Assembly (NCBI GenBank): GCA_020692325.1
Contig: JAIMKR010000014.1
Coordinates: 1-64,000, forward strand
Direction of reading: 5' to 3'
Length of the DNA stretch: 64,000 nt
From: Desulfocurvus sp.
Lineage (GTDB): Bacteria > Desulfobacterota > Desulfovibrionia > Desulfovibrionales > Desulfovibrionaceae
Part shown: piece after piece, positions 1 to 64,000 of the stretch
Layout of the letters: each line of letters begins with the position of its first letter
Numbering within the stretch: position 1 is the stretch's first letter
Program-made: the position numbers and the translations under genes
Notes under the pieces: generated by a model
Databases searched by the model: none
What the model saw: only the letters and a program-made list of their open reading frames with translations
What the model was told of the DNA's origin: nothing

Positions 1-371
1 ATGCGTATCGTACAGGAGACGGAAATTCTTTACAGCGCGGCCGGCCCCGTGTCCACCCCATATCCTCCCTATGGCGGTCGGAGCGTGTCGTCGATAAGCC
101 ATTGTCCGGCCGAGTGGAAACGTGGTTTGCGGCGCGCCGGAAATTGGGGCATAGAGTCTGTATGGAATCCGGCCGGAGGGGACGCGCCGTGACCCAGGAA
201 TGACGAGCCCGTCTCCTTGCTTGGATTTCCGCCGGTTTTTCGCATAGGTTGCGGTCAGCGTCGACGATCTGGTTTCGTTGTTCGCATTGGCCCTCGCGGT
301 TCGGCGCGCGCGTTTCCACAACAACACCGGCGCGGCCGTCGCCACATCTCAAGCCAGGGAAGGCGCGTCTT

Positions 372-1127
372 ATGGATTTCGCAACGCTCCTCGGACTCAT
401 TTCGGGCCTCACGCTGGTGGTCGTGGCCATCGTCATGGGCGGCGATCTGAGTCTGTTCATCGACATGCCGTCGGTGATGATCGTCTTCGGCGGCACTTTC
501 GGAACCATCTTCGTGGCCTTCCCCTTCGAGGAGGTCAGCCAGGCCCTGGGCGCGGGCTTCAAGGCCTTCGCCTCGCGCAAGGTCCAGGTGCGCGAGGTGG
601 TGAACATCATGGTCAAAATCGCCGAGATCAGCCGGCGCGAGGGCCTGCTCGCCCTCGAGCACGTCAAGACCGAGAACATGGTGCTCAAAAAAGCCTGCCA
701 GCTCATCGCCGACAACGCCGATCCCTCCCTCATCCGCAGCACGCTCGCCATCGAGATAAGCTCCATGAAACGCCGCCATAAGATCGGCGAGGAGGTCTTC
801 AAGCGCCTGGGCAGCTTGGCCCCATCCTTCGGAATGATCGGCACGCTCATCGGTCTGGTGGAGATGCTGGCCAACCTCAGCGATCCCAAGAGCATCGGCC
901 CGGCCATGGCCGTGGCCATCATCACCACCTTCTACGGGTCCATTCTGGCCACGGTCATCTTCCTGCCCATCGCCACCAAGCTGCGCGCCCGCACTTTGCA
1001 GGAGGAACTGCACCTGGAGATCATTTTCGAGGGCGCCAAGAGCATCCTTGAGAACAACAATCCCACGCTGGTCTACGAGAAGCTCTCATCTTTCCTCGCC
1101 CCGCGCGAGAGGAGGGGCAGAAAGTGA
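372..1127 (+). CDS. motA: Flagellar motor stator protein MotA/PomA
   Basis: Protein MDFATLLGLISGLTLVVVAIVMGGDLSLFIDMPSVMIVFGGTFG..., MotA-type TM pattern and ...PSFGMIGTLIGLVEML...; stop overlaps the motB start. Confidence 0.93.
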   Translation: MDFATLLGLISGLTLVVVAIVMGGDLSLFIDMPSVMIVFGGTFGTIFVAFPFEEVSQALGAGFKAFASRKVQVREVVNIMVKIAEISRREGLLALEHVKTENMVLKKACQLIADNADPSLIRSTLAIEISSMKRRHKIGEEVFKRLGSLAPSFGMIGTLIGLVEMLANLSDPKSIGPAMAVAIITTFYGSILATVIFLPIATKLRARTLQEELHLEIIFEGAKSILENNNPTLVYEKLSSFLAPRERRGRK

Positions 1128-1858
1128 GCGACGAATACCAAATCATGGAGGACGAGGAGGAGAGCGACGCCCAGGAATGGTTGATGACCTTCTCGGATCT
1201 GACCATGCTCCTGCTTGTGTTCTTCATCATGATGTTCGCCATGTCCACGCCGGATACGAGTAAGATCCAATCGACCCTGATGTCCGTCACCACGGCCTTG
1301 GGAGGCAAGGAGACAAAACTCGCCACCAGCACCATCAGCCGCGAGGAGGCCGGCGTCATTCTCGATCAGGTGATGATGCAGCGGCAGATCATGATCGCCC
1401 AGCAGAAGGTCTTCGCCGACGTGAAATACCTGCAAACCAAAAAGGGGTTGGAGGGCTTGGTCGGCGCGAACTTCGAGGACGGCGTCATCACCATCCGCGC
1501 CCCAGGCGACGTGCTCTTCGCTCCCGGCGAGGTGACCCTCACCGAGAAGGGTCGGCAGGTCATCCTGGCCATGAAGGACTTTTTCGTCCAGCACCCGGAC
1601 CAGACCATCAATATCCGCGGCTACACCGACGACCATCAACCGCCCCCGGGTTCGCGTTTCAGGGACAATTGGGAGATCTCGTCGCTGCGCGCGGTGAACG
1701 TGCTGCGACTGCTCATGTCCATGGGCATTGAGTCCAAGCGTCTCACCTCCACGGGCTTGGCCGATCTGAATCCGCTTTTCCCCAACACCACCGACGAGTA
1801 CCGCGTCCAGAACCGGCGCGTGGAATTCGTGCTGGAAAAGCGCGTCTCCGGGAAGTAG
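1124..1858 (+). CDS. motB: Flagellar motor protein MotB, OmpA-like C-terminus
   Basis: EEESDAQEWLMTFSDLTMLLLVFFIMMFAMS plug/TM and OmpA-type NIRGYTDD...SSLRAVNVLRLL...NRRVEFVL. Confidence 0.92.
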   Translation: MSDEYQIMEDEEESDAQEWLMTFSDLTMLLLVFFIMMFAMSTPDTSKIQSTLMSVTTALGGKETKLATSTISREEAGVILDQVMMQRQIMIAQQKVFADVKYLQTKKGLEGLVGANFEDGVITIRAPGDVLFAPGEVTLTEKGRQVILAMKDFFVQHPDQTINIRGYTDDHQPPPGSRFRDNWEISSLRAVNVLRLLMSMGIESKRLTSTGLADLNPLFPNTTDEYRVQNRRVEFVLEKRVSGK

Positions 1859-1916
1859 ACTGGGTCCGCCGGCGGAGAGCGCGCCGGCGGACCGCCAAGC
1901 GTTCGAGGAAAAACGT

Positions 1917-2306
1917 ATGGAATTCGAAATCAGCATGGATGGCGACGACAGACCGCGGCAGGCCTACCGGACCGCCGTGCCTGGACTCGACGTGCGGGTC
2001 GTCACAACGGCCGGCCCCAGGGATTTCGCCGTGCGCGACATCAGCGCCGGGGGATTCGCCTTCGCCGACAACCCGCGAGATTACAGTCCGGGCATGATCC
2101 TGTCCCTGGACCTGTTGCTGGGCAAGCGCCTGTTTCTGGGGAATATCAAGGCCAGGGTCAAGCGCGTGCTCAGCGAGCAGGGCATCATCGGCTGCGGCTT
2201 CGAGGCCATGGAGCGCCGGCAGGAAATCAAACTCGACAAGCTCGTGCTGGAGGTCCAGAAGCGCCTCATCGCGCTGCGCAAGAAACGCGAGACCCAGCAG
2301 GGCTGA
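1917..2306 (+). CDS. PilZ domain-containing protein
   Basis: RQAYRTAVPGLDVRV...VRDISAGGFAF PilZ-like motif. Confidence 0.75.
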   Translation: MEFEISMDGDDRPRQAYRTAVPGLDVRVVTTAGPRDFAVRDISAGGFAFADNPRDYSPGMILSLDLLLGKRLFLGNIKARVKRVLSEQGIIGCGFEAMERRQEIKLDKLVLEVQKRLIALRKKRETQQG

Positions 2307-2322
2307 GAACGGACGGAGGCTT

Positions 2323-3744
2323 GTGGCTCACCACCGAATACTCATCGCCAATCGTGGCGAGATCGCCATGCGCATCATGGCCGCCTGCGCCCGCCTGGGG
2401 CACGAGTTCATTTGCGTGTACACCGGGCCTGACGCCGCTTCCGGCCACGTGCGCATGGCCGCCGAACTCGCCGGGGCGGGCTGCTTGGCGCGCATCCGCT
2501 CCTACCAGGATCCCAGCGAGCTTTTCGCCGTGGCCGACGCCCTCGGCGCCGACGCCGTGCACCCCGGCTACGGCTTCTTCGCCGAGGATTTCCGCTTCGC
2601 CCGGCGCGTGCGGCTGCGCGACAGGCCGCTCACCTTCATCGGTCCCTCCTGGAACGTCATTCGCGACCTGGGTGACAAGATCAACACCAAGCGCATCGCG
2701 CGCAGTCTGGGCGTACCCACCATCCCCGGCTCCGACCGGCCCATTTTCGACGAGATGGAGGCGGCCGAGCTGGCGCGGACGATCTTCGCCTTCCAGCTGG
2801 AGCAGGGCATCGCCGAGGGCTGCGTGCTGGTGAAGGCCAGCGCCGGGGGCGGGGGCATGGGCATCGAGGAGGTCTACGACCTGGACGCCTTCCGCTCGGC
2901 CTACCGGCGCGTGCGCAACTACGCGCGGCGCAACCTCAGCGATGAGGGCGTGCTCATCGAACAGCGCGTGTTCGACTTCAACCACCTCGAAGTGCAGATC
3001 GCGGCCGAACGCGGCGGGAAGAACGCCGTTCACTTCGGCACGCGCAACTGCTCCGTGCAGAGCCTGGGCCGGCAGAAGCGCATCGAGGCCGCCCCAGGGT
3101 TCGATCCCGGCAGCATCGACTACGCTTTCGACGCCGCCAGCGTTCTTGCCGACATCACTCGGCATTCCGTGAACATGGCGCTGGCTGTCGGCTACGACAA
3201 CGTGGGCACCTGGGAATGGATCGTCACCCCGCGTGGCGAGCCGTTTTTGATGGAGGTGAACACGCGCATTCAGGTGGAGAACGGCGTCTCGGCCGCCATC
3301 TCGCGCATCAATGGCGCGGACGGCGTCAACCTCATCGCCGAGCAGATACGCCTTGGGCTTGGCGAACCGCTGGGCTACACGCAGGATGACATCTCGTTTC
3401 ATGGGGCGGCCATCGAGTACCGCATTCTCGCCGAGGACCCGCAGAACCGCTTCACTCCGGGCCTCGGGCGCATCACCCGTTTCTCCTGGCGCGCCGAGCC
3501 CTGGCTGTCCGTGTCCACCCAGGTGCCAACAGTGTTATCTGGCGAGCCTTACGACATCCCCATGGATTTCGATCCGAACCTGGCGCTGGCCATTATCCGC
3601 GGTGACGATCTGCCTCAGGCCAGGGCGCGCGGCGAGGCGTTTCTCGACGGGCTCGACCTGGCCGGGGTGGACGCCTCCGGCGGACCTTTGTGCACCAACG
3701 TGGCGTTTCTGCGCGCGCGCACGCAAACCCTTCTGCGTTTCTAG
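2323..3744 (+). CDS. Biotin carboxylase (divergent acetyl-CoA carboxylase subunit)
   Basis: ILIANRGEIAMRIMAACARLG, VHPGYGFFAED, VKASAGGGGMGI, EVNTRIQVEN, IEYRILAEDP; GTG start. Confidence 0.88.
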   Translation: MAHHRILIANRGEIAMRIMAACARLGHEFICVYTGPDAASGHVRMAAELAGAGCLARIRSYQDPSELFAVADALGADAVHPGYGFFAEDFRFARRVRLRDRPLTFIGPSWNVIRDLGDKINTKRIARSLGVPTIPGSDRPIFDEMEAAELARTIFAFQLEQGIAEGCVLVKASAGGGGMGIEEVYDLDAFRSAYRRVRNYARRNLSDEGVLIEQRVFDFNHLEVQIAAERGGKNAVHFGTRNCSVQSLGRQKRIEAAPGFDPGSIDYAFDAASVLADITRHSVNMALAVGYDNVGTWEWIVTPRGEPFLMEVNTRIQVENGVSAAISRINGADGVNLIAEQIRLGLGEPLGYTQDDISFHGAAIEYRILAEDPQNRFTPGLGRITRFSWRAEPWLSVSTQVPTVLSGEPYDIPMDFDPNLALAIIRGDDLPQARARGEAFLDGLDLAGVDASGGPLCTNVAFLRARTQTLLRF

Positions 3745-3753
3745 GCGGCCGGC

Positions 3754-5994
3754 ATGGACATCGACAAGCGCACCCGGCAGTTGTCCGCGCGGCTGGCCTA
3801 CATCCGCGACATTTTCGGCCCGCGCGAGAACGCCTCCTCCGCGTTGCTCACCCACCGGCTGGAGGAGTTTCTGAACCGTGCGCCGGAGCTCGGCGTGCTG
3901 GACCTTCGGCGCGAGGTGGACCGGCTGGAGGAGCTGTTCGCCCTGCTGGAGGGCAAGCTGGAGGACGAGCTCACGCCCATGGACCGCGTTCGCATCGTGC
4001 GGCACCCGCAGCGCATCACCCTCAAGGACATTCTGGAGAACGTCTACGACAACTACGCCGAGATCGGCGGGCAGGACGAATGGAGCGTGGACCCGGGAAT
4101 GCTCATCGCCCGGGCCACCATCGCCCGGCGCATGGGCAGGAAGACCGTGCACCAGCCGGTCATGGTCATCGGCCAGGAGAAGGGGCATGGCCAGGAGTTC
4201 CGCAACGGCGGGTCCATCAAACCCTTCGGCAACGCCAACGCCCTTTATTACATGCGCGTGGCCGAGACCGAGAACATCCCCATCCACACCTACGTCTTCA
4301 CCCCGGGCGCGTATCCCATTGAGGACTACCCCGGCGCGGCCCAGCAGATCGCCCGCAACCTCTTCCAGATGGCCGGCCTCAAGGTGCCCGTCGTGTCCGT
4401 CATCAGCGAGGGCGGCAGCGGCGGGGCCGAGGCCATCGCGCTCGCCGACAAGCGGCTCATGCTCTCCCACGGATACTACTCCGTCATTTCCCCCGAGGGG
4501 GCGGCCGCCATCGAGGCCGGTCTCAAGAAAAAGGCCGACCGGCGGCTCATCGAGCGCTGCGCCGAGCGTCTCAAGATCACGGCGAAGGACAATCTTGCTC
4601 TCGGGCTCGTCGACCGCGTGATTCAGGAGCCGGCCCTCGGCGCGCGGCCGGACAATTACGAGTTCTTCCGCACGCTGCGGCGCGAGGTCATCCGCGCCAC
4701 CGACGAGGTGGTTCACGCGGCCCAGGGACTTGGCCCGCTGCGCGCCCTGGTCCTGCGCCACAGGGGCGGCGTCGATCCTCAGGACATTTTCGTGCGCTGG
4801 TCGCTCTCGTCCTCCGCGCGCGAGGCGCTGCTCATCCGCCGGCGCGAGAAGTTCCGCGCCATGAGCGCCCACGCCTTCGTGGACAACCGGAGCCTGGGCA
4901 CGCGGCTGGCCGTTGGTCTGGCGCGCGGCCTGTGGCAGGTGCATAGCCTGCTGCGGCACGACATCTTCGCCCGGTACAAGCGCCGGCTCTCCGGGCGCAT
5001 CGAGCAGTGGGAGGCGGAGCTGCGGGCGCTGGGGCTGGGCATGGGTTCGCTGCTCGGTCGGGAGAATGGGGGGGCGTGTCATGGCGTGCCCCCGGAGGCC
5101 CTTTCGCGCCTGACCACGTTGTCCTGCCCGGAGGAGGGCGTGTGTCGTGTGGAGGATCGCTGGGTCTACGTGAGTCCCAAGAGCCGCGAGGACCGCACGG
5201 TTACCTGCCCCAATGCGGCCACGCACGGCTGTCAGGATCTCTGGGCCCCGGACCTGTACGGCGAGTTCGCCGGCGTGTGCGCGCATTGCGGGCACCACTT
5301 CCCCATGGAATACCAGTGGTACCTGTACAACGTCTTCGACTTCGCCCACGCCTACGAGTTCAACGCCGAGCTTGAGGCCGGCAATCCGCTGGGCTACGAG
5401 GGATTCGACCTGAAACTGGCCGAGGCCAAGCGCGCCACCGGTCTGGGCAGCTCGTGCATCACCTTCGAGACGCGCATGGAAGGCGTGGCCGTGGTGGTGG
5501 CGGTGCTGGTGGCCCCGTTCCGGGGCGGCACGGTTGGCGCGGCCGAGGGCGAAAAGCTCATCCGCGCCATCGAGCGCGCGCGCATCAAGCGTCTGCCATT
5601 TTTCATGTACTCCCATGGCACCGCCGGCATCCGCATTCAGGAGGGCACCTGCGGAGTCATCCAGATGCCGCGCGTGACCATGGCCGTGCGCCGCTACATC
5701 GATTCCGGCGGGCTCTACCTGGTTATCTACGACACCAACTCCTACGCCGGTCCGGTGGCGAGTTTCCTGGGCTGCTCGCCGTACCAGTTCGCCGTGCGCT
5801 CCTCGAACATCGGCTTCGCCGGCCCGGGCGTCATCCGGCAGACCACCGGGCTCGAAGTGCCCCCCGGATATCACCGGGCCTTCTTGGCCTTGTCGCGCGG
5901 GCACATTCAGGGTATTTGGGATCGGCGCGACCTGAAGAAGAATTTGCATCAGGCCTTGCTCACCATGGGCGGCCGCAATCTCTACTACCGTTGA
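3754..5994 (+). CDS. Fused acetyl-CoA carboxylase carboxyltransferase, alpha-like then beta-like half with Cys4 zinc-finger-like segment
   Basis: N-half LTPMDRVRIVRHPQRITLKDILENVYDNYAEI...SEGGSGGAEAIALADKRLML; C-half CPNAATHGC...CAHCGHHF and ...RIQEGTCGVIQMPRVTMAV... Confidence 0.85.
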   Translation: MDIDKRTRQLSARLAYIRDIFGPRENASSALLTHRLEEFLNRAPELGVLDLRREVDRLEELFALLEGKLEDELTPMDRVRIVRHPQRITLKDILENVYDNYAEIGGQDEWSVDPGMLIARATIARRMGRKTVHQPVMVIGQEKGHGQEFRNGGSIKPFGNANALYYMRVAETENIPIHTYVFTPGAYPIEDYPGAAQQIARNLFQMAGLKVPVVSVISEGGSGGAEAIALADKRLMLSHGYYSVISPEGAAAIEAGLKKKADRRLIERCAERLKITAKDNLALGLVDRVIQEPALGARPDNYEFFRTLRREVIRATDEVVHAAQGLGPLRALVLRHRGGVDPQDIFVRWSLSSSAREALLIRRREKFRAMSAHAFVDNRSLGTRLAVGLARGLWQVHSLLRHDIFARYKRRLSGRIEQWEAELRALGLGMGSLLGRENGGACHGVPPEALSRLTTLSCPEEGVCRVEDRWVYVSPKSREDRTVTCPNAATHGCQDLWAPDLYGEFAGVCAHCGHHFPMEYQWYLYNVFDFAHAYEFNAELEAGNPLGYEGFDLKLAEAKRATGLGSSCITFETRMEGVAVVVAVLVAPFRGGTVGAAEGEKLIRAIERARIKRLPFFMYSHGTAGIRIQEGTCGVIQMPRVTMAVRRYIDSGGLYLVIYDTNSYAGPVASFLGCSPYQFAVRSSNIGFAGPGVIRQTTGLEVPPGYHRAFLALSRGHIQGIWDRRDLKKNLHQALLTMGGRNLYYR

Positions 5995-6009
5995 AACGAG
6001 GGATGGATC

Positions 6010-6660
6010 TTGCTGAACGTCAAGGAAATGCTCGAGGAATTGAAGACTTCGCCCTACGAGGAGATCGAGATCGTCACCCCTCACACGGGTGAGGTCCATT
6101 TCGTCGGACTCAAGGCCGGTGACCGCGTGGCCGGCCCGGGTGGCAAGTGGGGCGAGAAACCAGGCTCCACCCTTGCCACAATAACCCGCGAGAAAAACAA
6201 GAAAAACATCTGCGCAACGCAGAAGGGCATGGTCACCGACATCGTTGAGGACCTCGAGGGTAAGTTCGTCGAGGCGGGCGTGCGCCTGCTCACCGTGCGG
6301 CACTTCCTTTCCAAGGACGAGGTCATCGCCCGCATCCTCAAAAAGGCCTTGTCCCTCTTCTGCGCGCCGGAACGCGCCAAATATTATTTCGTCCCCGAGG
6401 TTGACGGCAAGATCAAGGCCGGCGGGGAACAGTCCGTCAAAACGCGCGACGGCATGGAAATGTTCATCGTCTCGCGCATGAAACGCGAAACCCCGCTGTC
6501 CTATTCCGGTCCCGAGGGCATCATCTACGCCGTGTATTTCCAGCAGGGCGACAACGTCGATGCCGGCCAGCCGCTCATCGGCGTGTGCCAGGAATCCCAG
6601 CTCACCCTCATCCAGGACGTGGTGAACCGCGTGCAGGGCGAGTGGGAGGAGTTGGACTAG
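6010..6660 (+). CDS. Biotin/lipoyl attachment-like protein with two tandem biotinyl-like domains (putative BCCP)
   Basis: Two repeats resembling biotinyl domains: TPHTGEVHFVGL...TLATITREKNKKNICATQKGMVTDI... and VDGKIKA...MFIVSRMKRETPLSYSGPEGIIYAVYFQQGDNVDAGQPLIGV; TTG start. Confidence 0.72.
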   Translation: MLNVKEMLEELKTSPYEEIEIVTPHTGEVHFVGLKAGDRVAGPGGKWGEKPGSTLATITREKNKKNICATQKGMVTDIVEDLEGKFVEAGVRLLTVRHFLSKDEVIARILKKALSLFCAPERAKYYFVPEVDGKIKAGGEQSVKTRDGMEMFIVSRMKRETPLSYSGPEGIIYAVYFQQGDNVDAGQPLIGVCQESQLTLIQDVVNRVQGEWEELD

Positions 6661-6662
6661 CC

Positions 6663-7028
6663 ATGGGACGCACGCTGCAAGTCCGCGTCTCGGCCTGGAC
6701 CTTCGACCCCGCCGAGGTGGAGAAACGCTGGCCCCGACTCGTGGCGCTGAGCTTCAGCCCGCCCGTGCTGCTCAACCAGGAGCGCGGCGTCCTCGAACTC
6801 ACGGACAACCTTGTGGACCGGCATTCCATCGCCGTGCTGCCCAAGGACGCCCAGGCCATCCTCACCGAACCGGTGAAGCGACTCGCCGCCGCGCGCGAGC
6901 GGCTCACCGCCGCGCTGGCCGCCTGGGACCCCCGCGCAGCCAACACCGCCACCGACGACATTGAAGAGGCCCTCGACGACGCCGAGGTCGAGACCCGCAA
7001 GCTCACGAGCGTCCCCACGCTCGACTAG
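6663..7028 (+). CDS. Hypothetical protein
   Basis: Open frame directly downstream of the biotinyl-like gene, same strand, tight spacing. Confidence 0.6.
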   Translation: MGRTLQVRVSAWTFDPAEVEKRWPRLVALSFSPPVLLNQERGVLELTDNLVDRHSIAVLPKDAQAILTEPVKRLAAARERLTAALAAWDPRAANTATDDIEEALDDAEVETRKLTSVPTLD

Positions 7029-7088
7029 CGACGCGAGCTGTGCTAACGCCATCTCATCGGCGACAGACCCATCGAAAGGAGCGAAATC

Positions 7089-7643
7089 ATGGCCGGCAGC
7101 CTGAATAAAGTCATTCTCGTCGGACACCTGGGGCAGGATCCGAAAATTTCCTACGCGCAGTCCGGCATGCCCATCGCGAACCTGCGCGTGGCCACCAGCG
7201 AGCGCACCCGCGGCCAGGACGGCCAGTGGAACGAGCGCACCGACTGGCACACCGTTGTCTGCTTCGACAAGCAGGCCGAGTTCTGCGGCAACTACCTCGC
7301 CAAGGGCGCGCTCATCCTCGTGGAGGGCCGTTTGCAGACCCGCAAGTGGCAGGACAAGGAAGGGCAGGACCGCTATAGCACCGAGGTCGTGGCCAACCGC
7401 GTGCAGGCCCTTGGCGGCCGCCAGCAGAGCGAGGGCGCCGGCGCCAGCGGCATGCGTCCCCAGGGCGGGATGCAGCCCCAGGGTGGGCGAGGCGGCGGGC
7501 AGCCGCAGCAGCCGCAGCAGCCGCAACAGCCGCAACAGCCGCAGCAGCGCGGCAACGCGGCCAATCCGCCCTTCCGCGAGGAAGAGGACCTCGGTCCCGC
7601 CTTCCCCTCCGAGGCCAGCGGCATGGACGACGTGCCCTTCTAA
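7089..7643 (+). CDS. ssb: Single-stranded DNA-binding protein
   Basis: [42 protein letters not shown]-repeat linker, acidic C-terminal tip SGMDDVPF. Confidence 0.95.
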
Positions 7644-7696
7644 AAATTGGACGTTGCCCGGGAGGAAAGATTTCTCCCGTATCCCCATGTGGGCGT

Positions 7697-7740
7697 AAAG
7701 GCTTGGCCGGATTTTCCTCCGGCCAGGCCTTTGTGCTTTT
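7697..7740 (+). terminator. Rho-independent-like terminator after ssb
   Basis: aaaggcttggccgg attttcct ccggccaggccttt followed by gtgctttt. Confidence 0.7.
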
Positions 7741-7959
7741 CTGCCAGCATTGGCGGGTGGGGCCCCTGAGGACGCCATCCAAGACCGCCGCGAGGCGGGG
7801 CGGGGCCGACGGAATGTGGTCCTCGGGCGGGAGCGGCCGGAATACGTTTCTTTTGGATCAACCGGATGGTGCCCCGGAAAATGTTCGCGCCTCCTCAGGC
7901 GTTCTGCGCGCCCCCGCATGGTTCTCTTTTTCCGGGGGCGGGGGCTCCCGCCTCCCTGT

Positions 7960-8466
7960 CTACGGTCGCGCCGGGTGCGTGGATTTCGGCCTTGGCCTGA
8001 GCAGCACCCAGGCGAAGGCGAATGCCGCTCCGACCACATGCGCCTGCCAGGCGACGCGCACCCCGTCCGGCAGGCTCGTTGGTGTCCCGGCCGCGCCCAC
8101 GGCGTCGGAGAGCGTCTTGGCGACGCCGATGGCGGCGAGAGCGACAAGGAAGGCGCGCAGTCGCGGAATTTTACGCCAAAGCAAAACGCCATCGACCACG
8201 CCGAGCATCGCCGACAAGGCCGAGGACCCTCTGTAGACCAGCAGGTCCGGCACGGCCAACAGCAGGCACAGGGAGATCACGGGCGCACCGAGCAGAAGCA
8301 GCTTCCCCGTGACGCGCGTCCCCATCTCCCGCTCGGCGATGGTGGCGAACACGAGCAGCATGGTTATGTCCAGCGCCGCGTGCCACGGGGAATAGTGAAC
8401 CACGTGCCCGGTCCAAAGCCGCCACACCTCCCCCCGTAGAACGCCGGTCCGGTCAAGGGCCAACAT
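7960..8466 (-). CDS. Rhombosortase-like intramembrane serine protease (rhomboid family); true start probably upstream of this ATG
   Basis: EVWRLWTGHVVHYSPWHAALDI, VYRGSSALSAMLG (candidate nucleophile Ser), WQAHVVGAAFAF (candidate His); adjacent to a GlyGly-CTERM lipoprotein. Confidence 0.72.
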   Translation of the reverse strand: MLALDRTGVLRGEVWRLWTGHVVHYSPWHAALDITMLLVFATIAEREMGTRVTGKLLLLGAPVISLCLLLAVPDLLVYRGSSALSAMLGVVDGVLLWRKIPRLRAFLVALAAIGVAKTLSDAVGAAGTPTSLPDGVRVAWQAHVVGAAFAFAWVLLRPRPKSTHPARP

Positions 8467-8551
8467 GGCATCGACGTGCTGCGGCGCGCAGGCGAGAATA
8501 CCGCAGATCAGCGCGAGGCACGGGGCGAGGACGTGATGGGGGCGCCTCCGC

Positions 8552-9445
8552 CTAATGCTTGCGCCGGCCCGCGTAGGCGGCTCCCGCGAAGGCCAGGGCG
8601 AAGGGGAGGCTCAACCAACCGAAGTCGCCGCCATAGCCTCTCCGGTTTTCGACCCGATAGCCGCCGGAATCCGTTTCCGCAGTGTTGCTCTTCTGAGCCT
8701 GGGCGGCGGCGCGGGCTTTTCTGGCATCAACGTCGGCCTTGACACGCTCCTTGAACTTTTCCAGCTCCCTGTGCAGATTGGGCAGGAGGTCCTCCATCGC
8801 CTTGTTGTATCCATCAAGACGTCCAGCGCGCGCCTGCTCGCTGAAGTTCGCGGAGGTGGCTCCTCCCTTGACCTGGCTGAGACCCGGAGCGCGGAAGAGA
8901 AGCTTGTGGCTTTGGACGTCGAAAACGGAAGCGTCGAGCATGGTCTGAATGTCGTACTGGTCGCCGTGAATGACGTAGGCCCCCACGACCGTCCAATACA
9001 AGACGGAGAGCATGTTGGAATCGCTGAACTGCACCTGATCGTAGGAGAGCAGCACGACGATTTCGACGCCGAACATGCGGGCGACCTGCTCCAGGTTGGT
9101 GAAGCCGCCCTTGGGCCGCAGGTACTGGGACGGGATGACCTCGATGGTTCCGATGTAGGGGATGCCGGAGAAGGACGCCTTCACGCGCTCCAGCAGGTGC
9201 TGTTTGTCGGTTTCCGGCAGTCCGGTGTCCCAACCGCCACCGGGAACGAAGGCGATGCCGACGCGCACGGGCGGGCGCAGGGTCGTGACCGAGGCTTGCA
9301 TTTGCGGCGCTTCCTTCGCATCCGGGTACAGGTAGTTGACGACGCTGCCCATATGGCTGTCCTGGCTGTGGTGATCCATGATCCCGCATCCGGCGAGCGA
9401 CAGGATGATCAGGCTGGACATCAAGAACGTGAAGAACGCTTTCAT
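8552..9445 (-). CDS. Rhombotarget-type lipoprotein with GlyGly-CTERM
   Basis: MKAFFTFLMSSLIILSLAGC lipobox at N-terminus; C-terminus ENRRGYGGDFGWLSLPFALAFAGAAYAGRRKH = GG + TM + basic tail. Confidence 0.75.
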   Translation of the reverse strand: MKAFFTFLMSSLIILSLAGCGIMDHHSQDSHMGSVVNYLYPDAKEAPQMQASVTTLRPPVRVGIAFVPGGGWDTGLPETDKQHLLERVKASFSGIPYIGTIEVIPSQYLRPKGGFTNLEQVARMFGVEIVVLLSYDQVQFSDSNMLSVLYWTVVGAYVIHGDQYDIQTMLDASVFDVQSHKLLFRAPGLSQVKGGATSANFSEQARAGRLDGYNKAMEDLLPNLHRELEKFKERVKADVDARKARAAAQAQKSNTAETDSGGYRVENRRGYGGDFGWLSLPFALAFAGAAYAGRRKH

Positions 9446-9626
9446 GGACACTCCTTTCCCGCGATGTTCCCTCATTTGAATTTGGCAGGACATGTCGCAT
9501 GCAACGTATGCCAGCCAGATTCTGCGGAAAGAAGTTGTTAGTGAATAATATGATAATGCGCAACAATATCGATGAAGCATATCCTTAAATGTTGTCAGCC
9601 AATAGAAAAGATGAACCTCGCCAGTC

Positions 9627-9656
9627 GCTGGCGTTCCTCAATTGGGGAACGCCAGC
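9627..9656. repeat. Perfect inverted repeat, 11-bp arms, 8-nt loop
   Basis: GCTGGCGTTCC tcaattgg GGAACGCCAGC. Confidence 0.8.
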
Positions 9657-9787
9657 AGCCAGTTCCAGCGGATAGGGATTGCGCCGTTGCTGTCCGCTTG
9701 GCGCGAGGGGCGGCATGGCGAGCGACGGATTTTCGCATTGTCGGGTAGCGGGGGGAGCTGGCGGCCGGTTCTCTCCCCGCGTGGAGT

Positions 9788-10723
9788 CTATTCCTCGTCC
9801 GGCGGGGTCACGCCCTCCTGGGCGAGCTTCTGATTCTTGGCGTAGGTGGCGGCGCTGATGCCGGCCACGCAGCCCTCGCCCACGGCCTTGGCCATTTGCA
9901 GCGGCGGACCGGTGATGTCGCCGGCGGCGAAAACACCAGGGGCGCTGGTGGCCTGCTTCTTGTCCGTCTGGATGTACTTCATGGTGTCGTCGAGGGTGAG
10001 CCCGAGGGCCGCGGCGAGTTCGAGCACGCCCTTGGCGCCGAGTTCGATGAACACGCCGGCCACGGCGAGGCGCGTCCCGTTGGAGAGGGTGAGACCGGTG
10101 ACCTGCGTCGCGCCCTCGATGGCCTCGACCTTCGCGCCCTCGTGCAGAATGACGCCGCTGTTCACGAGCTTGTCGCGCAGGGTGGGGGAGACCTCCAGCT
10201 TTTGGGCGACGAGGTGGACGGTCCGGGCCAGACCGAGCAGGGTGAGCGCCCCGCCGGCCGCGGCGCTCTGTCCTCCGACCACGGCCACGTCCTCGCCACG
10301 GAAGAACCCGCCGTCGCAGTCCACGCAGTAGGACACGCCGCGCCCCAGCAGCTCCTTTTCGCCGGGCGCGCCCAGGCGGTTGCGGGTGGTGCCGGTGGCG
10401 ATGACCAGACTGCGGGCGCAGACGTGGCGGCCGCTTTCGGTCTCGATGCCGAGGCACAGGCCGTTCGGGGCGATGGAGAGGGCGTCCTCCTCCAGAATCT
10501 CCGCGCCGAAGCTCCTGGCCTGCTCCAGGCCCGTGGCGAGCATCTGTTCTCCGGTGGTCCTGACTAGGCCGAGGAAGTTCTCCACGTGGGCCCAGGCGAG
10601 ACTGCTCTTGCCCACGCGGCCGAGAATGAGCACGCGGGTCTTTTTGCGTGAGGCGTGAATCGCGGCCTGTAACCCGGCGGGTCCGCTGCCGAGGATGACG
10701 ACGTCGTAGATGGGCTTGTCCAT
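9788..10723 (-). CDS. Thioredoxin reductase-like FAD-dependent oxidoreductase
   Basis: DVVILGSGPAGLQAAIHASR, SYCVDCDGGFF redox-active CxxC, GVFAAGDITGPPLQMAKAVGEG. Confidence 0.82.
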   Translation of the reverse strand: MDKPIYDVVILGSGPAGLQAAIHASRKKTRVLILGRVGKSSLAWAHVENFLGLVRTTGEQMLATGLEQARSFGAEILEEDALSIAPNGLCLGIETESGRHVCARSLVIATGTTRNRLGAPGEKELLGRGVSYCVDCDGGFFRGEDVAVVGGQSAAAGGALTLLGLARTVHLVAQKLEVSPTLRDKLVNSGVILHEGAKVEAIEGATQVTGLTLSNGTRLAVAGVFIELGAKGVLELAAALGLTLDDTMKYIQTDKKQATSAPGVFAAGDITGPPLQMAKAVGEGCVAGISAATYAKNQKLAQEGVTPPDEE

Positions 10724-10764
10724 GGCGGCTCCTTTGACGCGCATGTGCGCGCCGGAACCGTCAG

Positions 10765-11550
10765 TTAAGCACGTCCGGCGCGCTCGGCAAGGTCGATGGA
10801 GATTTGTTCGCGCAGGCGGGAGATGCCGGCGTCGACGGGCAGGGAGGCGAACATGGTCGCCAGATGCCCGCTTCGCGCCAGCAGGCGGAAGGAAGTCGCG
10901 GTGTTGAGGTCGTAAAGCCAGCCGATCATCATGATCTTGAAGTCGTTGACGTAGACGAGATCATCATAGTCGCCGGGCAGACGGCGCATGACGGTATCGA
11001 GGACGGCGGGCGTGTAGCGGGCCGGATCGTCCTTCACGTGGAGTGTGACCTCGGGATGCTCCCGCGGCGGCGCGGAGAAGTGATCGACCATGATCTTGAA
11101 GATGTCGAGCTTGTCGCTGTCGCGCACGAGCCGGGCCACGGCGTCGATTTCGCGGTTGCGCAGGACCGGCAGGGTGCGTTTGTTGTGCAGGTACACCGCG
11201 CCCAGCACGATGCGCCGGATGTCGTTCGGCGCGCCTTCGAGCAGGCGGACGCGCAGGGCGTGGCGCACGCTCAAAAGCGCGTGGTTGGCGGACTGGGCGT
11301 CGCGGAAGGTGCGGAACATCTCGTACTGCGGAAAACGCCCCACATCGTGGAGCAGGGCGGCGAGCCGGCCGGCCAGGGTCAGACGCTCGGAAAATCCATC
11401 GCCCGCGCAGATGGCCTCGGCGAGGCCGAGCACGCGCATGGTGTGGTCCAGCTTGAGCCTGTAGGCGAAGGCGTCGCCAGGGGCGGCGAGGTAGGGCGCG
11501 GCGAAGTCGCGGAAACGCGCGGCCACGATCGCCACGATATCGTCGTTCAT
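10765..11550 (-). CDS. HD domain-containing protein
   Basis: LDHTMRVLGLA...LAGRLAALLHDVGRFPQY...DSDKLDIFK HD-type motif. Confidence 0.8.
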   Translation of the reverse strand: MNDDIVAIVAARFRDFAAPYLAAPGDAFAYRLKLDHTMRVLGLAEAICAGDGFSERLTLAGRLAALLHDVGRFPQYEMFRTFRDAQSANHALLSVRHALRVRLLEGAPNDIRRIVLGAVYLHNKRTLPVLRNREIDAVARLVRDSDKLDIFKIMVDHFSAPPREHPEVTLHVKDDPARYTPAVLDTVMRRLPGDYDDLVYVNDFKIMMIGWLYDLNTATSFRLLARSGHLATMFASLPVDAGISRLREQISIDLAERAGRA

Positions 11551-11891
11551 CTGTCGAGCTCCCGCAGCTGGATCTTGTAGTCGATCTCGTCGATGCGCCC
11601 GGCGCTGTAGGCGGCCTCGAGCTCGGCGCGGGCCTTGCGGCGCGTTTCCTCCGCCTCGCGGTCCATCTCGTGGTCGCGCCAGATGCCGCGCGGGCCGTAA
11701 AGCAGGCGCAGAAACAGGCAGATCAGGCCGAGGACGACGGCGGAGAAGCCGAACGTTGCCAGCGTGGACTCCCAGTCCCCGCCGAAGCCGGAGTGGAAGG
11801 GCCAGCCGGCCCAGTTGGTCGGAATGGAATCGCTCTGCGCGGCGGGGCCGAAGGCCGGAAACAGCAGGCCGTAAACGATCGATTGAAGCAT
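11547..11891 (-). CDS. Small membrane protein of unknown function
   Basis: MLQSIVYGLLFPAFG...FSAVVLGLICLFLRLLYGPRGIW; overlaps the downstream HD gene start by 4 bp. Confidence 0.6.
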   Translation of the reverse strand: MLQSIVYGLLFPAFGPAAQSDSIPTNWAGWPFHSGFGGDWESTLATFGFSAVVLGLICLFLRLLYGPRGIWRDHEMDREAEETRRKARAELEAAYSAGRIDEIDYKIQLRELDR

Positions 11892-12032
11892 ACGCGCCTC
11901 CAGGGCGTGAGATGGGGAGGGGGCGAGCCCCGGGCGGGATAAATATGTCGTGCGCGGATGGGATGCAAGCGTGACGGGGCGATTGTCTCTTGCCGCGAGA
12001 TCGGGTAAGAGAGCGGCTTGGAGGGAGTCGAT

Positions 12033-12428
12033 ATGCGCATACTCATCGCCGAGGACGACGCCACGAGCGCGCAGTACATGTCTGGCATGCTTGCCCGGTT
12101 TGGCGAGTGCCAGGTGACTGCGGATGGAGAGGCGGCCCTCGTCGCCTATCATGCCGCCAAGGCCGAGGAACGCCCGTTCGACTTCATATGTCTGGACATC
12201 ATGATGCCCAGACGGGACGGGCAGGAGGTGCTCGAGATCATCCGGGCCGAGGAGGCCGCGGAGGGCATCGAGCCAGCCCGGGGCGTCAAAATCATCATGA
12301 CCACCGCCCTCGGCGACGTGCGCTCCGTCATGGACGCGTATAAGGGCGGGGCCACGGCCTATGTGACGAAACCCATCTTGACCGAGCGTCTGTACGAAAC
12401 CATGTGCGGCCTCGGTTTCGAGGTCTAG
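12033..12428 (+). CDS. Single-domain response regulator
   Basis: MRILIAEDDATSAQYMSGML...DFICLDIMMPRRDGQEVL...AYVTKPI. Confidence 0.88.
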   Translation: MRILIAEDDATSAQYMSGMLARFGECQVTADGEAALVAYHAAKAEERPFDFICLDIMMPRRDGQEVLEIIRAEEAAEGIEPARGVKIIMTTALGDVRSVMDAYKGGATAYVTKPILTERLYETMCGLGFEV

Positions 12429-12443
12429 CGAGGACCACCGATC

Positions 12444-13493
12444 ATGAAGCACAGGATTCTTTGCGCAGTGCTGGCGGTAATGCTGGCGTGCGCCAGCGGC
12501 GCGGAGTTCGCCTTCGCCAAGCGTCTTGGCGGGGGCGGTTCGTTTGGCGGCAGAAGCACCTACAGTCGCAGCTACTCGCCGGGTCCGGCGGCGCCAGCGC
12601 CCTCGCCTTACGCGCCCAGTCGCTCCGGCTCCCTGGGCCAGGGGCAGAGCACGCCGGCTCCCATGCCGGGTCCCGTGCCGGGACAGAACCGGTCGGGCGG
12701 CATGTTCGGCCGTATGGGTTGGGGAATGGGCGGATTCTTGGCCGGCGGACTGCTCGGCAGCATGCTCTTCGGCCATGGTGTGGGCGCCACGGGCGGAGGC
12801 GGCATCGGTTTGCTGGACATCCTGCTCCTCGGGATCATCGCCTACTTCGCCGTGCGGCTTCTGCGCGGCCGCCAGGCGGCCAACCGCCGCGGCCCGGACC
12901 CGCGCGACCTGCGTCCCGATCCGCACGATAGCGCCGAGCAGAACTGGGACGCCCTGCGCACGCGGCGGCCGGAGGAGCGCCCGACTCAACCCACTCCGCC
13001 CCCCGAGCCTCCCGCGAACGACGCCCAGCCCGGACCCATCGGCGCCGCCGGCGGGACCACTGGCGGCTTCGGCGTGACGCCCGGCGAGCAGCAGGCCCCG
13101 GCCCAGCCCGCCGTGCCCGAGGGCTTCAGCATCCCGGACTTCCTGGAGGGCGCGAAGACTGTCTACGCCCGGTTGCAGCACTCCTGGGACCGCCGCGACC
13201 TGAACGACATCGCGCTGTTCACCACGCCGGAGGTGCTCACGGAGATCAAACGTCAGGCCGCAGCCGATCCCACGCCGTCCAAGACAGAGCTGCTGCTCGT
13301 CAACGCGCGCATGTTGGAGTTCCGTGAAGAGGATCGGGACACCATCGCCTCCGTGCTCTTCGACGTGCTGCTGCGTGAGGACGTGAGCCAGAGCCAGCCC
13401 AAGCAGATCCGCGAGGTCTGGCACTTCTCCCGGCCCACCGGCGATTTCGGGGCCAATTGGCGGCTCGAGGGCATTCAGCAGCTGGAAGCCTAG
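12444..13493 (+). CDS. Tim44-like domain membrane protein
   Basis: Signal/TM, G/S/P-rich segment, C-terminal region ...VYARLQHSWDRRDLNDIALFTTPEVLTEIKRQ...REVWHFSRP typical of bacterial Tim44-like proteins. Confidence 0.72.
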   Translation: MKHRILCAVLAVMLACASGAEFAFAKRLGGGGSFGGRSTYSRSYSPGPAAPAPSPYAPSRSGSLGQGQSTPAPMPGPVPGQNRSGGMFGRMGWGMGGFLAGGLLGSMLFGHGVGATGGGGIGLLDILLLGIIAYFAVRLLRGRQAANRRGPDPRDLRPDPHDSAEQNWDALRTRRPEERPTQPTPPPEPPANDAQPGPIGAAGGTTGGFGVTPGEQQAPAQPAVPEGFSIPDFLEGAKTVYARLQHSWDRRDLNDIALFTTPEVLTEIKRQAAADPTPSKTELLLVNARMLEFREEDRDTIASVLFDVLLREDVSQSQPKQIREVWHFSRPTGDFGANWRLEGIQQLEA

Positions 13494-13573
13494 GCCGTCC
13501 CGTCCAATCACGACACGAGAATCCGACGCCCGGGCGTTTCGCGCGTCCGGGCGTTTCGTCGCAAGGAGCGGAA

Positions 13574-15310
13574 ATGCTGCAGCTCAAGGATTGCTTCAAG
13601 GTCTACACCACCGATCAGGACAAGGCCGCTCCCCCGGCCGAGACCGTGGCCCGCGTCAAGGCGCGTCTGGAGGAGATCTGCCCCGGCGTGCTGGAGGAAA
13701 CCAGGCGCGTGGACACCGGCCGGCTGGGCATTCCCGTGTTCCTCAGCGTGTGCGGGCCGGCCGCGCGCGCGGTGATGCCCACACGCAAGCAGATGGGCAA
13801 GGGGGCGAGCCCGGCCCAGGCCGAGGCCTCGGCCCTCATGGAACTGGTGGAGCGCTACAGCTACTTCAGCTTCTGGGCCGACGACGCCAACTTCACCCAC
13901 ACCACCTGGAGCGAGGCCGAGCGTCTCTTCGGCGACGAACTGGTGGACATCGAGCGCATCCGGCAGTCCGTGGGAGACGACCTGACGCCGGAGAACGCGC
14001 GGCGGCTCATGGATCTGGTGCGCTGGCGCTTCTGCCCGGCTCTCGAGGTCGCCACGGGCAAGACGCGCGTCCTGCCCCTGGACTGGTTCAAAACGCTCAA
14101 CGAGTTCAACGGCTCCAGCGCCGGCAACACGCCGGAGGAATCCGTGCTGCAGGGCGCGTGCGAACTCGTGGAGCGCCACGTCTCGGCCATCATCGACCGC
14201 ACCTCGCCCACGCTGCCCACCATCCGGCAGGAAACGCTGCGGGACCCTGTGCTTCTCGATTTGTGCGAGCGCTTCCGCAAAAACGGCATAATGCTGCTGC
14301 TCAAGGATTTCTCGCTGGGAATGCCCGTGCCCACCGTGGCCGCGCTGGCCTTCGATCCCGGCACCTATCCGGGGCTGAGCGAGATCGTCTACACCGCCGG
14401 CACCTCGTCCAGTCCGGTCAAGGCGGCCGTGCGCGCGGTGACGGAGATCGCCCAGCTCGCCGGCGACTTCGAGACCGGCCGCGTGTACGAGGCCTCCGGA
14501 CTGCGCAAATTCACGGACCCCGGCCAGTTCGCCTGGCTCACCGAGGGACCGGAGGTCGATCTCGACTCCCTGCCGCGTGTGACCGACGACAACATCCGCG
14601 TGGAGGTGGCCCGGCTGGCCGACGGCCTGCTCGAGCGCGGGTACACGCTGTACACCGTGCCCACCACGCGGCCGGGGCTGAACGTGCCAGCCAACTACAA
14701 CCTTGTGCCGGGGTTCGACTTCCGCGAGCGCACGGCGCATCGCAGTCTGGGGCTTTTCGTCGGGCGCAAGCTGGCCGAGGAGGCTCCCGAAAAGGAGGCC
14801 GAGGCCGGGCTCGCCGTGCTGGCCCAGGTCGTTCCCGACGCGCACTACCTGCCGTTCTATCAGGCGTTGTTCGCCCTGCGCCGCGGCGACATCGACACCG
14901 CCGCCGAACGCTTCGCCGCCGCCGAACCCAGGCAGCCCGGCGCGGAGGAGCGGGCCCTGTGCGCCTTCTATCAGGCCTACGCGCTTTCGCAGCGGGATGA
15001 GTGGGCCGCTGCCGTGCCGCACCTGGACCGGGCCATCGGGCTGGACGCGGAGGTGAAGGAGTATTTCAATCTGCGCGGCGTCGCCCGGTTCAAGGCCGGC
15101 GATTACGCCTCGGCCAAGGAGGACTTCCACGCCGTGCTCGGCCTGGATAGCGGCTCCGCGCCGGATCTGGCCAATTTGGGCCTGTGCCACAAGTTTCTGG
15201 GTGAACGCACGGAGGCGCTGGAGTGTCTGTCCACCGCACTGGAGCTGGACCCGGGGCTGGAGTACGCCCGCACCCATCTGGAGGAGCTGCGCGCGGCCGG
15301 TGTGGAATAA
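13574..15310 (+). CDS. YcaO-like protein with C-terminal TPR region
   Basis: MGKGASPAQAEASALMELVERYSYFSFW, SSAGNTPEESVLQGACELVERH YcaO motifs; C-terminus carries TPR-like repeats (YFNLRGVARFKAGDYASAKEDFHAVLGLDSGSAPDLANLGLCHKFLGERTEALECLSTALELDPG). Confidence 0.85.
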   Translation: MLQLKDCFKVYTTDQDKAAPPAETVARVKARLEEICPGVLEETRRVDTGRLGIPVFLSVCGPAARAVMPTRKQMGKGASPAQAEASALMELVERYSYFSFWADDANFTHTTWSEAERLFGDELVDIERIRQSVGDDLTPENARRLMDLVRWRFCPALEVATGKTRVLPLDWFKTLNEFNGSSAGNTPEESVLQGACELVERHVSAIIDRTSPTLPTIRQETLRDPVLLDLCERFRKNGIMLLLKDFSLGMPVPTVAALAFDPGTYPGLSEIVYTAGTSSSPVKAAVRAVTEIAQLAGDFETGRVYEASGLRKFTDPGQFAWLTEGPEVDLDSLPRVTDDNIRVEVARLADGLLERGYTLYTVPTTRPGLNVPANYNLVPGFDFRERTAHRSLGLFVGRKLAEEAPEKEAEAGLAVLAQVVPDAHYLPFYQALFALRRGDIDTAAERFAAAEPRQPGAEERALCAFYQAYALSQRDEWAAAVPHLDRAIGLDAEVKEYFNLRGVARFKAGDYASAKEDFHAVLGLDSGSAPDLANLGLCHKFLGERTEALECLSTALELDPGLEYARTHLEELRAAGVE

Positions 15311-15347
15311 AATTCCTCCGTACAGGCGGATATACCGTCCGACCGTA

Positions 15348-15376
15348 TTGACCGGGGTTTGAAAATCATTTACTCT
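15348..15376 (+). promoter_or_regulatory. Possible sigma70-type promoter for dsrC
   Basis: TTGACC-17 bp-TACTCT, about 100 bp upstream of dsrC. Confidence 0.4.
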
Positions 15377-15472
15377 TGTCTCGACGCGCGGGGCCGAGCC
15401 TAGGCCTGTGCAAGCCAATCATGGAATCAAGCGGTTTAGGCTTTTCCATAAGATCCTAGAGGAGGACCACGA

Positions 15473-15790
15473 ATGGCTTTTATCGAGTTCAAAGGCAAAA
15501 AGTTCGAAGTGGACGAGGACGGTTTCCTGCTCAAATTTGAGGACTGGTGCCCCGAGTGGGTCGAGTACTGCAAAGAGAGCGAAGGCATCGCCACCATCAC
15601 TGAGAACCACCAGAAGGTGATCGATTTCTTGCAGGACTACTACAAGAAGAATGGTATCGCCCCGATGGTTCGCATCCTGTCCAAGGTCACCGGTTACAAG
15701 CTGAAGGAGATCTACGAGCTGTTCCCCTCCGGCCCTGGCAAGGGAGCCTGCAAAATGTCCGGCCTCCCCAAGCCCACCGGCTGCGTGTAG
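15473..15790 (+). CDS. dsrC: DsrC / TusE-family sulfur carrier
   Basis: Full length DsrC with C-terminal arm GKGACKMSGLPKPTGCV (two conserved cysteines, CysB and CysA). Confidence 0.93.
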   Translation: MAFIEFKGKKFEVDEDGFLLKFEDWCPEWVEYCKESEGIATITENHQKVIDFLQDYYKKNGIAPMVRILSKVTGYKLKEIYELFPSGPGKGACKMSGLPKPTGCV

Positions 15791-15815
15791 TTCTCAAACC
15801 GTTGCAAGACGCAAA

Positions 15816-15848
15816 GAGGCGGGAGCTTTCGGGTCCCCGCCTCTTTTT
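15816..15848 (+). terminator. Rho-independent terminator after dsrC
   Basis: gaggcggg agctttcgggtc cccgcctc ttttt. Confidence 0.85.
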
Positions 15849-15911
15849 CGGTCCACCGCCCGGCCGCGCCGTGGGGCGGACCGGACGTGGACGAAACCGC
15901 TCGCGGCGACT

Positions 15912-17189
15912 CTACTTTTCCGGCTCCACCATGCGGATGGCGCAGAACTTGCCGCACATGCCGCATTCCTTGCCGTGTTCCGAGCCCTTGGAGCGCTGGC
16001 GCACCAGACAGGGATCGAGCGCCGCGTCGGCCATGGCGGCCCAATCGAGCTTTTGCCGCGCTTGGCCCATGCGCTCCTCGCGCTCCACGGCCCAGGGGCG
16101 GCCGAGGGCGGTCTCGCCCGCCTGGGCGGCGATGCGTGAGGCCAGCACGCCCTCATGCACGTCGCGCGCGTCGGGCAGGCATAAATGCTCGGCGGGGGTG
16201 AGATAGCAGAGGAAGTCCGCGCCGTACTGGGCGGCCAGCGCGCCGCCGATGGCGCCGGCGATCTGGTCGCGGCCGGCGGCCACGTCCGTCACCAGCGGTC
16301 CGAGAACATACAATGGCGCGCCGAAGGTGGCGCGCTTGATGCCCTGGATCTGCGCCTGCACAAGATGCAGGGGCACATGGCCCGGCCCCTCGATCATGAC
16401 GCCGACGCCAGCGGCCCAGGCGCGTTTGGCCAGCACGCCCAGCGTCAGCACTTCCTCCCACTGGGCCGGGTCGCCGGCGTCGCAGCCGGCCCCGGGGCGC
16501 AGGCCGTCGCCCAGGCTGATGACCACGTTGTGTCGGCGGCAGATGTCGAGCAGGGCGTCGTAGTGGGTGAGCAGCGGATTTTCGAGCCCGGTGCGGCGCA
16601 TCCAGCGGGCCAGGATCGCCCCCCCGCGCGAGACGATGCCGAGGCGGCGCGTGCCGCTTTGCGCAAGCTCGGCCCCGCGCTTGGTCAGACCGCAGTGCAG
16701 GGTCATGAAGTCCACACCCTGTTCCGCCTGCTGCGCCACCTCGGCGAGCAGCTCGTCCGGTTCGAAGGCGGCGGGGTCGCGGCCGGCCTCGGTGCATTTC
16801 TGAGCCATGGCGTAGATGGGCACCGTGCCCAGGGGTAGGGGAGAGGCCTCGAGCATGCGCATGCGGATGGCGTCCAGGTCGCCGTGGGTGGAAAGGTCCA
16901 TGACGGCGTCGGCCCCGGCGTTCTCGGCCACTTGCAGCTTGTCCGCCTCACCGGCCGCGTCGCTGCTGACGGGCGAGGTGCCGATGTTGGCGTTGACCTT
17001 GACGCGCGCCGGCTGGCCGATGAGCGTGGCGCGCACGTTCCCGTGACGGGGATTGCCAAGCAGGGTGAGCGTGCCCAGGTCGATGCGGGCGCGGATGTCC
17101 GCCTCGCTCATGTGCTCGTATTCGCTCAGGCGCGGCAGGTGCTCCTCGAGGAGGGCCGCGAGAGCGGGATTCTTGTCGATGAGGGACAT
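15912..17189 (-). CDS. thiC: Phosphomethylpyrimidine synthase ThiC
   Basis: [26 protein letters not shown]-terminal [12 protein letters not shown] Fe-S motif; TPP riboswitch upstream. Confidence 0.93.
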
Positions 17190-17257
17190 GGGCGCATACT
17201 CCTTGCCGCGGGGGCGGCGTTTGCCCGGGGCATGCGCGGGGAAGGCGCGACTCGTTG

Positions 17258-17350
17258 GTCCATTCCCTCCAACGGCATGCCCCGTATCAGGTTCCACGGT
17301 CGGCCCCGGCAGAGGCCCTCTCAGCCCGATTCCCCGGGCTCCCGTATGGG
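17258..17350 (-). promoter_or_regulatory. TPP (THI element) riboswitch upstream of thiC
   Basis: Minus strand reads ...GGGCTGAGAGGGCC...CGACC GTGGAACCTGATACGGGGCATGCCGTTGGAGGGAA, matching CUGAGA / GAACCUGAU / GGGA conserved segments. Confidence 0.88.
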
Positions 17351-17526
17351 TTCGTGCTGGCAATGAACGAGCTTTTCTGCTAGCCGTAAGGAATGCGGAA
17401 GTCAATCGGCCCGGTGTGATCGGACCGAATACGCCGCGAGAAAAACTCTCGACATGGTGCTTGCAATCCACAAACATCCGGCGTATACGGCCATTCTTCC
17501 TGCGAACAACGATTCACGGAGACACC

Positions 17527-17745
17527 ATGAAAAAAGATATCCATCCCGAATTGCACAAGGCCAAGGTTCATTGCAACTGCGGCTACGAGACCGAGATCCT
17601 GACCGTCAAAGGACAGGACGTGAGCGTCGAAATTTGCTCCAACTGCCACCCGTTTTACACCGGCAAGCAGCGTTTTGTGGACACGGCCGGCCGTATCGAC
17701 CGCTTCCGCAAGAAGTACGCGAACTTGGTCGACGCCAAGAAGTAG
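17527..17745 (+). CDS. rpmE: 50S ribosomal protein L31 (zinc-binding form)
   Basis: [26 protein letters not shown]...[25 protein letters not shown]. Confidence 0.95.
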
Positions 17746-17764
17746 CGTTCCGGAATGCATTCGG

Positions 17765-17806
17765 GAATGCCTCCGTTGGATCGCGCCAATGGAGGCATTC
17801 TTGTTT
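17765..17806 (+). terminator. Terminator after rpmE
   Basis: gaatgcctccgttgg atcgcg ccaatggaggcattc ttgttt. Confidence 0.7.
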
Positions 17807-17950
17807 CCCCCCGCCGCGTGCGCGGCGCGCCGGCCGCGCCGAACACGCCTCTTTGACATCCTCCCGGCCGGACATATCTTATAGTGATCAGCCGGGTGTT
17901 CCGGCGGTCATTCCAAATGGTCATGGCCCGTTTGACACGAGGGTATTCTC

Positions 17951-18903
17951 TTGAGACGCGCGCTTTTGTCCCTGCTGTTCGCCAATCCCACCGTGGGCGG
18001 CCAGGCCGTCATTGAGGGCGTCATGATGCGGTCTCGGGACCGCTTGGCCATCGCCGTGCGCAAAAGCGACGGAAACATTCTTGTCGAACTGCGACCGTGG
18101 TTTTCGCTCACCCACGCGCCTATTCTCAAACTGCCGTTCGTGCGCGGATTTCCCGTGCTGCTGGAAACGCTGGTCAACGGCATCAAGGCGCTTAACTTCT
18201 CGGCCGTGCAGAACTCGCAGGGCGGCGAGGACGACGAGGTCGAGCTGACCCCGTGGCACCTGTTCCTGACAATGACCGTGGCGCTGGGCGTGGCGCTGGG
18301 GCTGTTCGTGGTGGTGCCGCACGTGCTCTCCGCCATCATGCAATGGCTTGGGCTGGCCGGCAACATGGCTTCGCTTAGCTTCAACGCCTGGGACGGCTTC
18401 TTCAAAATGCTCGTTTTCGTCGGCTACATCGCCCTCATCGCGGCGGTGCCGGACATCCGCCGTGTGTTTGAATACCACGGCGCGGAGCACAAGGTCATTT
18501 GGAACTTCGAGAGCGGCCGCGGCCTTTCCGTGCCCACCGCGCAGGAGCAAAGCCGTCTGCATCCCCGTTGTGGCACCTCGTTTCTGCTGTTCGTGCTGGC
18601 CGTGAGCATCTTGCTGCACGCGGTGCTCGTGCCGCTCGTCCTCGCCCTTTACCAGCCTCAGGCCTACCTGCTTAAGCATCTGTACATCGTCACGGCCAAG
18701 CTCCTGTTCATGATCCCTGTGAGCTGCCTGGCTTACGAGATCATCCGCTTCGCCGGTAAATTCAACAAAAACGCGCTTTGCCGCATGCTTTGCTGGCCGG
18801 GACTCGCGCTTCAGCTGCTCACCACGAAGGAGCCTGACGACAGCCAGGTCGAGGTGGCCATGGCCGCCCTCAAAGGCGCGGTGAATGAGGAGGCCAGCGC
18901 CTG

Positions 18904-18904
<1 letters not shown>
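17951..18904 (+). CDS. DUF1385 domain membrane protein
   Basis: [53 protein letters not shown] start; upstream of prfA. Confidence 0.87.
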
Positions 18905-19980
<1,076 letters not shown>

Positions 19981-19984
19981 ACGC

Positions 19985-20860
19985 ATGTCCGGCGACCGAA
20001 CGACCGTCGGCGAGGCCGTCGCCAGCGCCGCCGCGCGTCTTGCCGCCTCGGGCGCGGACTCACCGCGTCTGACCGCCGAGCTGTTCGCCGAGCGGGCCTT
20101 CGTGCTTTCACGCGTGCAGCTGTTGACCCATCGCGACGATCTGCCTGGCGAGGCGGCCCTGTCCCGCTTCGCCGAGTTCGTCGAACGTCGCGCCGCCGGT
20201 GAGCCCACTGCCTATATTCTTGGCGAGCGCGAGTTCTTCGCCCTGCCCTTCATCGTCACGCCGGACGTGCTCATCCCCCGACCGGAAACCGAACGCATCG
20301 TCGAGGAGGCCCAACGCCTCTTCGCGCCGGAAACGCCCCTGACCTTCGCCGATTTCGGCACAGGCTCGGGCGCGCTGGCCGTCGCCTTGGCGCACGAGTT
20401 CCCCAACGCGCGCGGTCTCGCCGTGGACATTTCGTCCGGTGCCCTCGCCGTGGCCGACGGCAACGCCCGGCTCAACGGGGTGGCGGCGCGCATCGAGTTC
20501 CGTCTCGCCGACTTCACCCGGCTCGAACTCGCGCCGGCGTCGTTGGACCTCGTGGTGTCCAATCCTCCCTATGTCACCGAAGAGGAATACGTCGGCCTCG
20601 AACGCGAGGTGCGCGACCACGAGCCCAAACTCGCCCTGGTGAGTCCCGACCGTGGGCTGGCCCATCTGCGCGGGCTTTTGCCCGTGGCCGTTCGGGCGTT
20701 GCGGCCGGGCGGCGCGCTGCTGTGCGAGATTGGCAGCGACCAGGGGGAGGCGGCTGTGTCGCTTGCCCGCGCGTTGGAATCCGGTCTGATGGACTCCGCT
20801 ATCCTTCGGGATGACGCCGGATTGGATCGTGTGCTTTTCGCCCGCCGCGCTGGTAACTGA
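19985..20860 (+). CDS. prmC: Release factor glutamine methyltransferase PrmC
   Basis: VLIPRPETERIV, DFGTGSGALAVALA, VVSNPPYVTEEE; directly downstream of prfA. Confidence 0.92.
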   Translation: MSGDRTTVGEAVASAAARLAASGADSPRLTAELFAERAFVLSRVQLLTHRDDLPGEAALSRFAEFVERRAAGEPTAYILGEREFFALPFIVTPDVLIPRPETERIVEEAQRLFAPETPLTFADFGTGSGALAVALAHEFPNARGLAVDISSGALAVADGNARLNGVAARIEFRLADFTRLELAPASLDLVVSNPPYVTEEEYVGLEREVRDHEPKLALVSPDRGLAHLRGLLPVAVRALRPGGALLCEIGSDQGEAAVSLARALESGLMDSAILRDDAGLDRVLFARRAGN

Positions 20861-20977
20861 GCCAAGTTTCAAACTGATTTGTCGCATTCGTGCGACCGTG
20901 TCGCAGAAAAACATCTGATCGAAATCCTGTTTTAATCGTCAATGCTGTGTGAAATCAGTAAGATACAAAAAATTGCG

Positions 20978-20999
20978 AGTTGGCATCTCTCGTGCATAT
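20978..20999 (+). promoter_or_regulatory. Possible sigma54-type promoter for lpxC
   Basis: agTTGGCATctctcgTGCAt, GG-N10-GC spacing, immediately upstream of the SD. Confidence 0.3.
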
Positions 21000-21019
21000 T
21001 GACCCGCGTTGGAGGAATT

Positions 21020-21967
21020 ATGCACCAGACCACCATTCGCAACACGGTACGCTGCACGGGTATCGGCCTGCATAGCGGCAAGCAGGTCGAGATGGTTCTT
21101 CGCCCCGCGCCCGAGGATACGGGCATTCTCTTCGCTCTGCGCAGCGGGTCTGGCACATTCTTCCTGAGCCCCAAACCGCGCCTCGTCGTCGATACCGGGC
21201 TGGCAACCAGCCTTGGCAACGGCCACGACCACCTCGCCATAGTCGAACATCTGCTTGCCTCCGTGCGCGGTTTGGGTATCGACAACATCCGCATCGAGGT
21301 TTCAGGACGCGAGCTGCCCATCATGGATGGCAGCGCCGCCTCCTTCGTCTATCTGCTCAATCAGGCCGGCGTCCGCCGCCAGGCCAAGGCCCGCCGCGTG
21401 CTTGCCATCAAGCGCGACATTTCCTTCGAGCACGAGGGCAAATTCATCAAGGCCACTCCCCACGACGGTTTCGCCGTGGACTTCACCATCAAGTTCGACC
21501 ATCCGCTCATCGGCCGCGAGCAGCTCGCCATGGAGATCACCCCGGACGCCTTCGCCTCCGAGCTGGCCAAGGCCCGCACCTTCGGCTTTCTGCGCGAGGT
21601 CGAGTACCTGCACACCCACGGGTTGGCCCTGGGCGGCAATCTCGACAACGCCGTGGTTCTCGACGAGTTCGGCGTGCTCAACACTGATGGCCTGCGCTTC
21701 CCCGATGAGTTTGTGCGCCACAAGATGCTCGACTTCGTGGGCGATATGGCCATCCTCGGCCTGCCTTTGTACGGCAGCTTCGAAATTTTCGCCTCCGGGC
21801 ACTCGCTGAACAACGCCTTCCTGCGCCATCTGGAGGACCACGCCGACGAGTATCTGGAAGAGCGCGTGCTGCCTCTGCCTGAAGAGGCTCCAGCCGTCGC
21901 TCCCGCCAAGGCCCCGGTCCGTCGTCCCGAGTCCGCCTCTGGTCTGCGTCAGCCTGCCATGGCCTAG
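21020..21967 (+). CDS. lpxC: UDP-3-O-acyl-N-acetylglucosamine deacetylase
   Basis: MHQTTIRNTVRCTGIGLHSGKQVEMVLRPAPEDTGI, VEHLLASVRGLGIDN, GHSLNNAFLRHL. Confidence 0.94.
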   Translation: MHQTTIRNTVRCTGIGLHSGKQVEMVLRPAPEDTGILFALRSGSGTFFLSPKPRLVVDTGLATSLGNGHDHLAIVEHLLASVRGLGIDNIRIEVSGRELPIMDGSAASFVYLLNQAGVRRQAKARRVLAIKRDISFEHEGKFIKATPHDGFAVDFTIKFDHPLIGREQLAMEITPDAFASELAKARTFGFLREVEYLHTHGLALGGNLDNAVVLDEFGVLNTDGLRFPDEFVRHKMLDFVGDMAILGLPLYGSFEIFASGHSLNNAFLRHLEDHADEYLEERVLPLPEEAPAVAPAKAPVRRPESASGLRQPAMA

Positions 21968-21991
21968 GCTCATTTCTGAAAGAATCGAACG

Positions 21992-22017
21992 AAAGCGCCT
22001 TTCGGGGCGCTTTTTTT
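21992..22017 (+). terminator. Terminator after lpxC
   Basis: aaagcgcc tttcgg ggcgctttttt. Confidence 0.85.
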
Positions 22018-22145
22018 ATGTCTGAATTCCGGGGAGGCGGCGAAAGCCTCCCCCGGAGGGGGATTCCTCTCCGAGGTTTTGTGATGCCTTTGGATGGGGG
22101 ATGCTTTGGAAATTGGCGTGCGTTTGGAGCGTCGGGGGCGGGTGG

Positions 22146-22991
22146 TTAGACGCGGGTGTTCAGTCCGCCGGCAGTCCAGGTCGTCGCTTCGGTGAAGAGT
22201 TCGCCGAGCGCGCCGCCGAAGGGGGAGGGGCGCAAGCGCATGGGGCCGAGCACTGTCGGTTCGTGTCGCAGCCGTTCGCGCGCCAGGGCGGCGAGTTCGA
22301 CGAGCAGGGGACTTGCGGACTCCGGTCGCTGCGCGGAGATGAGCAGCCGCTTTTGCGTCTCGGACAACCGGGCCTCGATTTCTCCGCACATGGGCGAAGT
22401 TGCGCTGAGAATCGTCTCCGCACCGCTGGATCGCGCCAGCGATTCCATACGCCGCAGCTCCGGCAACAGCCAGGGCGTGTACTGCGCCACCGTCCCGCGT
22501 GGGGCGACGACAGCGTTGACGCGCGCCAAGCGTTCACTCGTCTCGTCGAATTGCCGGGCCGCCTCGGCGTCCGCCGCCAGGGCGCTGACGAACGCGTCGC
22601 GTCGTGGCGCGGACTGCGGGGGCAATGAACGCGGGAGTGTCAAAATTCCGGCATGTTGGGTTTCGAAGACCTCGCGCGCCGCGCGAAAGCGTTGCACGAG
22701 GCCGGGCAGATCCTCGGCGTCGAAACCTCCGGGCAGCGTCCGCAGCATGATCTCCGGCGTTAGCGCGCGCACGATGAACAGCAGCTCGTCACCGGGCGCG
22801 GCCTGGACTTCGAGTCTGGCGAGCAGCTCCTCGCCGCCCACCTGAACCCAGTACAGGCCGTTGGCCTCGCGCCGCAGGATGCGGCCCTTGACGCGCTGCC
22901 CCACGCTGTGCCGCGCACGGAAGGCCGCGGCGCGATCGCGTCCTCCGTCCGGTCGTTGGTCGAAGCCCGCGCCGTAGCCGCTGATGCGCAT
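22146..22991 (-). CDS. Hypothetical protein with a FliK-type beta-rich segment
   Basis: VGQRVKGRILRREANGLYWVQVGGEELLARLEVQAAPGDELLFIVRALTPEIMLRTL resembles linker/N-terminal segments of FliK-family proteins; lies by the flagellar cluster. Confidence 0.55.
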   Translation of the reverse strand: MRISGYGAGFDQRPDGGRDRAAAFRARHSVGQRVKGRILRREANGLYWVQVGGEELLARLEVQAAPGDELLFIVRALTPEIMLRTLPGGFDAEDLPGLVQRFRAAREVFETQHAGILTLPRSLPPQSAPRRDAFVSALAADAEAARQFDETSERLARVNAVVAPRGTVAQYTPWLLPELRRMESLARSSGAETILSATSPMCGEIEARLSETQKRLLISAQRPESASPLLVELAALARERLRHEPTVLGPMRLRPSPFGGALGELFTEATTWTAGGLNTRV

Positions 22992-23006
22992 GGCCGTTCT
23001 CCTGGG

Positions 23007-23426
23007 CTACAGGCCCGACTGGTCGATGATGAGTTCCACCTCGTCGGCGGCGATGCCGGTGGCCTTGGCGAGCTCCTTGATGCTCTTGCCCTGCCTGTGG
23101 CCGGTGATGACGATTTGACGCAGGAATTGAGGGGAGCGGGCGTATTCGTCGGCCTGCTTGAGCAGTTTGTTCAGGACGATGACACGCTCGCCGATTTCGC
23201 TGTCGAGGCGGGTGAGTTCCTCCTGCCGCTGGCCGAAGTTGTCCACGAGGTCCTGCTCAAGCTGGGCGTTGGCGCGCAGTTTGACGAGGAATTCCTCCTG
23301 CTTGGTCTGCATGCGGGCGATGAGCGCCTCGGACTTGCGCAGACGCAGGTAGAAGGCGATGACCACGAGGAGCAGCAATAGCTCCGCCGCGGTGAGGGCG
23401 AGAAGCAAGAAGGCGGATATCTGCAT
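23007..23426 (-). CDS. Membrane-anchored coiled-coil protein with C-terminal HTH-like segment (DUF2802-like)
   Basis: N-terminal TM, coiled coil, C-terminal HRQGKSIKELAKATGIAADEVELIIDQSGL. Confidence 0.6.
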   Translation of the reverse strand: MQISAFLLLALTAAELLLLLVVIAFYLRLRKSEALIARMQTKQEEFLVKLRANAQLEQDLVDNFGQRQEELTRLDSEIGERVIVLNKLLKQADEYARSPQFLRQIVITGHRQGKSIKELAKATGIAADEVELIIDQSGL

Positions 23427-23576
23427 GATGGCACCTGGTTGATGAGCGGCCGGCGGCGGGACGAGCCGTGGCCGCTGCGGGGCAAAATGCCCCGTTTCGC
23501 GCGGAAAGGCAATGCCCTCGCCGGGACGGGCGGATCGGATTAGTCGCCGATGCCGCCCGTCACCGTGGCGCGAGCG

Positions 23577-24134
23577 CTATTTGACCCCGCCGAAGGACTG
23601 GGCGAACAGGGCCTCGATGGCCGAACGGCCGTTGTCCTCCAGAAAACGGGTGCCTGTTCCGGTGAAGTGCTGCTTGGTGATGGTGGGCGTGCCCACGGAA
23701 TGCCAAGCGTTGTCCTCCCAGACGAACCAGCTGTTTTTCACCTGATCGAAGACGTACAGGGGCTTGTTGCAGATTTTGGCGAACTCCGCGCCCCAGCCCG
23801 TGCCGCCGTTGACTGTGCCGTTGTCCAGAATGGCGCCGACGACGAAGACCTCGAGTCCGGCGTCCACCTGATACATAATGGTGCGCAGGACCATGCGGAT
23901 GAGCGGGCCGTTGCTGAAGTTGCGGTCGAGCAGTCTGGAAACGTAGGTCAGACTCACGTCCTTGCGCATGAGTTCCTCCTGCGTCAGCATTCGCAGGCCG
24001 CGGTTGCGCTCGATTTTGTGCCCCTCGAAGGAAAAATTGACTTCCTGGACGCCGAATCGCTCGGCCTGTTTGCCGAATTCCGCCTCCGCGCCCTGGGCGC
24101 CGCCGCTGAACAGGGTGAACTCGTGTGCAGACAT
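23577..24134 (-). CDS. SLOG/LOG-like Rossmannoid domain protein
   Basis: FTLFSGGAQGAEAEFGKQAERFGV and NGGTGWGAEFAKICNKPLYVFDQVKNSWF, pattern of YpsA/SLOG-type nucleotide-binding folds. Confidence 0.55.
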   Translation of the reverse strand: MSAHEFTLFSGGAQGAEAEFGKQAERFGVQEVNFSFEGHKIERNRGLRMLTQEELMRKDVSLTYVSRLLDRNFSNGPLIRMVLRTIMYQVDAGLEVFVVGAILDNGTVNGGTGWGAEFAKICNKPLYVFDQVKNSWFVWEDNAWHSVGTPTITKQHFTGTGTRFLEDNGRSAIEALFAQSFGGVK

Positions 24135-24305
24135 ACGCTCTCCTTGTGGTGTGGTTTCATCGGCGAAAGACGCTACCCGTTTCTTCCATGCATTATGCAC
24201 ATTCCGGGGGCGGGAGGCAATGCCGCAACGCCTTGCGCGGTGTCATTGCCTTCCATGGGGGGGCTGGGTTAGCGTTTTCCTGTGACCCGAACGGAGGGCG
24301 TGCGC

Positions 24306-24512
24306 ATGGCCGGCTGGCTGTACATCCTGATCGCGTTGGGCGTTGGCGTGGGGCTGGCGCTGTATGTGGATCGGTTGAAGTCCCGTCCGGGCAGTGGGGT
24401 GGGCGAGACGCCCCGGATGGGCGAGCGCTCCAGATGGCTGCACTTCTGGTATACCGGACGTTTTCCCGATGGGGAGGGAACGCCGCCGGATGATCGGGAT
24501 GAAAGGAAATGA
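24306..24512 (+). CDS. Small membrane protein
   Basis: MAGWLYILIALGVGVGLALYVDRLKSRPG..., single TM, 68 aa. Confidence 0.4.
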   Translation: MAGWLYILIALGVGVGLALYVDRLKSRPGSGVGETPRMGERSRWLHFWYTGRFPDGEGTPPDDRDERK

Positions 24513-24519
24513 AACGAGG

Positions 24520-24861
24520 CTAGATTTTGACGTTGATGATGTTGCCGGTCCAGGGTGAGGCGTTGGATGACTGCGTGGCGGAGGCATCCTCCTCGTCGGC
24601 CGTGCGAGCGCGTCTGGCGGCCGCCTGGCGCTGCGACTGCGCATCCTCGTGGTTGCCGCCGGAGTCCCGCCCCATGGCTTCCGTGCCTTCCTGCTTGTCC
24701 ACTTCCTGGACGTTCTGCTCTTCCTTGCGCTGCTGATTGGCCACAACTTCGCCGAAAAGCGCCTGAGCCGCCTCGGGCGGGACGTACTGCGGCCCCAACA
24801 TCTGCTGCACGTTGGGCAGCTGCGAGATGAGGATCGGCAGATCGAGCGGGTTGGAGGCCAT
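24520..24861 (-). CDS. Hypothetical protein of the flagellar cluster
   Basis: Directly downstream of fliL on the same strand. Confidence 0.6.
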   Translation of the reverse strand: MASNPLDLPILISQLPNVQQMLGPQYVPPEAAQALFGEVVANQQRKEEQNVQEVDKQEGTEAMGRDSGGNHEDAQSQRQAAARRARTADEEDASATQSSNASPWTGNIINVKI

Positions 24862-24862
24862 T

Positions 24863-25555
24863 TTATTTCACCACATACTCCTCGAACATCAGGTGATCGA
24901 ACTTGCCGTCGGCCACGTACTGGTTGATGACGAGCAGAAGTTCGCTTTTCAAGCGCTCCGCATTTTGCTCATCGGACAGAAACTGCACATCCTTATTCTT
25001 AAGATAATAGAATATCGCATTGCGTATGGGAAGCAGTTTCTGCTGGTACTCGGTAACCGCCCCCTGGTTGGTGGTGGTGAGCAGGATGCGCACGATGAGG
25101 AAGCGGATTTCGTCGCCCTGTTTCTGCTCAACCCAGAAGGGGTCGAGGTGGACCTGCAACTCCGGGGGGATGGGGGCCGGCGCGGTGGCGTTCGCGGCCG
25201 TTTGGCTCTTGGCCTGCGGAGTTGGCGCGTGGGCCGCTTTGCCCGTGAAAAACAGGAACTTGACCGCAATCACCGCTCCAATGAGCAGCAGCACTGCGGC
25301 CGCGATGATGACGAGCTTCTTCTTGTTGGCGAAAGGAGAGGACTTCGCCTCGGATTCGAGGGCCGGCGAAGGTTCGGCGAGGGACTGAGGCTCCGGTTGG
25401 ACCTCTTCCTCTTCCTCTTCGAGGAACGGTGCGTCCTCAAGGTCCAGCTCGACCTTCTGCGTGCCACGAGAAACCTCGCTCGTGTCGATCTGGATTTCCG
25501 ACTTGTCCGCGGCATTTGCGGCGGTGGCCCGGGTATCCTCCGTCTTGTCGGCCAT
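24863..25555 (-). CDS. fliL: FliL-like flagellar basal body-associated protein
   Basis: Single TM, then periplasmic PPELQVHLDPFWVEQKQGDEIRFLIVRILLTTT...ELLLVINQYV; next to cheY/fliA. Confidence 0.72.
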   Translation of the reverse strand: MADKTEDTRATAANAADKSEIQIDTSEVSRGTQKVELDLEDAPFLEEEEEEVQPEPQSLAEPSPALESEAKSSPFANKKKLVIIAAAVLLLIGAVIAVKFLFFTGKAAHAPTPQAKSQTAANATAPAPIPPELQVHLDPFWVEQKQGDEIRFLIVRILLTTTNQGAVTEYQQKLLPIRNAIFYYLKNKDVQFLSDEQNAERLKSELLLVINQYVADGKFDHLMFEEYVVK

Positions 25556-25587
25556 GATCGAAACGCCCCCGGCGCGGGGCCCGGGCG

Positions 25588-25971
25588 CTAGGCGCTGAAG
25601 ATCTTATCGATCTTCTGGGCCAACGTCTCGGGCGTGAACGGTTTGACGATGTAGTTGGAAACCTTGGCCTGAACGGCCTCGATGATGTTCTCCTGCTGCG
25701 CTTCAGCCGTCACCATGAGGAAGGGCGTGGTGGCGTATTCCTCACTGCCGCGAACCTTGCGCAGCAGTTCGATTCCCGTCATCTGCGGCATGTTCCAGTC
25801 GGAAATGATGAAATCGATATTGTCGCGGTTGAGCGTCTCCCAGGCGGTGGTGCCATCGTCGGATTCGACGACGTTGTTGTACCCGAGCTGCCGGAGGATG
25901 TTTTTGATGATCTTGCGCATGGTGGAGAAGTCGTCGACAACGAGAATGCGCATGTTCTTGTCAGCGGGCAT
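25588..25971 (-). CDS. cheY: Chemotaxis response regulator CheY
   Basis: MRILVVDDFSTMRKIIKNILRQLGYNNVVES...DFIISDWNMPQMTGIELL...VTAEAQQENIIEAVQAKVSNYIVKPFT. Confidence 0.94.
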   Translation of the reverse strand: MPADKNMRILVVDDFSTMRKIIKNILRQLGYNNVVESDDGTTAWETLNRDNIDFIISDWNMPQMTGIELLRKVRGSEEYATTPFLMVTAEAQQENIIEAVQAKVSNYIVKPFTPETLAQKIDKIFSA

Positions 25972-25984
25972 GATATGTCTCCTC

Positions 25985-26776
25985 TCAGCCTTCGTGTTCG
26001 TAGCGCTTGCGGAAGCTGTCGCGCAGCTTCGCCACAGCCTGGGAGTGCAGTTGGGAAACACGGCCTTCAGTGATGTCCATAACCTGGGCCGTTTCCTTCA
26101 TATTCAACTCTTCACCGTAATACAAAGAAATGACAAGTTTCTCACGCGGCGTCAATTCTTCTATGAGGCCCGCAATCTTGTCAACCATTTCCTGAAAAGC
26201 CGTTGATTGGTAGGGCTCGTTTTCCGAGAGCGATTCGCTGGTGCCAACGAAATTCTCCTGAAAGGCGTCGATGCTGACGCACACCTGGTTTTGCAGCGCC
26301 TCCAGGCCGTTCTGCACTTCACGCTGGCTCAACCCCGTCTTGGTGGCCAGTTGCTCCTGTGTGGCGGTGGCGCCGGTCTCGTGTTCGATCTGCCGCATGG
26401 CCTCGTCGATCATTTTGACCTTTTGGCGCATTCCACGCGAAAACCAGTCCATGCGCCGCAGCTCATCGAGCATGGCGCCCTTGATGCGGTTCTCGGAGTA
26501 CGTGTCGAACTTGATGCCGAGCTCCGGGCGGAACTTTCCCAGCGCGTCGAGCAGCCCCATGCTGCCGGCGCTGATGAGTTCATTCAGCTCCACGCTCTGC
26601 GGCAGCTTGTTCTTCATGCGCAGGGCGAGGATACGAATCTTCGGCGCGTAGTGGCGGACGATCTGCTCCTGGTCCCGGGGGGGGAAGTGCGACCAGGCGC
26701 GTTTTCCTGCCTCCAGCTCACGCCACGGATTGTTCCTGGAAGAGGAGCTTTTTCCAGAAGAACTTAATGTTTCCAT
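25985..26776 (-). CDS. fliA: RNA polymerase sigma factor FliA (sigma28)
   Basis: RIKGAMLDELRRMDWFSRGMRQK, LTPREKLVISLYYGEELNMKETAQVMDITEGRVSQLHSQAV. Confidence 0.92.
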   Translation of the reverse strand: METLSSSGKSSSSRNNPWRELEAGKRAWSHFPPRDQEQIVRHYAPKIRILALRMKNKLPQSVELNELISAGSMGLLDALGKFRPELGIKFDTYSENRIKGAMLDELRRMDWFSRGMRQKVKMIDEAMRQIEHETGATATQEQLATKTGLSQREVQNGLEALQNQVCVSIDAFQENFVGTSESLSENEPYQSTAFQEMVDKIAGLIEELTPREKLVISLYYGEELNMKETAQVMDITEGRVSQLHSQAVAKLRDSFRKRYEHEG

Positions 26777-27548
26777 CCGCTTTCGCCGTGACTTTCCAGG
26801 TGGTTATTCTTTCCGCCGCGCGGGTTATGGCCAGGCTCGCCGGGCAGCCGGGGGCCATTTGCGTGAAGGGCGTCTGATTGATGACGGCCTTGCGCACCAT
26901 GGGATCCATGGGGATGAACCCGACGAGGTCCAGGGACACTCCCGAGAGAAAATGATCGCAGGCCTTGTAGAGCTTGACGAAGATCTCCTTGGCCGTTTTC
27001 TCGTCCTTGGCCATGTTCACTAGCACGCGGAACCGGTCCACGCCATGGTTGAGCTTGAGCACCTTGATGAGCGCGTAGGCGTCGGTGAGGGAGGTGGGCT
27101 CCGTCGTGAGCACCACCACGCGCTCCTGTGCGGCGATGTTGAAATACAGCACATTATCGTTGATGCCGGCACCCGTGTCCACGATCAGGTGGTCGATGTC
27201 CGTCTCCAAATAGTCCATGGATTCGAGCAGGTCCAGCTTTTGGCCGGTGGAGAGGTTGACCATGTCGCTCACGCCGGAGGCGGCGGGCAGGATGCGGAAG
27301 CCGTAGGGCGTGTCGAACAGGATTTTCTCCAGCGTCATGCCTTCGTGGAACAGATGGAAAAGGTTCAGCTTGGGCGCGAGGCCGAGCAGAACGTCGACGT
27401 TGGCCAATCCGAGGTCGGCGTCGAGAATGACCACCCGCTTGCCCATCTTGGTGAGCGCGCAGGCCAAGTTGACCGAAATGTTCGTTTTGCCCACGCCGCC
27501 TTTTCCGGAGGTGACGGAGAAGACCAGTGGGAGTGTCGTCGCAGTCAT
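26718..27548 (-). CDS. flhG: MinD/ParA-type ATPase FlhG
   Basis: VFSVTSGKGGVGKTNISVNLACALTKMGKRVVILDADLGLANVDVLLGL; between flhF and fliA. Confidence 0.93.
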   Translation of the reverse strand: MTATTLPLVFSVTSGKGGVGKTNISVNLACALTKMGKRVVILDADLGLANVDVLLGLAPKLNLFHLFHEGMTLEKILFDTPYGFRILPAASGVSDMVNLSTGQKLDLLESMDYLETDIDHLIVDTGAGINDNVLYFNIAAQERVVVLTTEPTSLTDAYALIKVLKLNHGVDRFRVLVNMAKDEKTAKEIFVKLYKACDHFLSGVSLDLVGFIPMDPMVRKAVINQTPFTQMAPGCPASLAITRAAERITTWKVTAKADGNIKFFWKKLLFQEQSVA

Positions 27549-27559
27549 TTCGCTTGTCC

Positions 27560-28684
27560 TTACGCGGCCGCCTGTCCGGTTGTCTGGCCCGGCAGCGCGT
27601 GCTTGAAGATCAGCCGCCACAACAAGTCGCTCGAGGCCGGCGCGATGCTGTTTTTCAGCCCCGGTCCGAAAGAGAGGGCGGACACGGGCAGTTCCGTCAT
27701 GCGCGCCATGTTGAGCAACGCTCCGAAACTACAGGCTTCGTCCAGTTTCGTCCAGATGAGACTTTGCAGTTGGGGGCAAAGGTAGCGTTTGGCTATTTGC
27801 GCGTACTGACTGGCGGCGTAATAGGGCGCCAGAACGAGGTGCGCGGCCATGTCGTCGCTGTCGGCCAGTCCCAGACCGGCCAGCTGCTCGGCCAGCGTGG
27901 TGGAGCCGGTGAGTCCCGGAAGGTCCACGAAGATCATGTCGAACTTCGCGGCCTCCTTGAAAATTGCCTCCATCTCCTCCGTGTTGCCGGCCTCGCGGTA
28001 GGCCAGGGCGGAGAGATCGGCGTAGTGGCGCAGCACCAGCCGGCCCTTGCCCTGCCCCTGGTCGGCTGCGACGACACAGATGCGCGCCCTGGTCTTGGCC
28101 TGCTTCTCGCGCAGGGCCAGCCGGATGAGGGAGAGCGTCTTGCCCACGCCATGGGGCCCGGCGAAGACCTGGAATTTTTGATGCCACTTTTTTGACTCGA
28201 AGCCGTAACACGGGGCCACGGACTCCAGCACGGGCAGGATGGGCCGGTCGGGATCGGCCTTGAGCGCCAGGTAGACGTTGAGCAGGACCTGCGTGTCGAC
28301 CTCCTCGCGCTCCAGATACCGTATGGCCACGCGCTGGCGGGGGGCCAGCTCCTCCATGTTCAGCTGCGGCTTCACCAGGGCCATTATCTGGTCCTTGATC
28401 TGCCGCCACTCGTAGGCCCAGTCGGTGGGAGCGGCCTCGCCGCCGGGCACGATGCCGGGCATGATGAGCGAGGCGTCGCGCGCGGGCATGATGGGCGTGG
28501 TCGCCGCACCCGGCGTCGCGGGGGCCGCGCTGCGCGGGTCTACGGCCGCGGTTATCTCGCAGCCCTTGCCGGCGCTGGTGCGCACGGTCTTGGTGCCCAG
28601 GATGATTGCCTCGTCGCCCAGCTCGGCCTTGACCTTGGCCAGGGCGGCCTGCATGTCCGTTCCCCTGAATGTTTTTACGTGCAT
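27560..28684 (-). CDS. flhF: Flagellar biosynthesis SRP-type GTPase FlhF
   Basis: MHVKTFRGTDMQAALAKVKAELGDEAIILGTKTV; FAGPHGVGKTLSLIRLAL; WTKLDEACSFGALLN. Confidence 0.88.
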   Translation of the reverse strand: MHVKTFRGTDMQAALAKVKAELGDEAIILGTKTVRTSAGKGCEITAAVDPRSAAPATPGAATTPIMPARDASLIMPGIVPGGEAAPTDWAYEWRQIKDQIMALVKPQLNMEELAPRQRVAIRYLEREEVDTQVLLNVYLALKADPDRPILPVLESVAPCYGFESKKWHQKFQVFAGPHGVGKTLSLIRLALREKQAKTRARICVVAADQGQGKGRLVLRHYADLSALAYREAGNTEEMEAIFKEAAKFDMIFVDLPGLTGSTTLAEQLAGLGLADSDDMAAHLVLAPYYAASQYAQIAKRYLCPQLQSLIWTKLDEACSFGALLNMARMTELPVSALSFGPGLKNSIAPASSDLLWRLIFKHALPGQTTGQAAA

Positions 28685-28688
28685 GGCG

Positions 28689-30806
28689 TTAACTCAGTTT
28701 TACGGTGGCCAGCGACTGAATGCGGATATCTGCCGGTATCTCCGCCTGTGAAATGACAGGCAGCGTTGGCAGGAAGCGAAGCAACAATTGGGCCAAGTGC
28801 GGACGCAGCTGCGGGGTGGTCAGCAGCACGGGCTGCCCATCTGTGCCCACCGCGGCCTCCTGCGCCGCGCCTATGCTCTTGATGATTTGCTGGGCCTTGC
28901 CCGGCTCCAGGGCCAGATAGCCGCCCTGATCGGTGCTGCGCAGGCTGTTGTTCAGCACCACGTCGATATCGTTGGCCAGGGTGAGGATGGGCAGGGAGTT
29001 GTCCGTGGCGAGGTAGCCCTTGACGATGGTGCGGCCGATGCGCGAGCGCACGTACTCCGTGAGGATGGCCGGCTCCTGAACGGCGGTGCCATAGTCGGCC
29101 AGCGCCTCCACGATGGAGAGCAGGTCGCGGATGCTCACTCCCTCGCGCACGAGGTTCTGCAGCACCTTCTGCACCACGCCGAGCGGCAGCACGCCGGGCA
29201 CCAGGTTCTCCACGGCCTTGGGCGCGCGCTTGGCCAGGTTGTTCAACAGCTCCTGCACCTCCTGCCTGCCCAGGAACTCGTGCAGATTGCGGCGGAACAC
29301 CTCGGTCAGGTGTGTGGCCACCACGGTGGAGGGATCCACCACGGTGTAACCGGCCAGCATGGCGGCCTCGCGCCGCGACTCGGGAATCCACACGGCGGGC
29401 AGGTTGAAGGCCGGCTCCACTGTGGCCACGCCGTCGATCTTGTGCTTGGCGTCGCCCGGGTCCATGGCGAGAAAGTGATCGATGAGTATCTCGGCGGAGG
29501 CGACGGGGTTGCCCTTCACCAGCACGCGGTATTCGCCGGGCTTGAGTTGCAGGTTGTCGCGCAGATGCAGCGAGGGGATGATGACGCCCATGTCCAGCGC
29601 GAATTGCCGGCGGATGCTGCGGATGCGCGAGAGCAGGTTGCCGTTCTGCTCCTCGTCCACCAGCGGAATGAGTCCGTAGCCGACCTCCAGCTCCAGCTGA
29701 TCGAGCGGCAGCAGCGACTGCACTTCCTCGGGAGTGTCCAGCGCGCTCGCGTCCTTGTTCTTGCCATTCTTTTTGTTGGCCTCGGCCGCCTTCTGGGCGT
29801 CGTGGGCCGGGCAGGTGCGCTCGGCGATGCGCGCCACCCAGAACAGGAAGGCGGAGAACGCCAGGAACGGAATGGCAGGCAGGCCGGGCACCAGGGCGAA
29901 GAACACCAGAATGCCCGACACGAGCTTGAGCGCCCGGTGGTGGAAGGTCAGCTGGCCGAGGAACTCCTCGCCCATCTTGGCCTCGGCCGCCGCGCGGGAG
30001 ACGATGATGCCCGATCCCGTGGCGATGATGAGCGAGGGAATGGTGGCGACGAGACCATCGCCGATGGAGAGCAGCGTGTACGTCCGGGCGGCTTCCTGCC
30101 AGCCCATGCCCTTTTGCAGCACGCCGATGAAGAAGCCGCCGATGACGTTGATGAACAGCAGAATCAGGCCGGCCTTCACGTCGCCTTGAACGAACTTGCC
30201 CGCGCCGTCCATGGCGCCGTAGAAGTCGGCCTCCTTGCGGATCTTGTTGCGGCGCTTGGTGGCCTCGGTCTCATCGATGAGGCCGGCGTTGAGGTCGGCC
30301 TCCACGGCCATCTGCTTGCCGGGCATGGAGTCCAGGGTGAAGCGGGCGGCCACCTCGGCGATGCGCGTCATGCCGGAGACGATGACGGTTTTGTTGATGG
30401 TGAACAGGATGAAGTAAACGACGATGCCGATGGCGTAGTTGCCGCCGACCACGAATTCGCCGAAACTCTGAATGACCGTGCCCGCCGCGCCCGTGCCCTC
30501 GTCGCCATGGAGCAGGACCAGACGCGTGGCCGCCACGCTGAGCGAAAGGCGCATCAAGGTGGTGACCAGGAGCAGGGACGGGAAGATGGTGAACTCCATG
30601 GGCGATTCCATGAACATGCACGTGATGAGCACGACCAGGCTGATTGAGATGCTCAGGGTGAGCATCAGGTCGAGCACCAGCGTCGGCACGGGCACCAGCA
30701 TCATCATCAGGATGATGACGACGCCGATGGCGAGTACCACGTCGCCCTGCTTGGCGAATTTGGCGTAATCGATGTCGAGGGAGGCGAATTTGGCGCTCGC
30801 GGACAT
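28689..30806 (-). CDS. flhA: Flagellar biosynthesis protein FlhA
   Basis: MMMLVPVPTLVLDLMLTLSISISLVVL, FTLDSMPGKQMAVEADLNAGLID. Confidence 0.96.
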   Translation of the reverse strand: MSASAKFASLDIDYAKFAKQGDVVLAIGVVIILMMMLVPVPTLVLDLMLTLSISISLVVLITCMFMESPMEFTIFPSLLLVTTLMRLSLSVAATRLVLLHGDEGTGAAGTVIQSFGEFVVGGNYAIGIVVYFILFTINKTVIVSGMTRIAEVAARFTLDSMPGKQMAVEADLNAGLIDETEATKRRNKIRKEADFYGAMDGAGKFVQGDVKAGLILLFINVIGGFFIGVLQKGMGWQEAARTYTLLSIGDGLVATIPSLIIATGSGIIVSRAAAEAKMGEEFLGQLTFHHRALKLVSGILVFFALVPGLPAIPFLAFSAFLFWVARIAERTCPAHDAQKAAEANKKNGKNKDASALDTPEEVQSLLPLDQLELEVGYGLIPLVDEEQNGNLLSRIRSIRRQFALDMGVIIPSLHLRDNLQLKPGEYRVLVKGNPVASAEILIDHFLAMDPGDAKHKIDGVATVEPAFNLPAVWIPESRREAAMLAGYTVVDPSTVVATHLTEVFRRNLHEFLGRQEVQELLNNLAKRAPKAVENLVPGVLPLGVVQKVLQNLVREGVSIRDLLSIVEALADYGTAVQEPAILTEYVRSRIGRTIVKGYLATDNSLPILTLANDIDVVLNNSLRSTDQGGYLALEPGKAQQIIKSIGAAQEAAVGTDGQPVLLTTPQLRPHLAQLLLRFLPTLPVISQAEIPADIRIQSLATVKLS

Positions 30807-30865
30807 TTTGTTGACGCTCCTCACGTTTTCAAATCGGCGGAGTCGTCAGTCCCGAAACGGTGGGA

Positions 30866-31930
30866 TCAGGCGCGGCGTTTCTTGAATTTCGCCAGCTTGG
30901 CCAGAATCGCGGCCACGGCCTGATAGAGTTCCTCGGGAATGATCTCGCCGATTTCCACCTGCTTATACAAGGCCCGTGCCAGCGGTGGATTCTCGTGGAT
31001 GGGAACGTCGTTCTCGATGGCGATTTCGCGGATGCGCCGGGCCATGGCGTCCGCGCCCTTGGCGATGACCATGGGGGCCGGAGCCTCCTTGATGTCGTAG
31101 CGCAGGGCGATGGCGTAGTGCGTGGGGTTGGTGATGACCACGTCGGCCTTGGGCACGGTGCTTTTCAGGCGGCGGCCGATGACCTCGTACATCTTGGCCG
31201 TCTGCTTCTGTTTGACCAGGGGATCGCCTTCGGCCTGCCGGTGCTCATCCTTGACCTCCTCCTTGGTCATCATGAGGTTGTCGTGGTAGCGCCAGCGCAC
31301 GTACCACAGGTCGGCCAGGGCGATGACGATCATGGGCACCAGCGCGTAGCAGACCATCTTGTAGGCCACGAGCAGCATGTAGCTGGTGATGCCCATGACG
31401 TTTTGATGGAACAGCGGAGCCAGGTTGGGCAGCTCCTGCTTGATGACGATGTACGGGGCCACGGCCACCACCAGCGCCTGGCCGATGCTGCGGCCCAGGC
31501 GGACCAGCGTGTCCGGGCTGATGATGAGCTGCTTGAGCGCGCCCATGATGTTGAAGTTGATGCGGTCCCAGCGCCACTTGAACACCCATAGCCTGCCCAC
31601 CTGCACCCGCGCCACCAGCAGCGCGGCGGCGGCGATGAGGAGCATGATCGGCACGGTCATCAGCGCCATTTTCTCGAGGGAATAGACGAAGAGCCTGTAA
31701 ACCGTCTGTGGATTCAGCTCCTGGCGCGTCCCCTCGGTGAAAAACCACTCGAAGACTTCGATCATGTTCTTGTATATGAAGGGGATGAAGTAGCGCAGGG
31801 CCAGGGTCCCCACGAGCAGGCCGATGATCTTGGCCACCTCTCCCGATTTGGCGACGCTGCCCTCGTCACGCGCCTTCTTGACGCGCCGGCCGGTGGCTTT
31901 TTCTGTTCTGCTTGGATCTTCCCTGGACAT
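30866..31930 (-). CDS. flhB: Flagellar biosynthesis protein FlhB
   Basis: RTEKATGRRVKKARDEGSVAKS, VVITNPTHYAIALRYD (NPTH autocleavage site). Confidence 0.96.
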   Translation of the reverse strand: MSREDPSRTEKATGRRVKKARDEGSVAKSGEVAKIIGLLVGTLALRYFIPFIYKNMIEVFEWFFTEGTRQELNPQTVYRLFVYSLEKMALMTVPIMLLIAAAALLVARVQVGRLWVFKWRWDRINFNIMGALKQLIISPDTLVRLGRSIGQALVVAVAPYIVIKQELPNLAPLFHQNVMGITSYMLLVAYKMVCYALVPMIVIALADLWYVRWRYHDNLMMTKEEVKDEHRQAEGDPLVKQKQTAKMYEVIGRRLKSTVPKADVVITNPTHYAIALRYDIKEAPAPMVIAKGADAMARRIREIAIENDVPIHENPPLARALYKQVEIGEIIPEELYQAVAAILAKLAKFKKRRA

Positions 31931-31948
31931 GGTTCGCCCGCCCGGCCG

Positions 31949-32734
31949 TTAGGTATGCGGCACACCAAGCTTCATCAGATGCAGCATCACGCCGTCCATG
32001 ACGCTGATGAAGCTGGTGACGTAATCGCTCATCATCTGCATGACATAGGACAGGAACAGAAAACCCACGGCGATCTTGAGCGGAAAGCCCATGACCAGAA
32101 TGTTCATCTGCGGGGCCGTGCGCGAAATGAGCGCCAGTGCCAGGTCCACCAAAAAAAGCGCCATGATGACGGGGGCGGCTATGCGCACGCCGAGGATGAA
32201 CATCTGTTTGGAGAAGAGCATCACTTCGTTCATGAGTGCCGGCGAGAGGAACAACCCACCCGGCGGCACGATGGAGAAGCTGTCGCCCAGGGCTTTTATG
32301 AGGTGCAGGTGCCCGTCGAGCGAAAGGAAGGTGAGCATGGTGCACATGTAGATGAATTGCGTTGTCATGGGTTCCTCCATCCCCGTGAGGGGGTCGAAGG
32401 AGTTGACCATGGAGAAGCCCATTTGAAAGTTGATGATGGCGCCGCCGATCTGCACGGTGGCGATGATCATGCGCACAATGCACCCCAGCGTGAGCCCGAG
32501 CACCAGCTCCCCGACGAACATGACGCCGATGTTGAATCCGTTGGCGGGGTAGTAACTGGGGGGGAAGGAGAGCTTGGGCCACACCGCCAGCGTGAGCACG
32601 ATGAGCAGGGCGGCCTTGACGAGGTTGGGCAGGGTGTCGCCGAAAAAGGGCATGATGAAGAGCACCACACTGATGCGGAACAGCGTGAGATAAAAGCTCA
32701 ACACCATTTTGGGGTCGAAATTGAAGATGTCCAT
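31949..32734 (-). CDS. fliR: Flagellar biosynthetic protein FliR
   Basis: Polytopic FliR-like sequence, FRISVVLFIMPFFGDTLPNLVKAALLIVLT; upstream of flhB. Confidence 0.92.
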   Translation of the reverse strand: MDIFNFDPKMVLSFYLTLFRISVVLFIMPFFGDTLPNLVKAALLIVLTLAVWPKLSFPPSYYPANGFNIGVMFVGELVLGLTLGCIVRMIIATVQIGGAIINFQMGFSMVNSFDPLTGMEEPMTTQFIYMCTMLTFLSLDGHLHLIKALGDSFSIVPPGGLFLSPALMNEVMLFSKQMFILGVRIAAPVIMALFLVDLALALISRTAPQMNILVMGFPLKIAVGFLFLSYVMQMMSDYVTSFISVMDGVMLHLMKLGVPHT

Positions 32735-32851
32735 TGCCCGTCCGGTCTTGCTTGCCGCCGCCGCGCGCGGAGAATGGCGCGGGCAGGCCGCGCACTGGCG
32801 CAAACTAGCCCACCTTCGGCGGGGCGTAAAGGGGATCGGCGGGGTGTGCGG

Positions 32852-33760
32852 TTAGTTGAGGATGTAGCGCATGGGGTTCACTGGCACTCCGCCGATGCGC
32901 ACCTCATAGTGCAGGTGCGGACCGGTGCTGCGGCCCGAGTCGCCCATGTAGGCGATGACGTCGCCGCGGCGCACCATCTGTCCCTGCTGCACGTTGACCC
33001 GTTGCAGGTGCGCATAGCGGGTGATGAGCCCGCCGCCGTGGTTGACGCTCAGCATGAGCCCGTAAGAGGGATTGCGTTCGATGAAGGCAACGCTGCCGCG
33101 CACTGGGGCGTACACCGGCGTGCCCGCTGGGGCGGAGATGTCCAGTCCCTTGTGGAACTCGCGCGCGGTGGAGAAGGGCGAGCCGCGCCAGCCGAACCCC
33201 GACGTGACCCAACCGCCGGCCGGCCACACGCTGGGCGTGGACTCCAGCACGTCGCGATTGGCGCGCAGGCGCTGGATGACTTCCTGCTGGTGCACTTCCT
33301 CCAGCCGCGCCTCCACCGAGAGCTGGCGCAGAAATTCGTTCATCTTGCGGGCCAGCAGCTCCTGCCGGTAGAGGGGCATATAGCCACGCGCGCCGTCTTC
33401 CCCCGGGCCGCCACTCGGAGCCACGCTCATTGGGTTTTCCTGCTCCAGGTTGATCATGACGCGCAGCTTGGAGTCGAAGTCGCGGATGCGCTCCACGTCC
33501 TTTTGCAGGTTCACCAGGCGCTGGCTCAGATTCAGCAACTGGGTCTTTTGCGCGCCGCCGGCCCTCTCGCCCGGGAGCAGACCGCCGCGCGGTCCGACGT
33601 CCTCCGCCATGTCGCGCAGCAGCAGCACGTTCCCCGCCAGCATCAGCGCCAGCAGCAGGCCAATGCCGAGCAGCATCCATCCCCGCATCTGGATCTTGCG
33701 GGTTGTTCCGCGTTGTTCGCGAAACACGACGATATGGAAGCGTCCGAACAGCAGACCCAT
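32852..33760 (-). CDS. M23-family peptidase with N-terminal TM and coiled coil
   Basis: SGFGWRGSPFSTAREFHKGLDISAPAGTPVYAPVRGSV...GPHLHYEVRIGGVPVNPMRYI. Confidence 0.9.
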   Translation of the reverse strand: MGLLFGRFHIVVFREQRGTTRKIQMRGWMLLGIGLLLALMLAGNVLLLRDMAEDVGPRGGLLPGERAGGAQKTQLLNLSQRLVNLQKDVERIRDFDSKLRVMINLEQENPMSVAPSGGPGEDGARGYMPLYRQELLARKMNEFLRQLSVEARLEEVHQQEVIQRLRANRDVLESTPSVWPAGGWVTSGFGWRGSPFSTAREFHKGLDISAPAGTPVYAPVRGSVAFIERNPSYGLMLSVNHGGGLITRYAHLQRVNVQQGQMVRRGDVIAYMGDSGRSTGPHLHYEVRIGGVPVNPMRYILN

Positions 33761-33815
33761 CGAAAAACGTGTCCTTATGTTGTGGGATGAAACGGAATGC
33801 TCTATTGGTACCGTA

Positions 33816-34625
33816 TCAGGATTTGGGGGTCAAGCCGGGCCGGTTGCGGTCCATCTGCCAGCGGGTGAGGGCGTTGAAGATGTTGTGGCGCACCTGCTTG
33901 TCGCGGCCCATTTCCAGTTGCAGCCAGTTGTGCACCTCGCTGCGGCGGGTGTCGCCGGCCGACGGGCAGTCGTTTTGCCATACGGGCAGCCCCCACTGGC
34001 GCGCTGCGGCCCGGATGAAGCTCTTTTCCACCAGCAGGGCCGGGCGGATGACCTTGAGCCGGCCGCCGAAGAAGTCCTCGCAGGCGGACATGCCGTCCAC
34101 CCGCCCGTTCTGCACCACGTTCATGAAGAACGTCACCACCAGGTCGTCGGCGTTGTGCCCGAAGGCGAGATGCGTGAGCCCGTATTCGCGGCAGAGGTCG
34201 AACAGGCGTTTGCGCCGCAACATGCTGCAGAAGAAGCACGCGGAGTTCTTGCGGTTTTCCGGCGAATGCGCGCGCGGTCCGTGGTCGGTGAGTTCGATGT
34301 GCGCGGCCACGCCCTCGTGTTGGACCCACTCGACGAGGGGGCGGTGGCTCGTGGGGTTGAAGCCGGGGTTCACATGCAGGGCCATGAGCTCGATGGGGAA
34401 GGGCAGGATGGCCCGGCGGATGAGGAGCGTCTTCATGAGCACGAAGCTGTCCACGCCGCCGGACATGGCCACGCCGATGCGCGCGCCGGCTCCGGCCATG
34501 CCCGTCGTCTGCATCAGCTTGCCCACGGCGCCCACGCATTTTTTCTGCGCGAAGGAAAGTTTGCCGAAACCGGCCATGTGCGTCACCTCATTTCCGACAG
34601 AATCGGTTCGCGGGCTGTATGTCAT
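33816..34625 (-). CDS. TtcA-family PP-loop tRNA thiolation-type ATPase
   Basis: RIGVAMSGGVDSFVLMKTLL PP-loop, CFFC pair, HLAFGHNADDLVVTFFMN. Confidence 0.83.
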   Translation of the reverse strand: MTYSPRTDSVGNEVTHMAGFGKLSFAQKKCVGAVGKLMQTTGMAGAGARIGVAMSGGVDSFVLMKTLLIRRAILPFPIELMALHVNPGFNPTSHRPLVEWVQHEGVAAHIELTDHGPRAHSPENRKNSACFFCSMLRRKRLFDLCREYGLTHLAFGHNADDLVVTFFMNVVQNGRVDGMSACEDFFGGRLKVIRPALLVEKSFIRAAARQWGLPVWQNDCPSAGDTRRSEVHNWLQLEMGRDKQVRHNIFNALTRWQMDRNRPGLTPKS

Positions 34626-34778
34626 TTGAGCTTGACATGCAACCGGGCCGCGATTAACTGAAGTTCCTTTGCGTGATGGCCCGATAGCTTCGTAAATAAA
34701 TCGCCGCGCCGCTTTGCACGGTTTCGGGATGTTCTTCCCCGGGGCCAGTCCCCCTGAGCCATATCCGGAAGGCCAATC

Positions 34779-36143
34779 TTGTCAAATTCCATGTCACGTC
34801 TCGGAATGCTGCTGCTGCTGGCGCTGTTGGTGGCCTTCGGCGTGGGATACTTCTTGTATCAGCAGGAGCAGAGACTCGCGCTCGGCGTTTGGCCGGACCT
34901 GCCCATCGACGCCGTGCAGAGCGTAGAGGTTGTCACGCCGCAGGAGCGGTACACCCTTGTGCGTGAGCAGAACGGCTGGGTGGTGCGTCTGGGCGGAGCC
35001 GATGCCGACGCCGTGCCCGTGCCGGCCGATTCGGCCAAGGTGGAGGCGCTGCTCACCGCCCTTTCGCAGAACCGGCCGCGGCAGACCCTGGACCAGGACA
35101 GCGGCGTGGATGCCTCGCAGCTCGGTTTCCGCGCGCCGGCCGTGGACATCACCATCCGCCCGGTCAGCTCCGACGACAAGCCCGCGCGCATCATCCTGGG
35201 CCACGAGACCCCGACGGGCGCGGCCATCTACGCCTTCAGCTCTCTCGCGCCGGACGTGGTGTTCCTCATGGATGCGAGCGTGCTGCATCATTTCGACAAG
35301 ACGTCCGACTCATTTTTCGACCCGCGTCTGCTCGACGTGCGTGGCGAGGACGTGCAGCGCCTCACCCTCTACAGCCAGCATGGTGTGCAGTGGGACATGG
35401 AGCGCAAGGACGATCTGTTCACCTTCTCCGTGCCGGCGAACATGAGGGGCACCACCCTCACCGCCTCCGAGGTGCGGCTGTACCTGCACAACCTCACCGC
35501 CATCACGGCCGACACCATCGTCACCAAACCGGATAAGCAGGCTCCGGGCAAGCCGGCCTGCGTCATCGAAATCCTCATGCCCAAGGCCCGCGTCCCCCTG
35601 CGCCTGGAGTTGTTCCCCCCGCTGGATGCCGATCAGGTCTTTGGACGTTCCACGCGGCATCCCGGCGGATTCTATATCGACCGCGAGAAGGCCAAGAGCC
35701 TCATCCGGCAGGCCTATGACATGCAGTGGCGCGGCGTCATCAACTTCGACTCCACCAAGGTGGAGGGGGCGCGCATCTTCTCCGTCACTGGCAATCAGAC
35801 CCTGCTGGTGGACAAAAGTCCCACGGGCTGGACGGAGCGCGACAACGGTCGCAAGATGTCGGGTATTGACATGACGCTGTGGCGACTTAAAGAGTTAAGA
35901 TTCGAGGACGAGCCCGTGGCCCGGCTGGGCTATCCGGCGACGCAGCGCCTTGTGCTGGATCTGCTTGGCGGTGACGGCAAGGTGTTGTCTTCGTTTTTGT
36001 TCTTTACGGACCCCCGCCTCCCGGCGGATCAGTGCTGGCTCAAAGTGGGAACCGAGGAAATGTACTACCCGGTCTCCAACCAGCTGCTTGAAGACGTGCA
36101 AGGCTATCTGCCAGCGCGGCAGCAGAAGGCCGCGGAGCATTAG
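34779..36143 (+). CDS. DUF4340 domain-containing protein
   Basis: Single N-terminal TM then VEVVTPQERYTLVREQNGWVV...DSAKVEALLTALSQ; DUF4340-like organisation. Confidence 0.68.
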   Translation: MSNSMSRLGMLLLLALLVAFGVGYFLYQQEQRLALGVWPDLPIDAVQSVEVVTPQERYTLVREQNGWVVRLGGADADAVPVPADSAKVEALLTALSQNRPRQTLDQDSGVDASQLGFRAPAVDITIRPVSSDDKPARIILGHETPTGAAIYAFSSLAPDVVFLMDASVLHHFDKTSDSFFDPRLLDVRGEDVQRLTLYSQHGVQWDMERKDDLFTFSVPANMRGTTLTASEVRLYLHNLTAITADTIVTKPDKQAPGKPACVIEILMPKARVPLRLELFPPLDADQVFGRSTRHPGGFYIDREKAKSLIRQAYDMQWRGVINFDSTKVEGARIFSVTGNQTLLVDKSPTGWTERDNGRKMSGIDMTLWRLKELRFEDEPVARLGYPATQRLVLDLLGGDGKVLSSFLFFTDPRLPADQCWLKVGTEEMYYPVSNQLLEDVQGYLPARQQKAAEH

Positions 36144-36200
36144 CCCGCGCCGGAATCCGCCCGTGGCGGTTCGTTCAACATCCCCTGCAAGGAGTGCCTC

Positions 36201-36434
36201 ATGGCGAGAATCACAGTCGAAGATTGTCTGGAGAGGGTTCCCAACCGCTTTCTTATCGTGCAGATGGCCATCAAGCGTGTGAAACAATTCCGCGAAGGCT
36301 ACCCTCCCCTCATCGAGACTCACAACAAGGAGGCCGTCACGGCCCTGCGTGAGATCGCCGAGGGCAAGGTGCTGCCCGGCGAGGCCATCCCCGAGGCCGG
36401 CATTCCCGCGCCCGAGACCGGCCCCGAGGCCTAA
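36201..36434 (+). CDS. rpoZ: RNA polymerase omega subunit
   Basis: [29 protein letters not shown]...[16 protein letters not shown]. Confidence 0.93.
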
Positions 36435-36443
36435 GAACGGGTC

Positions 36444-37556
36444 ATGGCCAAGCGAGATTACTATGAGGTTCTCGGCGTCGAGCGCACGGCTTCCGAGGAT
36501 GAACTGAAGCGGGCCTATCGCAAGCTGGCTTTTCAGTATCACCCGGACCGCAACCCCGACGATCCCGAGGCCGAGCAGAAGTTCAAGGACGCCGCCGAGG
36601 CCTACGACGTGCTGCGCGATCCCGAGAAGCGCCGCCGCTACGACGCCTACGGATTCGACGGGCTGAACGGTGGCGGTGGGGGCTTCGCCTCCTCCGACGA
36701 CATCTTCGGCGCCTTCAGCGACATCTTCGGCGAGGTCTTCGGCTTCGCGGGCGGCGCGCGCGGTGGCCGGCGTCCGCAGGCCGGCATGGATCTGCGTTAC
36801 AACCTGAACATCAGCTTCCGGCAGGCCGCCAAGGGCGACGAGGTCACGCTCAAGATTCCGTCCAACGTGCCCTGCGAGCATTGCGGCGGCTCTGGCGCGG
36901 AGCCCGGCTCCGATATGAGCGATTGCCGGCAGTGCCGTGGCACCGGACACGTGCAGCAGGCCCAGGGCTTCTTCCGCATCTCCGTCACCTGCCCCACCTG
37001 TCACGGCCGCGGCAAGATCATCACCAAGTTCTGCACGGAGTGTCACGGTGCGGGTATGACCAGCCAGGTGCGCGAGCTCAAGGTGCGCATTCCCGCCGGT
37101 GTGGACGATGGCTCGCGTCTGCGTCTGCGCGGCGAGGGTGAGCCCGGCGCCAATGGAGGTCCCCACGGCGACCTCTTCGTGGTCATCAGCGTGGAGCTGG
37201 ACAAGACCTTCGAGCGCCAGGGGCAGAACCTGGTCCTGCGCCGCTCCATCACCATGGTGCAGGCCGCGCTGGGCGACAAGATCGAGATTCCCACACTCGA
37301 CGATCCCATCACTGTGGACATTCCCAAGGGCACGCAGGGGGGCGAGATCTTCCAGCTGCGTGGTCTGGGAATGCCGCATCCCGGCGGCGGGCGCAGGGGC
37401 GATCTGCTCGTGGAAGTTCGCGTGGAGACCCCCGTGGGTCTTTCCGCCAAGCAGGAGGAGCTGCTGCGCGAGTTCGCCAAGCTCGAGGAGGAGAAGCCCC
37501 TCAAAAAGGCCAAGAACTTCTTTAAGAAAGCGAAAGAAAAGGTGATGGGAGAGTAG
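36444..37556 (+). CDS. dnaJ: Chaperone DnaJ
   Basis: J domain with HPD, G/F region, four CxxC-type zinc motifs, C-terminal domain. Confidence 0.96.
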
Positions 37557-37557
37557 A

Positions 37558-38037
37558 ATGGCCGGCGATTTCTCGCATCTCGACGCCGAGGGGCACGCCC
37601 GCATGGTCGATGTCTCCGGCAAGGAGCCGACCGTGCGCGTGGCCCGCGTGCGCGCCGAGGTGCGTCTCAACGCCGAAACCATGGACCTGCTCGTGCGAAA
37701 GGCCCTGCCCAAGGGCGAGGTGCTCGGTACCGCGCGCATCGCCGGCATTCTGGCCGCCAAGCGCACCTTTGAGCTCATCCCCCTGTGCCACCCCCTCCCG
37801 CTGGACTTCGCCGATGTGTCCTTCGACATCGACGAGTCCGAAAATGTTGTCTACGTGACGGCCGAGGCGCGCACCAGCGCCCGCACCGGCGTGGAGATGG
37901 AGGCGCTGCTCGCCGCTCAGGTGGCGGCCGCCACCATCTACGACATGTGCAAGGCCGTGCAGAAGAACATCCGCATCACCAACTGCCGCCTCGTCTACAA
38001 GAGCGGCGGCAAGAGCGGCCTGTTCCAGGCGGAATAG
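37558..38037 (+). CDS. moaC: Cyclic pyranopterin monophosphate synthase MoaC
   Basis: [70 protein letters not shown]. Confidence 0.95.
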
Positions 38038-38086
38038 GGGGGACGCGGCGCGATCCGAACGTGGTGGCCGCAGTCTCGTTGATCTG

Positions 38087-38154
38087 AGCCATTCGGCCGG
38101 GGCCATCCGGACGCCGGGACCATCCGGCCGGGGCCATTCAGCGGCCCATTCAGC
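38087..38154. repeat. Degenerate short tandem repeats (about 13-17 bp unit)
   Basis: gccattcggccgggg / ccatccggacgccgggac / catccggccgggg / ccattcagcggccc / attcag. Confidence 0.55.
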
Positions 38155-38155
38155 C

Positions 38156-38214
38156 CACAAAACAAATGGCCCGCGCCGGTGCTTGATGCGCCGGGGCGGG
38201 CCATTTGTTTTTAT
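38156..38214. terminator. Bidirectional-type terminator between moaC and bioA
   Basis: aaacaaatggcccgc gccggtgcttgatgcgccggg gcgggccatttgttttt. Confidence 0.8.
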
Positions 38215-38223
38215 CGCGTCGCG

Positions 38224-39546
38224 CTACTTCGCGTACATGGGCGCGGCCTCGCGCAGCACTTCCGTGGCGATGTTCCGCGCGCGGTTCATTTCCTCGTCCG
38301 TGGCGCAGGCCGGCGGCATGAGGTAGAACACGTTGCCCATGGGCCGCACGAGCATCCCGCGCTCCAGGCATTTCGCCCGCACTGTCGAGCCGATCTCGTC
38401 GTGATAGTCCCCCGCCTCGCCGCCGAGCGTCACCGCCGCCAGCGAACCCAGGGCGCGCGGTCGCGTGACGCCGGGCATTTTCGATATCTCGGCCAGCCAC
38501 GCGCGGTTTTGTTCGCCGATGTGGTTGATGCGCTCGAGCGTTCGCTCCTCCTCGAAGAGTTCGAGGGAGGCCAGCCCGGCCGCGCATCCCAACGGATTGG
38601 CCGTGAACGAGTGCCCGTGCGAGAAGCAGTTGTAGAAGGTGTCGCCCAGGAACGCCTCGTAGATGCGCTCCGTGGCAACGGTGACGGCCATGGGCAAAAA
38701 GCCCGCTGTAAGGCCCTTGGACAGGCACACCAGATCCGGCGTGACGCCGGCGCGCTCCATGGCGAACATGGTGCCCGTGCGGCCGAAGCCGGTCATCACC
38801 TCGTCGAGGATGACCGGAATCTCGTATTCGCGCATGCGCTCGCACACGCCGCGCAGGAATTCCGGGCGGCAGAAGTTCATGCCGCCCGCGCCCTGCACTA
38901 GCGGCTCGGCGATGAACGCGGCGGCCTCCGCGCCGTGGCGTTTGAGCACGGCGTCGATCTGCCGCAGCGCCACGGCCTCGCGCGCGGACGCGCCCGTGTC
39001 GCCGTCCCAGGTGGGAGCGAAGGGCAGATGCACCACCTCGCACAGCAGTTCGTCGAAGGGACCGTAGTAGCCGCTGGTGCGGCCCACGGCCATGGCCCCG
39101 AAGGTGTCGCCGTGGTAGCCGCCCTGCATGGCCAGGAAGATGCGCCGTCCGTTGTGGCCCTGGTTGCGCCAGTACTGCCAGGCCATTTTGAGCGCCACCT
39201 CCACGGCGGTGGAGCCGTTGTCCGAATAAAACACGCGCGAAAGGGGGCGGGGCAGCAGTTCGAGAAGCTTTTCGGCCAGTCGCACGGCGGGTTCGTGGGT
39301 GAAACCGGCGAAGATGACCTGTTCCATCTCCGCCGCCTGCCGGTGGATGGCCTTGGCGATTTTCGGATGGGCGTGGCCATGCACGTTGACCCACCAGGAG
39401 CAGGCCATGTCCAGGATTTCGCGGCCGTCCTCCAGAAACAAACGTGTTCCGCGCGCGCTCTTGACGGGCAGGGGCGGTGGTGCGGTCTTTTCCTGCGTGA
39501 AGGGATGCCAGATGACCTTGCGGTCGCGTTCGACGAGTTCGCTCAT
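38224..39546 (-). CDS. bioA: Adenosylmethionine-8-amino-7-oxononanoate aminotransferase
   Basis: RKVIWHPFTQ, VFYSDNGSTAVEVALKMA, VILDEVMTGFGRTGTMFA, CLSKGLTAG; biotin operon context. Confidence 0.95.
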   Translation of the reverse strand: MSELVERDRKVIWHPFTQEKTAPPPLPVKSARGTRLFLEDGREILDMACSWWVNVHGHAHPKIAKAIHRQAAEMEQVIFAGFTHEPAVRLAEKLLELLPRPLSRVFYSDNGSTAVEVALKMAWQYWRNQGHNGRRIFLAMQGGYHGDTFGAMAVGRTSGYYGPFDELLCEVVHLPFAPTWDGDTGASAREAVALRQIDAVLKRHGAEAAAFIAEPLVQGAGGMNFCRPEFLRGVCERMREYEIPVILDEVMTGFGRTGTMFAMERAGVTPDLVCLSKGLTAGFLPMAVTVATERIYEAFLGDTFYNCFSHGHSFTANPLGCAAGLASLELFEEERTLERINHIGEQNRAWLAEISKMPGVTRPRALGSLAAVTLGGEAGDYHDEIGSTVRAKCLERGMLVRPMGNVFYLMPPACATDEEMNRARNIATEVLREAAPMYAK

Positions 39547-40163
39547 GATTTCCACCGTACCCAGTCCATGCCCCCGGGGTGGGGAGCGACGCCCCGCAGC
39601 GATTCCATGGTCAGGGGATCGAGGCGCGGAATCTCGCCCAGGATTTTCGTTTGGCCCATGCGCTCGATGGCCTCGCGGTTGCCGGGATTGACCGGGCCGG
39701 AAAGCACGACGCCGATGACGGGCAAATGCCGCGCGCGCAGGGCCATGAGCGTGAGGCAGGTGTGGTTGATGGTGCCGAGTCCGCTGCGCGCCGCCACGAT
39801 GACCGGAACCTTCAAGTGTTCAATGAGGTCGAGGGTGGTGGCCCGCTCGTTGATGGGCACCAGCACGCCGCCGGCTCCCTCGATGACCAGCGGCCGCGCG
39901 GTCTCGGGCGCGTGGAAATCGTCGATGTCGATGCGCTTGCCCTCCAGTTTCGCCGCGTCGTATCCCGCGAGCGGGGCGCGCAACAAATAACGCTCCGGGT
40001 GGACATGCGCGCCGGAAAGCCGCGCCACCACGTCGGCGTCGCGGTCGGGCGGGTGCCCGGACTGGATGGGCTTCCAGTAGTCCGCAGCCGAATGCAGGCA
40101 CAGCCAGGCCGAAACGATGGTTTTGCCGGCGTCTGTGTCCGTGCCGGTGACGAAAACCTTCAT
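39543..40163 (-). CDS. bioD: Dethiobiotin synthase
   Basis: MKVFVTGTDTDAGKTIVSAWL, YWKPIQSG, VIEGAGGVLVPIN. Confidence 0.94.
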   Translation of the reverse strand: MKVFVTGTDTDAGKTIVSAWLCLHSAADYWKPIQSGHPPDRDADVVARLSGAHVHPERYLLRAPLAGYDAAKLEGKRIDIDDFHAPETARPLVIEGAGGVLVPINERATTLDLIEHLKVPVIVAARSGLGTINHTCLTLMALRARHLPVIGVVLSGPVNPGNREAIERMGQTKILGEIPRLDPLTMESLRGVAPHPGGMDWVRWKS

Positions 40164-40984
40164 ACTGCCTCCTTGATGATGCCGCCGTACAGCACCCGGA
40201 CCGTCACATCCATGCCTCCGGCGAAGCTTTTGAGCACCGCGCGGATGGGGCAGGGGCGGTAGCCGGGGCGGGGCGTGTTCGCACCGACGGACTTGAAGCT
40301 CTGCACGAAGGCCCGCGCGTCGGCGTAGTGAATGCGGTGGTCCTCCGTCTCGAAGACGGCGTGGCGTTCCTCCATGCCGCCGAGCCCCGCGCGCAGGGCG
40401 GCCTCGTCCGGCAGGGGAAGCAGACCGGAAGTGTGTCCGGTCTCGGCGAAGGCCTGCTCCCACTCGGCGAAGCTGCCGGCGAGCGGCACGGCGAAGAATA
40501 ACCGTTGCGTCTGCCCGGCCAGATGGACCAGCCCGGCCACGGGATCGTGGAACCATTGGGCTGCCAGATTGGTGACGATGGCGGCGGGCGGTTCGGCGAA
40601 ACAGGCGGCCTCGCCGTTGAGCACGCTGAAGTGCGTTTCCGGCGCGGCGTTTTCTTGCGTCTCGATCAGCTGGACCGCAGCGGCGTCCGGCGCGGGGGCA
40701 GCCGGCGGGGCGGCCGCCAGGGCTGCCAGCTTGGCGCGGCAGCGCTCCAGCATTTCCGGCGCGATGTCCGTGGCCAGATAGCGTTCGACGCCCGCCCACA
40801 CGAGTGTGGTGAGCAGGCCGGTGCCGCAGCCGATCTCGGCCACGAGTCCCTCGGCCGGCAGGCCGCCGTTTTCGTCGATGAACGCGGCGAGGCGTCGCGC
40901 CGTCATCCTTTGCAGCTGGGCGTCGTTGTCGTAGCCCGCCGCACGCGCGCCGAAGCGTCGGGCCACGCGTTCCCTGTGCGTCAT
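40160..40984 (-). CDS. bioC: BioC-like methyltransferase
   Basis: ARRFGARAAGYDNDAQLQRMTARRL, VAEIGCGTGLLTTLV; operon context. Confidence 0.85.
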   Translation of the reverse strand: MTHRERVARRFGARAAGYDNDAQLQRMTARRLAAFIDENGGLPAEGLVAEIGCGTGLLTTLVWAGVERYLATDIAPEMLERCRAKLAALAAAPPAAPAPDAAAVQLIETQENAAPETHFSVLNGEAACFAEPPAAIVTNLAAQWFHDPVAGLVHLAGQTQRLFFAVPLAGSFAEWEQAFAETGHTSGLLPLPDEAALRAGLGGMEERHAVFETEDHRIHYADARAFVQSFKSVGANTPRPGYRPCPIRAVLKSFAGGMDVTVRVLYGGIIKEAV

Positions 40985-41649
40985 GATGCTGTCGCGCGGC
41001 ATTCGATGAACTCCTTCAGGACGGGAACGCACTCGTCCGGGTTGACGAAGGGCAGGGCGTGCCCGCCGGAATCGAAAAGCGAAAGCGTCGCGTCCATGGC
41101 TTGTCCGGCCTCCTCGGCCAGGGCCACGGGGGCGATGCGGTCGTCGCGCGCATGCAGCAGCAGGCATGGCGGCACGTGCCGGGGCGGCTTCGCGTTCAGA
41201 TCGCGCAACAGGGTCAGGTCCCCGGCCAGCCGCGCCACGCCGGCCGCGTCTGGGCTCGGGAGGAGCGGGGCCGACGGCTTCGGCCGCTGGCCGCAGCGGC
41301 GCAGAAAGCGGCGCAGCACGTCGCGCGGGTCCTCTTTCAACCGGGCGAGCATGGCCTCGACGATTTCCGGCGGCGTGCCGCCCGTCCGACCCGGTGCGGC
41401 GCAGAAGCGCAGGAACGCGCCCAGGCCGATGAGACCGCGCCAGGGGACATCCATGCCCAGCAGCTTGGCGAAGCCCAGCGAGTGCCCCACGCCGATCCAG
41501 CCGTCGGGGTTTTCCGGCAACGTCATCCGCGCCGGGCCGAAGTAGCCGGCGTCGAGGGCGAACACGGGGCGTTCGGCGAAGGCCGCGGCGTAGTCGCGCC
41601 AGACTTCCGGCCCGTACCCCCAGCCGTGCAGCAGGGCCAGACCGATCAT
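40981..41649 (-). CDS. Alpha/beta hydrolase, probable BioH-type pimeloyl-ACP methyl ester esterase
   Basis: LLHGWGYGPEVW, IGVGHSLGFAKLL nucleophile elbow, LLLHARDDRIAP, GGHALPF; between bioC and bioF. Confidence 0.75.
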   Translation of the reverse strand: MIGLALLHGWGYGPEVWRDYAAAFAERPVFALDAGYFGPARMTLPENPDGWIGVGHSLGFAKLLGMDVPWRGLIGLGAFLRFCAAPGRTGGTPPEIVEAMLARLKEDPRDVLRRFLRRCGQRPKPSAPLLPSPDAAGVARLAGDLTLLRDLNAKPPRHVPPCLLLHARDDRIAPVALAEEAGQAMDATLSLFDSGGHALPFVNPDECVPVLKEFIECRATAS

Positions 41650-42788
41650 AGTCCGGCCAGGGCGGCCAGCAACCGCGAGATGTCCTCGTCCGTATGCGCG
41701 GCGGAGAGTCCCAGGCGCAGGCGCGAGGTCCCCTGTGGCACCGTGGGCGGCCGCACGGCGGAGGTCAGAATGTCGCGGGCGGCCAGGGCGTCCTTGGCGG
41801 CCATGGCGCGCTCGGGCGTGCCGAGGATCACCGGCACGATGTGCGTCGTCGACGCGCCGGGATTAAGCCCCATGTCGCGCAGACCGGCGCGCAGGCGCTC
41901 CGCCCGGGCGAGCAGGCCGCGCCGTTCGGCGTCGAGCCCCGGCAGCAGCTCCCAGGCGCGCAACGCCGCCGCCACGACGAGAGGCGAGGGCGCGGTGGAG
42001 AAGATGAATCCGCCGGACTTGTTGATGAGGTAGTCGCGCACGATGCGCGAGCAGGCCACGTATCCCCCGCTCACGCCCAGCGCCTTGCTCATGGTGCCCA
42101 TGGCGACGGTCGTCGGGGCGAGCTCGACGGCCTCGCACAGGCCATAGCCGTGGGGGCCGAACACGCCGGTTGCATGGGCCTCATCCACATAGAGCAGCGC
42201 GCCGTGGCGCACGGCCAGGTCCTGCAGCGCGGCCACATCGGCCCTGTCCCCGTCCATGCCGAACACGGACTCGCTGAGGATGACGCGCGGCCGGTCCTCG
42301 CCGGCGTGCTTTCGCAGCAGCTCCTCGAGATGGTTCAGGTCCAGGTGGCGGTAGCGCAGCTGATGCGCCTCCGCCAGCGTGCAGCCCAGATGCATGCTCG
42401 CGTGGTTCAGCTTGTCGGCGAAGACGAGGGGCTCCGCACCGAGCGTGTGCTTGTCCAGCAGGGCCGCGATGCACGCGGCGTTGGTCTGATAGCCGCTGGA
42501 GAAAACGAGCGCGGTCTCCGTGCCCTTGTCGGCGGCGATGCGCGTCTCGAAGGCCTCGTGCGCGGGGGTGTTGCCAGAGAGCAAGCGCGAACCGGTGGAG
42601 CCTGCCCCGTACTTGCGCCCGGCCTTGATGGCCGCATCGACCAATTCCGGCCGGTGGGCCAGCCCCATGTAGTCGTTGCCGGAGAAATCGAGCAGGCCGG
42701 CCGTGTTCGGATGTGGCAGATGGCGCAAAAGCCCCTTGTCCGCCAGCCCGGTCAGGGCGGCTTCGTAACGTGAGAGAACGTCGGTCAT
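41646..42788 (-). CDS. bioF: 8-amino-7-oxononanoate synthase
   Basis: NDYMGLAHRPELVDAAIKAGRKYGAGSTGSRLLSG, YVDEAHATGVFGPHGYGL, GTMSKALGVSGGYVA. Confidence 0.94.
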   Translation of the reverse strand: MTDVLSRYEAALTGLADKGLLRHLPHPNTAGLLDFSGNDYMGLAHRPELVDAAIKAGRKYGAGSTGSRLLSGNTPAHEAFETRIAADKGTETALVFSSGYQTNAACIAALLDKHTLGAEPLVFADKLNHASMHLGCTLAEAHQLRYRHLDLNHLEELLRKHAGEDRPRVILSESVFGMDGDRADVAALQDLAVRHGALLYVDEAHATGVFGPHGYGLCEAVELAPTTVAMGTMSKALGVSGGYVACSRIVRDYLINKSGGFIFSTAPSPLVVAAALRAWELLPGLDAERRGLLARAERLRAGLRDMGLNPGASTTHIVPVILGTPERAMAAKDALAARDILTSAVRPPTVPQGTSRLRLGLSAAHTDEDISRLLAALAGL

Positions 42789-42824
42789 GTCGTGCGGCCT
42801 TCAAACCGCGGCGGAGCGGCGCGT

Positions 42825-43604
42825 CTACCAGACCATGCGCATTGGCACGCCCTGGCCGGCGATGTGCTCCTTGATTTGGCGGATGCTGTATTCGCCGTAG
42901 TGGACGATGGAGGCGATGAGCGCGGCGGAGGCCTTGCCCTTGGTGAAGGCATCGGCCATGTGCTGCGGATTGCCCGCGCCGCCGGATGCGATCACCGGAA
43001 TGCGCACGCTCTCGCTGACGAGTCGGGTCAACTCGAGGTCGTAGCCGTCCTTGGTGCCGTCGGCGTCGATGGAGTTGAGGCAGATTTCGCCAGCGCCCAG
43101 GGATTCGGCCCGCCTGGCCCAGGCCAGCGCGTCCATGCCGGTGTACTTGCGGCCGCCGTGGATGACCACCTCGAAGCCCGAGGGAATCTGCGCGGACTTG
43201 GGCACGCGCTTCACGTCCATGCCCAGCACCACGCACTGCGCGCCGAATGCCGCCGCACCCTCGCTGATGATGCCCGGGTTCTTGACCGCGCCGGAATTGA
43301 CGGAGCATTTCTCGGCCCCGGCCAGCAGCACGGCGCGCATGTCGGCCACGGTGGAGAGGCCGCCGCCCACGGAGAAGGGGATGAAGATCTGACTGGCCAC
43401 GCGCTCCACCACGTCGAGGAAGATGCCCCGACCTTCGCTGGAGGCGGTGATGTCGTAGAACACGATCTCGTCCGCGCCTTCCTCATAGTAGTGGCGCGCG
43501 GTCTCCACGGGATCACCGATGTCGACGTTGTCCTTGAACTTGACGCCCTTGGTGAGTTTGCCGTCGCGCACGTCAAGGCAGGGGATGATGCGCCTGCTAA
43601 GCAT
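42825..43604 (-). CDS. hisF: Imidazole glycerol phosphate synthase HisF
   Basis: [38 protein letters not shown]. Confidence 0.96.
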
Positions 43605-44235
43605 TGCGGGCCTCCAGGCAGTAGTCGTGGAAATTCCTGAGCAGGGTGAGCCCCGGGGTTCCGCTTTTTTCCGGGTGGAACTGCACGGCCCACAGGCCGG
43701 GCCGGCCGTGGACGGAGCAGAAGGTCTCGCCGTAGCGCGTCTCGCCGATGACGTATTCAGGATCGGGCGCGGGATAGTAGCTGTGGACGAAGTAGAACTC
43801 GGCGCCAGCGGGGATATCCTTGAACAAGGGGCAGTCCGCCTTCAGCGTCACGCGGTTCCAGCCCATGTGCGGAATGCGGATGGACGAGCCGTCCTCCTCG
43901 GTCCAGGCCGGATTGAACAGGCGGCACTGGCCGGGGATGATGCCGAGGGTGGTCGTGTCGTTCTCCTCGCAATGGTCGAGAAGAATCTGACAGCCGACGC
44001 AGATGCCGAGCAGGGGTTTGTGGCTGGCCACGAGTTCCCGCAGCTTGGCGTCGAGCCCGCGCGAGGCGAGTTCGCGCATGGCCTGTCCCGCCGCGCCGAC
44101 GCCGGGGAAGATGATGCCGTCGGCCTGTTCGAGCACGGCGGAGTCGGCGGTGATCCGGTTTTCGATGCCCAGATGGTCGAGCGCGCGGCGGACGCTTGTC
44201 TGGTTGCCGGCCTTGTAATCGAGGATGGCGAGCAT
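43597..44235 (-). CDS. hisH: Imidazole glycerol phosphate synthase HisH
   Basis: [57 protein letters not shown]. Confidence 0.95.
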
Positions 44236-44857
44236 TCCTGGCTCCTTGTGCGATGCTGCAATAAATGTATCCTTTGAAAACTAGTCAATTTTCCGCCGGA
44301 AGACAAGGCCCGCCGCTCCGGGCCGGGTGGGAAGGGCTTGGTGATGCGGTTCAGGTTGAGCGGACCGGAACCGCCGCTTAGGACGCAGGCGAGGACGCAA
44401 CGACCCACCGTCATGGGGCCGGAGAGGTGCACGCGGGCGAGGCGTTCGGCTCGCGCCACCATCGCAGCCATCTCCGTGGACACGGGGAGGGGCGATCGGA
44501 CCAGGGAATTTACCGTGCTGTCTTGAGCCCACGGGGCCGGGGAGGGGCGGGAGCACAGGATTCCTAATCCTGGTGTCGCAGGTTCTCCGTCGATTGTGCG
44601 GAGCGGGGTGCTCGGGCGAGGCGCTCGCCGCGCGCCGCCATGGCGTCAATCGCCGTCACCTCCGTTCGAAAGCCGCCTTCCCCACGCCCCAGCGGATTAA
44701 GCCCGCGAAAGGCGGCAGGCAGCCACATGACTTCCCGCCGCGTTAAAAGGAAACGCGGCTCGGCGTGGTCTGATTTGGGAAAGGCAGGGGGGGCTCCGGC
44801 GTGCTGGTCCGGGTGCTCAGACTGGGCGGGAGGGCGCTCGCGGTGGAATGTCATTCC

Positions 44858-45862
44858 TTACTTGGCCAGCACGCGCAGGTACAGGTCGCCGATGAACGGC
44901 CCCAGACGGCGGCCCAGACCACGCAGGCGCACGGGGCGGCCCACCACGAAGTCCGGCGGCAGGGTTATCTCGATGGTCCTGGGCTGACCGAAGCGTGAGG
45001 TGATGGTGAGCCGCAGCAGCCGGCCCGGAGCCAGCGCATGCGCCGGGTAATGCACGGTCTGCTCGTCATCCAGCTGACCGCGCAACCACGACTTGACACC
45101 GCCGATGAGCCCCTTGCCCAGGTCGAGGCGGAGCGTCTTGTCCCCCCAGGCGAGTTCCAGGCGGCGGCGTTTGGCGGCGACGCGCCCGGTCGTCGTCGCG
45201 CCGGCCGGACCCGGGCTCGCGGCCGCGTTCGGTTGGAACGTCGCTCCCGCGCCGGAGCGCGAGGGGCCTGGCCTGCCGCGCAGCTGACTGTAGATGTCCT
45301 CGAACACCTGCCGGGCGAAGGGGTCCGCGAGCAGGTCGCGCAGCACCTCCTCCTCGCGTAGGCGGGAGGCGTCGCCGCCGTCCGTCGTCCATCCCGAAGC
45401 CCCGGCCCATCCCGAAGTCCCCGTGGACTGACCGGACGAGGACTTGGTCGCTCCCCCGCCGGGAAAAGCGCCCGATCCGGTCGTCTTGTCGCCCGGCGGG
45501 GTTTTGGTCGCGGACCCGGACGTTTTGGCCTTGCCGGCCCCGCCCTTTTGCTCCCGCGCCGCGCTCTTGGCGTAAGCCCGGCCGGCCTTGGCGCGGGCCT
45601 TGGCCTCCTGCCCGGCGGATTGGGTGTCGGCCCGGCGGTTGCGCGCGGTTCGCTCGGAGCGGCCCGCCGCGTCGTTGTCCTTGAGGGCGCGCGAGAGCAG
45701 AACATAGGCCTCGTTGAGTTCGCGAAACTTCTCGGCCGCGTCGGGCGCGGGGTTCAGATCCGGGTGCAGGCTGAAGGCCAGCTTGCGGAAGGCGGATTTG
45801 ACCTCTTCGAGCCCGGCTCCGGGCGGAACGTGCAGAATGCGTCGGCAGTCGCGGAGGTTCAT
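44858..45862 (-). CDS. J-domain protein with low-complexity linker and DnaJ-CTD-like C-terminus
   Basis: [33 protein letters not shown] (HPD), G/S/T/K-rich linker, [38 protein letters not shown]. Confidence 0.82.
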
Positions 45863-46326
45863 GACCGGTTACGGCGTTTGAGCTCGTCGGGCAGCACGAG
45901 CGCGTGGGGCGTCTCCTCACCGGGCTCGTGCATCAAGCCATTGGCGTAGAGATAGTCCACGCCCTCGCGCACGAAGGCCTCGTGCCCGGCCGAGCCATCG
46001 ACGCCGGGGCAGTCGCTTTGAATCATCTCCCAGCTGGCCTGATCCACGAGGTTGCCGCGAAAGAACGGCCAAGCCCGGCAGATGTCCGGCCGGCCGGGAT
46101 GCACGCCGCAGCCCACGCCCTGGCGGAAAAACACGCAGTAACCATCGTCGCCCGCGAGCAAGCGGATCTTGCCGCCCACGCGCTCGGCGTAGCGCTCCAC
46201 GAGTTCCGCCACGCTGATGCCCAGGTGCTCGGCCAGCCGCTCGCGGTCGCGCGCGGTCATGATGATGCCGCCCACGCCGTGACAGCAATGGCCGCAGCGG
46301 CGGCATTCGAAGGCCGCCGCGCTCAT
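45859..46326 (-). CDS. YkgJ-family cysteine cluster protein
   Basis: [16 protein letters not shown]...[16 protein letters not shown]. Confidence 0.85.
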
Positions 46327-46745
46327 GGGCGGTCTCCACGCAAGCGCGCGTGCTCCACCATCAGACAGCGGTCCGCCGCCACCTCGACGCCGGAGCCTGC
46401 GAGCAGTTCGCGCGCCTCGGCGCTGTCGATGCCCGACTGCATCCAGAAGCATTTCGGTCGGGGCGAAAGGGCCAACACCTCGCGCGCGTGGGCCGGGCAG
46501 GCCTCCGCCACGCGGAAGAGGTCCACGAGGTCTATGGAAACGGGAACGTCGGCGAGGGAGGGATAAGCCTTGCGCCCCCACACCTCGGCGCGTTTGGGAT
46601 GGACCGGGACGACATCGTACCCGGCCTCGATGAGATACCGGCCAACCCTGTCGACGGGTTGGCCGGGCCTGTCCTTGGCCCCGACAATGGCGATGGTCTT
46701 GACCTGCCGGAGCAGGGCGGCTAGCTCTGTGTCGCTGTGCAGCAT
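46323..46745 (-). CDS. CoA-binding domain protein (YccU-like)
   Basis: IAIVGAKDRPGQPVDRVGRYLIEAGYDVVPVHP, CFWMQSGI. Confidence 0.87.
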   Translation of the reverse strand: MLHSDTELAALLRQVKTIAIVGAKDRPGQPVDRVGRYLIEAGYDVVPVHPKRAEVWGRKAYPSLADVPVSIDLVDLFRVAEACPAHAREVLALSPRPKCFWMQSGIDSAEARELLAGSGVEVAADRCLMVEHARLRGDRP

Positions 46746-46872
46746 GGCGTCCTTATGGCGGGCGCGCCGGCGAAACCGCCGCGCGTCGCGCGCTGGTGGA
46801 TGATGTTGAACCTTTAGCGCAATCCGGGCCGGCTTGCTAGTCCCGCAAGCCCCGCCGGACATGGAGTTTCGC

Positions 46873-48099
46873 ATGTTTGAAGCGCTGTCCACCATTCCCG
46901 CCGCGGAGATCGCCCGCCGCAGGGCCGACTGCCGTGCATTGCTGGCCGAACTGACCCCAGACGCCTCGGGACTGCTCGCATGCGGCCGCACGGCCATCTA
47001 CCACCTCACGGGCACGCTGGGCATGGGGTGTCTGTGGCTCCCGCGCGAGGGCGAGCCGCTGCTCATGCTGCGCAAGGGCGCGGAGCGCGCCGAACTGGAG
47101 GCGCCGGGAACCCGTGTGGTCACGTACCGCTCGTACAAGGATTTGGAGGGGCTGACGGCCGAGGCCGGCGTCCCCATCGGCGAGGTCGTTGCCGTGGACA
47201 TGGCCGGCCTTTCCTGGCAGCTGGGGCAGATGCTGGCCAGCCGTCTGCCCGGCCGGCGCTTCGTCTCCGGCGACGCCGTCGTCGCCATCGCCCAGTCGCG
47301 CAAGAGCGAGTGGGAACTCGGCATTCTGCGCTCCTGCGGCGAACGTCACCACCTGGCGCTGCACGACGTCATGCCCCGGCTCATCAAGCCCGGCATGACC
47401 GAGCGTGAGATCGCGCACATCGCCTGGGCCGTCTTCTACGAGCTGGGGCATCAGGGCATTCTGCGCATGAGCGCCTTCGGCGAGGAATGCTTCCTCGGCC
47501 ACGTGTCCGCCGGCGACTCCGGCAACTACCCGAGCAGTTTCAACGGCCCGCTGGGCGTGCGCGGGGAGCATCCGGCCGTGCCGCTCATGGGCTACGCCGG
47601 CAAGGTGTGGCGCAAGGGCGAGCCGCTGGCCCTGGACATCGGCTTTCAGATCGAGGGCTATCACACGGACAAGACGCAGATGTACTGGAGCGGCCCGTCC
47701 GACTCGGTGCCGGCGGAGGCGCGGGCCGCATACGACTTTTGCGTGGACGTGCAGGCCTGGGCGGCGGAGGCCCTCAAGCCCGGCGCGCTGGTCGGCGACA
47801 TCTGGACCCACTGCCTGCAATGGGCGAAGGACGCCGGTTTCTACGACGGCTTCATGGGACTGGGGGCGAACAAGGTGCCCTTCCTCGGCCACGGCATCGG
47901 ACTCGCCATCGACGGCTACCCCGCCATAGCCAAGGGCTTCGACCGGCCGCTGGAGACCGGCATGACCCTGGCTCTGGAGCCCAAGCAGGGCGTCCCGGGG
48001 CTGGGAATGCTGGGAGTGGAGAACACCTTCGAGGTCACGGCGGCCGGTGGCAGGTGCATCACCGGCGACGCCTACGAGCTGCTCTGCGTCCAGGAGTAG
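46873..48099 (+). CDS. M24-family (Xaa-Pro) aminopeptidase
   Basis: LALDIGFQIEGYHTDKTQMYW, FLGHGIGLAIDGYP, TLALEPKQGVPGLGMLGVENTFEVT. Confidence 0.86.
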   Translation: MFEALSTIPAAEIARRRADCRALLAELTPDASGLLACGRTAIYHLTGTLGMGCLWLPREGEPLLMLRKGAERAELEAPGTRVVTYRSYKDLEGLTAEAGVPIGEVVAVDMAGLSWQLGQMLASRLPGRRFVSGDAVVAIAQSRKSEWELGILRSCGERHHLALHDVMPRLIKPGMTEREIAHIAWAVFYELGHQGILRMSAFGEECFLGHVSAGDSGNYPSSFNGPLGVRGEHPAVPLMGYAGKVWRKGEPLALDIGFQIEGYHTDKTQMYWSGPSDSVPAEARAAYDFCVDVQAWAAEALKPGALVGDIWTHCLQWAKDAGFYDGFMGLGANKVPFLGHGIGLAIDGYPAIAKGFDRPLETGMTLALEPKQGVPGLGMLGVENTFEVTAAGGRCITGDAYELLCVQE

Positions 48100-48106
48100 G
48101 GACGGA

Positions 48107-48598
48107 TCAGCCGGCGGCGATCATCTGAAGCTGGCCGGGCTGCAACAGCCAGCGCAACGTGGCGTTGCGGGCGTTCCAGTTGGTCACCCCCACGGCCAGC
48201 AGCGCGCCGCCCTCCAGCGCCAGCGAGAGCCGGGGCCCGGAAGAGAGCAGATGCGAGGCCAGCGCCCCGAGCAGCGGCATTTCCCCGCAGATGAACACGG
48301 ACTGGTAGCGTTCCACCTGCCGCAGCTCCTCCAGGCAGGTTTTGATGTTCGTGCGGCCGTCCAGCGCGTCGAAGTGGGTGACGCTGCTCCCGGCGTAGCC
48401 CAGCCCCTCGGCGATGATGGTGGCGGTTTGCAGCGCCGGATGGAACGGACTGGCGAGCAGCGCGTCGAACCACAGTCCCATGATTTTCATGGCCCTGGCG
48501 GTACTGCGGGTCAGGTCGTGTCCCACGGGGGTGAGCGGCTGGTTGGCCTTGACCTCCTGGGGCAGGCAGGCGCCGTGCTGCATCAGATACAGATTCAT
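48107..48598 (-). CDS. SixA-like histidine phosphatase
   Basis: MNLYLMQHGACLP...PLTPVGHDLTRSTARAM...LASPFHPALQTATIIAEGLGY. Confidence 0.78.
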   Translation of the reverse strand: MNLYLMQHGACLPQEVKANQPLTPVGHDLTRSTARAMKIMGLWFDALLASPFHPALQTATIIAEGLGYAGSSVTHFDALDGRTNIKTCLEELRQVERYQSVFICGEMPLLGALASHLLSSGPRLSLALEGGALLAVGVTNWNARNATLRWLLQPGQLQMIAAG

Positions 48599-48767
48599 GG
48601 CTTGCTCCCAACGATAAAAGACCGGCCCGCGAAGGTGCGGGCTGGCAACGTGACCATGGAACATATCCCTTCGTTCCGGCCCGCGCAAGCGTGCTTACCT
48701 TGGCCTACGCATTGGATTATCCCGGCCGGACGTTGTGCCCGGGGCGGAATTGGTGTAGCCTCAGTTC

Positions 48768-49190
48768 ATGATTCCCGGCAATGATCCGTCACGCGCCCGA
48801 TCCGTCCGGGTCGGACGCGCACGAAAGCCGCGTGGAAAATTCCCGCGCCTGCTTTGCTGCGTGCTTGGCGCGGTCCCGCTCTGCGCGTCCCTCGCCGTCC
48901 CCGTCCGGGCGGAGGTGGTGCGCATCGCCTTCGAGGCGAGGTCTGACCTGCCGCCTCAGGTCGCACGACGGGCGCCGGGACGGGGCCTGGCCGACGCCGT
49001 CAGGCGCGAGGCCGCGCGTCTCGCCCGTCACGTGGCGGATCAGCGGGCGCTGGACGCCCACCTCGGGCAGGCTGTCGCCGAGCCGCACCTCACGCTGGAG
49101 GAACAGGCCGGTCCAGCCGCCGCTCCCGTCGGCGATGGCGCCGGGCCGTTCCCCGGTGGACAGAATCAGTCGAGGATTCCCGCTCCATGA
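48768..49190 (+). CDS. Hypothetical secreted protein
   Basis: Signal-peptide-like LLCCVLGAVPLCASLAVPVRAEV; stop overlaps the next start (ATGA). Confidence 0.45.
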   Translation: MIPGNDPSRARSVRVGRARKPRGKFPRLLCCVLGAVPLCASLAVPVRAEVVRIAFEARSDLPPQVARRAPGRGLADAVRREAARLARHVADQRALDAHLGQAVAEPHLTLEEQAGPAAAPVGDGAGPFPGGQNQSRIPAP

Positions 49191-49777
49191 CGCCTTCCCT
49201 GCGAGAAAACAACTGGACCATTCCGAACCTGCTCACGCTGTTGCGCATCATGCTCACGCCGGGGTTCGTCATCGCCTTCGTGGATCAGCGCTTCGCCCTC
49301 GCCTGGGTGCTTTTCGCCGTGGCCGGGCTCACGGACGCCCTGGACGGCACGCTGGCGCGGCTGCTCAAACAGCGCTCCACCTTCGGGGCCATGCTCGACC
49401 CACTGGCCGACAAGGTGCTGCTCGTCATGAGCTTCCTGTGCTTGGCGCAGCAGGACTGGCTTCCGCGCTGGCTGGCCGTGCTCGTGGTCAGCCGCGACGT
49501 GCTCATCGTGGGCGGGCTGGCCTTGTTGCACTACTGCGGTGTGGATGTGAAGCGTGGCATCAATCCCGCATGGATCAGCAAATTCACCACGTTGGCGCAG
49601 ATTTCGCTCGTGTTGCTGGTGATGGTGGAGCACAGCATGGAATGGTGGCAGCCCATGTTGCGTTCCGGGCTGGTGTGGGCCGTGGCCACGCTCACGGTGC
49701 TGAGCGGGGCGCACTATATCAACGTGGGCCTGCGCATGTTCCCCCATGGTGAGAACGGCCAACAGGCAAAGTCGTAA
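49187..49777 (+). CDS. CDP-alcohol phosphatidyltransferase (PgsA-like)
   Basis: NLLTLLRIMLTPGFVIAFV, AGLTDALDGTLARLLKQRSTFGAMLDPLADKVLLV (DGxxAR...GxxxDxxxD). Confidence 0.92.
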   Translation: MTPSLRENNWTIPNLLTLLRIMLTPGFVIAFVDQRFALAWVLFAVAGLTDALDGTLARLLKQRSTFGAMLDPLADKVLLVMSFLCLAQQDWLPRWLAVLVVSRDVLIVGGLALLHYCGVDVKRGINPAWISKFTTLAQISLVLLVMVEHSMEWWQPMLRSGLVWAVATLTVLSGAHYINVGLRMFPHGENGQQAKS

Positions 49778-49783
49778 CTCCGC

Positions 49784-49975
49784 CTACTTTCCCCCGCCCT
49801 TCTTCTTGTCGCGTTCCGACTCGGGCGTCACGTCGATCTCGTCGGGTTCGTTCAAGCTGCGTTTGAAGTTCTTGATGCTGCGGCCCAGGCCGGAGCCGAT
49901 GCCGGGCAGCTTGTTCGCGCCCGAAATGAGCAGCACCACGATAACTATGAGTAAAATTCCTGTAAGTCCGCCCAT
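49784..49975 (-). CDS. tatA: Sec-independent translocase protein TatA/E
   Basis: [41 protein letters not shown]. Confidence 0.88.
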
Positions 49976-50126
49976 TTGTGGTTCCTCCCGGTCCCTTCAT
50001 CCTACGCCGTGGACCGGCGCAGGTCAATGACCGCCGGCCCTGTGCGCTTTACAAGCCGAGGGCCCGCGGCTTACATTAAAACAGATGCGGCATGATCGGC
50101 GTTGTTTTGGGGAGGAGCCACGGGTG

Positions 50127-50510
50127 ATGGAAGCGAGCGGCGCGAATCTCGTGCGCCTGCCGGCGTTCGGCTGCCGGTCCTATCATGGCGGGCGCTGCCT
50201 CTATGAGGAGCAGCTCAATCCCGGGTTCGACCAATGTCTGCGCTGCCAGGTGCTGGCGAAATGGGAGGTCGTCTATGATGATTTCCTGAACCGGGCCGAG
50301 CGATTCGGCCTGCAAGCGAAGGACTTGGCCGAGCTGTGGCGCGCGCGTTTCGAGCGGCTGGCCGAGGAGGCCATTGACTGCCCCGACTTTACTCCTTCGC
50401 TGGCCGAGACCATGCCCGAATGCCGTCATCTTTTCGTGGACATTTGTCTGCTGCGCCTGCCGGAATGCCACGGCCATTGCAAGAATTACCGTCTGCACAG
50501 CAAAGCCTGA
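50127..50510 (+). CDS. Cysteine-rich hypothetical protein
   Basis: FGCRSYHGGRCLYEEQLNPGFDQCLRCQVL...PECHGHCKNYRLH; coupled to the next ORF. Confidence 0.6.
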   Translation: MEASGANLVRLPAFGCRSYHGGRCLYEEQLNPGFDQCLRCQVLAKWEVVYDDFLNRAERFGLQAKDLAELWRARFERLAEEAIDCPDFTPSLAETMPECRHLFVDICLLRLPECHGHCKNYRLHSKA

Positions 50511-50524
50511 ACTGGAGCTGCCGC

Positions 50525-51364
50525 ATGATTCTCGTTTTTCCGCAGATGCATCCGACCCTGCTCTCACCGGCCGCGCGCGCCGCGCTGCCGAAGGACGCCC
50601 GACATCTCGATCCCGGATTGGCTCCGCGCGGCGATTCCGCGTTTCTGCGTCCGCCAGCCGCGCCCTTCGACGAGCGCGCCGCCCGGGGAATTTTGGCCGA
50701 TACCCTGCGCTTCGGCCAATCCGTGGCCAACCCGCGCGACATCCTGGCCCGAAGTCTGGTTGAGCAGGCCGGCGCGTTGAATACCGAGGGCAGCGGGGCC
50801 GTGCAGGCCGAGGTGGAGCGCCGTTTGCTGGGGGAGACCGAGGCCGCCGTGACCGATGCGTCGGCTGGCTCCGATCCGCTGGACGTCGCCCGCCGGCAGG
50901 CTCAGACCGTACTGCTGCTCGCCTGGAATCTGGAGGAGCTGCTGCTCGAACTGAGCGCCGCCCGCAAAAGCATGGACTCGGCCTGGTCCAGGCTGGGCGA
51001 GAGCGTGGCTCTGGGCGAGGGCGAGTTCGATGAGGACACGGACCACGCCGCCCTGGAGTTGAGTACGGAGATGTCCGGCATCGCGCTGCCTTTGGCCGGC
51101 GCCGCCACGCCGCCCTGGCATAGGCTGCTGGCATGCTTCGGCGTGCTCGCACCGGAGGCAGTGCTGGCCACCACCGACGCGGAGATCGGCGCGGCGTTGG
51201 CCGAGGCCGGCGTTCCCGAGGCGCCGCTCGACGAGTTCCCCGGAGCGGGGCGGGTGTACCGCGCTCCCATCTGGCGAATGACCGGTTTTGACCGCGCACC
51301 CGAGGGCAAGCCCTGGCTGGACGTTTGGATGACCCTCGGCGTGTTCGCGCCCGGGGCGGAGTAG
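50525..51364 (+). CDS. Hypothetical protein
   Basis: Long ORF between the Cys-rich ORF and a HAD hydrolase, tight spacing. Confidence 0.65.
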   Translation: MILVFPQMHPTLLSPAARAALPKDARHLDPGLAPRGDSAFLRPPAAPFDERAARGILADTLRFGQSVANPRDILARSLVEQAGALNTEGSGAVQAEVERRLLGETEAAVTDASAGSDPLDVARRQAQTVLLLAWNLEELLLELSAARKSMDSAWSRLGESVALGEGEFDEDTDHAALELSTEMSGIALPLAGAATPPWHRLLACFGVLAPEAVLATTDAEIGAALAEAGVPEAPLDEFPGAGRVYRAPIWRMTGFDRAPEGKPWLDVWMTLGVFAPGAE

Positions 51365-51372
51365 GGGGCGTC

Positions 51373-52107
51373 ATGGCCGCTCGGAACTCGCTCGACACCG
51401 ATTTCAACGCCGCCCGGCTGCGGCGCTACCGGGGCTTCATTTTCGACTGCGACGGGGTGCTCATCGACTCCTTCGTGGCCAACACCGTTTACTACAATAA
51501 GTTCCGCAAGCACTTCGGCCTGCCGCCCATGAGCCCGGAGGACGAGGCCTACACGCATATCCAGAACGTGTACGATTCGCTCCGGCGCATCGTTCCGGCG
51601 GAAAACTACGAGGCGGCGCTGGCCTTCCGCTCCGAGATCGACTACCACGACATGCTGCCGTTTCTGCGGCGGGAGCTGGGCATCCGCCGGCTTTTGCGCT
51701 GGCTGCGGGCGCAGCGTTTTCTCCTGGCGGTGGACACCAACCGCATGGACACGGTGCACCTCGTGTTCCAGTCGGTCGATCTGCACGGCTATTTCGATCC
51801 GATCATGACCGTTTCCAACACGGCCGCGCCAAAGCCCGATCCCGATGGCGTGCGGCAGATCCTGACGGCCTGGGATATCGACCCGGCGGAGGTGGCCTTC
51901 GTGGGTGACTCCAGCGTGGACGAGGCCACCGCGGGCAACGCCGGCGTGGATTTCTGGGCCTTCAAGAACCGGGCGCTTGGCGGCGAGCTCTTCGTGCCGG
52001 ACTTCGCCTCGCTGCTTTCCGCCTTCGGTCAGGCGTGGCCGGAACGGTCCGCCCCGGATTTCACGCCGCTTCCGGCTTCGTCCGACGCGGGACCCGCGGG
52101 GGGTTGA
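51373..52107 (+). CDS. HAD-family hydrolase
   Basis: GFIFDCDGVLIDSFV, AVDTNR, AAPKPDPDGVRQIL, VAFVGDSSVDEATAGNAG. Confidence 0.88.
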   Translation: MAARNSLDTDFNAARLRRYRGFIFDCDGVLIDSFVANTVYYNKFRKHFGLPPMSPEDEAYTHIQNVYDSLRRIVPAENYEAALAFRSEIDYHDMLPFLRRELGIRRLLRWLRAQRFLLAVDTNRMDTVHLVFQSVDLHGYFDPIMTVSNTAAPKPDPDGVRQILTAWDIDPAEVAFVGDSSVDEATAGNAGVDFWAFKNRALGGELFVPDFASLLSAFGQAWPERSAPDFTPLPASSDAGPAGG

Positions 52108-52186
52108 TTCTTCGCTCCCGCTGTGCCACAAGGAAGGCACATGCAGGGATGCCGGTTGCGCAACCCGTGGGACTTGCGGAGGTTTG

Positions 52187-52522
52187 ATGTCGTATCTGAT
52201 GATCGTCGTGTTGAAGGTCGCGCAACTGTTTTCGACCTTGCTCACCGTGTACATGTGGGTGGTCATCGTTTCCGCCCTGGTCTCCTGGGTCAATCCCGAT
52301 CCGTACAATCCCATCGTGCGTTTTCTGCGCAACGCGACGGAGCCGGTGTTCTACCGCATCCGCCGGTGGTTGCCTTTCGTCGTTGTGGGCGGGTTCGACC
52401 TTTCCCCGATCGTCGTCATCGTGGTCGTGCAAATCGCCAGCGCCCTCATCGACCGGCTTGTGTTCGACATGGCCTTGAACGCGCGCATGATGGGCTCGCT
52501 GTCCACTTATCTCGTGGGGTAG
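52187..52522 (+). CDS. YggT family membrane protein
   Basis: VVIVSALVSWVNPDPYNPIVRFLRNATEPVFYRIRRWLP. Confidence 0.9.
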   Translation: MSYLMIVVLKVAQLFSTLLTVYMWVVIVSALVSWVNPDPYNPIVRFLRNATEPVFYRIRRWLPFVVVGGFDLSPIVVIVVVQIASALIDRLVFDMALNARMMGSLSTYLVG

Positions 52523-52529
52523 TCGCATC

Positions 52530-53033
52530 GTGACCATCTCCAAGATCGATCTGCTCAATCGCAAATTTTCCAAGCGCGTGTGGGGTTACGCGCCCGAGGA
52601 AGTCGACCAGCTCATGAATGAGGTGGCCGAGATGCTTGGCGTCGTGGCCGAGGAGCGCAAGAACCTCATCAAAAAGGTCAAGCGCATGGAGGCCAGCGTT
52701 GAGGAATTCCGCCAACGCGACGAGACCCTGCGCGATACGCTCATGAGCACGCAGAAGATGGTGGACGACATCAAAAGCGGTGCCCAGCGCGAGGCTCAGC
52801 TCATTCTTGACGAGGCGCGCACCAAGGCGGAAGGCATGGTTCAGCAGGGGCACAACCGGCTGGCCCAACTGTATGAGGACATCGAGAATCTGAAGCGCCA
52901 GCGCAGCCAGTTCGAAATTCAACTGCGCGGACTGCTTGAGACGCATTTGCGTGTGCTGGACAGCGAGGACCCCGCCGAGAACCGGCTGGAGTCCCTGGAG
53001 TCCAAGTTGAAGTGCATGCGGAAGACGGAGTGA
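52530..53033 (+). CDS. DivIVA domain-containing protein
   Basis: KIDLLNRKFSKRVWGYAPEEVDQLMNEVAEMLG followed by coiled coil; next to yggT. Confidence 0.88.
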   Translation: MTISKIDLLNRKFSKRVWGYAPEEVDQLMNEVAEMLGVVAEERKNLIKKVKRMEASVEEFRQRDETLRDTLMSTQKMVDDIKSGAQREAQLILDEARTKAEGMVQQGHNRLAQLYEDIENLKRQRSQFEIQLRGLLETHLRVLDSEDPAENRLESLESKLKCMRKTE

Positions 53034-53039
53034 TTCCGC

Positions 53040-53369
53040 GTGGGAAAGGCGCCCCCGATGTTTGTCCGCGCAGCGGGCGACGGGGAATGGCGGTTGGAAG
53101 TCTGGGCGCAGCCGGGAGCCAGGAGGAACGAACTGGTTGGCGTGCGCGACGGACGACTCAAAATCCGCCTTTGCGCCCCCGCTGTGGAGAACAAGGCCAA
53201 TCAGGCCCTGGTGTTGTTCGTGGCCGCGCTGCTCGGCCTCAAACGCAGCCAGGTGAGCCTTGCGGCAGGGCAGACGTCCCGCAGGAAGACGCTCCGCGTG
53301 CTGGCCGAGAAAGAGCCGACCTGGCCCGACGTCCAGGAGGACGGGGCTGACGGGCAACCTCCAACCTGA
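53040..53369 (+). CDS. DUF167 (YggU) family protein
   Basis: VWAQPGARRNELVGVRDGRLKIRLCAPAVENKANQALVLFVAALLGLKRSQVSLAAGQTSRRKTL. Confidence 0.87.
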   Translation: MGKAPPMFVRAAGDGEWRLEVWAQPGARRNELVGVRDGRLKIRLCAPAVENKANQALVLFVAALLGLKRSQVSLAAGQTSRRKTLRVLAEKEPTWPDVQEDGADGQPPT

Positions 53370-53380
53370 AGGAGCCACAC

Positions 53381-53611
53381 ATGGAAGATTTGGATCGCGC
53401 CCTCATCGAGAAGTTCGCCGTCGAGGATTCCGAAATGCGTGCGCTGTGGCAGCAGCATCAGGATTACGAAAAGATGATCGCCAAGCTTGAAGGCAAGCCG
53501 TTCCTAAGCCCCGCCGTCGATCTGGAAGTGAAGGAGCTGAAGAAGAAGAAGCTTGCTGGTAAGACGAAGCTGCAGGCGTTGCTGGATAAGTATCGTCAAC
53601 AGGAGGCTTAA
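53381..53611 (+). CDS. DUF465 (YdcH-like) protein
   Basis: [43 protein letters not shown]. Confidence 0.82.
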
Positions 53612-53615
53612 TGGT

Positions 53616-55307
53616 ATGGAGCTCAGCGGAGCTCAAATCCTGCTTGAGTGTTTGAAGCGTGAAGGTGTGGAGGTGGTTTTCGGGTTCCCCGGGGGAGCCG
53701 TCATTGATATTTACAATGAACTGCCGAACGCATCCTTCAAGCACGTGCTGGTGCGTCACGAGCAGGCGGCCATCCATGCCGCGGACGGATACGCCCGCGC
53801 CAGTGGAAAAGTGGGCTGCTGTCTCGTGACGTCCGGCCCGGGCGCCACCAACACGGTCACGGGTATCGCCACGGCGTACATGGATTCCATTCCTGTCGTG
53901 ATTTTAACCGGGCAAGTGCCCACTCCGCTCATCGGCAACGACGCCTTTCAGGAAGTGGACATCGTCGGCATCACCCGGCCATGCACCAAGCACAACTTCC
54001 TGGTGAAGGACGTGACGAAGCTGGCCCACACCATCCGGCAGGCCTTCTTCATCGCCCGCAGCGGCCGACCTGGGCCCGTGCTCGTGGATCTGCCCAAGGA
54101 CGTCATGCAGACGAAGACTGAATTCGTCTGGCCCGAGACCGTCCATATGCGCAGCTACAATCCGAACTACAAGCCGCACCCGGGGCAGATCCACAAGGTC
54201 GCCCAGTACCTCCGCGACGCCGAGCGCCCCCTCATCTACGCTGGCGGCGGGGTCATCTCCAGCCACGCCAACGAGGCCCTCACCTGGCTGGCGCGGAAAC
54301 TCCGCATCCCGGTCACGGCCACCCTCATGGGGCTTGGCTGCTTTCCCGGCGAGGATCCGCTGTGGCTGGGAATGCTGGGAATGCACGGCACGTACTCCGC
54401 CAACATGGCCGTCAACCATGCCGACCTCGTGCTGGCCGTGGGGGCGCGCTTCGACGACCGCGTGACCGGCAAGGTGAGTACCTTCGCGCCCAACGCCACC
54501 CTCGTGCACATCGACATCGATCCCACGAGCATTCAAAAGAACGTGAGCGTTCACGTGCCCATCGTCTCCGACTGCCGGCTGGCGCTCGAAGCCCTCAAGG
54601 AGGCGCTGACGCCCAGTCTGGAGGAGTACGACTTCGAGGAGGGCCACGCGCCCTGGTTGAGCAAGATCGCCGCCTGGGGCAAGGAGCATCCGCTCACCTA
54701 CAAGCCCAGCGACGAGAACATCAAGCCGCAGCATGTGGTGGAGCTGCTCCACGAACTCACCCATGGCGACGCCATCATCGCCACCGAGGTGGGGCAGAAC
54801 CAGATGTGGGCGGCGCAGTTCTATAAATTCAACAAGCCGAACACGTTTCTGTCCTCTGGCGGACTGGGAACCATGGGCTATGGTTTTCCCGCCGCAATCG
54901 GCGCGCAGTTCGCCTGCCCCGGCAAGCTCGTCATCGACGTGGCCGGCGACGGCTCCATACAGATGAACAGCCAGGAACTGGCCACCAGCGTGGCCTATAA
55001 CCTGGGCATCAAGATCGTGATTTTGAACAACGGGTTCCTGGGCATGGTGCGCCAGTGGCAGGAGCTGTTCTACCAGCGCAACTACTGCGAAACCTGCATG
55101 GACGCGCAACCGGACTTCGTGAAGCTGGCCGAGGCCTACGGGGCCAAGGGCTTCCGCATCACCCGGCCCGCTGACCTGCGGCGCGGGCTGCAGGAGGCTC
55201 TGGAGACCCCCGGCACGGTCATTGTGGACGTGCTGGTTGAGCGCGAGGAGAACGTGTACCCCATGGTTCCGGCCGGCGCGTCCCTCACGGACATGCTGCT
55301 GGTGTAA
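53616..55307 (+). CDS. ilvB: Acetolactate synthase large subunit
   Basis: [80 protein letters not shown]. Confidence 0.96.
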
Positions 55308-55317
55308 GGAGGGAGCC

Positions 55318-56845
<1,528 letters not shown>

Positions 56846-56866
56846 CCGAACGGGTTCCGAAAGTTC

Positions 56867-56903
56867 GAGGGGGAGTTCGCGCTGGCGGACTCCCCCTCTT
56901 TTT
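56867..56903 (+). terminator. Terminator after ilvC
   Basis: gagggggagt tcgcgctggcgg actccccctc tttttg. Confidence 0.9.
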
Positions 56904-56991
56904 GTTGCGTATGGCAACGGTATTACTAATTCCTACCGAACTGATGAAAATATCATCGGACTATACTGAGACGATGCAATGTGAATTACTG

Positions 56992-57008
56992 TCATGTGAA
57001 GCACATGA
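56992..57008. repeat. Palindrome TCATGTG-AAG-CACATGA upstream of the MucR homologue
   Basis: 7-bp perfect arms, 3-nt spacer, about 110 bp before the start codon. Confidence 0.6.
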
Positions 57009-57117
57009 TGTTGACGTACAGCACCCTCGGTGGTAACAGCAACGCTAAGGAAGTGAGACAAGAAGCCTGATGGATGATATTCCAAGCACGTTACACCATT
57101 CGGGAAAGGAGAACATA

Positions 57118-57513
57118 ATGGACGATTACCTGAAGGAGGCCTTGGAGATCGTCAAGGCTCAGGCCAGCGTACGGACCATGACGGAGGAGGAAATCACCTC
57201 CATGGTCAAAAAACTTGTGCGCGGCATACAGGCCATCGCCGGCGATTCCCCAGTCCAAGCCGTCGAGGAGGTCGCTTCCTGCGACCCCTCCAAGTGCGTT
57301 CGCGAAAAAACCATCACCTGCTGCGTGTGCGGCAAAACGTTCAAGCTTATCACCAAGAAGCATCTCGCCTCGCACGGCTTGACTCCTGCGGAGTATCGCG
57401 AGAAGTTCGGTTATAAGAAGGGCATGCCGCTGGTCTGCAAGTCGCTCCAGCGCGATCGCCGGAAGAAGATGAAGGAGATGGAGCTGTGGAAGAAGCGGGG
57501 CGCGAAGAAATAG
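57118..57513 (+). CDS. MucR/Ros-family zinc-finger transcriptional regulator
   Basis: TCCVCGKTFKLITKKHLASHGLTPAEYREKFGYKKGMPLVCKSLQRDRRKKMKEM. Confidence 0.92.
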   Translation: MDDYLKEALEIVKAQASVRTMTEEEITSMVKKLVRGIQAIAGDSPVQAVEEVASCDPSKCVREKTITCCVCGKTFKLITKKHLASHGLTPAEYREKFGYKKGMPLVCKSLQRDRRKKMKEMELWKKRGAKK

Positions 57514-57560
57514 CGTCGAATACCTCGACTGGCGGCAACTCCGCTGTACGAGGCGGGTGT

Positions 57561-58247
57561 GTGAAACGCGGCGTGGATCTCTGTGTCGCGTTTTTGGTGG
57601 CTGTTTCCACCTTGTGCCCTGGCGTTGTCCTCGCGGCTGATGCGACGGCCTCGGCGGCGGAGCGTCGGCTGTGCTCGGCCGGTTTTGTCGAGCCGGTGCG
57701 CGAGGATCCCACCCTGCGGCTGGATCTGCGTTACGCCATGGCGGAGAATTTTGTGCATCGCAAGGTGTATCCTTCCGGGCGTTGTTTTTTGCGGTCGGGC
57801 GTCACCAATCGGCTTTTGCGCGTTCAGACCAAGCTGCGGGCGTTGGGATACGGCCTCAAGCTCTATGATTGCTACCGCCCGTTTTCCGTCCAAGAGGAAT
57901 TCTGGAGCATCGTTCCCGACGAGCGCTACGTGAGCCGTCCCGAGCGCAAGAACGGCGTCATCGTCCAAAGCTCGCGCCACAACCGCGGCGCGGCGGTCGA
58001 TGTGACCCTCGTCGACGCCGAGGGACGCGATGTGCCCATGCCGACGGGCTTCGACGACTTCACCAGTGCCGCGCATCGTGGCAACGCCGCGCCGGGCAGC
58101 ACAGCCGCCCGGAACAGTGGAATACTCGAGCGCGCCATGACCTCGGAGGGCTTTTTGCCACTAGCCACCGAATGGTGGCACTTCGACGATCCCGCTTGGG
58201 AGAAGTACCCGCCGCTTGATCTGCCCCTGCCCGCGGCGGTGGAATAG
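57561..58247 (+). CDS. Secreted D-alanyl-D-alanine dipeptidase (VanX/DdpX-like)
   Basis: Signal peptide; DLRYAMAENFVHRKVY, LYDCYRPFSVQEEFW, SSRHNRGAAVDVTLVD, EWWHFDD; GTG start. Confidence 0.88.
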   Translation: MKRGVDLCVAFLVAVSTLCPGVVLAADATASAAERRLCSAGFVEPVREDPTLRLDLRYAMAENFVHRKVYPSGRCFLRSGVTNRLLRVQTKLRALGYGLKLYDCYRPFSVQEEFWSIVPDERYVSRPERKNGVIVQSSRHNRGAAVDVTLVDAEGRDVPMPTGFDDFTSAAHRGNAAPGSTAARNSGILERAMTSEGFLPLATEWWHFDDPAWEKYPPLDLPLPAAVE

Positions 58248-58324
58248 CCTCCTCTCGCCTCGCCGGCGTCCATTGCCGTATTGATCCATTCACCATCCGC
58301 CATCGTCCGTTAGCGATGGGCATG

Positions 58325-58352
58325 AAAAAGGCCGCCCCGGAGGGCGGCCTTT
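58325..58352 (-). terminator. Terminator of glutamine synthetase gene
   Basis: Minus strand reads aaaggccgccctccggggcggccttttt. Confidence 0.8.
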
Positions 58353-58379
58353 CGTTGTCATGTGTGCCGTGCTCCGCCG

Positions 58380-60563
58380 TTAGCGGATGAACAGCATTTC
58401 CTGGTAGCTGGGCAGCGGCCACAGATCGTCGGCCACCACGGTCTCCAGGGCGTCGGCGAAGGAGCGCACGTCGAGCATGGCGGGCAGGATCTTGTCGCAG
58501 AGGTACTTGGCCTCGGCGTGGGCGTCCTTGCCCTCGACACCGGCGAGCAGTTTGTCCAGCTTGCCCACGGACTCCTGCATGCCGCGCAGCTTGGCGGTCA
58601 CATCCTCGAGGGCGGACATCTTGTAGTCGTGGCCGATGGCCTTGAGGTTGACGCAGCAGGAAGTGAGCTCGCTCTGGTACCGCATGGCGGCGGGGAAGAT
58701 GATGGTGGTGGCCATGCGGACCACGAGGGCTGCCTCGGTCTTGATGGTCTTGCTGTACTGCTCCAGGTAGATTTCCTCGCGGCTCTTCAGCTCGGCCTCG
58801 GTGAGAACGCCGTACTTTGTGAAGAGCTCGACGCAGGACTTGCTGGAAAGCGCGGGCAGGGCGTCGGGAGTGGTGTGCAGGTTGGGCAGACCACGCTTCT
58901 CGGCTTCCTTGTGCCAGGCCTCGGAATAGCCGTCGCCGTTGAACACCACGGCTCCGTGCTCCTTGATGACCTTCTGGAGCAGGGACTGAACGGCGGTGTG
59001 CAGCTTTTTGGGATCGCCCTTGGTGGCTTTCTCCAGCTCGGTGGCCATGTAGTCCAGGGACTCGGACATGATGGTGTTCAGGGCCACGAGCGGGCCACCG
59101 ATGGACTGCGAGGAGCCGACGGCGCGGAACTCGAAGCGGTTGCCGGTGAAGGCGAAGGGGCTGGTACGGTTGCGGTCGCCCGGATCCATGGGCAGCGGGG
59201 GCAGCGTATCGACGCCGATGTTCATGATGCCCTTCTGCTTGGAGCCGTTAAGCTTGCCCTTCTTGATCTGGTCGAACACGTCGGCCAGCTGCTCGCCGAG
59301 GTACATGGAGATGATGGCCGGGGGAGCCTCGTTGGCGCCCAGGCGGTGATCGTTGGAGGCGGAGGCCACTGTGGCGCGCAGCACGGCGCCGTACTGGTGC
59401 AGGCCACGGATGGCGGCGGCGCAGAACACCAGGAACTGGGCATTCTCATGCGGGGTGTCGCCCGGATCGAACAGGGAGCCGAGCTCGGCGTTGCCCACGG
59501 AGTAGTTGAGGTGCTTGCCCGAGCCGTTGATGCCGGCGAAGGGCTTCTCGTGCAGCAGGCAGATCATGCCATAGCGCTTGGCGACGCCGCGCAGGGTGGT
59601 CATGACCATCTGATTGTGGTCGGTACCCAGGTTGCCCTGCTCGTAGATGGGGGCGATTTCAAACTGGCTGGGAGCGACCTCGTTGTGACGGGTCTTGACG
59701 GGCACTCCCAGCTTGAACAGCTCGCGCTCGACCTCCATCATGAAGGAGAGCACGCGGTGGGGCACCACACCGAAGTACTGGTCCTCGAATTCCTGGCCTT
59801 TGGCGGACTTGGCCCCGAAGAGGCTGCGGCCGGCGATGAGCAGGTCGGGACGGGCGAAGATGAAGTTGCGGTCGATGAGGAAGTACTCCTGCTCGGGACC
59901 GGCGAAGGAGGTCACGGGCAGCTTGGTCTCGACGCCGAAGAGTTTGAGCAGGCGCTTGGCCTGGATGTTGAGGGCCTGGTTGGAGCGCAGCAGCGGGGTC
60001 TTCTTGTCCAGGGCCTCGCCGGACCAGGACACGAAGGCCGTGGGAATGCACAGGAAGGTGCCGTTCGGATTCTCCAGGATGTAGGCCGGGCTGGTCACGT
60101 CCCAGGCGGTGTAGCCGCGGGCTTCGAAAGTGGAGCGCAGGCCGCCGGAGGGGAAGCTGGAGGCGTCGGGTTCGCCCTGGATGAGCAGCTGGCCGCTGAA
60201 CTCGGCGAGGGCGCCGCCCTTGCCGTCGGGCACCAGGAAGGCGTCGTGCTTCTCGGCGGTCATGCCGGTGAGCGGGAAGAACACGTGGGTGAAGTGTGTG
60301 GCGCCTTTCTCGATGGCCCAGTCCTTCATGGCGTTGGCGACGACATCGGCGACCGACGGATCCAGTTTCTCGCCCAGCTCGATGGTCTTCTTGAGGGACT
60401 TGAACACGGCCTTGGGCAGGCGGTCCTTCATCACCTTTTCGTTGAAGACGTTGGAGCCGAAGATCTCGGTGGGTTTGGTCTCGTGAAAATTCAGGGGCGC
60501 ATGTGACGGTTTGTAGTTGATGACGGCCGAGATGGCGTTGAGACGTGCCTGGATTCCGCTCAT
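58380..60563 (-). CDS. glnN: Type III glutamine synthetase
   Basis: [89 protein letters not shown]; large (about 727 aa). Confidence 0.94.
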
Positions 60564-60597
60564 GTGGCTGACTCCTGTAAGTATGGCTTTTGTGTTT

Positions 60598-60625
60598 GAT
60601 TGGCATTTCTGTGAGAACGCCAATC
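60598..60625. repeat. Inverted repeat GATTGGC-N14-GCCAATC in the glnN leader
   Basis: gattggc atttctgtgagaac gccaatc, about 35 bp upstream of the start codon. Confidence 0.6.
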
Positions 60626-60909
60626 CTGTTCACGTAGCGCTGGGCGCAAAGCGTGTTCACCCTATGCCAACTGCCTTGTCCGATCAAGTGGTGGCGCGTC
60701 TTGCGAGGAAATGCGCCGGGCCACTGGGCGACGGCGGGCGTCGCCACGTGCATCCGAAGTATCAAGAATTGGGCCAATATTTTTTATCGTTTAATTTCTG
60801 TGTATTACGTGATTAGATGCATGCTTGACGGCAATATCTGTAACATAAATGTTGATTTTTGCGATTACAATGGCGTGGGAATGACAAAATTGTTTCCTCG
60901 TCGCCCCCG

Positions 60910-63540
60910 TCACCGCGTTAGCCCTGTGAGGAAGGGGGAGGCTTGGCGAAGAGGCAGCAAAAACGTGCCCAGGCGACGGTCGTCGGTCAACACGTGCCCC
61001 AGCAGCCGTTCCTTGAGAAATGCGTCCACCCGCTTGCCGCGCGCGCTGTTTTGGGGGCCGTCGCCCTCACGAAGGTCGCGCACAGCGGCCAGCAGCTGCG
61101 TATGCCGGCGCCTGTGCTCCTCGCGGTCGGGATAGCCGTGCCGTTCCATGAGTTCGCCTTCGGCTTGGCTGTGACGCTCCAGCTCCGTGAGCAGCGTTTC
61201 GATCACGGCGGCGATCCTTTCGCGCGGCGCGTGGTCCAGGTTTTCCAGTTCGGCGAAGAGTGCGCGGTGGTCCGCGTCCATACGGGCGCTTCCCGTGGCG
61301 TACGCCTCGCGCCAGGTCAGCGGGCCAAAGCGTGTCTCGGCGCGGACGGCCTTGTTCAACCTGGTTTCGTGCGTTTCGAGCAGCTTCCAGCGGATGATGG
61401 GCACGTCTGCGAGGACCTGGACGGGGATATGATAGATGACGGCGTCGCGCGAGCCGCATGTCTTCGCCGTGTACGGACAGGGAACGTCGAAAAGCACCTC
61501 CCCCCCGCGGAAGAAATCGCCCGGGCCCAGGCGCACGAAGGGACGGGAGCCGAGGAGCAGATCGACGCGCCCGGAGCGCAAGAGGCACAGCCCGGAGACG
61601 CCTGTGGCGCCGATGGCACTGCCTGGCGCATATCGGCGGATGTCCAGCGCGGTGGCCATGGCGTTTTGCCGGGCGCGGGAGATGGCGTCGCCGAAGAGCG
61701 CGTTGGTCTGGAGGAATCCGCGCACGTCCAGCTGCCGCGTCATGGTTTCGAGAAGGCCGTTGCCCTCGATGAACGCGCGATACCGCTCCACGGGAATGCG
61801 CAGGGCCTGGACGAAGCCCGCCGCGCGGTGGGTCTCGGCCGAGGGGCGTCCGGTTAGCGCCGTGACCTCGCCGAGGAGAGCCCCGAGGCACAGTGTTGTG
61901 AGAATCTTGCCGCTTGCGCGGAGCATCTCCACTTGGCCGGCGAGCAGCAGATGCACGGACTGCGCTTTGCGGCCGCCTTTGAGGATGATCGTTTCCGGGG
62001 GAAAGCTGTCGATGGGGTTGTCGAGCAGCGCGCGCAGACTGTCCGTGGGCACGCCGGGGAAATACGCCTTCAGCGTGGTGAACGCGTGGGAGCGCGCGTC
62101 CTCCCGATCCGAGGGGACGAGCGTGTCCACGGCGCCGAAGAATGCGCCGGAGCCGATGGCCTTCTGCCGGTCGGTGAGGGGCAGGGCCGTGTGGGCCAGC
62201 ACGATCTTGCGCGACTGGTCATGGGCGAAGTCCTCGGCGTCGCCGTGAATCATGCCGCCGCCGATGTCGATCTTCTTGAGATCGACGGGGGTGAGGTAGT
62301 CGCGCTCCACCTGTTCGTACAGCGCCCGCGAAAGACCGGGCGCGCCGTCGTCGGTGATCATGCCGCGCAGCAGCCGCAGGCTGGCGATGTCCGCGAAGTG
62401 CGCGTAGGTGCGGTAGCCATTGCGTCCCAGCGCGCGGAAGAACAGCACCGTGGTCTCCACCGGGTGCGGCGAGAACACGGGCTTCACCTCCAGCGCGTCG
62501 ATGTCATTCCACTCGTCGAGGGTCAGATCGTGATAGTCGAAGGAGTGCTCGAACTCATCCTCGCCCAGCATGGACAGGGCCGCCAGCTTTTTTATCACCG
62601 AGGCGCGCACGAAGCGCGTGGCGTAGTAGGGGATGCGGTGATCCGCGCGCATGAGGTCGGGCAGACCGCAAAAGTGGTCGTCATGGGCGTGGGTGTGGAA
62701 CACTCCGGCGATCTCGTTGACGCTGATGCCCAGCGCGTTCAGGCTGTGCATGATGTTCGGGCCGGCGTCGATGAGATAGACCTTGCCCTGGAACAGCAGG
62801 ATGCTGGCCATGGCGGGACGGTTGGGGTCCCAGCCGTCGCCCTCTCCGGAATGCAGCACGGCGAAGTCGTCGCGCCAGATGTGGTGGTGGCCCAGCGCGT
62901 ATGGGGGCAGGGATTGGTTTTGCGGCGGCAGGCGCAAATCCACGCGTACGCTCTCGCCCTTGTAGAAGATGTCGAAAACGTCCGGCCGCACCCGCTTCAC
63001 GCCGACGCCGCCCCGCAGTTCGCGCCAGCCGTTTTCCAGCGAAACGAGATCGAGATATTCCTCCATTCGGCGGATGCGTCCGAAAGCGAACCTGAGCTTC
63101 AGGCGCATCATGTCCCGCGCGAGCTCCGGCGCCACGCCGGCGGCCAGCAGCTCTCCCTCGCTGATCAGCCCGTAGTTGCCGCGGAAGACATATTCCATCT
63201 GCGCCTCGACCTGCCGGCGTGAGCCGACGACCAGCGGCTTGACGCCGAGGTTGTTGGGGTGCCCCGGGATGATGCGTCCCTGGCGATAGAACATGTGCAG
63301 GATTGGGAACTCGGCGAGGTTGGCGAAACGGCCGTTCTGCGGCGACGTGTCCGCGAGCAGGATGGCGTTGGGGCCGGTCTCGAAGCGGACGCCCTCCGCC
63401 TCGCGCTCCTGAATGAGCCCGCGTTTCATAAGATGTTTCACGCTATCGACCGGGCAGCCGCACAAAATATGCAGGTCGGCCTCGGGGATTGTTACGTAAT
63501 AAACGCCCTCGGTTACATCGGTCTTGAATATTGCTGGCAT
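60910..63540 (-). CDS. Multidomain protein: metallo-beta-lactamase fold, two cyclic-nucleotide-binding-like domains, C-terminal bacteriohemerythrin
   Basis: VFHTHAHDDHFCGL (MBL HxHxDH), ETIILKGGRKAQSVHLLLAGQVEML... and APGSAIGATGVSGLCLLRSGRVDLLLGSRPFVRLGPGDFFRGGEVLF (CNB), DADHRALFAELENL...LERHSQAEGELMERHGYPDREEHRRRHTQLL...LLGHVLTDDRRLGTFL (hemerythrin). Confidence 0.85.
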   Translation of the reverse strand: MPAIFKTDVTEGVYYVTIPEADLHILCGCPVDSVKHLMKRGLIQEREAEGVRFETGPNAILLADTSPQNGRFANLAEFPILHMFYRQGRIIPGHPNNLGVKPLVVGSRRQVEAQMEYVFRGNYGLISEGELLAAGVAPELARDMMRLKLRFAFGRIRRMEEYLDLVSLENGWRELRGGVGVKRVRPDVFDIFYKGESVRVDLRLPPQNQSLPPYALGHHHIWRDDFAVLHSGEGDGWDPNRPAMASILLFQGKVYLIDAGPNIMHSLNALGISVNEIAGVFHTHAHDDHFCGLPDLMRADHRIPYYATRFVRASVIKKLAALSMLGEDEFEHSFDYHDLTLDEWNDIDALEVKPVFSPHPVETTVLFFRALGRNGYRTYAHFADIASLRLLRGMITDDGAPGLSRALYEQVERDYLTPVDLKKIDIGGGMIHGDAEDFAHDQSRKIVLAHTALPLTDRQKAIGSGAFFGAVDTLVPSDREDARSHAFTTLKAYFPGVPTDSLRALLDNPIDSFPPETIILKGGRKAQSVHLLLAGQVEMLRASGKILTTLCLGALLGEVTALTGRPSAETHRAAGFVQALRIPVERYRAFIEGNGLLETMTRQLDVRGFLQTNALFGDAISRARQNAMATALDIRRYAPGSAIGATGVSGLCLLRSGRVDLLLGSRPFVRLGPGDFFRGGEVLFDVPCPYTAKTCGSRDAVIYHIPVQVLADVPIIRWKLLETHETRLNKAVRAETRFGPLTWREAYATGSARMDADHRALFAELENLDHAPRERIAAVIETLLTELERHSQAEGELMERHGYPDREEHRRRHTQLLAAVRDLREGDGPQNSARGKRVDAFLKERLLGHVLTDDRRLGTFLLPLRQASPFLTGLTR

Positions 63541-63751
63541 TGCAGCTCCGAAACTCCTGGACCGCAGTTGCGTGCGAAAGTGACGACCGGCCGGGACGCG
63601 CTGATCAGGAACGATTATACCGTGTCGGGGCTTATCCGTCCAGCGAATGGCTGTTTGATGTCCGTCGATGACTTCGTGGCGCGCCTTGCCTTACGCCGCA
63701 TCTTTCGTGTACGGAAAAATGATCCCGGATTCCGGGCGACGGAGGGGGAAC

Positions 63752-64000
63752 ATGAATAGCCTGACCAGGAAGGAACGCATCCTCATCGTCGACGATGAGT
63801 TGATCAACCGCAAGGTGCTCGAGGGGTTGCTCAAGGCTCGCGGGCACGAGTGCGTCTCCGCCGAGAATGGGCCGGCCGCGCTCAAGCTGCTGGATAAATC
63901 CATCGCTCTCGTCCTCCTGGACATCATGATGCCCGGCATGGACGGCTTTAGCGTGGTGCGCGCCATCCGGCAGATGCCCGAATACGCCGACCTGCCCATC
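63752..64000 (+). CDS. Response regulator receiver domain protein, truncated by the window end
   Basis: MNSLTRKERILIVDDELINRKVLEGLLKARGHECVSAENGPAALKLLDKSIALVLLDIMMPGMDGFSVVRAIRQMPEY. Confidence 0.85.
   Translation, partial: MNSLTRKERILIVDDELINRKVLEGLLKARGHECVSAENGPAALKLLDKSIALVLLDIMMPGMDGFSVVRAIRQMPEYADLPI

Follow-up and report, generated by a model that had tools for sequence, protein, structure and literature searches.

Atypical class-II cyclic-nucleotide phosphodiesterases, such as Rv1339, YhfI, and CpdA, carry the signature [T/S]HXHXDH (PMC9293780). Hydrolysis of cyclic nucleotides with two zinc ions has been described for YhfI and for Apyc1, a cyclic-nucleotide nuclease of phages and bacteria (PMC9117128). 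In Dictyostelium, GbpA and GbpB are intracellular class IIb cyclic-nucleotide phosphodiesterases, in which an MBL catalytic domain is followed by two CNB domains, and which are activated by cyclic nucleotides (PMC11988041). Hemerythrin domains linked to enzymes are found in Bhr-DGC and Bhr-HD-GYP, and both enzymes react to changes in the redox state of their di-iron sites; a 2022 review knows of no bacterial hemerythrin sensor phosphodiesterase other than Bhr-HD-GYP (PMC9388753).

The window, i.e., the whole stretch of 64,000 nucleotides of Desulfocurvus sp. that was analysed, encodes an 876-aa MBL-CNB-CNB-hemerythrin protein that varies these known kinds rather than representing a new kind of system. 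It resembles Rv1339, YhfI, and CpdA in the [T/S]HXHXDH motif, the Lactamase_B_2 family, and the fold neighbourhood, but these enzymes are described without CNB or hemerythrin domains, whereas the MBL domain of the window protein is flanked by domains on both sides. Similarly, it shares with Apyc1 a di-metal HxHxDH MBL domain (Foldseek TM-score of 0.66-0.70, by target length), although Apyc1 lacks the regulatory domains that are present here. The single-chain order MBL-CNB-CNB is that of GbpA and GbpB, with which the protein was compared by domain order only; however, GbpA and GbpB are described without a hemerythrin domain, and the CNB domains of the bacterial family lack the cAMP arginine. 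The c-di-GMP phosphodiesterase Bhr-HD-GYP of Ferrovum, active only when diferrous, also joins a hemerythrin to a phosphodiesterase, but it has a different catalytic fold, c-di-GMP as substrate, and an N-terminal hemerythrin, in contrast with the C-terminal one of the window protein (PMC9388753). A literature search did not retrieve the MBL-CNB-CNB-hemerythrin layout, nor is it mentioned in the main text of a survey of 56 hemerythrin architectures. The features of the locus are as follows:

60910..63540, - strand: whole gene, 876 aa, encoding an N-terminal domain, MBL, CNB-A, CNB-B, and hemerythrin (open reading frame, Pfam, and model)
62926..63540, - strand: N-terminal domain, residues 1-205 (mean identity of 59%, confident model)
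62101..62925, - strand: MBL-fold domain of the phosphodiesterase-branch type, residues 206-480 (Pfam, Foldseek, mean identity of 64%)
62674..62691, - strand: metal motif H284-A-H286-D-D288-H289, completed by H359, D384, and H450 (invariant, 39 homologues)
61705..62058, - strand: CNB-A, residues 495-612, with cassette GEVTALTGRPSA, in which Glu558 is kept and Arg is replaced by Ser567
61336..61704, - strand: CNB-B, residues 613-735 (to its end in a linker helix), with cassette Glu replaced by Gly679 and Arg by Cys688
60955..61323, - strand: hemerythrin domain, residues 740-862, with the full HHEHHHD ligand set
63541..63751, no strand: divergent intergenic region of 211 bp, in which the element ATTCGCTGGACGGATA, around 63633-63649 (- strand), is conserved
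63752..64000, + strand: divergent gene for a REC-HD-GYP response regulator of 363 aa, which begins here and continues past the window

The gene is a single open frame on the - strand (ATG at 63540, stop at 60910-60912, no internal stops), with GGAG a short way 5' of the ATG, with which the starts of the homologues align. Differences from the nearest homologue gather at third codon positions (195/152/356 by codon position, 865 codons), so that the coding status of the frame is certain. Pfam searches retrieved cNMP_binding (E-value of 1.5e-17, two stretches), Lactamase_B_2 (1.4e-9), Lactamase_B (8.3e-8), and Hemerythrin (9.3e-7); a hemerythrin domain of NCBIfam was matched too (6.3e-19), TIGR02481 scoring above its cut-off. 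An AlphaFold model built on 39 homologues was obtained with a pLDDT of 87 and a pTM of 0.85. The intact frame, the family matches, and the model together bear out the initial annotation, which had described a single chain of 876 aa joining an MBL fold with HTHAHDDH, two CNB-like domains, and a C-terminal hemerythrin with its full ligand set. In the sequence, the metal ligands of the MBL domain and those of the di-iron site are all present.

Beyond these four domains, the protein possesses an extra N-terminal domain (residues 1-~205), for which a Pfam search matched no family; neither this domain nor the strand of the gene had been given in the initial annotation. This region is highly conserved and contains the motifs LCGCPADSVKHLMKRGLI and ETGPNAILLSD. 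The order of its secondary structures and one long alignment to ELAC2 had raised the idea of an MBL duplication, which was rejected (hhalign probability below 1%, no profile support).

In its modelled structure, the MBL domain resembles the phosphodiesterases among MBL-fold proteins. Its motif T283-H284-A-H286-D-D288-H289 (THAHDDH) fits the class-II signature, and [T/S]HxHxDH together with H359, D384, and H450 is kept in 39/39 homologues, invariant apart from the X positions. The nearest structures to the modelled MBL half were a solved arylsulfatase entry, Apyc1, RNase Z, YhfI, and PhnP, with RNase J also near; most Foldseek neighbours are nucleotide phosphodiesterases or related phosphohydrolases, including the GMP-bound protein 3md7. 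The Apyc1 model (PF23023) was matched weakly by 36 of the 39 family members, and the window protein, scoring 24.5 bits versus a curated cut-off of 50, is not a member. Pfam and profile searches of the window protein and its homologues gave no match to an RNase Z exosite or a beta-CASP domain. An oxygen-binding MBL domain of the flavodiiron/ODP type was rejected, the decisive position being His, not Glu, in 39/39 proteins, as was a phage-defence protein, PADLOC-DB giving no match for the window protein at an E-value threshold of 0.01.

The CNB fold of the two following domains is indicated by Pfam and by their best structural (Foldseek) and profile matches, namely PKA-R and PKG. CNB-B on its own is weak in the window copy (26.3 bits versus a cut-off of 27.5), but its fold is visible in the model, and the family profile aligns over the tandem CNB domains of PKG. 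In PKA RI-alpha, R209 and R333 neutralise the cyclic phosphate (PMC10959531). This phosphate-cassette arginine occurs in none of the 39 homologues in CNB-A and in at most three of them in CNB-B (absent from at least 36), whereas the cassette glutamate is kept in 35/39 for CNB-A and in 35/39 for CNB-B. The window protein has the arginine in neither domain and the glutamate in CNB-A only. Because the arginine is replaced by Ser567 and Cys688, and is rare or absent among the 39 homologues, classical binding of cAMP or cGMP by CNB-A or CNB-B appears unlikely. A loss of nucleotide-binding residues in both domains, named at the outset as a finding that would count against the annotation, was thus largely encountered on alignment, although CNB-A still has its glutamate and a ligand of another kind is possible. 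Nucleoside-type domains as in trypanosomatid PKA were considered and rejected: the regulatory subunits of this kinase, among the best structural matches, likewise have tandem CNB domains without the cassette arginine, but they carry a diagnostic Glu in place of A202, a position that is mostly Thr, Ser, or Ala in the window family (PMC10959531). Elsewhere in the host genome, two large SulP-like transporter frames (L090 = G000:C17; L091 = G000:C21) end in CNB domains, the cassette arginine being kept in one (APRSAS) and lacking in the other.

The C-terminal hemerythrin domain has the five His, one Glu, and one Asp ligands of a di-iron site (H758, H790/E794, H809/H813, H849/D854). A C-terminal hemerythrin region is present in 25 of the 39 homologues; the ligand set is complete in 20 of these 25 long members and ligands are lost in the other five. 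Mapped onto the tree of the core, its presence needs about seven changes, so that the hemerythrin is an optional add-on, probably gained or lost repeatedly. Two Nitrospirota proteins carry a REC domain fused at the N-terminus instead. Redox gating of the window protein would be a natural expectation by analogy with Bhr-DGC and Bhr-HD-GYP, both of which are redox-responsive through their di-iron sites.

The 39 homologues are spread over about ten phyla, with a core (aa 1-480) that is 49-80% identical. Mean identity is highest for the MBL domain (64%), followed by residues 1-205 (59%), CNB-A (43%), CNB-B (35%), and the hemerythrin domain (30%). Most genomes of the host genus contain a relative, either full-length or restricted to the core, the Desulfovibrionaceae host having Humidesulfovibrio as its nearest named relatives, and further relatives are scattered over Desulfonema, Magnetococcales, Paramagnetospirillum, Nitrospirota, Spirochaetota, Planctomycetota, Lentisphaerota, Armatimonadota, Campylobacterota, Myxococcota, and Betaproteobacteria. 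The core was present in only four of the 396 sampled genomes of the host phylum. This patchy spread, together with a core tree that mixes phyla and whose deep forks are weakly supported, points to horizontal transfer. Plasmid-borne spread was considered as well, and no plasmid match was found.

The gene is associated with class III cyclases. Such a cyclase occurred in all 37 tested genomes carrying the gene. Within the Desulfovibrionaceae, it was present in 19/19 genomes with the gene versus 102/180 without it (Fisher p of 4e-5, the kinship of the genomes being ignored), and it was found in 18/18 distant carriers versus 5/14 unrelated control genomes. Genome type explains part of this co-occurrence, because cyclases are common in the carrier genomes (4-21 copies per distant carrier). 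Proximity was observed too: a cyclase lies within 6 kb of the gene in three lineages, namely Paramagnetospirillum/Phaeospirillum, Magnetococcales, and Spirochaetaceae, with four nearby cyclases seen versus about 0.5 expected by chance from the cyclase counts of the 18 distant carriers. In Paramagnetospirillum (L055:46-5920), genes for a CHASE2-class III cyclase, a TPR-CHAT protein, and the MBL-CNB-CNB protein share a strand, their frames being closely spaced or overlapping, and make up a candidate signalling operon; in Paramagnetospirillum/Phaeospirillum, these three genes have the same strand and form a probable operon. In Spirochaetaceae (L063:8187-9059, L070:8203-9123), a gene for an Apyc1-family MBL phosphodiesterase is located directly downstream of the MBL-CNB-CNB gene and convergent with it.

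Adenylyl-type class III cyclases are recognized by a Lys and a Thr residue. As all neighbouring cyclases carry both, cAMP is the likely messenger. In the host genome, the cyclase model detected one class III cyclase, which is dCache-like and has the adenylyl-type residues (G000:C17:272152-273374; L089:1105-4913). It is followed by genes for a single-domain hemerythrin and a CheW-REC (CheV-like) protein, a cluster hinting at a second link between O2, cAMP, and chemotaxis.

The response regulator that had been noted about 210 bp away on the opposite strand was found to start at 63752 (+ strand), across an intergenic region of 211 bp, and to be a full gene of the REC-HD-GYP type. Where the flank of a genus locus is long enough, a head-to-head REC-HD-GYP gene (71-86% identical) is present, with one exception (L039) that gave no match. 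Glutamine synthetase III adjoins the gene within the genus, and the synteny of both neighbours stops at the genus border. The intergenic element at window positions 63633-63649 (consensus AATTCNCTGGACRRATA) is conserved in nine loci of the genus; a regulon motif derived from it was rejected, only one good site occurring in the host genome. A 714-aa frame on the + strand (window positions 58362-60506), antisense to glutamine synthetase III (58380-60623, - strand), is a high-GC artefact and not a gene.

The best explanation, held with slightly more belief than doubt, is that the protein is a candidate hemerythrin-gated MBL-type phosphodiesterase of cyclic nucleotides (probably cAMP), cytosolic and with degenerate CNB domains. 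Its MBL domain would bind two metal ions and open a 3',5'-cyclic nucleotide, of which cAMP is the most likely, and the two CNB-fold domains would make up a regulatory arm that lies between this enzyme and the C-terminal hemerythrin. The latter may switch its di-iron site with O2 or redox and thereby raise or lower the phosphodiesterase activity, with a cAMP level that would follow oxygen; in other lineages, where the core is free of hemerythrin, the input can come from a REC domain. The CNB domains are probably not classical cAMP or cGMP binders; they may have a different small-molecule ligand or act as a relay. This explanation draws on the invariant MBL ligands, the class-II motif, the fold neighbours, the domain order of GbpA and GbpB, the cyclase association, the Apyc1-family gene in Spirochaetaceae, the hemerythrin gene that follows the host cyclase, the mostly complete hemerythrin ligand sets, and the REC fusion. 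It is weakened by the missing cassette arginines, by the cleavage of RNA or other phosphodiesters by similar MBL domains, by the limitation of nearby cyclases to three lineages among genomes rich in cyclases, and by the low conservation and partial ligand loss of the hemerythrin. A more specific form, in which a hemerythrin-gated cAMP phosphodiesterase with a conserved N-terminal domain has tandem CNB domains that now sense another molecule, and in which O2 or redox sets cAMP by way of its breakdown, is put forward tentatively. By contrast, the initial annotation had placed cyclic nucleotides on the CNB domains as regulators of an oxygen- or redox-controlled metallohydrolase in an anaerobe exposed to oxygen. 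The MBL ligands, the di-iron set, and the anaerobe-type host agree with this proposal, but the part concerning cyclic-nucleotide control was not supported, the cassette arginine being lost in both CNB domains. An enzyme stimulated by cAMP or cGMP as GbpA and GbpB are (PMC11988041), to which the hemerythrin would add O2 control, is thus rather improbable: the resemblance of the CNB fold to PKA-R and PKG and the widely kept cassette glutamates speak for it, but they are set against the arginine counts given above and a window CNB-B that is also devoid of the glutamate. It is more likely that the cyclic nucleotide is the substrate of the MBL domain and not its regulator.

MBL domains similar to this one cleave RNA or other phosphodiesters, and an O2- or redox-gated hydrolase might act on an RNA end, a cyclic dinucleotide, pGpG, or a nucleotide diester, being linked to c-di-GMP via the REC-HD-GYP neighbour. 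RNase Z, RNase J, and PhnP are indeed among the nearest folds, and the HD-GYP gene stands head-to-head with the gene in the genus loci. This neighbour, however, is confined to the genus and travels with the glutamine synthetase synteny, whereas cyclase neighbours recur in unrelated lineages, and the RNase Z exosite and beta-CASP domain are unmatched, making such a substrate unlikely, if less so than classical stimulation through the CNB domains. As there are flavo-diiron oxygen sensors with an MBL fold, the protein could also be a non-catalytic O2 or redox receptor, with MBL metals that form a structural or sensing site only. Flavodiiron proteins carry the iron ligand motif HxExDH, however, whereas the hydrolase-type HxHxDH-H-D-H set is invariant in 39/39 family members and no part of the protein is better conserved than the MBL core, leaving this reading very improbable.

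If a hemerythrin-gated cyclic-nucleotide phosphodiesterase is indeed encoded here, it would be a second kind of bacterial hemerythrin sensor phosphodiesterase, differing from the first in fold and probably also in messenger. The family gives the unusual MBL-CNB-CNB enzymes of slime moulds a counterpart in bacteria, and its CNB domains, which seem to have given up cAMP, are a natural example of such a loss. The same reading, if true, would connect cAMP with oxygen in magnetotactic bacteria and in anaerobes.
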